The translations under genes were made by a program, and so were the position numbers. Under the pieces are notes generated by a model. It made no database searches. It saw nothing but the letters and a program-made list of their open reading frames with translations, and was not told the DNA's origin. This document shows, piece by piece, positions 1-36,479 of a DNA stretch of 36,479 bases (its first letter is position 1; each line of letters starts with the position of its first letter). Source of the stretch: Oscillospiraceae bacterium (GTDB lineage: Bacteria > Bacillota > Clostridia > Oscillospirales > Ruminococcaceae); contig SVMW01000020.1 of the NCBI GenBank assembly GCA_015067215.1, forward strand, positions 1-36,479. The letters run 5' to 3'.

Positions 1-440
1 ACAAAGATGAAGTACGAGTTGTGGGCGAAGCACTTGGACTTCCACACGGCATGGTATACCGTCAGCCATTCCCGGGACCTGGTCTTGGAGTACGCTGTCT
101 TGGAGCAATCACACGCGATCGACTCCATGCATTGCGGGAAGCTGATGCAATTCTCCGTGAAGAATTTGCCAAAAACGGACTTGAAGGCAAGGTATGGCAG
201 TACTTTATTGCAGTTCCTGACATCAAGAGTGTAGGTGTTAAAGATGGAGCACGTTATGAAGGCTGGCCTGCAATTATCAGAGCGGTTAACACAACAGATG
301 CTATGACAGCAACAATTGAAGAAATTCCTTATGCTTTGCTGCACCATATCACAGACCGTATCACACATGAAGTTGAAGGTATAAACCGAGTGCTTATGGA
401 CCTTACACCTAAGCCAATCGGCACAATTGAATGGGAATAA
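1..440 (+). CDS. guaA: GMP synthase (glutamine-hydrolysing), C-terminal part, 5' end outside window
   Basis: The reading frame is open from base 3 and ends at 440, giving about 145 residues of the C-terminal dimerisation and XMP-binding domain of GuaA. Recognisable pieces are RQPFPGPGLGVRCLG near the start, then AVPDIKSVGVKDGARYE, and the family terminus DLTPKPIGTIEWE. GuaA turns XMP into GMP using glutamine and ATP in the cytosol. The glutaminase and ATP-pyrophosphatase domains lie upstream of the window. Its position beside purC, a purF homologue and guaB makes a purine block. A stem-loop follows at 544-582, so it is probably not cotranscribed with the downstream regulator. Identification is very secure. 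Confidence 0.97.
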   Translation, partial: KDEVRVVGEALGLPHGMVYRQPFPGPGLGVRCLGAITRDRLHALREADAILREEFAKNGLEGKVWQYFIAVPDIKSVGVKDGARYEGWPAIIRAVNTTDAMTATIEEIPYALLHHITDRITHEVEGINRVLMDLTPKPIGTIEWE

Positions 441-543
441 GTTAATGGTTTCAGCAAATTTGATTTATCCTCTTCAGGGCAATTTTCTTTATTCTTTCCT
501 GAACAGATAATTCACTGCAAAAGCAAACGATACAGTAAATTTG

Positions 544-582
544 AAGACCTTGTGTCATCGGAAACGATGACCAAGGTCTTTG
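544..582 (+). terminator. stem-loop terminator after guaA
   Basis: Arms AAGACCTT (544-551) and AAGGTCTT (573-580) enclose a second stem, TCATCG/CGATGA, closed by a GAAA tetraloop. The T tract after it is short (TTTG), so it may be an inefficient terminator or a transcript-end stabiliser. Confidence 0.65.
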
Positions 583-691
583 ATTTGTGGTGAAATATAC
601 CATTTTATATATGGGATAATCATGTATATAATACAGAAATTTTATTTTATGTTTATGATTGAAATGTTGTACAAATATATAAAATTGTGTC

Positions 692-708
692 TGATAAATT
701 ATTTATCA
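692..708. promoter_or_regulatory. 17-bp palindrome, candidate GntR operator
   Basis: TGATAAATTATTTATCA has perfect 8-bp arms around a central T. It lies just upstream of the -35 box of the GntR gene promoter. A 15/17 match occurs at 6486-6502 in front of the nucleoside operon. Assigning it to the GntR protein is inference. Confidence 0.5.
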
Positions 709-716
709 AATATATC

Positions 717-745
717 TTGAAAAATGGCAGATGATGTTTTATACT
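717..745 (+). promoter_or_regulatory. sigma-A-type promoter of the GntR gene
   Basis: TTGAAA (717-722), a 17-bp spacer and TATACT (740-745) form a good vegetative promoter. Transcription would start near 752. That rules out the upstream ATGs at 731 and 734 as start codons. Confidence 0.65.
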
Positions 746-793
746 AATATAATGGAAATGGGTACTACCTATTTGTGGGGTGAGAAGCTGTTC

Positions 794-1516
794 ATGGAAT
801 ATTATAATTCTAAATTTATTTGCAAAAAGCTGTTGTTTGAAATGTGCGAAGGTGTTTTTTCTGAAAGTAAAAAACTGCCAAGAGAAACAGAACTTGCAAA
901 ATATTTGGGAATAAGCAGAACACAGCTCAGGGATGTTTTGTCAAAATTAGAACGGGAAGGCTTTATTACACGGAAATTAGGTGTTGGTACTCTTATAAAC
1001 CATCATGTTGTACAGGTTAAAAACCGTATGGATATTGAAACGGAATTTATGGATATCATACGGAATAACGGATATGAGGCTGAGGTAAGAAATATCAGAG
1101 TGATAGAAGATGTCGCTGATGATGTTTTGGCAGCTAAACTTGATATAGCTGAAGGAACAGAGATTATCAAAATATATCGCACCTGTACGGCAAATGGGAA
1201 ACCGGTAATATATTGTGAAGATGTAATAGAGAAAAGTATAATAAAGGATGAATATACATCAGAAGATTTTAAACCGTCCATATTTAATTTTTTATTAAAA
1301 CATTGCGGAATAAAAGTATATATGGATTTGACACGCATCAGTGCGGAGGTTTCTGACGTAACAACATCCCGTGAACTTGAAGTTGAAATACACACGCCTT
1401 TGCTGGTAATGGATGAAATCGATTATGATTTTGAAGGAAAGGTGATTTTCTATTCAAAACAGTATTTTGTAAGCGGGGAAATAGAGCAGACTGTGCTTAG
1501 AATGAAATTGCAATAA
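794..1516 (+). CDS. GntR-family transcriptional regulator, HutC type
   Basis: This 240-residue protein has an N-terminal winged helix (about residues 10-75, with LPRETELAKYLGISRTQLRD as the core) and a C-terminal UTRA ligand-sensing domain (about 95-235). That is the HutC-subfamily layout, and the length is normal for it. The start at 794 is chosen because GGGGTGAG sits about 10 bases upstream and because the promoter at 717-745 places transcription downstream of the in-frame ATG at 731. UTRA domains usually bind a small metabolite such as a sugar phosphate, an amino acid or a related compound; the ligand here is unknown. It stands alone between guaA and purC. A near-matching palindrome in front of the nucleoside phosphorylase operon suggests that operon as a target. 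Confidence 0.88.
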   Translation: MEYYNSKFICKKLLFEMCEGVFSESKKLPRETELAKYLGISRTQLRDVLSKLEREGFITRKLGVGTLINHHVVQVKNRMDIETEFMDIIRNNGYEAEVRNIRVIEDVADDVLAAKLDIAEGTEIIKIYRTCTANGKPVIYCEDVIEKSIIKDEYTSEDFKPSIFNFLLKHCGIKVYMDLTRISAEVSDVTTSRELEVEIHTPLLVMDEIDYDFEGKVIFYSKQYFVSGEIEQTVLRMKLQ

Positions 1517-1597
1517 TTCAGAAAATATAAGTCAATAATAAATCTTTTAAAACAAAAGATTATTTATATATCAACTACTTAAAATAGGAGAGCGACT

Positions 1598-2284
1598 ATG
1601 GAAAAGAAACTTGTTTATACAGGCAAAACAAAAGATGTGTTTGCACTTGAAAACGGAAATTATCTTTTGAAATTCAAAGATGATTGCACAGGTAAAGATG
1701 GCGTTTTTGATCCGGGTGAAAATGCTGTTGGACTTACTATTGACGGCGTAGGTGATGTTAATCTTCGTATGTCCATTTACTTCTTTGAAAAAATCAATGC
1801 AGCAGGTATCAGAACACATTATGTAAAGGCTAACCTTGAAGATACAACAATGGAAGTTCTTCCTGCAAAAGTTTTTGGCAAAGGCCTTGAAGTAATTTGC
1901 CGTCATAAAGCTGTAGGCAGCTTTATCCGTCGTTATGGTCAGTATATTGAAAGCGGTGCAGATTTGCCTGCATATGTTGAAACAACATTTAAAAATGACG
2001 AATTGGGCGACCCTCTTGTAACAAAGGATGCACTTGCTGCTCTTGGTGTTATGACAGAAGAACAGTACGATTCAATGAAAGATATGACACAGAAAATTAC
2101 ACAGATAGTAGCTGATGACCTTAAAGAAAAAGGTATGGTTCTGTATGATATCAAGTTTGAATATGGTTATGACGCTGATGGCAATGTAATGCTTATTGAT
2201 GAAATTGCTTCCGGCAATATGCGTGTTTATAAAGACGGACAGTATATTGACCCAATGAAGCTTTCAGAACTGTTCTTCGCATAA
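1598..2284 (+). CDS. purC: phosphoribosylaminoimidazole-succinocarboxamide synthase (SAICAR synthetase)
   Basis: PurC joins CAIR and aspartate with ATP to make SAICAR in de novo purine synthesis. The 228-residue length is typical of the short bacterial form. Characteristic stretches are the N-terminal YTGKTKDVF, then [16 protein letters not shown] (substrate-binding region) and [10 protein letters not shown] followed by [10 protein letters not shown] near the end. The ATG is preceded by GGAGAG at 1587-1592. The stop codon overlaps the start of the next gene (TAATG), so the two are translationally coupled. The annotation is secure. Confidence 0.97.
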
Positions 2285-3708
2285 TGGGCGGATTTTTTGG
2301 TGCGGTCTCCAAACGGGACTGCGTATTGGACATATTTTTTGGGGTAGATTATCATTCACATCTTGGAACAAAACGTGGTGGTATGATTATTCATGACATA
2401 GAAGATGGTTTTCAGCGTCAAATCCACTCTATTGAAAATACTCCATTCCGTACTAAGTTTGAAAATGATTTGCTTAGTTTTCATGGCAACAGCGGTATCG
2501 GTTGTATAAGTGACAGTGACCCACAGCCTTTGATGATTCGTTCTCATCTTGGACTTTATGCACTTACTACAGTTGGCATTATCAATAATTCTGATGAGCT
2601 TATTGAAAAATATTTCCAAAACCATGGAAATCAGTTTATGGCAATGAGCTCTGGTAAGGTAAATTCTACGGAATTGGTTGCATCACTTATCAACGAAAAA
2701 GAAGATCTGGTTTCAGGTATTCTTCATGCTCAGGACGAGATAGAAGGTTCTATGACCTTATTGGTAATGACTTCTGAAGGCGAGATAATAGCAGCACGAG
2801 ATAAGATGGGTCGTTTGCCTGTTCTGATAGGAAAGAACGACGATGGTTATTGTGTTTCCTTTGAATCTTTTGCTTACCATAAACTGGGATATGAAGATTG
2901 CTATGAACTTGGACCACGTGAAATTGTAAAAATGAATGCAGAAGGAATTGAAACAATTTCACCGGCAGGCGATGATATGAGAATCTGTGCATTTCTGTGG
3001 ACATATTATGGCTATCCAAACTCACGTTATGAAGGCAGAAATGTAGAAGTGATGCGCTGTGAAAACGGCAAAATTATGGCACGCAATGAGCAGCAGCACG
3101 GGGGAATCCCTGAAGTTGATTATGTTGCGGGTGTTCCGGATTCAGGTGTGCCGCATGCAATGGGATATGCACATCAGAGTGGCATAGAATATGCACGTCC
3201 ATTTGTCAAATACACACCTACATGGCCGCGTTCATTTATGCCGGCTAATCAGGAAGTAAGAAATCAGGTAGCAAAAATGAAGCAGATTCCGGTTCCGGAA
3301 TTAATAGACGGAAAGAAGCTTCTGTTGGTTGACGACTCAATTGTAAGAGGAACTCAGTTGGGTGAAACCGTAGATTTTCTTTACAATGCCGGAGCAAAAG
3401 AAGTACATATGCGTTCTGCATGTCCGCCTATAATGTACGCCTGTAAATATCTCAATTTCTCAAGAAGCAATTCTGATAAAGAACTTCTGGTAAGAAGAGT
3501 TATAGATGAATTGGAAGGTGAGGAAGGCGACAAACATTTGCAGGAATATACAGAGGCAAACAGCGAACGCAGAAAATGTATGCTTAAACGAATTTGTGAG
3601 ATGTTCGGCTTTGATTCTCTGGAGTATCAGACAGTTGAAGGCGTTTTGGAATCCATAGGTTTGGATAAAAGCAAAGTCTGCACATATTGCTGGACAGGAA
3701 AAGAATAA
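2284..3708 (+). CDS. amidophosphoribosyltransferase-like protein (PurF family) lacking the N-terminal catalytic Cys
   Basis: PurF normally makes phosphoribosylamine from PRPP and glutamine. This 474-residue protein has both family halves: an N-terminal nucleophile glutaminase-like fold (about 1-230) and a phosphoribosyltransferase domain (about 245-440) with an intact PRPP loop, LLLVDDSIVRGTQ. Cysteines at the expected 4Fe-4S positions are present, in MRICAFLW, in ACKYLNF and in the terminal CTYCW. The oddity is the N-terminus: it reads [10 protein letters not shown] where PurF has CGVFGI. The nucleophile Cys right after the initiator Met is Gly, so ordinary glutamine hydrolysis should be impossible. 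It may use free ammonia, ammonia from a partner, or be a regulatory paralogue. The start overlaps the purC stop by one base. Family membership is certain; activity is open. Confidence 0.9.
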   Translation: MGGFFGAVSKRDCVLDIFFGVDYHSHLGTKRGGMIIHDIEDGFQRQIHSIENTPFRTKFENDLLSFHGNSGIGCISDSDPQPLMIRSHLGLYALTTVGIINNSDELIEKYFQNHGNQFMAMSSGKVNSTELVASLINEKEDLVSGILHAQDEIEGSMTLLVMTSEGEIIAARDKMGRLPVLIGKNDDGYCVSFESFAYHKLGYEDCYELGPREIVKMNAEGIETISPAGDDMRICAFLWTYYGYPNSRYEGRNVEVMRCENGKIMARNEQQHGGIPEVDYVAGVPDSGVPHAMGYAHQSGIEYARPFVKYTPTWPRSFMPANQEVRNQVAKMKQIPVPELIDGKKLLLVDDSIVRGTQLGETVDFLYNAGAKEVHMRSACPPIMYACKYLNFSRSNSDKELLVRRVIDELEGEEGDKHLQEYTEANSERRKCMLKRICEMFGFDSLEYQTVEGVLESIGLDKSKVCTYCWTGKE

Positions 3709-3794
3709 TTGGAAATGTATATAGGGCATATTTAGTTATGTCACTGTAAACATATAAATAAATAATATTTTATTAATAGTAGTAAGAGGTAAAA

Positions 3795-5291
3795 ATGGCA
3801 TTTTATTATAAAGAACCTTCTCATACTTTTAGTGAGTATCTGCTTGTTCCGGGATACTCTTCAAAAGAATGTATACCAAGCAGCGTTTCTCTCAAAACAC
3901 CACTGGTTAAATTTAAAAAGGGAGAAGAATGTCCGCTGACAATGAACATACCAATGGTATCTGCAGTTATGCAGGCAGTATCAGGTGAAGATATGGGCGT
4001 TGCCCTTGCAAAAGAAGGCGGCGTTGCATTTATTTATGTTTCACAGCCAATAGAACAGCAGGCTGAAATGGTGAGAAAAGTTAAAAATTCAAAAGCTGGA
4101 TTTGTAGTTAGTGATTCCAACCTGAAGGTTGATAACACTATGGCAGAAGTAGTAGAACTTAAAAAGGTTACCGGACATTCTACTATGGCGGTTACAGATG
4201 ATGGCACAGGAACAGGCAAATTGCTTGGTATTGTTACAAGCCGTGACTACCGTGTATCACGCATGGATCCAAATACAAAGGTTTCAGAATTTATGACACC
4301 GCTTGAAAATATTATTTCTGCACCGGAAGGAACAACCCTCAAGGAAGCAAATGATATTATCTGGGACAACAAGCTCAACTCACTTCCTATTGTAGATAAA
4401 GATGGACATCTTGTTGCTTTTGTTTTCCGTAAAGATTATGAAACACAGAAAAACAACCCTATGCAGCTTCTTGATGCTGACAAGCGTTATGTTGTAGGTG
4501 CAGGCATTAACACACGAGACTATGCAGAACGCGTTCCTGCATTGGTTGATGCAGGTGTAGATGTACTTGTTATCGACTCTTCCGAAGGTTATTCCGAATG
4601 GCAGTCAATGACAATTAAATGGATTCGTGACCACTATGGTGACACTGTTAAAGTTGGCGCAGGTAACGTAGTTGACGGTGAAGGCTTCCGTTTCCTTGCA
4701 GATGCAGGCGCAGACTTTATCAAAGTTGGTATCGGTGGTGGTTCAATCTGTATCACTCGTGAAACAAAAGGTATCGGTCGTGGACAGGCTACAGCTGTTA
4801 TCGATGTAGCAGCAGAAAGAGATAAATACTTTGAAGAAACAGGTGTCTATGTTCCAATCTGTGCTGACGGCGGTATTGTACATGACTACCATATGACACT
4901 TGCTCTTGCAATGGGCTCAGACTTCTGTATGCTGGGCAGATATTTCTCAAGATTTGACGAATCCCCAACAACAAAAGTGCTTGTTAACGGCAACTATATG
5001 AAAGAATACTGGGGTGAAGGCAGTGCCAGAGCAAGAAACTGGCAGCGTTATGACCTCGGTGGTGCAGGCAAACTCAGTTTTGAAGAAGGTGTTGATTCTT
5101 ATGTACCTTATGCAGGCGCACTTAGCGATGGCGTTGCTGTAACTTTGGCAAAAATACGTTCCACAATGTGCAACTGTGGTGCTTTGAATCTTCAGGAACT
5201 TCGCGATAAAGCAAAAATCACTTTGGTTTCTGCAGTTTCTATTGTTGAAGGCGGTGCACACGACGTTGTGCTTAAAGATTCTACAAATTAA
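3795..5291 (+). CDS. guaB: IMP dehydrogenase
   Basis: GuaB oxidises IMP to XMP with NAD+, the committed step to GMP. The 498-residue protein has a TIM barrel interrupted by two CBS domains (about residues 95-215). The catalytic loop is [12 protein letters not shown] with the nucleophile Cys at residue 319, against the usual GIGPGSICTTR. The downstream ICADGGI phosphate-binding strand, the flap with Arg-Tyr (NWQRYD) and a VPYAGAL segment follow. The altered catalytic loop and flap suggest a divergent IMPDH clade. The RBS is AAGAGG about 6 bases upstream. It is 86 bases after the PurF homologue and on the same strand, and with guaA upstream it completes a GMP branch. Confidence 0.93.
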
Positions 5292-5340
5292 CATAAGTAT
5301 ATGCTAAAATATACAATGTAATATAAATTTAATATTAAAA

Positions 5341-5416
5341 ACAGATGTGCAACTGGCGGATAAGTGGGATTAACCACGTGGAGCACATCGGATTGTTATG
5401 TCGACCGCCTGGGCGC
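5341..5416 (+). ncRNA. ZTP (ZMP/ZTP, pfl motif) riboswitch
   Basis: The P1 stem is GATGTGC (5344-5350) with GCACATC (5383-5389). Inside lie the conserved ACTGGCGGATAAGTGGG and ACCACGTGGAGC segments, with a GTGG/CCAC hairpin. The 3' conserved CCGCCTGGGC (5405-5414) can pair with CTGGCGG as the pseudoknot. This is the pfl-motif architecture, which senses ZMP/ZTP, a signal of 10-formyl-tetrahydrofolate shortage. The 3' element also forms the 5' arm of a terminator, so ligand binding should turn the downstream gene on. Confidence 0.93.
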
Positions 5417-5449
5417 TGTTTATTTGGCGTGCCAGGCGGTTTTCGTTTT
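5405..5449 (+). terminator. riboswitch-controlled intrinsic terminator
   Basis: CCGCCTGGGCGC (5405-5416) pairs with GCGTGCCAGGCGG (5427-5439) and is followed by TTTTCGTTTT. The 5' arm is the riboswitch pseudoknot strand. Ligand-bound RNA and terminator are therefore mutually exclusive. Confidence 0.9.
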
Positions 5450-5496
5450 ATTATAAAAACCTTACCTGATATGTACGCAAAATATTTGCAAGATTT

Positions 5497-5541
5497 AAAC
5501 CACGCCGGTTAAAAGTGGTTTTAAAATTCTGCAGAATTTTA
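5497..5541 (+). other. two adjacent palindromic stem-loops in the transporter leader
   Basis: AAACCAC (5497-5503) pairs with GTGGTTT (5515-5521). It is followed at once by a perfect 20-bp palindrome with half TAAAATTCTG (5522-5541). They lie between the riboswitch terminator and the channel gene. They may be a second attenuator, an RNA-stability element or an operator. Confidence 0.4.
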
Positions 5542-5583
5542 TAGCATTTGATACAATAATATATAATCGATACGAGGTAAAAA

Positions 5584-6207
5584 ATGAGTAATATCAAAGT
5601 TTTCATATCTTCCATTCTTGCAGGCACATGTATTGGTTTTGGGGGCATAATTTATCTTATGAGCAGCAATAAAGTTCTTGGTGCAATGTTTTTTGCAATT
5701 GGTCTGCTTACCATCTGCTCATATGGTCTGCACCTTTATACAGGCAAGGTTTGCTATGTTTTCCAGAACAACAAAAAGTTTGTTCTGCAGATACCTGTTA
5801 TCTGGTTTGGCAATCTTATCGGCACAGGAATAACAGCACTTATAGTTCTTGCAACACGAAACGGTGCTGCTATTGCACAGGCTGCAGCTGCCCTTTGTGA
5901 AGTAAAAATGAATGACAGCTATTTAAGCCTTTTTATGCTGGGTATTTTCTGTAATATTATGATTTATATTTCGGTAGAAGGCTACAACAAAATTCAGTAC
6001 GAAATGGGCAAATACATTTCACTGTTTTTTGGTGTTATGGTGTTTATACTTTCAGGGTTTGAACACAGTATTGCCGATATGTTCTATTTCTGGGCTGCAG
6101 GCAACTGGAGTGTTGACAGTGTTATCCGTCTGATTGTTATTACACTTGGCAACGCTGTCGGCGGCATTGCTTTTGCCGAAACAAAAAGATACATATGCGA
6201 AAAATAA
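5584..6207 (+). CDS. formate/nitrite transporter (FNT) family channel
   Basis: FNT proteins are pentameric inner-membrane channels for formate, nitrite or hydrosulfide. This 207-residue copy is shorter than FocA (about 280), mainly because the cytoplasmic ends are trimmed. Family marks are SILAGTCIGFGGI in the first helix, LHLYTGKV at the first broken helix, and GFEHSIADMFYFWAAGNW with the channel His at residue 161. About six membrane segments are visible. The ATG is preceded by GAGG. It is directly downstream of the ZTP riboswitch, so it should be induced when formyl-tetrahydrofolate runs short. That points to formate, the precursor of formyl-tetrahydrofolate, as substrate. Nitrite or HS- cannot be excluded by sequence. 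Confidence 0.88.
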   Translation: MSNIKVFISSILAGTCIGFGGIIYLMSSNKVLGAMFFAIGLLTICSYGLHLYTGKVCYVFQNNKKFVLQIPVIWFGNLIGTGITALIVLATRNGAAIAQAAAALCEVKMNDSYLSLFMLGIFCNIMIYISVEGYNKIQYEMGKYISLFFGVMVFILSGFEHSIADMFYFWAAGNWSVDSVIRLIVITLGNAVGGIAFAETKRYICEK

Positions 6208-6241
6208 TGGTAAGTATATAAAATAAGTTTTTATTTCAGAA

Positions 6242-6280
6242 GAAACCGCCGATATAAGTTATATCGGTGGTTTCGGTTTT
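6242..6280 (+). terminator. intrinsic terminator after the FNT gene
   Basis: GAAACCGCCGATATAA (6242-6257) pairs with TTATATCGGTGGTTTC (6259-6274) with a single G-T wobble, followed by GGTTTT. It closes the riboswitch-controlled unit. Confidence 0.85.
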
Positions 6281-6449
6281 GATGTGCTGCGTTTTGAGCG
6301 TATGTATGTTTTGGCAAGTATATTTCAGGATTGTAATATGTGATGAAAATATATGTAACAGATAACATAATGACAGTGATTATGAATTTAATAACTTTTA
6401 TGGTAAATATAGTTAATATATAATTATTATTCCATTACATATAAAAAAC

Positions 6450-6479
6450 TTGAAAAAGGCAAAAGTTTTATTATATAAT
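6450..6479 (+). promoter_or_regulatory. promoter of the nucleoside salvage operon
   Basis: TTGAAA (6450-6455), an 18-bp spacer and a perfect TATAAT (6474-6479). The predicted start is near 6486, which is exactly where the candidate operator begins. Bases 6281-6449 upstream are AT-rich and show nothing else. Confidence 0.65.
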
Positions 6480-6485
6480 ATAAAA

Positions 6486-6502
6486 TGATAAATTGTTTAT
6501 TA
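6486..6502. promoter_or_regulatory. candidate operator at the start of the nucleoside operon
   Basis: TGATAAATTGTTTATTA matches the palindrome in front of the GntR gene (692-708) at 15 of 17 positions. It sits directly after the -10 box, where a bound protein would block initiation. AT-richness raises the chance of coincidence. Confidence 0.5.
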
Positions 6503-6531
6503 TTATATGTGATTTAAAAGGAGATGACAAT

Positions 6532-7371
6532 ATGAATGCTGTATATGAAAAACTTATGAAATGCTATGAAAGCGTGAGAGAAAGAATTGATTTTGTCCCT
6601 GAAATTGCACTTGTTCTGGGTTCAGGCCTTGGTGATTACGGCGAAACTATAGACGTTGTTGCCACTTTGGATTATCACGATATTGAAGGCTTTCCGGTTT
6701 CTACAGTGGCAGGCCACAAAGGACGTTTTATATTCGGATATGTAAATGGTGTTCCTGTGGTTTGCATGCAGGGACGTGTGCATTATTACGAAGGTTATCC
6801 TATCACAGATGTTGTATTGCCTACACGCCTTATGAAGCTGATGGGGGCAAAGGTTCTGTTCCTCACAAACGCTGCAGGTGGACTTAATTATGATTTTGCA
6901 GCGGGCGATTTTATGCTTATAACAGACCATATTATGAATTTTGTTCCATCTCCGCTTATCGGTGAAAATATTGATCAGCTGGGCACAAGATTCCCTGATA
7001 TGAGTGATGTTTACAAAAAAGACCTGCAGGAAATCATTAAAAAATCTGCATCGGATCTTGGAATAAAGCTTCAGCAGGGTGTATATATTCAGCTGACAGG
7101 CCCTAACTTTGAAACACCTGCAGAAGTCAGAATGTGCCGCACCCTTGGCGCGGATGCTGCAGGCATGTCTACAGCAGCAGAAGCAGTTGCTGCAAACCAT
7201 ATGGGAATGAAGGTTTGCGGTATCTCCTGTATTTCAAACCTTGGCTGCGGTATGACAGATACACCTCTCACACATGAGGAAGTGAGCGAAACTGCCGACC
7301 GCGTTGCAGGCCAGTTCAAACAGCTTGTAACAGAAAGCATTGTTAATATTCACAAAGCACTTAATGCATAA
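6532..7371 (+). CDS. purine nucleoside phosphorylase (trimeric PNP/MTAP family)
   Basis: The enzyme splits purine nucleosides with phosphate into base and (deoxy)ribose-1-phosphate. The 279-residue length fits the trimeric family. Motifs are VLGSGLGDYGE (phosphate loop), GRVHYYEGY, TNAAGGLN, GPNFETPAEVRMCR and GADAAGMSTAAEAVAA. Glu198 and Asn236 match the Glu and Asn that select 6-oxopurines in PNP; MTAP enzymes carry Asp instead. His248 in THEEV matches a His near the 5'-OH in PNP. That pattern favours inosine-type nucleosides, in keeping with the deaminase later in the operon. The start at 6532 is set by AAAGGAGAT; the frame runs 13 codons further up without an RBS. It is the first gene of the operon, and the next starts 9 bases on. 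It might act on 5'-methylthio- or 5'-deoxyinosine, or only on inosine/guanosine. Confidence 0.93.
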   Translation: MNAVYEKLMKCYESVRERIDFVPEIALVLGSGLGDYGETIDVVATLDYHDIEGFPVSTVAGHKGRFIFGYVNGVPVVCMQGRVHYYEGYPITDVVLPTRLMKLMGAKVLFLTNAAGGLNYDFAAGDFMLITDHIMNFVPSPLIGENIDQLGTRFPDMSDVYKKDLQEIIKKSASDLGIKLQQGVYIQLTGPNFETPAEVRMCRTLGADAAGMSTAAEAVAANHMGMKVCGISCISNLGCGMTDTPLTHEEVSETADRVAGQFKQLVTESIVNIHKALNA

Positions 7372-7380
7372 GGTGAGTGT

Positions 7381-8307
7381 ATGAAAGCTTTATATTTTGA
7401 CGGTACAAAGCCGATATATATGGAAGACTACCCAAAACCTGTTGCCACAGCAGGCCACAGCCTTATAAAAGTGCTTATGAGTGCTGTGTGCAACACTGAC
7501 CGCGAAGTTATCAGAGGCTATCGCCCTGATTTCCGCGGTGTGCTTGGTCATGAATTTGTTGGTATTGTCGAGGATTCTGACGATAAAAGCCTTATAGGAA
7601 AAAGAGTTGTGGGTGAGCTTAATGAAGGCTGCGGTGACTGCATTTACTGCAACACAAACCGTGAAAAACACTGCCTTACCCGCAAGGTTATAGGTATGGA
7701 AGGTCTGGACGGTACATTCGGTGAATATTTTGTGCTTGCAAACCATCTTATTCATCCTATTCCGGACAGCCTGCCGACAGAAAAGGCAATTTATACCGAG
7801 CCTTTGGCAGCAGCACTGGAAATTCCTGATATGCTGCACATACGCCCCAGCACATCTGTAGCGGTTATCGGTGACGGTCGTCTTGCACTTATGATTGCAC
7901 AGGTAATTGCACTGACAGGTGCGGACCTTACCATTATCGGTAAAAATGCGGACAAGCTTAAAAATTTTGAAAGTTTTGCAAAAATAAACCACAGGGACGG
8001 AGATACATACGAAATTGTTATCGATGCCTGCGGACATCCAAGCGGCATTGAAACTGCAAAAAAAGTGGTGCGTAAACGCGGAACAATAGTTATGAAAAGC
8101 ACATATGCGGGCACTGTTAACGTGGATATGAGTTATTTTGTAGTAAACGAAATTACTATTATGGGCAGCCGCTGCGGTCCGTTTGAACCTGCACTTAAAC
8201 TGTTGAATATGGGGCTTGTAAATCTTCCGCCGATTGAGCTGTGGGATTTAAAGGATTATGAAAAAGCCCTGAACTCCGGCGCATTCAAGGTTGGTTTTAA
8301 ATTTTAA
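7381..8307 (+). CDS. zinc-dependent medium-chain alcohol dehydrogenase
   Basis: This 308-residue MDR-family oxidoreductase is somewhat short for the family (about 340). Catalytic zinc ligands are visible: Cys in CNTDREVIRGY, His-Glu in GHEFVG and Glu in TEPLAAALE. A structural zinc site has four Cys in CGDCIYCNTNREKHC. The Rossmann nucleotide loop reads VAVIGDGRLAL, with Ala in place of the third Gly. It starts 9 bases after the phosphorylase with AAGGTGAG as RBS, so it belongs to the operon. Its likely job is to reduce the aldehyde released by the aldolase (acetaldehyde, methylthioacetaldehyde or glycolaldehyde) and regenerate NAD(P)+. Substrate assignment is inference from context. Sugar-alcohol or threonine-type dehydrogenase activity is the main alternative. 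Confidence 0.85.
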   Translation: MKALYFDGTKPIYMEDYPKPVATAGHSLIKVLMSAVCNTDREVIRGYRPDFRGVLGHEFVGIVEDSDDKSLIGKRVVGELNEGCGDCIYCNTNREKHCLTRKVIGMEGLDGTFGEYFVLANHLIHPIPDSLPTEKAIYTEPLAAALEIPDMLHIRPSTSVAVIGDGRLALMIAQVIALTGADLTIIGKNADKLKNFESFAKINHRDGDTYEIVIDACGHPSGIETAKKVVRKRGTIVMKSTYAGTVNVDMSYFVVNEITIMGSRCGPFEPALKLLNMGLVNLPPIELWDLKDYEKALNSGAFKVGFKF

Positions 8308-8324
8308 AATAAACAGGTGACAAA

Positions 8325-9392
8325 ATGAGCATTGAAATCAAAAAACTTGCAGATAACGTTTATCTTTCCAAAGACGGAAAAAGCGTTATAATTATTGACC
8401 AGAGACAGCTCCCGAATGAGCTTGTTGAACTTACACTTTCTACAGCACAGGAAATGTACGATGCAATCAAAAGTCTTGCGGTGCGTGGAGCACCGGCAAT
8501 CGGCATTTGTGCCGGTTATTCCATATATTGCCTTGCACAGCAGATTGAAGCTGAAACTTTTGAAGAATTTTATTCTCAGCTTAAAAAAGCAAGTGATTAT
8601 CTCAATTCTTCCCGTCCTACAGCTGTTAACCTCAGCTGGGCACTCAATCGCGTTGATGCAATGGTTAATGCAAACAAAAACAAATCAGTTGCAGAGCTTG
8701 TTGACCTTATCGGTGAAGAAGCTGTTAAAATTCAGGAAGAAGATATTGCAATGTGCAAGGCTATTTCTGAATACGGCCTTTCTCTTTTAAAGGAAGGTGA
8801 CGGTGTTCTGACACACTGCAACGCCGGCCCGTTGGCAACAAGCCGTTATGGCACAGCAATAGGTCCTATGCTTATGGCTAAGGAAAAGGGCATGAACATC
8901 AAAGTTTTTGCTGACGAAACAAGACCGCTTCTTCAGGGAGCAAGACTTACAAGTTACGAGTTGCAGAAAGCCGGTGTTGATGTAACCCTTATCTGCGATA
9001 ATATGGCAAGTATGGTTATGAAAAACGGCTGGGTTCAGGCCTGCTTTGTTGGATGTGACCGCATTGCCGCAAACGGTGACTTTGCAAACAAAATCGGAAC
9101 AAGCGGTGTTGCAATTCTTGCAAAACACTATGGTATCCCTGTTTACACACTTGGCCCGTCTTCAACAATTGACCTCAGCTGTCCAAATGGTGATGCAATT
9201 GAAATTGAACTTCGCGAACCAAGCGAAATCCGTTCCAAATTCTATGAAAAACCAATGGCTCTGGAGGAAGTCAAATGCTTCAATCCTGCATTTGACGTTA
9301 CAGACCACACTCTGCTCAGCGGCATCGTAACCGAAAAAGGTATCATCTATCCGCCGTTCAGCGAAAATCTTGCTAAACTTTTTGGTAAATAA
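8325..9392 (+). CDS. mtnA: S-methyl-5-thioribose-1-phosphate isomerase (MtnA family)
   Basis: MtnA converts methylthioribose-1-phosphate to methylthioribulose-1-phosphate. Relatives do the same with 5-deoxyribose-1-phosphate. The 355-residue protein matches the family length and shows [42 protein letters not shown] with the catalytic Cys165, [19 protein letters not shown], and [17 protein letters not shown] with the catalytic Asp245. These separate it from eIF2B subunits and fit MtnA well. It follows the dehydrogenase by 17 bases. No MtnK kinase, MtnW/X or MtnD is near, so the aerobic methionine salvage pathway is not what it serves here. The aldolase at the operon end is the probable next step. 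Confidence 0.94.
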
Positions 9393-9487
9393 TTTAGCAT
9401 AAATTTACTTTGGTATAAACATTTGTCAATAAATGTTTGTATATAAAAAATATTTTTTATCAATTTTATTTCAGGAGGACTACTACC

Positions 9488-10627
9488 ATGAAAAAGTTAT
9501 TGGCACTTGTTCTTGCAGGCGCTATGGCTTTCAGCCTTGTAGCATGCGGCCCATCCGCACCAGCTACAGAAGGTGAAGGCGAAGGCGAAGCAGCAACAGG
9601 TCTCAAAATCGCAATCGTTAGCTCCCCATCCGGCGTTGATGACGGCAGCTTTAACGAAAACAACTACAACGGCATCCTTGCTTTTATCGAAGCAAACGAA
9701 GGTGCAACAGTTACACCTGTTCGTGAAGAAACAGGCGACGTAGCAGCAGCAGTTCAGGCTGTAGCAGACATCGTTGCAGACTACGATGCAATCGTATGCT
9801 GCGGTTTCCAGTTTGCAGGCATTGCAACAATCGCACAGGAAAACCCAGAAGTAAGCTTTATCCTTGTTGACTCCAACCCTTCCGATGAAACAGGCGCAGA
9901 AGTTGCAGTAGACAACATCTATGCTATGACATTTAAAGAACAGGAATCCGGTTTCTGCGCAGGTATCGCAGCAGCTATGGAAACAAAAACAGGCAAAGTT
10001 GCAGTTGTAAACGGCATTGCATTCCCATCAAACGTTAACTACCAGTACGGTTTTGAATCAGGCGTTAACTACGCAAACAAACACCTCGGCACATCTGCAG
10101 AAGTTGTTGAACTTGCTTCCTACGCAGGTACAGACGTAACAGGTGCAAACGTTGGCGGCAACTATGTTGGCAACTTCAGCGATGAAGCAACAGGTAAAGT
10201 TGTTGGCGAAGCTCTTATCGGCGAAGGCTGTGACATCATCTTTGTAGCAGCTGGTGCTTCCGGCAACGGCGTATTCACAGCAGCTAAAGAAGCAGAAGGC
10301 GTATTCTGCATCGGTTGTGACGTTGACCAGTTTGATGACGGCGTAAACGGCGATTCCAACATTATCCTTACATCCGGTCTTAAAATTATGGACAAAAACG
10401 TAACAGAACAGCTTACAGCAATCAATGACGGCACATTCACAGGCGGTAACTACCTCCTCGGTGCTGACACAGATTCTACAGGTTATGTTTCTGCAGAAGG
10501 CAGATGCCAGCTTTCCGCTGACACAATTGCAGCAATCGACGCAGCATTTGCACTTGTAAAATCCGGCGAAATCGTTCCAGCTGCAAACTTCAACAATTTG
10601 ACATCTGACGCATTTACAGGTCTTTAA
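9488..10627 (+). CDS. BMP-family nucleoside-binding lipoprotein of an ABC transporter
   Basis: A lipoprotein signal peptide ends in SLVAC with the lipidated Cys at residue 20. The mature part (about 30-375) is a periplasmic-binding-protein fold of the Bmp/Med/PnrA type, with GVDDGSFNENNYNGI near the start and a VNGIAFPSNVNYQYGFESG segment. These proteins bind purine nucleosides outside the membrane and hand them to a YufOPQ/NupOPQ-type permease. The start at 9488 is set by TCAGGAGGAC. The gene is highly GCA/GGC rich, as expected for an abundant surface protein. It sits 95 bases after mtnA, with an AT-rich small inverted repeat between, and 98 bases before the ATPase with a stable hairpin between. 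Ligand specificity (adenosine, MTA, inosine) cannot be read from sequence. Confidence 0.92.
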   Translation: MKKLLALVLAGAMAFSLVACGPSAPATEGEGEGEAATGLKIAIVSSPSGVDDGSFNENNYNGILAFIEANEGATVTPVREETGDVAAAVQAVADIVADYDAIVCCGFQFAGIATIAQENPEVSFILVDSNPSDETGAEVAVDNIYAMTFKEQESGFCAGIAAAMETKTGKVAVVNGIAFPSNVNYQYGFESGVNYANKHLGTSAEVVELASYAGTDVTGANVGGNYVGNFSDEATGKVVGEALIGEGCDIIFVAAGASGNGVFTAAKEAEGVFCIGCDVDQFDDGVNGDSNIILTSGLKIMDKNVTEQLTAINDGTFTGGNYLLGADTDSTGYVSAEGRCQLSADTIAAIDAAFALVKSGEIVPAANFNNLTSDAFTGL

Positions 10628-10656
10628 TCTACAGAATTGCCCTAAAGGGTGAAAAT

Positions 10657-10692
10657 AAGCAATGGAAGGGGCGTTTTCCCCTTCCATCGCTT
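10657..10692 (+). terminator. intra-operon hairpin between binding protein and ATPase
   Basis: AAGCAATGGAAGGGG (10657-10671) pairs with CCCCTTCCATCGCTT (10678-10692) with one mismatch and a 6-base loop. There is no clean T run, so it probably protects the upstream mRNA or acts as a partial terminator, raising binding-protein levels over the membrane parts. Confidence 0.6.
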
Positions 10693-10725
10693 AATTATTT
10701 TATAAGAGGAGTTCGGGAGGTATAA

Positions 10726-12255
10726 ATGTCAGAGTATATCATCGAAATGAAAAATATCACCAAGCGCTTTCCCGGTATTGTTGCAAACGATAATGTAACA
10801 ATACAAATCAAAAAAGGTGAAATCTATGCATTGCTGGGCGAAAACGGCGCCGGCAAATCTACACTTATGAGCATGCTTTTCGGCATGTACGAGCCTGATG
10901 AAGGCGAAATTTATGTAAGAGGCAAAAAAGAAGTTATCACTTCTCCAAGTTATGCCACAGAATTAAACATCGGTATGGTGCACCAGCACTTTAAACTGGT
11001 TTCCAATTATACTATTGCAGAGAATATTATTATGGGTGTAGAGCCGATAAAGAAATTTATGGGCTTTATTCCGTATGTAGATATAAAAAGCTCCAACGAA
11101 AAAATTGCTGCACTCTCCAAGGAGTACGGCCTTGAGGTTGATCCTACCAAAAAAATTGAGGATATAACTGTTTCCACACAGCAGCGTGTAGAAATACTTA
11201 AAATGCTTTATCGTGAAGCAGAAATCCTTATCTTTGATGAACCTACTGCGGTTCTGACTCCGCAGGAAATCGAATTCCTTCTTGAAATTATCAGGGGCCT
11301 TAAAGCGGCAGGCAAAACAATTATTCTTATCACACATAAACTGGAAGAAATCAAAAAGGTGGCTGACCGCTGTGCTATTCTCAACCGCGGCAAGCTGATT
11401 GATGTTCTGGATGTCGCCACAACATCCACAAAGGAAATGGCAAATAAAATGGTTGGCCGTGAAGTTTCTTTTGAAAGGGAAAAAGCCGAAGCAAAATACG
11501 GTGAGGTTGTGCTGAGCGTAAAGGATCTTACAGTTAAAGATGCAAACGGTTTTGAGGTTGTAAAAAAAGCTTCATTTGATGTGCGCGGCGGTGAGATTAT
11601 GGCTATTGCAGGTGTTTCGGGCAATGGTCAGGTGGAAATTGCCGATGCAATCACAGGCATTATGCAGGCTGCAGGCGGCACTGTTATGCTCAATGGTAAG
11701 GATATCACAAACTGGAATATCCGAAAACGCAACGATGAGGGTATAGCATATATCCCTGAAGACAGACAGACATACGGTCTGGTGCTGGATTTTACCCTCA
11801 GTGATAACCTTGCACTTAAAAATTATTATCAGCAGCCTTTTGCAAACAAAGGTATTATTGACCATAAAAAATTTGATGAATTTGGCGATAAGCTTATCGA
11901 CAAATATGATATCCGCAGCGGACAGGGGATAAAGACAATGGTGCGTTCTATGTCCGGCGGTAACCAGCAGAAAGCCATTATTGCCCGTGAAGTAGAACAA
12001 AATGCAGAACTTATCATCTTTGTTCAGCCAACACGCGGTCTGGATATCGGTGCTATCGAAAATATTCACAATCAGATTATTGCAGAGCGCGACAAGGGCA
12101 AAGCGATTTTGCTTATATCCCTTGAACTTGATGAAATTATGGGCCTTGCAGACACAATTGCAGTTATTTATAACGGACAGATTCTTAAAGTGGCGGATGC
12201 AAAATCCCTTACAGTTGAAGAAGTAGGACAATTTATGATGGGGGTGACAGAGTAA
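10726..12255 (+). CDS. nucleoside ABC transporter, double ATP-binding protein (YufO/NupO type)
   Basis: The 509-residue protein has two fused ATPase domains. The first (about 5-240) has Walker A GENGAGKST, an ABC signature replaced by VSTQQRVEI, and Walker B ILIFDEPTAVLTPQE. The second (about 260-505) has the degenerate Walker A GVSGNGQVEI typical of this subfamily, the signature MSGGNQQKAIIAREVE and a Walker B of IIFVQPTRGLDIG. This pattern matches RbsA/YufO-type importers and, with the BMP lipoprotein, the nucleoside branch. The RBS is GGGAGG ahead of ATG 10726. It stops exactly one codon before the first permease, which starts at the next base. It powers uptake from the cytosolic face. Confidence 0.94.
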   Translation: MSEYIIEMKNITKRFPGIVANDNVTIQIKKGEIYALLGENGAGKSTLMSMLFGMYEPDEGEIYVRGKKEVITSPSYATELNIGMVHQHFKLVSNYTIAENIIMGVEPIKKFMGFIPYVDIKSSNEKIAALSKEYGLEVDPTKKIEDITVSTQQRVEILKMLYREAEILIFDEPTAVLTPQEIEFLLEIIRGLKAAGKTIILITHKLEEIKKVADRCAILNRGKLIDVLDVATTSTKEMANKMVGREVSFEREKAEAKYGEVVLSVKDLTVKDANGFEVVKKASFDVRGGEIMAIAGVSGNGQVEIADAITGIMQAAGGTVMLNGKDITNWNIRKRNDEGIAYIPEDRQTYGLVLDFTLSDNLALKNYYQQPFANKGIIDHKKFDEFGDKLIDKYDIRSGQGIKTMVRSMSGGNQQKAIIAREVEQNAELIIFVQPTRGLDIGAIENIHNQIIAERDKGKAILLISLELDEIMGLADTIAVIYNGQILKVADAKSLTVEEVGQFMMGVTE

Positions 12256-13419
12256 ATGAAAAAACAAAAAGTTAATCCTGTTACCAGATTTTTTGTAAAA
12301 TTACTTGGTAACGAAAAATATCAGGCTATCACCATCCCTGTTTTTGCGATTGTTTTAAGTCTTGTAGTTGGTGCATTGGTAATTGCAGCACTGGGCAAAG
12401 ACCCTGTTTCTGCCTATCTGAATCTGCTGCAGGGGTGCGGTATCTGGCCAAAAGCCAAATATGCAGGCGGCAAAAGTATGCTCACAGATTTTTTCAGCTT
12501 TATGAACTACTGGACACCGATGATTTTTGCATCCCTTGCTGTTGCTGTTGCACTTAAAGCAGGTCTGTTCAATATTGGTGTTTCCGGTCAGATGCTGGCA
12601 GCTGGCTTTGTTTCCACAGTACTTATCGGTTACAGCACACTTTCCGCACCGGTTGCAAAACCTCTTGTTGTTATCGTTGCAATCGTTGTTGGCGGTCTTG
12701 TAGGTGCATTTATCGGCTGGCTGAAGTATAAATTCAATATCAACGAGGTTGTTTCCTCAATTATGATAAACTACATCATTCAGTATGTGGTGGCATTTTT
12801 AATCAACACAAAATATGTTGACCCTGTTTCACGTCAGTCTACAAATGTTTCAGACGCTTCCCGTCTTACACTTATGAGTACACAGATAGGCGGATATAAA
12901 TATGATATACCTCTGGGTATTATCCTTGCTGTAATAGCAGCATTTGTTATCAAATTTATTTTTGACAAAACAACCTTCGGTTACGAAATAAAAACTGTTG
13001 GTTTAAACCGTAAGGCAGCACAGTATGCAGGTATCAATGTTGGCAGAAATATGGTGTTTGCAATGCTTATTTCCGGTGCATTGTCTGGTCTTGCAGGCGC
13101 AACATACTATCTTGGCTATTTCTGTTCCATGCAGCCAAAGGTGCTGGCTTCCACAGGTTTTGATGCCATTGCGGTTTCACTCCTTGGCAACAGCAACCCG
13201 TTGGGCATTCTTCTGTCATCATTCCTTATCTCCATTATGGGTAAAGGTAAAACCTATATGAGTTCTTCTGCAGGTCTTGATGCGGAAATTGCATCGGTAA
13301 TCACAGGGCTTATCCTGCTGTTCAGTGCCTGCGGTGCATTTATTCAGTACCTTGTAAAACGTTCCAAGGAAAATATTGCAGAAATTGAAAAAGCAAACAA
13401 AGCGGAGGTGGATAAATAA
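12256..13419 (+). CDS. nucleoside ABC transporter permease 1 (YufP/NupP type)
   Basis: This 387-residue integral membrane protein belongs to the BPD_transp_2 permease family. About eight to ten hydrophobic segments are visible from residue 22 on. Family marks are ALKAGLFNIGVSGQM near residue 100, NEVVSSIMINYI, and the coupling region KTVGLNRKAAQYAGIN followed by SGALSGLAGA. The N-terminal 20 residues are polar and cytoplasmic and the C-terminus is charged. It starts right after the ATPase stop, and its own stop overlaps the start of the second permease (TAATG), so the pair is translationally coupled and probably forms a heterodimer. Confidence 0.93.
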   Translation: MKKQKVNPVTRFFVKLLGNEKYQAITIPVFAIVLSLVVGALVIAALGKDPVSAYLNLLQGCGIWPKAKYAGGKSMLTDFFSFMNYWTPMIFASLAVAVALKAGLFNIGVSGQMLAAGFVSTVLIGYSTLSAPVAKPLVVIVAIVVGGLVGAFIGWLKYKFNINEVVSSIMINYIIQYVVAFLINTKYVDPVSRQSTNVSDASRLTLMSTQIGGYKYDIPLGIILAVIAAFVIKFIFDKTTFGYEIKTVGLNRKAAQYAGINVGRNMVFAMLISGALSGLAGATYYLGYFCSMQPKVLASTGFDAIAVSLLGNSNPLGILLSSFLISIMGKGKTYMSSSAGLDAEIASVITGLILLFSACGAFIQYLVKRSKENIAEIEKANKAEVDK

Positions 13420-14381
13420 TGGTAGATAAAATTATTATAGACGGTTTATCCTTTGGTCTTCCTCTTTTTGTAATGGCTATCGGCGGTATTTATTCTGAAC
13501 GCAGCGGCATTACCAACCTTGCTCTTGAAGGGTTGCAGGGGGCGGGTGCTTTTGTAGGTGCTCTTGTTGCATTTTTTATGATGCAGTCAATGGGCGCAAA
13601 CAGCCAGATTCCTTATTACGCAGCAATGGTTTTTGCAATGCTTGGCGGTATGACCTATGCAATGCTCCATGCACTTCTGTGCGTCAAATTCAAGGCTGAC
13701 CAGGTTATCAGCGGTGTTGTTATCAACATTCTTGCAATGGCACTTACCGAATTTCTGACAAAGGTTGTAAACCGCGTTGCATTCGGCAAGCCATCCAACA
13801 AGTTTGAACTTGGCGTTTCCCAGAGATGGACAGTGCCGGGTTTAAGTGAAATTCCTGTTGTAGGGGCTTTCTTTAAAGATATTTATCCGTTTGAGGTTAT
13901 TATTATTGTTGTTGCTGTTGTAGCCTGGTATGTGCTTTACCGCACAAAATTCGGTCTGCATCTGCGTGCCTGCGGCGACAATCCTCACGCTGTTGATGCA
14001 GCGGGCATAGATGTTGCCAAAATCCGCTTTATTGCAGTTATGGTTTCAGGGGCTTTGTCCGGTCTTGCAGGTATGAGCTTTGCTTACTCCATCAGTGCAA
14101 ACTATTCCAGCGGCATCTATGTTGGTTATGGTTATCTTTCAATTGCTGCCCTTATTTTCGGCAACTGGAAAATTATTCCTACACTTGCAGCCTGTATGCT
14201 GTTCGGTTTCGCCAACAGTGCGGGACATCAGCTTGTTCAGGCAGCAGGGCTTCCAAGCAGCTATTCCGACCTTATTATGATTCTCCCTTATGTCCTTACA
14301 ATGCTTCTGCTTGTATTCTTCTCCAAGCACAACGATGCACCAAAAGCATTGGGTGAAATTTACGACAAAGGCAAACGATAA
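13419..14381 (+). CDS. nucleoside ABC transporter permease 2 (YufQ/NupQ type)
   Basis: This 320-residue second permease of the BPD_transp_2 family has about eight membrane segments. Matching landmarks are GGIYSERSGITNLALEGLQ in the N-terminal part, LCVKFKADQVISGVVINILA, and the cytoplasmic coupling loop LRACGDNPHAVDAAGIDVAK followed by SGALSGLAGMS. It overlaps the previous gene by one base, and the deaminase starts 18 bases after it. Together with the lipoprotein and ATPase this makes a complete nucleoside importer encoded inside the catabolic operon, so at least part of the substrate is taken from outside the cell. Confidence 0.93.
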   Translation: MVDKIIIDGLSFGLPLFVMAIGGIYSERSGITNLALEGLQGAGAFVGALVAFFMMQSMGANSQIPYYAAMVFAMLGGMTYAMLHALLCVKFKADQVISGVVINILAMALTEFLTKVVNRVAFGKPSNKFELGVSQRWTVPGLSEIPVVGAFFKDIYPFEVIIIVVAVVAWYVLYRTKFGLHLRACGDNPHAVDAAGIDVAKIRFIAVMVSGALSGLAGMSFAYSISANYSSGIYVGYGYLSIAALIFGNWKIIPTLAACMLFGFANSAGHQLVQAAGLPSSYSDLIMILPYVLTMLLLVFFSKHNDAPKALGEIYDKGKR

Positions 14382-14399
14382 TATACAGGAGGTGTTATT

Positions 14400-15674
14400 A
14401 TGAATATCCGTATATACAACGCACGAGTTCTTACAATGGAACAGGGCAAAGATATTTTCTTTGGTGAAATTCATGTTAAAGGCAACCGCATTTCCTATGT
14501 GGGTGATGCAGCAAATGCACCAAAAGGCGAATGGGACCGCGAAATTGATGCACAGGGCAATGTAGTAATGCCCGGTTTTAAAAATGCGCATACCCATTCA
14601 GCAATGACATTCCTGCGCTCCTATGCAGATGATCTGCCTCTCCATGAGTGGCTGAACAATCAGATTTTCCCGATGGAAGCAAAGCTTACACCTGACGATA
14701 TTTATCATCTGTCCAAGCTTGCAATTATGGAATATCTTACAAGCGGTATCACAGCAAACTTTGATATGTATCTCACACCTGATACAATCGCACAGGCTTC
14801 CTTTGACTGCGGTTTCCGCACAGTTATGGTTGGCGGCTTAAACAACTTTTCCCAGTCCTTTGAAGGGTTGGAAGAGTGGCTCAACAAATACAACAACCCT
14901 GAAGATCTGGTTACATTTCAGCTTGGTTTCCATGCTGAATACACCAACAGCCGTGAAAATCTTGAAAAACTTGCTGCACTGGTACAAAAATACAAAGCAC
15001 CAATCAGCACCCACAGCAGCGAATCTGCAGGGGAAGTTGAAGGCTGTATTGAACGTCACGGCATGACACCGACAGCGTTGTTTAACAGCCTCGGTATGTT
15101 TGACTACGGCGGCAGCTGCTATCATTGTGTATATATGACAGACGAAGACCTTGACATTATGGCACAAAAAGGCATCTGTGTTGTTACAAACCCAGCATCC
15201 AACTTAAAACTTGCCAGCGGCATTGCAGATATAACCAGAATGCTGGAAAAAGGTGTTCACATTGCAATCGGCACCGATGGTCCTGCAAGCAACAACTGTC
15301 TTGATATGTTCCGCGAAATGTTCCTTGTTACAGGTCTTGCAAAGGTACGTGAAAACAACGCCGCAGCAGTAAGTGCTGACAATGTTCTTCGTATGGCAAC
15401 TGTTGAAGGTGCTTATGCAATGGGACTTAAAGATGCAGATGTACTCGCAGAAGGCAAATTTGCGGACCTTATTGTGCTTGACCTTAACCAGCCAAATATG
15501 CAGCCAATCAACAATATCGTAAAAAATATTGTATACAGCGGCAGCAAACAGAATGTCAAACTGACAATGGTAAACGGTAAAGTGCTTTATGAAGACGGAC
15601 AGTTCTTTATTGGCACACCTGCACAGGAAGTTTACGCAAAAGCAAACGAAATCATCAACCGTATGAGGGGTTAA
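14400..15674 (+). CDS. 5'-methylthioadenosine / S-adenosylhomocysteine deaminase-type amidohydrolase
   Basis: This amidohydrolase-superfamily enzyme of 424 residues has the metal ligands His64 and His66 (NAHTHSAM), a third His in GFHAEY or STHSSES (His205), and the catalytic Asp293 in IGTDGPASNN. SYADDLPLHEWL after HxH and the GPASNN extension are typical of the MtaD/TM0936 group, which deaminate MTA, SAH, adenosine or 5'-deoxyadenosine to the inosine analogue with release of ammonia. The RBS is CAGGAGGTG. The aldolase follows after two bases. In this operon its product would feed the 6-oxopurine-type phosphorylase at 6532. Chlorohydrolase or guanine-deaminase roles are less likely given the neighbours. 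Exact substrate is unproven. Confidence 0.92.
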   Translation: MNIRIYNARVLTMEQGKDIFFGEIHVKGNRISYVGDAANAPKGEWDREIDAQGNVVMPGFKNAHTHSAMTFLRSYADDLPLHEWLNNQIFPMEAKLTPDDIYHLSKLAIMEYLTSGITANFDMYLTPDTIAQASFDCGFRTVMVGGLNNFSQSFEGLEEWLNKYNNPEDLVTFQLGFHAEYTNSRENLEKLAALVQKYKAPISTHSSESAGEVEGCIERHGMTPTALFNSLGMFDYGGSCYHCVYMTDEDLDIMAQKGICVVTNPASNLKLASGIADITRMLEKGVHIAIGTDGPASNNCLDMFREMFLVTGLAKVRENNAAAVSADNVLRMATVEGAYAMGLKDADVLAEGKFADLIVLDLNQPNMQPINNIVKNIVYSGSKQNVKLTMVNGKVLYEDGQFFIGTPAQEVYAKANEIINRMRG

Positions 15675-15676
15675 GT

Positions 15677-16348
15677 ATGACAGAATTTGAAATAAAACAA
15701 CTGATGTGTGATATTGGCCGCAGAGTTTATGACCGAAAAATGGTTGCAGCAAACGACGGCAACTTTTCTGTAAAACTCAATGACAATGAATTTCTGTGCA
15801 CACCAACAGGTGTAAGCAAAGGCTTTATGACACCGGATTTTATATGCAAAGTTGATGCAAAAGGCAATGTGCTGGAAGCAAACGAAGGTTTCCGTCCATC
15901 ATCAGAAATCAAAATGCATATGCGTATTTACGAAAAAAGACCGGATGTAAAGGCAATTGTGCATGCACATCCAATTTACGCAACAGCATTTGCAATATGC
16001 GGCATGCCTCTGACAGACCCGATTATGCCGGAAGCTGTTATCAACCTTGGCGGGGTACCGCTTGCAAAATATGCAACTCCATCCACAATGGAAGTGCCGG
16101 ATTCAATAGAGGAATTTTTGCCTTATTATGACCAAGTGATGCTGGAAAATCACGGTGCACTTGCATGGGGTTCAGACCTGCTTAATGCTTATCACAAACT
16201 TGAGTCGCTTGAATTTTATGCAGAGCTGATGTATAAATCAAGAATGATAGGCAGCCCGCGCTCCCTTACTGATGAACAGGTTGAAAAACTGTACGAAATC
16301 AGAAGAAAAATGAATCTTCCGGGCAAACATATTGCTGTAGACAAATAG
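15677..16348 (+). CDS. class II aldolase (FucA/AraD family), probable (5-deoxy)ribulose-1-phosphate aldolase
   Basis: This 223-residue zinc aldolase has the full FucA active-site set at a constant offset of four: Glu77 (PSSEIKMHM), His96 and His98 (IVHAHP) and His159 (ENHGALAWG). N-terminal NDGNFSVKL and TPTGVSKG form the phosphate site. Such enzymes cleave ketose-1-phosphates to DHAP plus an aldehyde. Family members called Ald2 split methylthioribulose-1-phosphate or 5-deoxyribulose-1-phosphate in the DHAP shunt. Its place right behind the deaminase and in one operon with mtnA favours that use; fuculose- or ribulose-1-phosphate are alternatives. MtnB dehydratase belongs to the same superfamily, but no later methionine-salvage gene is present. 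Confidence 0.9.
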   Translation: MTEFEIKQLMCDIGRRVYDRKMVAANDGNFSVKLNDNEFLCTPTGVSKGFMTPDFICKVDAKGNVLEANEGFRPSSEIKMHMRIYEKRPDVKAIVHAHPIYATAFAICGMPLTDPIMPEAVINLGGVPLAKYATPSTMEVPDSIEEFLPYYDQVMLENHGALAWGSDLLNAYHKLESLEFYAELMYKSRMIGSPRSLTDEQVEKLYEIRRKMNLPGKHIAVDK

Positions 16349-16372
16349 ACAGTACATAATTATATAAACTCA

Positions 16373-16404
16373 AAAAGCAGGTATCTTAACCTGCTTTTGT
16401 TTTG
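16373..16404 (+). terminator. terminator of the nucleoside operon
   Basis: AAAAGCAGGT (16373-16382) and ACCTGCTTTT (16389-16398) form a perfect stem with a 6-base loop, followed by GTTTTG. Confidence 0.88.
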
Positions 16405-16502
16405 TAATAGTAATTATGAATATTATATGTATATCTGTTTCTGAATGGACTTTTATATATAATTATGTTATTATTTAATGACATCTATTGCAGGAGAATG
16501 TT

Positions 16503-17798
16503 ATGAACAATAAATTAAAAAAAGTAATAATTATTATATTGGCTCTGTTAATCTGTACAGGCACTTTATTTATATATGAAGTAAAAAAGGAACACCATTA
16601 TACACCGCAGACAGCGGAAATAGTTTTTGATGATACTGAACATATTAAAAACGCTCTTATACTGCGTGATAATACGCCTGCTAACTTTAACCTTTCTGAA
16701 CATTTAACATTTATTTCAGACATTGAAAAAAGAACAGCAGGTCTGGCGGAGAAAAAGAAAGTTTTTGGTTTTTATGAATGTGATATAAACTATGTTTATG
16801 CTGAATATAACCCTGTCATCAGTTACAGCATATCAGATGACAATATTGCAGAAATTGATGCAAACGGTGTTATTACTGCGATGCAAAAAGGCGAAGCAGT
16901 TATAACAGTAACAGCGGATAATGTAAGCATAGATATACCTGTTACAGTTTACAGAGGTGTTCTGACTACAGAAATGGAACAGGATGTTGTACTTTTAAAA
17001 GGTGAAAGCAAAAGCTTTTTAAAGCTTGAACAGTATGATGTCAGTCTGTCGGAGTTTTATTCATCTGATGAGAAGGTTGTAACTGTCAGCCAGAACGGCA
17101 CCGCTGCAGCAGTAAGCAAAGGTAAAGCTGAAATATATACATATAAAGATGAGGCAAAGACAGATAAAGTTTCTGCAATGATAACAGTAAAGCAGCCTGT
17201 AGAGTCAGCAAGTATGAACAATCTCACCTTGTATGTGGGAGAAACAGCAACGCTCAAAGCTGCATATCTGCCTCTTAACGCCGATTATGGCACAAGCTTT
17301 ACATACAATTCACTTACCGCATCGGTGGCAACGGTCAGCGGAAATACTGTAACAGCTGTTAAAGCGGGAGAAACTATAATCACTGCTACTTCAGCTAACG
17401 GAGTAAGCACACAGGCAAAACTTGTGGTTCTTGTACCGCCTAAGGCTACACCAACGGTTACAACAATTTCAAAAGCAGAGTACGATTCCTATACCGGTGA
17501 AAAATTCACTGACGGGTCACCCTATGCATCATATTTTAAAATTTCATTTGACCATCCTGTTGCAGGTTTCCGTATTAACTATGTTACAGACGATTTTGTA
17601 AGCAAAACAACAGGTTCTGCAATATACAACAATGCATCAGTTGCAGCAAATTCACCATTGTATTTTGCGGTTTGCATCAATGAAAGTGATGTTATTGATA
17701 CAAGAGGTTTTTCCTATACAAACAGGGATGGCAGCAAAAAATATTATTCACTTCATGTAAGCGGCAAAGACGGTAGTGTGCTTATGACAGAATATTAA
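16503..17798 (+). CDS. secreted or membrane-anchored Ig-like (BIG2) domain protein
   Basis: This 431-residue protein begins with a short basic stretch and a hydrophobic segment (about 8-25), a signal peptide or anchor. A spacer follows, then two or three bacterial Ig-like repeats: about 100-160 with SDDNIAEIDANGVITAMQKG, 165-240, and 245-315 with KAGETIITATSANGVS. The C-terminal 110 residues are unique and beta-rich. The ATG at 16503 is preferred because AGGAG lies 6 bases upstream; a TTG at 16488 lacks an RBS. It stands alone between two terminators and is convergent with the acetate transporter. BIG2 proteins are usually cell-surface binding or structural proteins. No catalytic motif is seen. 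Confidence 0.8.
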   Translation: MNNKLKKVIIIILALLICTGTLFIYEVKKEHHYTPQTAEIVFDDTEHIKNALILRDNTPANFNLSEHLTFISDIEKRTAGLAEKKKVFGFYECDINYVYAEYNPVISYSISDDNIAEIDANGVITAMQKGEAVITVTADNVSIDIPVTVYRGVLTTEMEQDVVLLKGESKSFLKLEQYDVSLSEFYSSDEKVVTVSQNGTAAAVSKGKAEIYTYKDEAKTDKVSAMITVKQPVESASMNNLTLYVGETATLKAAYLPLNADYGTSFTYNSLTASVATVSGNTVTAVKAGETIITATSANGVSTQAKLVVLVPPKATPTVTTISKAEYDSYTGEKFTDGSPYASYFKISFDHPVAGFRINYVTDDFVSKTTGSAIYNNASVAANSPLYFAVCINESDVIDTRGFSYTNRDGSKKYYSLHVSGKDGSVLMTEY

Positions 17799-17841
17799 AG
17801 CTGCAAATTTTATTTTAGAACTAAAAAACAGAAAAAAATAA

Positions 17842-17875
17842 CCCTCTGACGAATGTCAGAGGGATTTTTGTTTTT
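17842..17875. terminator. bidirectional terminator between convergent genes
   Basis: CCCTCTGAC (17842-17850) and GTCAGAGGG (17855-17863) form a perfect stem. ATTTTTGTTTTT follows on the plus strand and an A-rich tract precedes it, which serves the minus-strand gene. Confidence 0.87.
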
Positions 17876-17876
17876 A

Positions 17877-18449
17877 TTAACCCAATGGGATAATTGTTTT
17901 GCCGTATTCTTCGTTGATAATCTGGCCTGCTGCGCTATAGATAGCGGAAAGACCACAGAAGATGCCTTCAAAGCCTGCGATTTTTGTGATTGCGTGGTTG
18001 TGTGTGAAATCACCGATAGCAAGCAGGAAAAACAGAATAGCAAGGGAACCAAAAACAACCTGTGTTGCTTTGTTGTGTTTGAGTGTACCGATAAACATAA
18101 ATGTTGTAAAGATACCCCACAAAAGCAGATAGAATGCAAGATATGTAGCATCAGCAGGTGCAATTGTTGCCACATCAGCAAATGGGTTAACCCAGATGAT
18201 AACAAGTGACCACCAGAACAGACCGTATGCTGTAAATGCTGTGCCTGCAAATGTGTTGCCGTGTTTAAGTTCAAAAATACCTGCAATAACCTGTGCAAGA
18301 CCGCCCATAGCAATACCCATTGCAACTACAATGATGCTGTTAGGGAAAAAACCTGCATTGTGAAGGTTAAGCAAAACTGTTGTCATACCAAAGCCCAGAA
18401 GACCCAAAGGACCAGGGTTGGAAGTTTTATGTTTGATTTCTGTAGACAT
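17877..18449 (-). CDS. acetate/succinate transporter, SatP (GPR1/FUN34/YaaH) family
   Basis: This 190-residue membrane protein has six hydrophobic segments and the family signature NPGPLGLLGFGMTT near the N-terminus. FELKHGNTFAGTAFTAYGLFW sits in the middle (the FxxGxTFxxTxFxSYG-like region) and a G-rich last helix closes the protein. SatP proteins move acetate or succinate with protons, in either direction depending on the gradient. The ATG at 18449 is chosen because CGGAGGATATAA precedes it; the frame extends 37 codons upstream across the promoter, which is not coding. It forms a single-gene unit with its own promoter and a shared terminator. In a fermenter, acetate export or re-uptake is the natural role. 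Confidence 0.9.
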   Translation of the reverse strand: MSTEIKHKTSNPGPLGLLGFGMTTVLLNLHNAGFFPNSIIVVAMGIAMGGLAQVIAGIFELKHGNTFAGTAFTAYGLFWWSLVIIWVNPFADVATIAPADATYLAFYLLLWGIFTTFMFIGTLKHNKATQVVFGSLAILFFLLAIGDFTHNHAITKIAGFEGIFCGLSAIYSAAGQIINEEYGKTIIPLG

Positions 18450-18525
18450 TTTATATCCTCCGTATAAGTTGTGTTTATTTAAAAAACACTGTAAATATTT
18501 ACCTTTTAAGGTGTATCGAGTACCT

Positions 18526-18554
18526 ATTATACGGGTATGTATACATAAAAGCAA
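18526..18554 (-). promoter_or_regulatory. promoter of the SatP-type gene
   Basis: Read on the minus strand: TTGCTT (18554-18549), a 17-bp spacer and a perfect TATAAT (18531-18526). The leader is about 70 bases long. Confidence 0.65.
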
Positions 18555-18582
18555 GCACAATTTTATTGTTTTGTAAATAAAT

Positions 18583-19266
18583 TTATTTATCCAAATCTTC
18601 TATGATTTTATCTGCAATATCAAGGCAGAGTGCTGCAGCTTCGTTGACAGTGTTTCTGAACTCTTCAGCGCCGCCTTCAATGCTGTCGCTTACGCTTTTG
18701 ATAAGCAGGCAAGGCACATTGTTTCGGTTGCAGATAAGTACAATGCCTGCTGCTTCCATTTCGCATATATGTGCACCAAACTGCTTGTTAAGGTTAATTT
18801 TAAGCTGAGGGTCAGCAATAAATTTATCAGCAGAAGCACAGATAACAGGAACAAGCTCAGGGTTAATTGCCAGTGCTTTTTCAAGAAGTTCTTTGTTTGC
18901 AGGGATATATGGATCAGGATATTCCGCATATCTGCCTACTTCCCAGTTGTCAACGGCACTTGTGTCAAAATCGTAATGAACAACTTTTTCCACAACACAG
19001 GTTTTGGTTTTCGCCATTTCAGGTGTAAGGCCGCCAACAACACCAAAGTTGATAATCATATCGGTTTTATATTCGCTTATAAGAAACTGTGTGCAGCCTG
19101 CTGCAGCAATTTCACCTGCACCGCATTTTGCAATGATAAGGTTGTACTTATCTGTTTTATATTCCAATACGCGGTATCCCGCAATGTTTTTTTCTGTAAG
19201 CTGAGAGCCGTATCTGTCAAGAACAGCCTTGATTTCAACAGCAACAATCATACCTATTGTTTTCAT
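18583..19266 (-). CDS. 5'-methylthioadenosine/S-adenosylhomocysteine nucleosidase-like protein
   Basis: This 227-residue member of the PNP/UDP phosphorylase superfamily fits the MtnN nucleosidase branch. MIVAVEIKAVL at the N-terminus carries the Glu expected near position 12. INFGVVGGL follows the central strand. EMEAAGIVLICNRNNVPCLL matches the ribose- and base-binding region, and SVSDS holds the catalytic Asp. MtnN hydrolyses MTA, SAH and 5'-deoxyadenosine to adenine plus the thio- or deoxyribose. It would compete with the deaminase route encoded at 6532-16348, because its free sugar product needs a kinase not found here. It has its own promoter and is read on the minus strand. A related nucleosidase with another ligand is possible. 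Confidence 0.85.
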   Translation of the reverse strand: MKTIGMIVAVEIKAVLDRYGSQLTEKNIAGYRVLEYKTDKYNLIIAKCGAGEIAAAGCTQFLISEYKTDMIINFGVVGGLTPEMAKTKTCVVEKVVHYDFDTSAVDNWEVGRYAEYPDPYIPANKELLEKALAINPELVPVICASADKFIADPQLKINLNKQFGAHICEMEAAGIVLICNRNNVPCLLIKSVSDSIEGGAEEFRNTVNEAAALCLDIADKIIEDLDK

Positions 19267-19301
19267 ATAATATACCTCTCTTAAATGTACATATCATATT
19301 T

Positions 19302-19330
19302 ATCATAACATATAAATTAAAACGTATCAA
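19302..19330 (-). promoter_or_regulatory. promoter of the MtnN-like gene
   Basis: Read on the minus strand: TTGATA (19330-19325), a 17-bp spacer and TATGAT (19307-19302). A half-site, TGATAAAT, of the palindrome seen at 692 and 6486 overlaps the -10 box, but the sequence is AT-rich and this may be chance. Confidence 0.6.
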
Positions 19331-19413
19331 TGTAAAGTAGGGTGATAAGCTGAAAAAAGTAAAGGAAAAGTGTAATGCATAAACTGTTTTGCATAAAATA
19401 AAATTCAGCAAAT

Positions 19414-19449
19414 AAAAATATCGGGTTGTCGCCTCAACCCGATATTTTT
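19414..19449. terminator. terminator after DUF3793 gene
   Basis: AAAAATATCGGGTTG (19414-19428) and CAACCCGATATTTTT (19435-19449) are perfect 15-bp arms with a 6-base loop. The symmetric A/T ends let it work on both strands. Bases 19450-19510 hold nothing else recognisable. Confidence 0.88.
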
Positions 19450-19510
19450 ATAAGGTATATTCCAATTAACAAAGCTATTCAGAGGGGGAAACTTGTTAAG
19501 AAAAAACTTT

Positions 19511-20062
19511 TTAAACACATATTGCAAGCTGTTCCAGACTGCATCCGTCAGACCATCTGCGGCTGTAAATTTCGGAACATTTTTTGTATTTTGCAAATGT
19601 TTTCTTTGCGCTTTCAACATCGCCGTAAACTTTCCATATGCCTGTATATTTGCAGTTGTGGGGTTTATCGTTGATAAAACCGTTAACATCCTCAGGCGGA
19701 TAGCCCAGAAACAGCCCGATTTCGTGGGGGAACTGTTCACAAACATCAAGCCTTCTGATAAGTTCAACAACGCTGTAATTACTGCTTTTAAGGGAATAGC
19801 CGCACTGTTTAAGCAGTTCGCAGGCCATTTTGTTGTTAAGGTCACCCGCCAGTTTGTCTGGGCGGTAAACATAAATCAGAGCCTTGCCATTGTGAAGTTT
19901 TAAAGGGATAACACGCAGCCCTTTAGGAACAAGTTTGCGGTTTATGCGGCGTATTTCGCGGTTGAGTTCCTTTGAGCATTTGCAGTCGCAGGAAAACATA
20001 TTGCCTGTTTTAACACCTGCAAGGGTAGGGGAACAATGATGGACAAGTAAAGATTCTGACAT
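19511..20062 (-). CDS. DUF3793 family protein
   Basis: This 183-residue protein of unknown function is common in anaerobic Clostridia. Family marks are HHCSPTLAGVKTGN at the start, ALIYVYR in the middle, and FPHEIGLFLGYPPEDV followed by YTGIWKVYGD. Four Cys occur in the stretch NMFSCDCKCS and near the C-terminus in KKCSEIY and DGCSLEQ, so metal binding is conceivable but not shown. There is no signal peptide or membrane segment. DUF3793 genes are often found near flavodoxin or iron genes, from general knowledge. The promoter here carries DtxR-like inverted repeats, which fits metal control. The start at 20062 has only a weak GGAG. The leader is unusually long (about 170 bases). Confidence 0.82.
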   Translation of the reverse strand: MSESLLVHHCSPTLAGVKTGNMFSCDCKCSKELNREIRRINRKLVPKGLRVIPLKLHNGKALIYVYRPDKLAGDLNNKMACELLKQCGYSLKSSNYSVVELIRRLDVCEQFPHEIGLFLGYPPEDVNGFINDKPHNCKYTGIWKVYGDVESAKKTFAKYKKCSEIYSRRWSDGCSLEQLAICV

Positions 20063-20098
20063 TTTAACTCCGTTTGTTTTTTGTTTATTATGTGCATA

Positions 20099-20120
20099 AT
20101 CAGATAATATATTATCTGAT
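20099..20120. repeat. 22-bp perfect palindrome in the DUF3793 leader
   Basis: The half-site is ATCAGATAATA and the other half is its exact reverse complement with no spacer. It lies 37 bases upstream of the DUF3793 start codon. It could be an operator or an RNA hairpin close to the ribosome-binding site. Confidence 0.5.
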
Positions 20121-20133
20121 ACGTATATTTTAT

Positions 20134-20155
20134 AAAGTTAGCTTTTGCTAACTTT
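20134..20155. promoter_or_regulatory. metal-box-like inverted repeat, distal copy
   Basis: AAAGTTAGC, four T, GCTAACTTT: perfect 9-bp arms, identical to those of the copy at 20212-20233. It lies in the transcribed leader of the DUF3793 gene. Confidence 0.55.
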
Positions 20156-20211
20156 GAGGCTTTAAATAATACGCCTTTGGGGCGTATCTGAATGGGGGAT
20201 ATGTTTTGCAG

Positions 20212-20233
20212 AAAGTTAGCAAATGCTAACTTT
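20212..20233. promoter_or_regulatory. metal-box-like inverted repeat at the transcription start
   Basis: AAAGTTAGC, AAAT, GCTAACTTT. It begins right after the -10 box of the minus-strand promoter at 20241-20269, a repressor position. The GTTAGC/GCTAAC core resembles operators of DtxR/IdeR/MntR-type regulators; this is a resemblance, not a match to a verified site. Confidence 0.6.
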
Positions 20234-20240
20234 GGAAATT

Positions 20241-20269
20241 ATAATACACTATCGAATGCAGATTGTCAA
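20241..20269 (-). promoter_or_regulatory. promoter of the DUF3793 gene
   Basis: Read on the minus strand: perfect TTGACA (20269-20264), 17-bp spacer, TATTAT (20246-20241). Such a strong promoter next to an operator suggests tight conditional repression. Bases 20270-20409 upstream are AT-rich and show no gene. Confidence 0.75.
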
Positions 20270-20409
20270 TAATTTTTTAAAAGAAATTTGCTTTCTGTTT
20301 GCAGTATTTTTAATATTATACAAAAAGTATAAGGAAAACAGTTAAAAATATTAAAAATTTGGGCAATAAAACTATTTTGAAAAAAGTTGCAATTTTTTTA
20401 AAAAATTTA

Positions 20410-20438
20410 TTGACATATTGTTGTTAATATGGTATTAT
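20410..20438 (+). promoter_or_regulatory. promoter of the tRNA cluster
   Basis: TTGACA (20410-20415), 17-bp spacer, TATTAT (20433-20438), 18 bases ahead of the first tRNA. Near-consensus, as usual for stable RNA genes. Confidence 0.78.
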
Positions 20439-20456
20439 TTTTTAGCAATCAAGTTT

Positions 20457-20533
<77 letters not shown>

Positions 20534-20540
20534 TTGATAT

Positions 20541-20618
20541 GGTGGATGTAGCTTAGTTGGTTAAAGCGCCAGTTTGTGGCACTGGAGACCGTGGGTTCGA
20601 ATCCCATCTTCCACCCCA
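20541..20618 (+). tRNA. tRNA-His (anticodon GTG)
   Basis: The anticodon loop holds GTG between matching GCCAG/CTGG arms. The extra 5' G (-1) faces C73, the histidine identity pair, and CCA is encoded. The T arm is GTGGGTTCGAATCCCAT. Confidence 0.97.
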
Positions 20619-20626
20619 CCTAAAAG

Positions 20627-20651
20627 GCACCTGTTTAACAGGTGCTTTTTT
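20627..20651 (+). terminator. terminator-like hairpin between tRNA-His and tRNA-Gln
   Basis: GCACCTGTT (20627-20635) and AACAGGTGC (20637-20645) followed by six T. Either tRNA-Gln has separate expression or read-through is partial. Confidence 0.75.
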
Positions 20652-20658
20652 AATATTC

Positions 20659-20734
20659 TGGGCTATCGCCAAGCGGTAAGGCAACGGACTTTGACTCCGT
20701 CATCCCGCTGGTTCGAATCCAGCTAGCCCAACCA
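20659..20734 (+). tRNA. tRNA-Gln (anticodon TTG)
   Basis: The acceptor TGGGCTA pairs with TAGCCCA, and CCA is encoded. The anticodon loop CTTTGAC lies between ACGGA and TCCGT. The T arm has GGTTCGAATCC. Confidence 0.97.
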
Positions 20735-20758
20735 AGCACCCGTATGGGTGCTTTCTTT
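20735..20758 (+). terminator. terminator after tRNA-Gln
   Basis: AGCACCC (20735-20741) and GGGTGCT (20746-20752) followed by TTCTTTAT. Phage-derived coding sequence begins within about 10-15 bases. Confidence 0.7.
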
Positions 20759-20835
20759 ATATCATCAAAATCTTTACACCACTGGACAAGGAAACAGTAA
20801 ACAGAAACTATGCTCTTGAACAACAGCAGAGAGCA

Positions 20836-21417
20836 ATGGAAAGGCAAATAAGATGGTATAAAAGTCTGGAAGCAGGCACCCTTGATGAAGTAAAAAAACA
20901 GGCGTACACCGACCAGCGCAAGCTGGCACAGGAAAAGCTGAGAGATTTTATAAAGGAAAACAGTGATGTCCTCCGCAGAGATTTGTGGAGGGAGAGGTCA
21001 GCAGTTGAAATTCCGGACAGCATACAACGAAAACTTGTAAATGCAGTGGAGTATGATATAATAAAGAAAACAAACATTGTCAAAAAAGCCATAGAGGCAG
21101 GCGAAGTCTCAGCGTCTGTCAATGAGAACAAACAAGGGCGGAATATCAAAACAGATAAAAGATATGTGGACGGAAAAAGCTATCTGTATGGCGATATGGA
21201 TTTTGCCAGAACCTTGGTGACAGAATTGTGTGGAACAGGAACTCCGATTATAGACAGCAAAGGGCGCTGGACAAAAAAGGAGCGTGTAAGTAAAGATATT
21301 GTGATAGGCGTACATATTGGCCCTATCACCCAAAAGGAAACCAAAACAAGCAAAGCAACGATTGTTTATTCAAAAACAGGAAGTCATATTATACCAAGAA
21401 AGGAGGATAAAAAATGA
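20836..21417 (+). CDS. phage minor capsid protein fragment with C-terminal RelE/Barnase-like nuclease (type-50 polymorphic toxin) domain
   Basis: The 193 residues from ATG 20836 correspond to the C-terminal end of a Firmicutes phage minor capsid protein. The same frame is open upstream and keeps phage-like sequence from about 20767 (FTPLDKETVNRNYALEQQQR), so the protein is 5'-truncated and 20836 has no RBS. Residues 1-75 are a charged, helical capsid segment with RQIRWYKSLEAG. Residues 115-193 look like the type-50 toxin domain, with LCGTGTPIIDSKGRWTKKE, VIGVHIGP and a terminal YSKTGSHIIP motif. Such domains are predicted RNases delivered with virions. Truncation next to a tRNA cluster marks a prophage remnant. 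Expression is doubtful; the toxin call is from motif recall. Confidence 0.7.
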   Translation: MERQIRWYKSLEAGTLDEVKKQAYTDQRKLAQEKLRDFIKENSDVLRRDLWRERSAVEIPDSIQRKLVNAVEYDIIKKTNIVKKAIEAGEVSASVNENKQGRNIKTDKRYVDGKSYLYGDMDFARTLVTELCGTGTPIIDSKGRWTKKERVSKDIVIGVHIGPITQKETKTSKATIVYSKTGSHIIPRKEDKK

Positions 21418-21608
21418 ACTTTAAACAGTATTTTGATAAAAAGGTAAAAATTATTGCAGATAACGACTTGACTTTTGAAGGAGTTGTTTGCGATTATTTT
21501 CTACCTGAAGACAACGACAATGAACAGGAAAGCATTGTTGTTGAAATTGATAATAAAGATTTCATAGAGTTTTATCCTTCGGATATAAAGAGTATAACTC
21601 TTACATAA
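21414..21608 (+). CDS. small acidic protein, probable immunity partner (LSM/Sm-like fold)
   Basis: This 64-residue acidic protein starts inside the stop of the toxin fragment (ATGA overlap) behind a strong AAAGGAGG. Its layout, with KKVKIIADNDLTFEGVVCDY, then PEDNDNEQESIVVEI, then SDIKSITLT, resembles the small Sm-barrel-like proteins that follow phage capsid genes carrying nuclease domains. Acidic charge and coupling fit an immunity protein that binds the basic nuclease. Unlike its neighbour, it has an intact start and RBS. Function is inferred only from position and size; a phage head accessory role is the alternative. Confidence 0.65.
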   Translation: MNFKQYFDKKVKIIADNDLTFEGVVCDYFLPEDNDNEQESIVVEIDNKDFIEFYPSDIKSITLT

Positions 21609-21609
21609 C

Positions 21610-21654
21610 AGCACTTTGTTAGGGACACAAATGTCCTTGGCACAGTGCTTTTTT
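21610..21654 (+). terminator. terminator after the immunity-like gene
   Basis: AGCACT (21610-21615) pairs with AGTGCT (21644-21649), with an inner GGGAC/GTCCT stem, followed by six T. Confidence 0.7.
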
Positions 21655-21679
21655 ATTGCAGAGAAGAGAACGCAAAAAG

Positions 21680-21865
21680 ATGGAAAAAGGACAGCAGACA
21701 GCTCCTCCTGCACAGACAGGAACTCAGCAGCAGGAAAACACACCGCCACCTGCTGACACAGCGGCAGCACAGGAAAACCTTTTGCTTAAAGCACAGCTTT
21801 CTGCAATTAAGGACGGCGTAAACCCTCAGTATGTGGAAGACGCTGTTTATCTTGCTTATTGTTGA
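21680..21865 (+). pseudogene. phage scaffold protein, N-terminal remnant
   Basis: A 61-residue open stretch begins at ATG 21680 (an in-frame TTG lies at 21656). A Gln/Pro/Thr-rich leader is followed by LLLKAQLSAIKDGVNPQYVE and DAVYLAY, which is the pattern of the N-terminal part of siphophage capsid scaffold proteins. The frame then stops, and the stop lies inside the -35 box of the next promoter. Full-length scaffolds are about 150-200 residues. In phage genomes the scaffold follows the minor capsid gene, as here, so order is kept while both ends are lost. Confidence 0.6.
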
Positions 21866-21890
21866 CATAATCTTCCGTCTGTTGTACTAT
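21862..21890 (+). promoter_or_regulatory. promoter of the esterase gene
   Basis: TTGACA (21862-21867), 17-bp spacer, TACTAT (21885-21890). It starts exactly where the phage remnant ends, which marks the return to host sequence. Confidence 0.65.
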
Positions 21891-21919
21891 GCAGTTAAAC
21901 AAAAGGCAGAGGTGAATAT

Positions 21920-22732
21920 ATGTATACTGAAATTTATAATCTATGGCAGAATATTCCCGGTAAATGCAGCGAAACACCTGTAATAAAATATTATAAACCA
22001 CATAATAAAGCATCTGACTGTGCGGTTGTCATTTTTCCGGGCGGAGGATATGAAAAACGGGCAGCCCACGAAGGTGATGGCTATGCAGAATTTTTGTCAC
22101 ATAACGGAATTACCGCCTTTGTGGTGGAATATCGTGTTGCACCGCATTATTTCCCTTTGCCTTTGCTGGATGCAAGACGTGCAATGCGTTTTGTCCGCAG
22201 CAGGGCAGAGCATTACGGCATAGATAAAAACAAAATTGCGGCAATGGGGTCTTCTGCAGGAGGACATCTTACAGCATTGCTTGCCACATATACACAGGGG
22301 ATAGACGGAGAAATAACCGACAAAACAGATGATACCGACTATATGCCCAACGCACAGATTTTGTGTTACCCTGTAATTAACCTTTATAATACAGAAATCG
22401 CTCATATAGGCTCCGGCAATAACCTTACAGGCAATAAGATTGCAGAAAGCGGGGACGTTGCCACACGCAAACAACTTACCCCTTCGCTGCTTTGTACCTC
22501 AGAAACTCCGCCTGCTTTTATCTGGCACACCTTTGATGATGCAACTGTAAATGTAAAAAATTCGCTTGAATACGCCGCAAGCCTTAAAGACTGTGGGGTT
22601 GACACAGAACTTCATATCTTCCCAAACGGGCGTCATGGGCTTGGGCTTACAGAACATAGCAATGATCTGGAAAACCACGTTGCCAAATGGAGCAGTCTGC
22701 TGCTTGAATGGTTTAAATACATCGGCTGGTAA
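21920..22732 (+). CDS. alpha/beta hydrolase, BD-FAE-type carbohydrate or acyl esterase
   Basis: This 270-residue cytosolic serine esterase has an oxyanion-hole motif FPGGGYEKRA (about residue 38), the nucleophile elbow GSSAGGH (about 111), an Asp in WHTFDDATVN (about 200) and the catalytic His in NGRHGLGL (about 239). This fits the acetyl-xylan esterase/BD-FAE group that removes acetyl or related groups from sugars. There is no signal peptide, so it acts on imported oligosaccharides or small esters. RBS GCAGAGGTG. It is transcribed alone from 21862-21890 and ends at the terminator 22741. Substrate is unknown. Confidence 0.87.
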   Translation: MYTEIYNLWQNIPGKCSETPVIKYYKPHNKASDCAVVIFPGGGYEKRAAHEGDGYAEFLSHNGITAFVVEYRVAPHYFPLPLLDARRAMRFVRSRAEHYGIDKNKIAAMGSSAGGHLTALLATYTQGIDGEITDKTDDTDYMPNAQILCYPVINLYNTEIAHIGSGNNLTGNKIAESGDVATRKQLTPSLLCTSETPPAFIWHTFDDATVNVKNSLEYAASLKDCGVDTELHIFPNGRHGLGLTEHSNDLENHVAKWSSLLLEWFKYIGW

Positions 22733-22740
22733 AATAATAA

Positions 22741-22778
22741 AGCTCTCTGAAAAAATGTTTCAGAGAGCTTTTGTTTTG
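22741..22778 (+). terminator. terminator after the esterase gene
   Basis: AGCTCTCTGAAA (22741-22752) and TTTCAGAGAGCT (22758-22769) form a 12-bp stem, then TTTGTTTT. Confidence 0.88.
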
Positions 22779-22803
22779 TATATCAACATTGCTGTATTAT
22801 CTG

Positions 22804-22845
22804 CATAATATAGATTGAATGTAATTTTAAACAATCTATATTATG
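22804..22845. promoter_or_regulatory. 14-bp inverted repeat with sporulation-sigma-like -10
   Basis: CATAATATAGATTG (22804-22817) and CAATCTATATTATG (22832-22845) are perfect arms around 14 bases, ending at the start of the SleC-like gene. CATAATATA matches the sigma-K -10 CATANNNTA, with AC 16 bases upstream (22786-22787). Either a sporulation promoter, an operator, or both. Confidence 0.4.
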
Positions 22846-22860
22846 AAAGGTATGATAATT

Positions 22861-24639
22861 TTGGCGACAGGATATTTACAGGTAAGAATAACCACACAGC
22901 TTATACTGCCCGTAGTCAATGCACAGGTGCTTATAACCGAGGCTGACACCTCGCTTTTACTGGAACAGAAAACGGTTTACACAAACAGTGAGGGACTTAC
23001 AGATTATATCGAACTGGAAACAGTACCCAAGGAGTTCTCTCTTGATGAAAACAATGTAAATTTGCCATACAGAACATATAATCTGTTTGTTTGTGCAGAC
23101 GGTTATATACAGGCAGAGGCACTTGGTGTAAACATTTTTGACGGTCAGGTCACTTTGCAGCATATAGAGCTGCTTGCAAGGCCTGAAAACTTTGGCGGCG
23201 ATTTTGAACTTACATCGAACAGCGAAGAACCGCACAAACTGTATGATATTCCCAGCCACGGAAAGCAGGGCTCTTCAAGAGTGCTGCAGAGGGTGGTGAT
23301 CCCCGAAAATATAACGGTACATCTGGGAGCTCCAAATTCAGATGCCCGTAATGTGACAGTGCCGTTTGTCGATTACCTTAAAAGCGTGGCATCAAGCGAA
23401 ATTTACCCCACATGGCCACAGCAGGCGCTGAAAGCAAATATTTACGCACAGATTTCATTTGTGCTTAACCGTGTGTTTACCGAATGGTATCCCTCAAGGG
23501 GATATAATTTTAATATAACAAGTTCGCCGTCTTATGATCAGAAATATGTCCATAACCGTTCAACCTTTGAAAGCACAGATGCTATTGTGGAAGAGATATT
23601 CAATGAATATCTGGTAAAAACAGGGCGTATTGACCCGTTTTTTGCAGAATACTGTGACGGAAAGTCGGTCAGCTGCAATGGTATGAGCCAGTGGGGAAGC
23701 AAGGCAGATGCTGAAAGGGGAATGAGTGCCATTGCAATTCTGCGAAAATATTATGGAAATGATATCAATATAGTGGAAAGCAGCAATATTGCAGCCATAC
23801 CTGTTTCCTATCCGGGTACACCGCTCAGAACCGGGGCAAGCGGTGAAAGTGTAAGAGTTTTGCAGGCACAGCTCAACCGTATTGCCAATGACTATCCGGC
23901 AATAGGAAAGGTGAATGTTGACGGAATGTTCGGTACAGGCACAGAACAGGCGGTGCGAAAGTTTCAGCAGATTTTTGACCTTACAGCCGACGGTGTGGTG
24001 GGCAAAAGAACATGGTATAAAGTGTCTCTTATATATGTATCGGTGAAAAAGCTTGCTCAGCTTACAAGCGAAGGTGAAGCAATACAGGACGGTTCCTATC
24101 CGGGCAGACCTGTACGACGCGGTGACAGAGGCCGCAATGTGCAGATTGTTCAGTTTTATCTTAACCAGACTGCCGTGTATGTAAATTCAATTACACCTGT
24201 AACGATAGACGGCGTGTTCGGTGCATCAACAGAAAATTCGGTAAAACAATTTCAGGACTATTTCAATCTGTCACAGGACGGTGTTGTGGGGCAGATTACA
24301 TGGGTTAAAATGCAGGATATATTTGAGGGTATCAAAACAGGAGTATATGTTCCTGAAGAGACACCTCCTGCGGAAGATGCATACCCAGGCACAGCACTTA
24401 GGGTTGGCTCGTCAGGTGAAAATGTAACAAAAATTCAAAACTGGCTTAATGCCATAGGGCAGATAAACAGCAATATTCCTTATGTAAATCCTGACGGAAT
24501 TTTCGGCAGCGCCACAAGAAATGCGGTAATTGCATTTCAGCAGCAGTTTAACCTTACCGCAGACGGGATTGTTGGCAGAATAACCTGGAACAGGATATAT
24601 TCCGAATGGCAGAACCTTGTAGCTGAAGGGAATGCATAG
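22861..24639 (+). CDS. SleC-like peptidoglycan-binding protein with SpoIID/LytB-type domain
   Basis: About 592 residues. A beta-rich N-terminal domain (about 1-100, starting GYLQVRITTQ) comes first, then a SpoIID/LytB-like hydrolase domain (about 150-300) with ASSEIYPTWP (Glu180) and CDGKSVSCNGMSQWG. Three PG_binding_1 repeats follow (about 305-385, 415-495, 520-590), each with YPG at the start, an FG.T/S..AV..FQ core and DGVVG-W. This is the plan of clostridial SleC-type lytic transglycosylases that open the spore cortex. There is no classical signal peptide. GAAAGG at 22845-22850 favours the TTG at 22861; ATGs at 22843 and 22852 have no usable RBS but add only six or three residues. It may be a general wall enzyme rather than a true SleC. 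Confidence 0.83.
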   Translation: MATGYLQVRITTQLILPVVNAQVLITEADTSLLLEQKTVYTNSEGLTDYIELETVPKEFSLDENNVNLPYRTYNLFVCADGYIQAEALGVNIFDGQVTLQHIELLARPENFGGDFELTSNSEEPHKLYDIPSHGKQGSSRVLQRVVIPENITVHLGAPNSDARNVTVPFVDYLKSVASSEIYPTWPQQALKANIYAQISFVLNRVFTEWYPSRGYNFNITSSPSYDQKYVHNRSTFESTDAIVEEIFNEYLVKTGRIDPFFAEYCDGKSVSCNGMSQWGSKADAERGMSAIAILRKYYGNDINIVESSNIAAIPVSYPGTPLRTGASGESVRVLQAQLNRIANDYPAIGKVNVDGMFGTGTEQAVRKFQQIFDLTADGVVGKRTWYKVSLIYVSVKKLAQLTSEGEAIQDGSYPGRPVRRGDRGRNVQIVQFYLNQTAVYVNSITPVTIDGVFGASTENSVKQFQDYFNLSQDGVVGQITWVKMQDIFEGIKTGVYVPEETPPAEDAYPGTALRVGSSGENVTKIQNWLNAIGQINSNIPYVNPDGIFGSATRNAVIAFQQQFNLTADGIVGRITWNRIYSEWQNLVAEGNA

Positions 24640-24690
24640 GACCAAGGCAATGATATTATTTGTAACTGGTTAAATTATAAACAAAAAAAC

Positions 24691-24722
24691 AGCAGTCAGT
24701 TTTAAACTGACTGCTTTGTTTT
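24691..24722. terminator. bidirectional terminator between SleC-like gene and rnpB
   Basis: AGCAGTCAGTTT, one T, AAACTGACTGCT form a near-continuous palindrome. A seven-A tract on the left and TTGTTTTTT on the right give T runs on both strands. Confidence 0.88.
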
Positions 24723-24731
24723 TTATTAAAA

Positions 24732-25060
24732 ATGAGCAAACCGTAAGCCGGGTTCTGTATTAGACGACAATCTATCTCGACTATAAGTTGCCTTATAGCT
24801 CTAGCCACCTCCTGAAAGCTGCAGGGCGCATATGCTTTACTGTCGGGTGTTGCTTCGGGTAGGGTTTACACAGCCATGATGTCTCCACCATGCTGGTGAG
24901 CTCTTACCTCGCCTTTTCATCCTTACCTGTAAACAGGCGGTAATTTTCTGTTGCACTTTCCCTAAGGTCGCCCTCGGCTGACGTTATCAGCTACCCTTGC
25001 CCTGTGAAGCCCGGACTTTCCTCACGCTCAAAAAAGCGCGCTGCCGTCTGGTTTACTCAT
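24732..25060 (-). ncRNA. rnpB: RNase P RNA, bacterial class A
   Basis: Read on the minus strand, the RNA opens with ATGAGTAAACCAGACGGC and includes the universal GAGGAAAGTCCGGGC. It also has CACAGGGCAAGGGTAGCTGA and GAGGGCGACC, and it ends with ACAGAACCCGGCTTACGG then TTTGCTCAT, which closes with the 5' end. It is the ribozyme that trims tRNA 5' leaders. It lies 14 bases beyond the end of the TM2 gene on the same strand and ends at the bidirectional terminator. Confidence 0.95.
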
Positions 25061-25074
25061 ATTTTAGCAATTAT

Positions 25075-25419
25075 TTAAATGTTGTCTGCCAATGGCACGC
25101 CGTTGGCATCGCAGGTGATTTTGTCTGTGAAGATTCTGATAGCATCCACAACACCCCATATAAAGCTTACCCATCCAAGGAAGAACACAAAAAGCAAAAG
25201 CTGTGCAATGCCTTTTTTGGTGTAGCCAAGGTAAAAGTTGTGAATTCCAAGTGTACCAAGCAGAATAGCAAGAATACCTGCAATGAACTTGCTTTTTTGT
25301 CCTGGTATAACAGTGTTTGATTTTGTACCGTTGGTGTAAGAAGCAACCCTTGCTCCGCAGTTATGGCAAAAAGAAGCATTTGAGTCGAGCTTTGTGCCGC
25401 AGTTGGAACAATAATTCAT
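25075..25419 (-). CDS. TM2-domain protein with N-terminal zinc ribbon
   Basis: This 114-residue small membrane protein has two CxxC pairs in YCSNCGTKLDSNASFCHNCG (residues 3-22), forming a zinc ribbon. A Ser/Thr-rich linker and a TM2 domain of two hydrophobic helices (about 44-95) follow, with the turn motif GIHNFYLGYTKKGIAQL and a WGVVDAIRI end. RBS TAGGAGTGATGGT. The function of TM2 proteins in bacteria is unsettled. It is upstream of rnpB on the same strand with almost no gap, so its promoter may also serve rnpB. Confidence 0.87.
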   Translation of the reverse strand: MNYCSNCGTKLDSNASFCHNCGARVASYTNGTKSNTVIPGQKSKFIAGILAILLGTLGIHNFYLGYTKKGIAQLLLFVFFLGWVSFIWGVVDAIRIFTDKITCDANGVPLADNI

Positions 25420-25557
25420 ACCATCACTCCTATCTCAGTCTAACAGTTTAACATAATAGTAAAAAATATTCAATATTTTATTTGGTAAATTTTCAAAAAA
25501 ATCTTTATTATGTCCTCTTTTTGTTATATACTATATCTATATTTTTGAACAATATAA

Positions 25558-26925
<1,368 letters not shown>

Positions 26926-26926
26926 A

Positions 26927-27805
26927 ATGACGGTAGATTTTATTGTAGATGAACAGAACAATCTGTCCACACTTACTGCATTTCTGCGGTCTTCGGGGGT
27001 AAGCCTTGCGCTTATCAAAAAAATCAAATTTCTTGATGACGGAATACTTGTTGACGGAGTAAAACAAAACACTGACTACAGGGTGAAAACAGGGCAGAAG
27101 GTGACAATCAATGTTGCCGACACAAATGAAGATGCTGCAAAAAGCACCGTTATTCCGCAGGATATCCCTATGGAAATAATTTATCAGGACCCTTGCTGTA
27201 TGGTGGTGAATAAACCTTACTATATGCCGGTGCACCCTTCCTTCAATCATCCTGAGGGCACGCTTGCAAATGCATTCTGCGGTTACTGGCAGGCAAAGGG
27301 AGAAGGGAAAATTTTCCGTGCAATAAACAGGCTGGACAAAAACACATCAGGTCTTGTACTGCTGGCACTGGACCCTTTCAGTGCAGAAAAACTGAAAGGC
27401 AATGTGGACAAAACCTATACTGCAATTGTACAGGGAAAAGTGGAACAGCCACAGGGGATAATTGAACTTCCTATTGCACGTCAGCAGGAATCCATAATTA
27501 CACGCTGTGTTCGTCCGGACGGACAGTATGCAAAAACGGAATATACCGTTGTAAAGCAGAATGAGAAATTTTCTCTGCTGGATATAAAACTCCATACAGG
27601 CAGAACACATCAGATAAGAGTTCATTTTTCTCACCTGGGCTATCCTTTGGCGGGTGATGACCTTTATGGCGGAAGCCTTGAAAGCATAAGCCGTCATGCG
27701 CTGCACTGCAGAAAACTTGAATTTGTATCGCCATATAATGGCAAAATGATATCCATAAATTCCCAATTGCCACAGGATATGTCAGATATTGTGATAAATT
27801 TATAA
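26927..27805 (+). CDS. RluA-family rRNA/tRNA pseudouridine synthase
   Basis: This 292-residue protein has a short S4-like N-terminal region (about 10-70, FLRSSGVSLALIKKIKFLDD) and the RluA catalytic domain (about 85-285). The catalytic Asp is in RAINRLDKNTSGLVLLA. HTGRTHQIRVHFSHLGYPLA and GDDLYGG are the classic second motif. It isomerises uridine in structured RNA; which position cannot be told. It starts one base after gdhA, possibly by reinitiation. Confidence 0.93.
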   Translation: MTVDFIVDEQNNLSTLTAFLRSSGVSLALIKKIKFLDDGILVDGVKQNTDYRVKTGQKVTINVADTNEDAAKSTVIPQDIPMEIIYQDPCCMVVNKPYYMPVHPSFNHPEGTLANAFCGYWQAKGEGKIFRAINRLDKNTSGLVLLALDPFSAEKLKGNVDKTYTAIVQGKVEQPQGIIELPIARQQESIITRCVRPDGQYAKTEYTVVKQNEKFSLLDIKLHTGRTHQIRVHFSHLGYPLAGDDLYGGSLESISRHALHCRKLEFVSPYNGKMISINSQLPQDMSDIVINL

Positions 27806-27839
27806 ACAAATTATAAACATTAACGTTATATAAGGTGAA

Positions 27840-27874
27840 AAAAGGCGGTTTTTCTTGAAAAACTGCCTTTTGTT
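27840..27874 (+). terminator. terminator of gdhA-rluA unit
   Basis: AAAAGGCGGTTTTT (27840-27853) pairs with AAAAACTGCCTTTT (27858-27871) with one G-T pair, then GTT. Confidence 0.82.
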
Positions 27875-27884
27875 ATGTTATAAT
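27855..27884 (+). promoter_or_regulatory. promoter of the M23 peptidase gene, overlapping the terminator
   Basis: TTGAAA (27855-27860), 18-bp spacer, TATAAT (27879-27884). The -35 box is the loop and 3' arm of the upstream terminator. Confidence 0.6.
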
Positions 27885-27942
27885 TAATTAGTGTATGTGC
27901 ACATATATTGGGTATTAAATTTTACAGGAAAGGGTAGTACTG

Positions 27943-29706
27943 ATGCCGGTAAAACGCAAGGATAAAAAGAAATCTGCGGAAAAACAGCCGTCAGCCATAG
28001 TAAGTCTTTTTAAACGATTCAACAAGGACAAAGTTACTTTTGACGGTGTCAAAAAGTTTTTGACTGCATTTTTTTACAGATTGGGTTATTCTGCAGAATT
28101 AACTGTTATTCTGATATGGAAAAAGGTTAAACATGCAGCTTACATATTGTACAGATATTTAAAAAGAATCTGGAAAGAAGTAAAAATATTTATTGACAGA
28201 ATGCTGGAAAGTGTTTTTGAGGATATCGGTTTTCCTCTTGCACGCCTTAAAGCATCATTCTATAACATAAAAAACATTCTTAAAAAATCCAAAGAAGACA
28301 CAAATGTAAAAGCACAGGAAGAAGTTAAAGCCTATGTAAAACAGGGGGTAAAAAAACACAAAAAGTTTTTACCTGTATTTATGAGTTACTGTGTTCCTGC
28401 ATTCTTTTTTGTGGTTATGGTAACTGTTATTGTAACAGGCCTGAGAGAAAGCTATGCAATTGAAGTTTCCCTTGATGGTGAAAGCATAGGTTATGTAAAC
28501 AACTATACAACTATCACCAATGCTGACAGCGTTATCAGAAACAAGCTTGTTACATTGGAAGAAGACCAGAAATGGTCAATGAATCCTGAAATAAAAGTGG
28601 TTACCACAATTGGTAAGGACATTATTGATGAACGCCAGCTTTCTGACAGAATTCTGCAGGCTTCCGATGAAAACATTGTATCCGCAACAGGTCTTTATGT
28701 TGACGGAAAATTCTACGGAGCAGTTGAAGATTCAACAAAAATCCGCAATGCTATGGAAAGCATGCTGGCTCCTTATATGGACGGCAACGAAAACAAAACT
28801 GTAAACTTTGTTCAGGATGTTTCGCTGACAGACGGTATCTTCTTTACCGAAACTATTGTAGATGAAAATGATCTTGCCGAGATGGTTACAGGTCTGGTAG
28901 AAGGGGAAGTATGGTATACCGTTGTAAGCGGTGACTCACCATCCCGTATCGCAAGCAAAAACAATCTTCGTCTGCGAGAACTTTACAACCTTAACCCTGG
29001 TCTTGAAGGCGGCGGCCTGTGGGTTGGCGACCAGGTGCTTGTAAGTCAGGCGGTGCCGTTCCTGCAGGTTAAAGAGGTTGTAAGGGAAGTACGTGACGTT
29101 GAAGTTGCATACAAAACAGAACATAAACCAAACAACTCTATGGCCCTTGGCAAAACAAAAACAGTTCAGCAGGGTCAGAAAGGGATAAACAAGGTTACTG
29201 TGGATGTTACATACATTGACGGTATTGCACAGAACGAAACGGTTATCGAAACAGTTGTTGTAAAAGAACCTGTTACAGAGATTGTTGAAGTAGGACGTTA
29301 TCTGTCCAACGGCGTAATCCTTGAAAATGCAGGCACAGGTGCATTCGGCTGGCCGACAGGCGGCGGTGTACGTATCAGCCGTGGTTTTGCAGGTCAGTAT
29401 CCTGCACATAACGGTGTTGACATTGCAGGCCCTTACGGTACACCAATCTACGCTGCAGACTCCGGTGTTGTTACAACAGCAAAATATACAAGAACAGGTT
29501 ATGGTGTATATGTAATTATCGACCATGGCAACGGTTACCAGACAGTTTACGGGCACAACTCATCGTTGGTTGTATCCTATGGGCAGCAGGTTAAAAAAGG
29601 CCAGCTTATTGCATATATGGGCTCAACCGGCAACAGCACAGGTAACCATCTGCACTTTGAAATCAAGAGCGGCAACACCCGTTATGACCCATATAAATTC
29701 TGGTAA
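27943..29706 (+). CDS. membrane-anchored M23 endopeptidase with LysM and G5 domains
   Basis: This 587-residue cell-wall hydrolase has a basic cytoplasmic N-terminal region (1-140), unusually long, and one membrane segment (about 142-166). An extracellular stretch follows, then a LysM domain (about 323-368, TVVSGDSPSRIASKNNLRL), a G5 domain (about 375-453) and a C-terminal M23 domain (about 465-587). Zinc ligands are His489 and Asp493 in HNGVDIAGP, with His569 and His571 in HLHFEI. M23 enzymes cut peptide cross-links in peptidoglycan; LysM and G5 bind the wall. It is similar in plan to clostridial DipM/SpoIIQ-like and division endopeptidases. Single-gene unit ahead of murA. Confidence 0.93.
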   Translation: MPVKRKDKKKSAEKQPSAIVSLFKRFNKDKVTFDGVKKFLTAFFYRLGYSAELTVILIWKKVKHAAYILYRYLKRIWKEVKIFIDRMLESVFEDIGFPLARLKASFYNIKNILKKSKEDTNVKAQEEVKAYVKQGVKKHKKFLPVFMSYCVPAFFFVVMVTVIVTGLRESYAIEVSLDGESIGYVNNYTTITNADSVIRNKLVTLEEDQKWSMNPEIKVVTTIGKDIIDERQLSDRILQASDENIVSATGLYVDGKFYGAVEDSTKIRNAMESMLAPYMDGNENKTVNFVQDVSLTDGIFFTETIVDENDLAEMVTGLVEGEVWYTVVSGDSPSRIASKNNLRLRELYNLNPGLEGGGLWVGDQVLVSQAVPFLQVKEVVREVRDVEVAYKTEHKPNNSMALGKTKTVQQGQKGINKVTVDVTYIDGIAQNETVIETVVVKEPVTEIVEVGRYLSNGVILENAGTGAFGWPTGGGVRISRGFAGQYPAHNGVDIAGPYGTPIYAADSGVVTTAKYTRTGYGVYVIIDHGNGYQTVYGHNSSLVVSYGQQVKKGQLIAYMGSTGNSTGNHLHFEIKSGNTRYDPYKFW

Positions 29707-29750
29707 AATATTTTGAAACAATATTATATATTGGGTGTCGATATTGACTA

Positions 29751-29816
29751 TTGAATTTTTAAAAAGTCGTGATATACTATTCAAGGTGTAAATTTTTAAG
29801 AATTTATTTACACCTT
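29751..29816 (+). promoter_or_regulatory. murA promoter with hairpin at mRNA 5' end
   Basis: TTGAAT (29751-29756), 16-bp spacer, TATACT (29773-29778). The transcript starts with a stem-loop, AAGGTGTAAAT (29783-29793) with ATTTACACCTT (29806-29816). A 5'-end hairpin can stabilise mRNA; attenuation is also possible. Confidence 0.5.
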
Positions 29817-29878
29817 TGTAACATAATAAATAACGGGTTTAAATATATCGGGAAATAATCTCTAAGAGGAGAATTATA

Positions 29879-31168
29879 TTGGAAAAATATGTAATATCAG
29901 GGGGCAAGCCATTAAAAGGTGAAGTTTCAATCAGCGGCTTCAAAAATGCTGCAGTTGCAATTCTGCCTGCCACTGTTCTGGCAAATGATGTATGCGTCCT
30001 CGAAAACGTGCCGGATATCAGCGATATCCGTGCCGAAATAGATATTCTGCAGGAACTTGGTGCAAAAGTGCGCAGACTTTCACCTACAGTTCTGGAAATT
30101 GACACTTCAACAGTAAACACAACAGAAGTGCCGCTGGAACTTGGTCAGAAAATGCGTGCTTCCTACTACTTCCTTGGCAGTATGCTTTCACGCTTTGGCA
30201 AGGCAAGTGTGCCTATGCCGGGCGGATGTAACCTTGGTGCAAGACCAATTGACCAGCACCTTAAAGCTTTTACAGCACTTGGTGCAAGCAACTCTCTTGA
30301 CTATGCAATGGTTAATGTTGAAAGCGACAACCTTACAGGTGCGCATGTGTTCTTTGACGTAAACAGTGTTGGTGCAACAATCAACGCAATGCTTGCTGCA
30401 GTTATGGCAGAAGGCACAACAATTCTGGAAAACGTTGCAAAGGAACCTCACATTGTTGACGTTGCAAACTTTCTGAACGTTATGGGTGCAAATGTACGCG
30501 GTGCAGGTACAGACGTTATTAAAATTCACGGTGTAAAGGAAATGCACGGCGGCACATATTCAATTGTTCCTGACCAGATTGAAGCAGGTACATTTATGGT
30601 TGCTGCAGCAGCAAGCCGTGGCGATATTCTTGTTAAGAATGTTATCCCTAAACATCTGGAACCTATCACTTCAAAACTGAGAATTGTGGGTGCAACAGTT
30701 GAAGAATATGATGACAGCGTAAGAGTTATTGGTATTGATGGTCCATACAGCACAACAAACATCAAAACTATGCCTCATCCGGGCTTCCCTACAGACTTGC
30801 AGCCTGTCATGGGTGTGCTGCTCTGCTTTGCAAAGGGCACTTCCATTATTACAGAAGGCATCTGGGACAACCGCTTCAGATACTGTGACGAACTTAACAA
30901 AATGGGTGCCAACATTCAGGTTGAAGGCCGTGTAGCTGTTTTTGAAGGCATTGAAGCATTAAGACCTGCCCCGGTTTCCGCAACTGACCTCCGTGCGGGT
31001 GCAGCACTTGTTGTGGCAGCTCTGTGTGCAGAAGGTCAGAGCGAAGTTTATGAAATCCGCCACGTTGAACGCGGTTATGTGGATATCGTTAAAAAATTCC
31101 GGCAGCTTGGCGGCGACATCCGCAAGGTTGTTGTTCCTGATGAGCAGGAATTCAAAAAAGCATATTAA
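29879..31168 (+). CDS. murA: UDP-N-acetylglucosamine 1-carboxyvinyltransferase
   Basis: MurA transfers enolpyruvate from PEP to UDP-GlcNAc, the first committed step of peptidoglycan synthesis. The 429 residues cover the full two-domain inside-out barrel. GGKPLKGEVSISGFKNAAV opens the protein, and GGCNLGARPIDQHLKAF holds the PEP-binding Cys117, the fosfomycin target. DQIEAGTFMVAAAASRGD and TDLRAGAALVVAALC follow. The start is TTG at 29879 behind a strong AAGAGGAG. Clostridia often carry two MurA copies; this may be either. It follows the M23 wall hydrolase. Confidence 0.95.
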   Translation: MEKYVISGGKPLKGEVSISGFKNAAVAILPATVLANDVCVLENVPDISDIRAEIDILQELGAKVRRLSPTVLEIDTSTVNTTEVPLELGQKMRASYYFLGSMLSRFGKASVPMPGGCNLGARPIDQHLKAFTALGASNSLDYAMVNVESDNLTGAHVFFDVNSVGATINAMLAAVMAEGTTILENVAKEPHIVDVANFLNVMGANVRGAGTDVIKIHGVKEMHGGTYSIVPDQIEAGTFMVAAAASRGDILVKNVIPKHLEPITSKLRIVGATVEEYDDSVRVIGIDGPYSTTNIKTMPHPGFPTDLQPVMGVLLCFAKGTSIITEGIWDNRFRYCDELNKMGANIQVEGRVAVFEGIEALRPAPVSATDLRAGAALVVAALCAEGQSEVYEIRHVERGYVDIVKKFRQLGGDIRKVVVPDEQEFKKAY

Positions 31169-31190
31169 AAGAACTCCCTAAAATCATTAT

Positions 31191-31246
31191 GTAGGGGCGT
31201 TCTGTGAACGCCTTGCGGCAGTCACAGTCCGCTCCTACTGTTTTTA
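31191..31246 (+). repeat. GTAGGGGCG-type palindromic element acting as murA terminator
   Basis: GTAGGGGCGTTCTGTGA (31191-31207) and TCACAGTCCGCTCCTAC (31222-31238) pair at 13 of 17 positions, with TGTTTTTAT after. An inner GGCGTT/AACGCC stem is also possible. It resembles the small dispersed GC-rich repeats of Clostridia genomes; no second copy is in this window. Confidence 0.5.
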
Positions 31247-31264
31247 TATAAACAAAGAGGTAAA

Positions 31265-32062
31265 ATGGCAAATTACATTTCACTTTACTCAGGGTCCAGC
31301 GGAAACTGCTCGGTAATTGAGGACAACGGAAAATTTATACTTATAGATGTAGGTAAATCGGCAAGAATAACCACCAATGCAATCAAGGACATTGGACTTG
31401 ATTTGAAAAATCTTCAGGGTGTGCTTATAAGCCACGAACATTCTGACCACATAAGCGGTCTCAAGGTTTTTCTTAAAAAACTGAATGTGCCTGTTTATTC
31501 TTCTGCCGCAACACTGGATTATCTTGCAGATAACGACCTTGTGCCTACGCACATTCAGTTGGAGGATATGACCTTTGCAGGCCATAATATCGGCGAATTT
31601 TTTGTCAAAGGCTTTGAAACCCCGCATGACTCCATTGCGTGTATGGGCTTTGATATACATACGAAAAAAGGCACCCGTATGACAATGGCAACCGACCTTG
31701 GTTTTGTTACAGATGACATTCTTTACCATTTCTGCGGTACAGACCTTGCGGTGCTGGAGTCCAACTATGACGAAATGATGCTGCGGGAAAACGAAAATTA
31801 TCCTTATTACCTCAAAACACGCATAGCATCAAACAGAGGTCATCTCAGTAACAGTCAGTTCAGTAATGCAGCGGTTAAAATTATTGGCAGCGGTGTAAAA
31901 AAACTGCATCTCTGTCATCTGTCAAACAACAACAATACACCATCAACAGCCTTGTCACAGCTGGCAATAACCGCAATGACAAACGGAATTGATGTCGCAA
32001 AAGATTTAGCGGTGGTAAAAGCCAACCGTCGACACGAAATTACTGAACCTACACAGTTTTAA
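31265..32062 (+). CDS. metallo-beta-lactamase fold hydrolase, WalJ/YycJ type
   Basis: The 265-residue protein begins ISLYSGSSGNCSVIE, typical of WalJ. It carries the metal motif SHEHSDHISG (HxHxDH), a later His in TPHDSIACMGF, an Asp in MATDLG, and HLCHLSNNNN near the end. WalJ is thought to be a nuclease linked to cell-division or wall control in low-GC Gram-positives. RBS AAAGAGG. It is followed 9 bases later by rlmH, a neighbour pair common near walKR, although no walKR is seen here. Confidence 0.9.
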   Translation: MANYISLYSGSSGNCSVIEDNGKFILIDVGKSARITTNAIKDIGLDLKNLQGVLISHEHSDHISGLKVFLKKLNVPVYSSAATLDYLADNDLVPTHIQLEDMTFAGHNIGEFFVKGFETPHDSIACMGFDIHTKKGTRMTMATDLGFVTDDILYHFCGTDLAVLESNYDEMMLRENENYPYYLKTRIASNRGHLSNSQFSNAAVKIIGSGVKKLHLCHLSNNNNTPSTALSQLAITAMTNGIDVAKDLAVVKANRRHEITEPTQF

Positions 32063-32071
32063 GGAGGTTTT

Positions 32072-32557
32072 ATGCAGAATATTACAATTATTGCAATGGG
32101 TAAAGTGCAGAAAGGTTTTATGCTGGACGGCTGCAATGAGTATATAAAACGTCTCAAAACTCTGTGTAACCTTAAAATTATTCAGCTCGAAGACATTCAG
32201 CTTATGGAAAAGAACTTAAGTGATGCTATGATACAGAAAACTCTCGACAGGGAAGCGGATGAAATTATAAAAAATATTCCTAAACAGAGTTACATTATTT
32301 CAATGTGCATTGAGGGAAAACAGATTTCCAGCGAAGGCCTGGCACAGCTTTTCAGCGAAAAAGCTGTAGAAGGTTTTTCCAACATCACATTTATAATCGG
32401 GTCAAGCCACGGCCTGTCAGACAGAATTAAACAGATGTCACATTTTAAAATGTCTATGTCCAAAATGACATTTCCTCATCAGTTGGCAAGGGTTATGCTG
32501 CTTGAACAGACCTACCGGGCATTTTCAATTATTAACGGAAGTAAATACCACAAATAA
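32072..32557 (+). CDS. rlmH: 23S rRNA (pseudouridine1915-N3)-methyltransferase
   Basis: RlmH methylates pseudouridine 1915 in helix 69 of 23S rRNA. The 161-residue length is normal for this SPOUT enzyme. The SAM-binding knot is visible as FIIGSSHGLSD, followed by MSMSKMTFPHQLARVMLLEQ and the invariant terminus YRAFSIINGSKYHK. RBS AAGGAGG. It ends its transcript at the terminator 32559. Confidence 0.96.
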   Translation: MQNITIIAMGKVQKGFMLDGCNEYIKRLKTLCNLKIIQLEDIQLMEKNLSDAMIQKTLDREADEIIKNIPKQSYIISMCIEGKQISSEGLAQLFSEKAVEGFSNITFIIGSSHGLSDRIKQMSHFKMSMSKMTFPHQLARVMLLEQTYRAFSIINGSKYHK

Positions 32558-32558
32558 A

Positions 32559-32597
32559 AAAACCGGCAAGTTATCCGTAACTTGTCGGTTTTCTTGT
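32559..32597 (+). terminator. terminator after rlmH
   Basis: AAAACCGGCAAGTTA (32559-32573) and TAACTTGTCGGTTTT (32578-32592) with one G-T pair, then CTTGTG. The A/T ends suggest it may also serve the convergent RsmF gene. Confidence 0.85.
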
Positions 32598-32636
32598 GTT
32601 TTCACATATGGATTGTGTTCAGAAAATTCTTAAGGT

Positions 32637-34007
32637 TTACCCCATCATTATTCTTAACCCTTTAGGGTAATGGTTTTTCACTGTGCCGTCAGTTACCTTT
32701 GTCCATCCCACAGAATATCCGTCAGTGCACACAAGGCACCAGCCTTTGAAATTTTCTTCAGTCTGCAAAGCTTCCCCTTTAAGATACTGAAGCATTTGTT
32801 CGCTGTCACAAGGATAACTTATATATTGCTTTACATTATCCTTGCTCAAAGCCATAGCAAGGGAATGGCTTGGTTCAAAACGACCCTTTTTGATTTCGCC
32901 AAGATGCAGACCGCATCTGAGCACTTTAACCTTTGACAGGTCAGGTGTGTCCTGAGGCATTGCATAAAGGTTTTCACCAAACAATGTAAAATTGTCAAAA
33001 GAAATATTTTTAAGAAACTTCTTTTCAAAATCAAAATATGGCTGCAAAAGCTTTTTATCGGCTGTATTTTTGCCTGTTTTAACCCTTGAAACACTGCCAG
33101 CAGTTTTCTTTAATACTGCTATGAAATGGCCTTCTCCGTCAATTTTGTGGGGGAAAAGCCTCATTGTAAAGGTAAGGTCACTGTTGTTGCTGTCTGCCCA
33201 CTGAGGAACACCGGCAGAAAAATATCTGTGAATTTCAGGTTTTATCAGGACATATTCAGGATGATTGTCAATAAATTTCTGCACAGCCATTTCGTTTTCT
33301 TCAGGGGAGAAGGTGCATGTGGAATAAACAATAACACCATTTTCAGCAAGCATTTTGTGCGCACTTTCAAGTATATGGCTCTGTCTGTTGGCACATACTT
33401 CAACCTGTCCGGGACTCCACTCGTTTACAACAGCAGGGTCTTTGCGGAACATCCCCTCACCCGAACAAGGGGCATCAACAATAATTCTGTCAAAAAAGTC
33501 AGGAAAAACTTTTTCCAGCTTTTCGGGGCTTTCGTTGGTTACAATGGCATTTTTTATTCCCATGCGCTCAATGTTCTGAGACAGAATTTTAGCTCTGTTA
33601 GGCACAATCTCGTTGCTTATCTGTAAACCTGTGCCGTCAAGTTTTGTGGCAATCTGGGTGCTTTTTCCGCCGGGGGCGGCACACAGATCCAGCACTTTGT
33701 CACCGCGGTGTATATCGGCACATTCTACAACGGCCATGGCGCTCGCTTCCTGAATATAGAACACTCCTGCATGATGATAACTGTGTCTGCCGGGGCGTTC
33801 ATCACCCGGGTAATAAAAACCTGTCGGACACCATTCTACAGGGGTAAAACTGAAAAGTTTTTTATCAAGCACCTGCCCGATATCAGCCTTAAGTGTGTTT
33901 ATTCTGAGGGAATAAAAATTGTCTTTATTGTAGCCTTTTAAAAATTCGTCAAACTCATCTTTTAAAAGGTTCTGCATTTTGTCTTTGAAATCCTGTGGTA
34001 AAACCAT
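32637..34007 (-). CDS. RsmF/RsmB-type rRNA cytosine-C5 methyltransferase
   Basis: This 456-residue NOL1/NOP2/Sun-family enzyme has a PUA-like N-terminal part and the SAM site LDLCAAPGGKSTQIA (about 107). It continues with APCSGEGMFRKD carrying the first catalytic Cys, YSTCTFSPEENE carrying the second, and a C-terminal RsmF domain (about 320-456) with GLHLGEIKKGRFEPSH. The APCSGEGMFR sequence and C-terminal extension point to the RsmF/YebU branch that makes m5C in 16S rRNA. RBS AAAGGA. Single-gene unit on the minus strand. Confidence 0.93.
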   Translation of the reverse strand: MVLPQDFKDKMQNLLKDEFDEFLKGYNKDNFYSLRINTLKADIGQVLDKKLFSFTPVEWCPTGFYYPGDERPGRHSYHHAGVFYIQEASAMAVVECADIHRGDKVLDLCAAPGGKSTQIATKLDGTGLQISNEIVPNRAKILSQNIERMGIKNAIVTNESPEKLEKVFPDFFDRIIVDAPCSGEGMFRKDPAVVNEWSPGQVEVCANRQSHILESAHKMLAENGVIVYSTCTFSPEENEMAVQKFIDNHPEYVLIKPEIHRYFSAGVPQWADSNNSDLTFTMRLFPHKIDGEGHFIAVLKKTAGSVSRVKTGKNTADKKLLQPYFDFEKKFLKNISFDNFTLFGENLYAMPQDTPDLSKVKVLRCGLHLGEIKKGRFEPSHSLAMALSKDNVKQYISYPCDSEQMLQYLKGEALQTEENFKGWCLVCTDGYSVGWTKVTDGTVKNHYPKGLRIMMG

Positions 34008-34071
34008 ATTAAAATCCTTTGCAAATGATATATATTAAGTATACAGTATATCAGTTTTTACTGCAAGCAAA

Positions 34072-34111
34072 AGCAGCAGGGAACATGAGATAAAACTCAA
34101 TTCCTGCTGCT
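34072..34111 (-). terminator. terminator of the amino acid ABC operon
   Basis: On the minus strand, AGCAGCAGGAA (34111-34101) pairs with TTCCCTGCTGCT (34083-34072), followed by TTTGCTT. It separates the ABC operon from the RsmF promoter. Confidence 0.75.
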
Positions 34112-34121
34112 GTAAAATATT

Positions 34122-34769
34122 TTATTCAATTTTACCGTCTTTTACAAGTATGGTGCGTGCTTTGAGCATATTGCAGAACGGTTCATCGTGGGTAATTATA
34201 ACCACGCTTATATCATTTGCGGCAATTTCTTCAATCAGTTTGGCAACATCCTGTGTGGAGTCGATATCGAGTGCACTGGTGGGTTCGTCAAAAAACAGCA
34301 CCGAAGGGCTCAGTATACAGGCTCTTGCAACAGCGGCACGCTGTTTTTCACCGCCCGAAAGCTGTGACGGATAACTGCCGGCTTTGTCTTCAATTTCCAG
34401 AGCTTTCAGTATTTCCAAGGCTTTCTGCTCCGCCTGCCGTTTATCCATCAGCTTTCGGCTCACAGGCGCAAGAGTAATGTTCTCCATAACGGTTAAGTTT
34501 GGGAACAGGTCCAGCCCCTGGCTTACCATGCCAACCTTATCCTGGTATGCTTTGTTGGGCTTTCCGTTTTCAAGGCTTTCAACGCCATCAATTGTTACCG
34601 TTCCCTTGTCGGCTTTGTCGAGGTTGCATATACATCTTATCAGAGTGGTTTTGCCTGCACCGCTTTTGCCGCGCAGGCATAAAATTTCTCCCTTACCAAG
34701 TTCAAAGCTTATATTATTGAGAACAGTTTTGTCTCCGAAACTTTTGTACAGATTGGTCACTTTAAGCAT
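34122..34769 (-). CDS. polar amino acid ABC transporter ATP-binding protein (GlnQ type)
   Basis: This 215-residue single ATPase domain has Walker A GKSGAGKTTL, Q-loop MVSQGLDLFPNLTVMENI, signature LSGGEKQRAAVARA, Walker B VLFFDEPTSALD and switch His in ITHD. It is slightly shorter than GlnQ (240) at the C-terminus. RBS AAAGGAGAAC. It is the last gene of the operon, with the permease 11 bases upstream. It drives import of a polar amino acid. Confidence 0.93.
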   Translation of the reverse strand: MLKVTNLYKSFGDKTVLNNISFELGKGEILCLRGKSGAGKTTLIRCICNLDKADKGTVTIDGVESLENGKPNKAYQDKVGMVSQGLDLFPNLTVMENITLAPVSRKLMDKRQAEQKALEILKALEIEDKAGSYPSQLSGGEKQRAAVARACILSPSVLFFDEPTSALDIDSTQDVAKLIEEIAANDISVVIITHDEPFCNMLKARTILVKDGKIE

Positions 34770-34780
34770 TTTGTTCTCCT

Positions 34781-35416
34781 TTAAAAATAACTGAAGGATT
34801 TTTCAATCTTTTCGCAGCCTTTGCTGATGATGGTGATTACAACAAAATATATTACACCAACCACAATAAACGGCATGAGTGATGTAAGATTGTTGGCATA
34901 AATTTTGCCTTGTCGCAGCAAATCACCAAGTCCGAGTATATAAACAAGGGAGGTGTCTTTTACAAGGGTGGTAACTTCATTTGTAACAGCGGGAATAACG
35001 GTGCGTATTGTCTGCGGAAGAATAACTTTAAAAAACAGCACAGGTTTGCTTATGCCAAGCATCTGGCCCGCTTCCCATTGACCTTTGTCTATGCTTTTAA
35101 GACCGGAACGGAAAATTTCTGCAAAATAGGCGGTGTAGTTTATTACAAAAGCAATTATGGCAGTTGTAAAACGGGGAAATACAATTCCTACTTCAGGCAA
35201 ACCGAAAAATATAAAACACATCTGCAAAAGCAATGGGGTACCGCGCATAATGTCGATATAATATTTCGCTGCGGCAGATATAATTCTGTTTTTGCTGCTT
35301 CTGAGAAAAGCAACAGGAAAGGCGAGAGGCAGCGATAAAACAAGCGTTACTGCCCATAAAGCCAGGGTAATCTGTAATCCTTCAAAAAAACGGGGCATAA
35401 GTTTAATTATTTCCAT
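34781..35416 (-). CDS. polar amino acid ABC transporter permease (GlnP/HisM type)
   Basis: This 211-residue permease has about five membrane segments. The start LMPRFFEGLQITLALW, the substrate-facing IDIMRGTPLLLQMCFIFFGL and the coupling helix SIDKGQWEAGQMLGISKPV (EAA motif) are diagnostic for the HEQRo family. RBS AGAGGATAACC. It lies 70 bases after the binding-protein gene. It probably forms a homodimer, since only one permease gene is present. Confidence 0.94.
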   Translation of the reverse strand: MEIIKLMPRFFEGLQITLALWAVTLVLSLPLAFPVAFLRSSKNRIISAAAKYYIDIMRGTPLLLQMCFIFFGLPEVGIVFPRFTTAIIAFVINYTAYFAEIFRSGLKSIDKGQWEAGQMLGISKPVLFFKVILPQTIRTVIPAVTNEVTTLVKDTSLVYILGLGDLLRQGKIYANNLTSLMPFIVVGVIYFVVITIISKGCEKIEKSFSYF

Positions 35417-35486
35417 TGGTTATCCTCTGAATGTTTTGTTATACGGTGGGGTTATTGATACAGATTGCAGTTTGTAAATATTTATA

Positions 35487-36257
35487 TTAAGAAAACCATC
35501 TGCTCTTGATTTCATCAAATGTGCCGTCATCAATCATTTCTGTAAGTTCTGAATCAATTTCTGCAAGAAATTCTGTGTCAGATTTTCGTACACCGATACC
35601 ATATTCTTCACTGCCGAAATCTTCGCTGAGAATCTTATATTTTTCAGCACCACGCATTTTTATGTAATATCTTGCCAGCACTTCATCAACCACAATAGCA
35701 TCACTTCTGCCTGCTTCAACATCCATAAAAGCGTCGTTGTTGGTATCAAACTGAACAGGTTCACCGCTTTTGAGGGTTGCAGCAGTTGCACTGTCTGCCA
35801 TAACAGCTTCGTAAGCACTTGATTCCTTCTGTACGGCAACTGTTTTGCCGCTGAGGTCAGCTTTTGACTGGATATCACTGTTTGCCATTGTTACAATAAT
35901 CTGTTTGTTGTCAAGGTAGCTCTGTGTAAAATTTACCTTTTCTTTGCGGGAGTCTGTAATTGTGTAGCCATTCCATATAAGGTCAATATTGCCGTTGCTG
36001 AGTTCGGTTTCTTTCATTGACCAGTCAATAACCTGAAATTCCGGTGTATAGCCAAGTCTTGTCAAAAGTTCGTTTGCAAGGTCAATGTCGAAGCCCACAA
36101 GTTCTCCTGTTTCATCGCGGAATCCCATTGGTGCAAAGGTGTCATCAACACCTATAACAACTGTTTTGTCATCATCATTCTGTGCAGGCTGAGCGGAACA
36201 GGCTGCACAGGCAAACATCATAATAACGGCTAATAATAAAGCTGTAAGTTTTTTCAT
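35487..36257 (-). CDS. amino acid-binding lipoprotein of the ABC transporter (GlnH/FliY type)
   Basis: This 256-residue family 3 solute-binding lipoprotein has a signal peptide ending in CAAC with the lipid-bearing Cys at residue 20. The first lobe begins VVIGVDDTFAPMGFRDETGE, and DLIWNGYTITDSRKEKVNFT is the family signature. A carboxylate-binding Arg lies in TDSRK. The start at 36257 follows AAAGGAGATTTA; the frame runs 22 codons further but without an RBS. It is first in the operon, behind a T-box leader, so supply of one aminoacyl-tRNA should set expression. The amino acid cannot be named from sequence. Confidence 0.93.
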   Translation of the reverse strand: MKKLTALLLAVIMMFACAACSAQPAQNDDDKTVVIGVDDTFAPMGFRDETGELVGFDIDLANELLTRLGYTPEFQVIDWSMKETELSNGNIDLIWNGYTITDSRKEKVNFTQSYLDNKQIIVTMANSDIQSKADLSGKTVAVQKESSAYEAVMADSATAATLKSGEPVQFDTNNDAFMDVEAGRSDAIVVDEVLARYYIKMRGAEKYKILSEDFGSEEYGIGVRKSDTEFLAEIDSELTEMIDDGTFDEIKSRWFS

Positions 36258-36343
36258 AATTAAATCTCCTTTTGTTTGTGTAATAGCTTTAAGGTTTAAT
36301 TTAATATGTCCCGTAAACTGCATTACTTTAAAACCGCCTAAAT

Positions 36344-36479
36344 AAAAAAAGCCCTCTCAGAGTTATATAACTCCAAGAGGACGAAAATATCTTTCGTGGT
36401 TCCACCTCTGTTCGCTGATATCTCACGATATACAGCCTCACTAAGTACTATCATACTTTTTCGCGGTAACGGGCGAAGG
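36344..36479 (-). ncRNA. T-box leader, 3' part (specifier region outside window)
   Basis: On the minus strand the conserved T-box core GAGGTGGAACCACG (36408-36395) is followed by TCGTCCTC. Next comes the terminator stem CCTCTTGGAGTTATAT with AACTCTGAGAGG, and seven T (36350-36344). T-box RNAs read tRNA charging: uncharged tRNA stabilises the antiterminator. Only the antiterminator/terminator half and part of the linker are present, so the specifier codon is not visible. The regulated gene is the amino acid-binding lipoprotein. Confidence 0.9.

What the first reader, a model, noticed from the sequence alone, without database searches (positions are those of the whole stretch)
6450..16404. One operon encodes import and complete breakdown of a 5'-modified nucleoside to DHAP plus an aldehyde/alcohol
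Seen: phosphorylase, zinc alcohol dehydrogenase, MtnA isomerase, BMP lipoprotein, ABC ATPase, two permeases, MTA/SAH-type deaminase and class II aldolase, all on one strand with short gaps and one end terminator. Known: the DHAP shunt (MtnP or MtnN+MtnK, then MtnA, then Ald2) turns MTA or 5'-deoxyadenosine into DHAP plus methylthioacetaldehyde or acetaldehyde. Inferred: here the order is import, deamination, phosphorolysis, isomerisation, cleavage, reduction. It would recover purine base, ammonia and a triose, and dispose of a radical-SAM by-product without oxygen. I do not know of this transporter-linked, deaminase-first version being described.
Basis: partly seen in the sequence, partly recalled or inferred. 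Interest (0 to 1): 0.8.

Follow-up and report, generated by a model that had tools for sequence, protein, structure and literature searches.

The report
Purine nucleoside import and breakdown operon
A bacterial genome akin to Oscillospiraceae carries a nine-gene operon that looks able to import a purine nucleoside, strip off the base, and split the leftover sugar phosphate into a glycolysis intermediate plus a small aldehyde; whether it mainly eats ordinary or 5'-deoxy nucleosides is open, and if ordinary it would be a little-known way to use ribose.

Summary
The nine genes are real, on one strand, with short gaps, a promoter-like site and a terminator-like hairpin: PNP-I purine nucleoside phosphorylase, zinc alcohol dehydrogenase, MtnA, BMP lipoprotein, ABC ATPase, two permeases, MTA/SAH-type deaminase, FucA-like aldolase. 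The nine-gene order was seen only within the genus; its core (PNP-MtnA-deaminase, with or without aldolase) recurs in other families of the order. "Nucleoside to base + DHAP + aldehyde" is a well-supported prediction. "5'-modified" is not: the phosphorylase is an inosine/guanosine type, keeps the histidine that holds the 5'-OH, and is the only purine nucleoside phosphorylase found in the 83%-complete assembly; an MtnN-like gene lies nearby. For 5'-modified substrates: PNPs near MtnA lack that histidine more often (7/13 vs 4/84), not significant on the tree. Nine of 22 genomes tested lack DeoB, but own has it, and the lack does not track phosphorylase linkage. Transporter-linked DHAP shunts and deaminase-first routes are in print separately. 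New variant of a known kind; substrate unproven.

The parts
6242..6274 (+). terminator-like hairpin between the upstream formate/nitrite-transporter gene and the operon
   Evidence: 15 pairs, T-rich tail; consensus match only
6450..6479 (+). sigma-70-like promoter TTGAAA-18-TATAAT
   Evidence: 11 of 12 matches; consensus match only
6532..7371 (+). purine nucleoside phosphorylase, PNP-I type (279 aa, ATG start)
   Evidence: TIGR01700 and PRK08202 above cut-off; Glu194, Asn236, His248 at the positions of human PNP Glu201, Asn243, His257 (human sequence and residue roles recalled)
7381..8307 (+). zinc-dependent medium-chain alcohol dehydrogenase (308 aa); proposed aldehyde reductase
   Evidence: ADH_N and ADH_zinc_N; no NCBIfam model above cut-off; Cys37, His57, Glu58, Glu140 and Cys84/87/90/98 (ligand roles recalled)
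8325..9392 (+). MtnA-type aldose-1-phosphate isomerase (355 aa)
   Evidence: TIGR00512 395.2 bits, cut-off 279; Cys165, Asp245, Lys256 aligned to solved enzymes (roles recalled)
9488..10627 (+). BMP/PnrA-type substrate-binding lipoprotein (379 aa, lipobox-like LVAC)
   Evidence: Pfam Bmp; nearest solved chains are BMP-family lipoproteins including tmpC
10726..12255 (+). ABC transporter ATPase, two ATPase domains (509 aa)
12256..13419 (+). ABC permease 1 (387 aa)
   Evidence: BPD_transp_2
13419..14381 (+). ABC permease 2 (320 aa)
   Evidence: BPD_transp_2
14400..15674 (+). amidohydrolase, MTA/SAH/5'-deoxyadenosine deaminase-like (424 aa)
   Evidence: nearest solved chain is named an MTA/SAH deaminase (4f0r); no listed NCBIfam model above its cut-off (5'-deoxyadenosine deaminase 309.6 bits, cut-off 522)
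15677..16348 (+). class II (FucA-like) aldolase (223 aa)
   Evidence: Glu77, His96, His98, His159 at catalytic/metal positions (roles recalled); all listed NCBIfam models below cut-off
16373..16398 (+). terminator-like hairpin after the operon
18583..19266 (-). MtnN-like nucleosidase, outside the operon but bearing on its substrate
   Evidence: best PRK05584, 109.8 bits, cut-off 169; TIGR01704 71.8, cut-off 73.8

Best explanation
An operon for uptake and full breakdown of purine nucleosides. The BMP-ABC importer brings in the nucleoside; the deaminase turns adenosine-type nucleosides into inosine types; PNP-I releases hypoxanthine (or guanine) and a ribose-1-phosphate; MtnA isomerises this 1-phosphate to the 2-ketose 1-phosphate; the FucA-like aldolase cuts it to DHAP and a two-carbon aldehyde; the zinc alcohol dehydrogenase reduces the aldehyde. 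I commit to ordinary ribonucleosides as the main flux (ribose-1-phosphate to ribulose-1-phosphate to DHAP plus glycolaldehyde to ethylene glycol), with 5'-deoxy or 5'-methylthio nucleosides as possible side substrates. Shown by sequence: the genes, their families, conserved residues, co-direction, recurrence of the core set. Inferred: every reaction, and above all that this MtnA accepts ribose-1-phosphate.
For: PNP above the inosine/guanosine cut-offs, far below MTA/MTI phosphorylase models; 5'-OH histidine kept; it is the only PNP among 3 PNP_UDP_1 proteins in the assembly, the others being a uridine-phosphorylase-like protein (named from its sequence by recall) and the MtnN-like one; no PF00962 adenosine deaminase in 14 of 16 genomes tested, own included. 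Elsewhere MtnA sits with a DeoD-type PNP in 3 loci, twice with BMP (L081, L083, L228). DeoB has no match in 9 of 22 genomes tested (21 with MtnA seen, G002 with only part of the operon seen). G135 (94% complete) has PNP-MtnA-deaminase-aldolase, one PNP_UDP_1 protein and no match for DeoB, transketolase_N, MtnN or MtnK. A review says the methionine-salvage enzymes were promiscuous enough to turn ribose into homoserine, citing work on B. subtilis (PMC6302742, passage; the cited paper is not held); that suggests some MtnA action on ribose-1-phosphate. Haloarchaea make DHAP and ethylene glycol from guanosine through ribulose-1-phosphate (PMC9700705, abstract and passages).
Against: The window genome has DeoB and a transketolase_N match, as do 13 and 21 of the 22 genomes tested, so ribose-1-phosphate has a normal outlet. 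DeoB absence does not track phosphorylase linkage: it is missing in 5 of 14 genomes with PNP or DeoD near MtnA and in 4 of the other 8 (my count); there is no baseline in genomes without MtnA. I saw no paper showing an MtnA acting on ribose-1-phosphate in a cell. Studied relatives of MtnA and the aldolase act on 5-deoxy/5-methylthio compounds (PMC6079011, passages). PNPs near MtnA lack the 5'-OH histidine in 7 of 13 against 4 of 84 others, which points to 5'-deoxy substrates for some of these sets, though not significant on the tree.
Confidence: 0.42

Rival explanations
1. One reading: the main substrates are 5'-modified nucleosides (5'-deoxyadenosine, MTA). The same enzymes run in the same order and give DHAP plus acetaldehyde or methylthioacetaldehyde, reduced to ethanol or methylthioethanol: a deaminase-first, PNP-dependent DHAP shunt.
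For: MtnA and a FucA-like aldolase are the defining pair of the 5-deoxyribose/DHAP shunt (PMC6079011, passages). An aldolase 49-51% identical to the window's lies beside MtnA in 7 class-level loci (L229, L230, L231, L233, L234, L236, L238), two of these genomes (G629 = L229, G411 = L230) with a kinase over the MtnK cut-off next to MtnA. The deaminase's nearest solved relative is an MTA/SAH deaminase. Loss of the 5'-OH histidine in 7 of 13 MtnA-linked PNPs: Val 1, Gly 2, Ser 1, Asp 1, Glu 2.
Against: The window's own PNP keeps the histidine and scores as PNP-I. An MtnN-like gene is present. It would leave the assembly without a seen PNP for ordinary purine nucleosides (83% complete). Tree-aware test not significant.
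Confidence: 0.37
2. Two functions in one transcript: importer, deaminase and PNP do ordinary purine salvage with ribose-1-phosphate going through DeoB, while MtnA, aldolase and ADH deal with a separate small flux of 5-deoxy sugars or another ketose phosphate.
For: PNP-deaminase neighbours without MtnA are common in the class (12 of 97 PNPs are deaminase-linked only); DeoB present in own genome; 4 of 6 loci read for aldolase homologues of 67-75% identity look like glycyl-radical microcompartment loci without MtnA (one, L027, checked by Pfam).
Against: A PNP (12) or DeoD (3) lies within 8 kb of MtnA in 15 of 92 distinct MtnA neighbourhoods outside the window, where random placement in a 2-Mb genome would give about one (my estimate). 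MtnK has no match in own assembly and no MTA phosphorylase was seen among its PNP_UDP_1 proteins, so PNP is the only seen source of an MtnA substrate.
Confidence: 0.12
3. The aldolase is a decarboxylase of the 3-oxo-tetronate-4-phosphate type or an epimerase, and no DHAP is made.
For: The top NCBIfam hit is OxoTetrPhDc (141 bits).
Against: Below its cut-off of 250; no tetronate genes in the operon; aldolases of the same family sit beside MtnA, with MtnK in L229.
Confidence: 0.05

Closest known systems
5-deoxyribose salvage / DHAP shunt (drdK-drdI-drdA; mtnK-mtnA-ald2)
   Same: MtnA isomerase and a FucA-like class II aldolase giving DHAP and an aldehyde; transporter genes in some clusters
   Different: entry by PNP-I plus a deaminase instead of MtnN+MtnK or MtnP; BMP-type importer; built-in alcohol dehydrogenase
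Methanocaldococcus jannaschii 5'-deoxyadenosine route (deaminase, promiscuous MTI phosphorylase, MtnA)
   Same: deamination, then phosphorolysis and MtnA isomerisation
   Different: archaeon; no such operon in what I read; later steps proposed differently. Known to me from passages of PMC6302742 and PMC6079011 only
Non-carboxylating pentose bisphosphate pathway of halophilic archaea
   Same: guanosine phosphorolysis to DHAP plus glycolaldehyde/ethylene glycol via ribulose-1-phosphate and a FucA-annotated aldolase
   Different: there ribose-1-phosphate is first phosphorylated, isomerised as the bisphosphate and dephosphorylated; here a direct MtnA step would replace three enzymes
Bacterial BMP-type nucleoside ABC importers (PnrA, NupABC/BmpA; names recalled)
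   Same: BMP lipoprotein, two-domain ATPase, two permeases
   Different: in one operon with the catabolic enzymes; ligand untested

Membership tests
DHAP shunt / 5-deoxyribose salvage | MtnA-type 1-phosphate isomerase | tested here: met
   TIGR00512 395.2 bits, cut-off 279; residues
DHAP shunt / 5-deoxyribose salvage | FucA-like class II aldolase in the cluster | tested here: met
   Pfam Aldolase_II and metal/catalytic positions; same operon, not adjacent to MtnA
DHAP shunt / 5-deoxyribose salvage | entry by MtnP, or MtnN plus MtnK | tested here: not met
   phosphorylase below MTAP cut-off; no MtnK match in the 83%-complete assembly; MtnN-like gene outside the operon
DHAP shunt / 5-deoxyribose salvage | acts on 5-deoxy or 5-methylthio sugars | not testable with these tools
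   needs enzyme assays
Non-carboxylating pentose bisphosphate pathway | R15P isomerase | tested here: not met
   TIGR00511 190.4 bits, cut-off 314.1, for the operon's isomerase; rest of the genome not searched
Non-carboxylating pentose bisphosphate pathway | R1P kinase and RuBP phosphatase | not tested
   none in the operon; rest of the genome not searched for them
Non-carboxylating pentose bisphosphate pathway | ribulose-1-phosphate aldolase | tested here: inconclusive
   NF053831 99.8 bits, cut-off 300: related, below that model's cut-off
PNP-I (inosine/guanosine phosphorylase) | curated model cut-offs and 6-oxopurine/5'-OH residues | tested here: met
BMP nucleoside ABC importer | BMP lipoprotein, ATPase and two permeases together | tested here: met
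BMP nucleoside ABC importer | binds nucleosides | not testable with these tools
   needs ligand-binding assay
Methionine salvage pathway | MtnB dehydratase and later steps | tested here: not met
   aldolase 87 bits, MtnB cut-off 137.05; no later genes in the operon; rest of the genome not searched

The most novel reading that the evidence does not exclude
Some Clostridia dispose of nucleoside ribose without phosphopentomutase: MtnA has become a ribose-1-phosphate isomerase, and a FucA-like aldolase plus a reductase turn ribulose-1-phosphate into DHAP and ethylene glycol. In genomes without DeoB (9 of 22 tested) this would be a main outlet, and the window operon couples it to its own nucleoside importer.
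Probability: 0.35. Interest if true: 0.75.

Novelty: new variant of a known kind. Interest (0 to 1): 0.5.

Why it matters
[quoted passage not shown] An MtnA-aldolase route from imported purine nucleosides would be a shorter, oxygen-free alternative in Clostridia, with a two-carbon aldehyde or alcohol as product. If instead 5'-deoxy nucleosides are the substrate, it is a further entry into the DHAP shunt beside the two named in print (PMC10986504, passage). Assays on four enzymes can separate the two.

Tried and rejected
MtnA residue after NKIGT as a marker: Tyr in the four solved chains whose alignments were printed, Ser in the window, so I first took Ser as a sign of ribose-1-phosphate use. 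Rejected: L229, with MtnK-MtnA-aldolase, also has Ser.

MtnN presence or absence as a clue: mixed. Of genomes with PNP-MtnA-deaminase, G252, G203, G180 and G021 have MtnN over the cut-off, G135 has no match, and G212 only a weak one.

His257 test: strong in a plain count (Fisher p 3.5e-5), not significant on the tree, so kept as a hint. The 13 MtnA-linked rows include the window and its near copy L025 (both His) and two near-identical rows L215 and L219 (both Glu). Many of the 84 other PNPs come with only about 1.5 kb of flank, so some linkage may be missed. Of the four non-His PNPs not linked to MtnA, two (L130 = G042, L291 = G521) lie in genomes that have MtnA elsewhere. Dropped before the count: matches under 200 aligned positions or under 40% identity (the MTAP-like L266 among them) and identical sequences.

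A phosphopentomutase of the phosphohexomutase kind is known (PMC11641776, abstract start), so no DeoB does not prove no mutase.

Upstream of the operon an imperfect palindrome was seen by eye and not tested. No structure prediction was run.
Full report
What is there. The window is contig 26 of a 1.80-Mb, 60-contig assembly estimated 83% complete. Nine + strand genes at 6532-16348 form one apparent transcription unit, after a terminator-like hairpin that follows a formate/nitrite-transporter gene and before one that follows the aldolase, with a promoter-like site at 6450-6479. Families: PNP-I purine nucleoside phosphorylase; zinc alcohol dehydrogenase; MtnA; BMP lipoprotein; two-domain ABC ATPase; two BPD_transp_2 permeases; amidohydrolase of the MTA/SAH deaminase group; class II aldolase. 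Catalytic or metal positions are kept in MtnA, aldolase, deaminase, ADH and PNP (residue roles recalled).

How far it is conserved. The same nine genes in the same order occur in a same-genus genome (L025, taken as the same contig as L117; 79-95% identity). A second same-genus genome, G002, has, at a contig start, the deaminase (91%) and an aldolase that breaks off near residue 79. MtnA was found in 54 of 245 genomes of the order at E 1e-60 and 97 of 391 of the class at E 1e-80, own genome and G030 being in both. I read only part of these neighbourhoods: 93 rows, 92 distinct, the window itself not counted; many are cut by contig ends. Within 8 kb and on either strand, 52 of the 93 rows had none of PNP, DeoD, deaminase, aldolase or BMP, 30 had an aldolase, 16 a deaminase, 6 BMP, 3 DeoD and 14 a PNP match (12 distinct trimeric PNPs, the L025/L117 duplicate, and one MTAP-like 27% match, L266). 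Arrangements include PNP-MtnA-deaminase (L080, L082, L094, L099, L227), PNP-MtnA-deaminase-aldolase (L090), deaminase-PNP-MtnA with aldolase (L100, L210) or without (L215, L219), ADH-MtnA-BMP (L084, L087, L088), MtnA-BMP-DeoD (L228), aldolase-MtnA-DeoD (L081), BMP and ABC genes with MtnA-DeoD (L083), and ABC genes with PNP-MtnA and a fuculose-phosphate-type aldolase (L247). The nine-gene version is a local assembly of a recurrent module: the module goes well beyond close relatives, the nine-gene order was seen only within the genus.

Which nucleoside. G135, 94% complete, has PNP-MtnA-deaminase-aldolase, a single PNP_UDP_1 protein and no match for DeoB, transketolase_N, MtnN or MtnK. Against this: own genome has DeoB and a transketolase_N match, as do 13 and 21 of the 22; and DeoB is missing in 5 of 14 genomes with PNP or DeoD near MtnA and in 4 of the other 8, so the lack does not follow the linkage. 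For 5'-modified nucleosides: what is published on relatives of MtnA and the aldolase (PMC6079011, passages), the deaminase's nearest solved relative, and lack of the 5'-OH histidine in 7 of 13 MtnA-linked PNPs against 4 of 84 others. On a quick tree of 96 PNPs the loss needs at least 7 changes; there are 4 independent pairs on supported branches (7 on all), in which the traits go the same way in 1.5, the other way in 0.1 and do not differ in 2.5 on average, median p 1. The window's PNP keeps the histidine; its near relative L080 (= L128) has Asp.

The aldolase. Of 25 loci with close relatives, L025 is 89% identical, 23 are 67-76% and L049 32%. The 23 show no other window gene apart from distant ATPase or ADH matches in three (L028, L033, L045; several loci are short). 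In the 6 loci whose open reading frames I read four look like glycyl-radical microcompartment loci; one of them, L027, was checked by Pfam: glycyl radical enzyme, BMC shell proteins, aldehyde dehydrogenase. L033 looks like a sugar-kinase operon by eye; L029 shows neither. So the aldolase belongs to a group that plausibly makes DHAP and an aldehyde from several 2-ketose 1-phosphates, and it does not decide between the readings. FucA cleaves D-ribulose-1-phosphate in E. coli growing on D-arabinose (recalled).

What is in print. Seen as passages: clusters of MTR kinase or MTA phosphorylase, MtnA and FucA-like aldolase in six phyla, four of the clusters drawn with sugar-transporter genes (PMC6079011); E. 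coli mtnK-mtnA-ald2 with a putative transporter as one operon (PMC12632272); MtnP named as the other known entry (PMC10986504); M. jannaschii deaminase, promiscuous MTI phosphorylase and MtnA, and ribose conversion by methionine-salvage enzymes (PMC6302742); guanosine to DHAP and ethylene glycol in haloarchaea (PMC9700705). No title or abstract listed in searches, nor the passages I opened, describes a deaminase + PNP + MtnA + aldolase operon or a bacterial MtnA ribose-1-phosphate route; the library is open-licence only, most listed papers were not opened, and the papers cited as Nakano 2013 and Miller 2014 are not held.

Verdict. New variant of a known kind, interest 0.5.

Noticed in passing
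window 5339-5421 (+): ZMP/ZTP riboswitch (62.6 bits, gathering 39) upstream of a formate/nitrite-transporter gene (5584-6207).
   Followed up: no
window 18583-19266 (-): MtnN-like nucleosidase below the curated cut-offs, beside a GPR1/FUN34/YaaH-family gene (17877-18560); an MtnN match also follows the broken-off operon end in G002 (C12:1328-1984).
   Followed up: partly
L116 (G002:C12) about 880-1150: Aldolase gene of the operon breaks off after about 79 residues inside a contig, while the deaminase before it is 91% identical.
   Followed up: partly
L236 and L238: MtnA-aldolase pair preceded by a EutN/CcmL shell-vertex-like gene (Pfam for L236; by eye for L238), which may mean a microcompartment version of the shunt.
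   Followed up: no
L237, L243, L252: MtnA beside a PfkB-type sugar/pseudouridine-kinase-like gene (L237 scanned, below cut-offs) and an ORF that looks PsuG-like by eye (L237: no NCBIfam match at 1e-10).
   Followed up: partly
L247 (G416): Parallel locus: ABC permease related to the window's, PNP with Val at the 5'-OH histidine position, MtnA with Tyr after NKIGT, and an aldolase over the PRK06833 L-fuculose-phosphate aldolase cut-off. May be the 5'-modified version of the same idea.
   Followed up: partly
L177, L268, L273, L276, L278, L293, L299, L300, L304: Tandem pairs of PNP-I genes whose two copies fall into two separate clades of the PNP tree.
   Followed up: no
window 24729-25059 (-), 20457-20734 (+): RNase P RNA and three tRNA genes (Arg, His, Gln); ordinary.
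   Followed up: no
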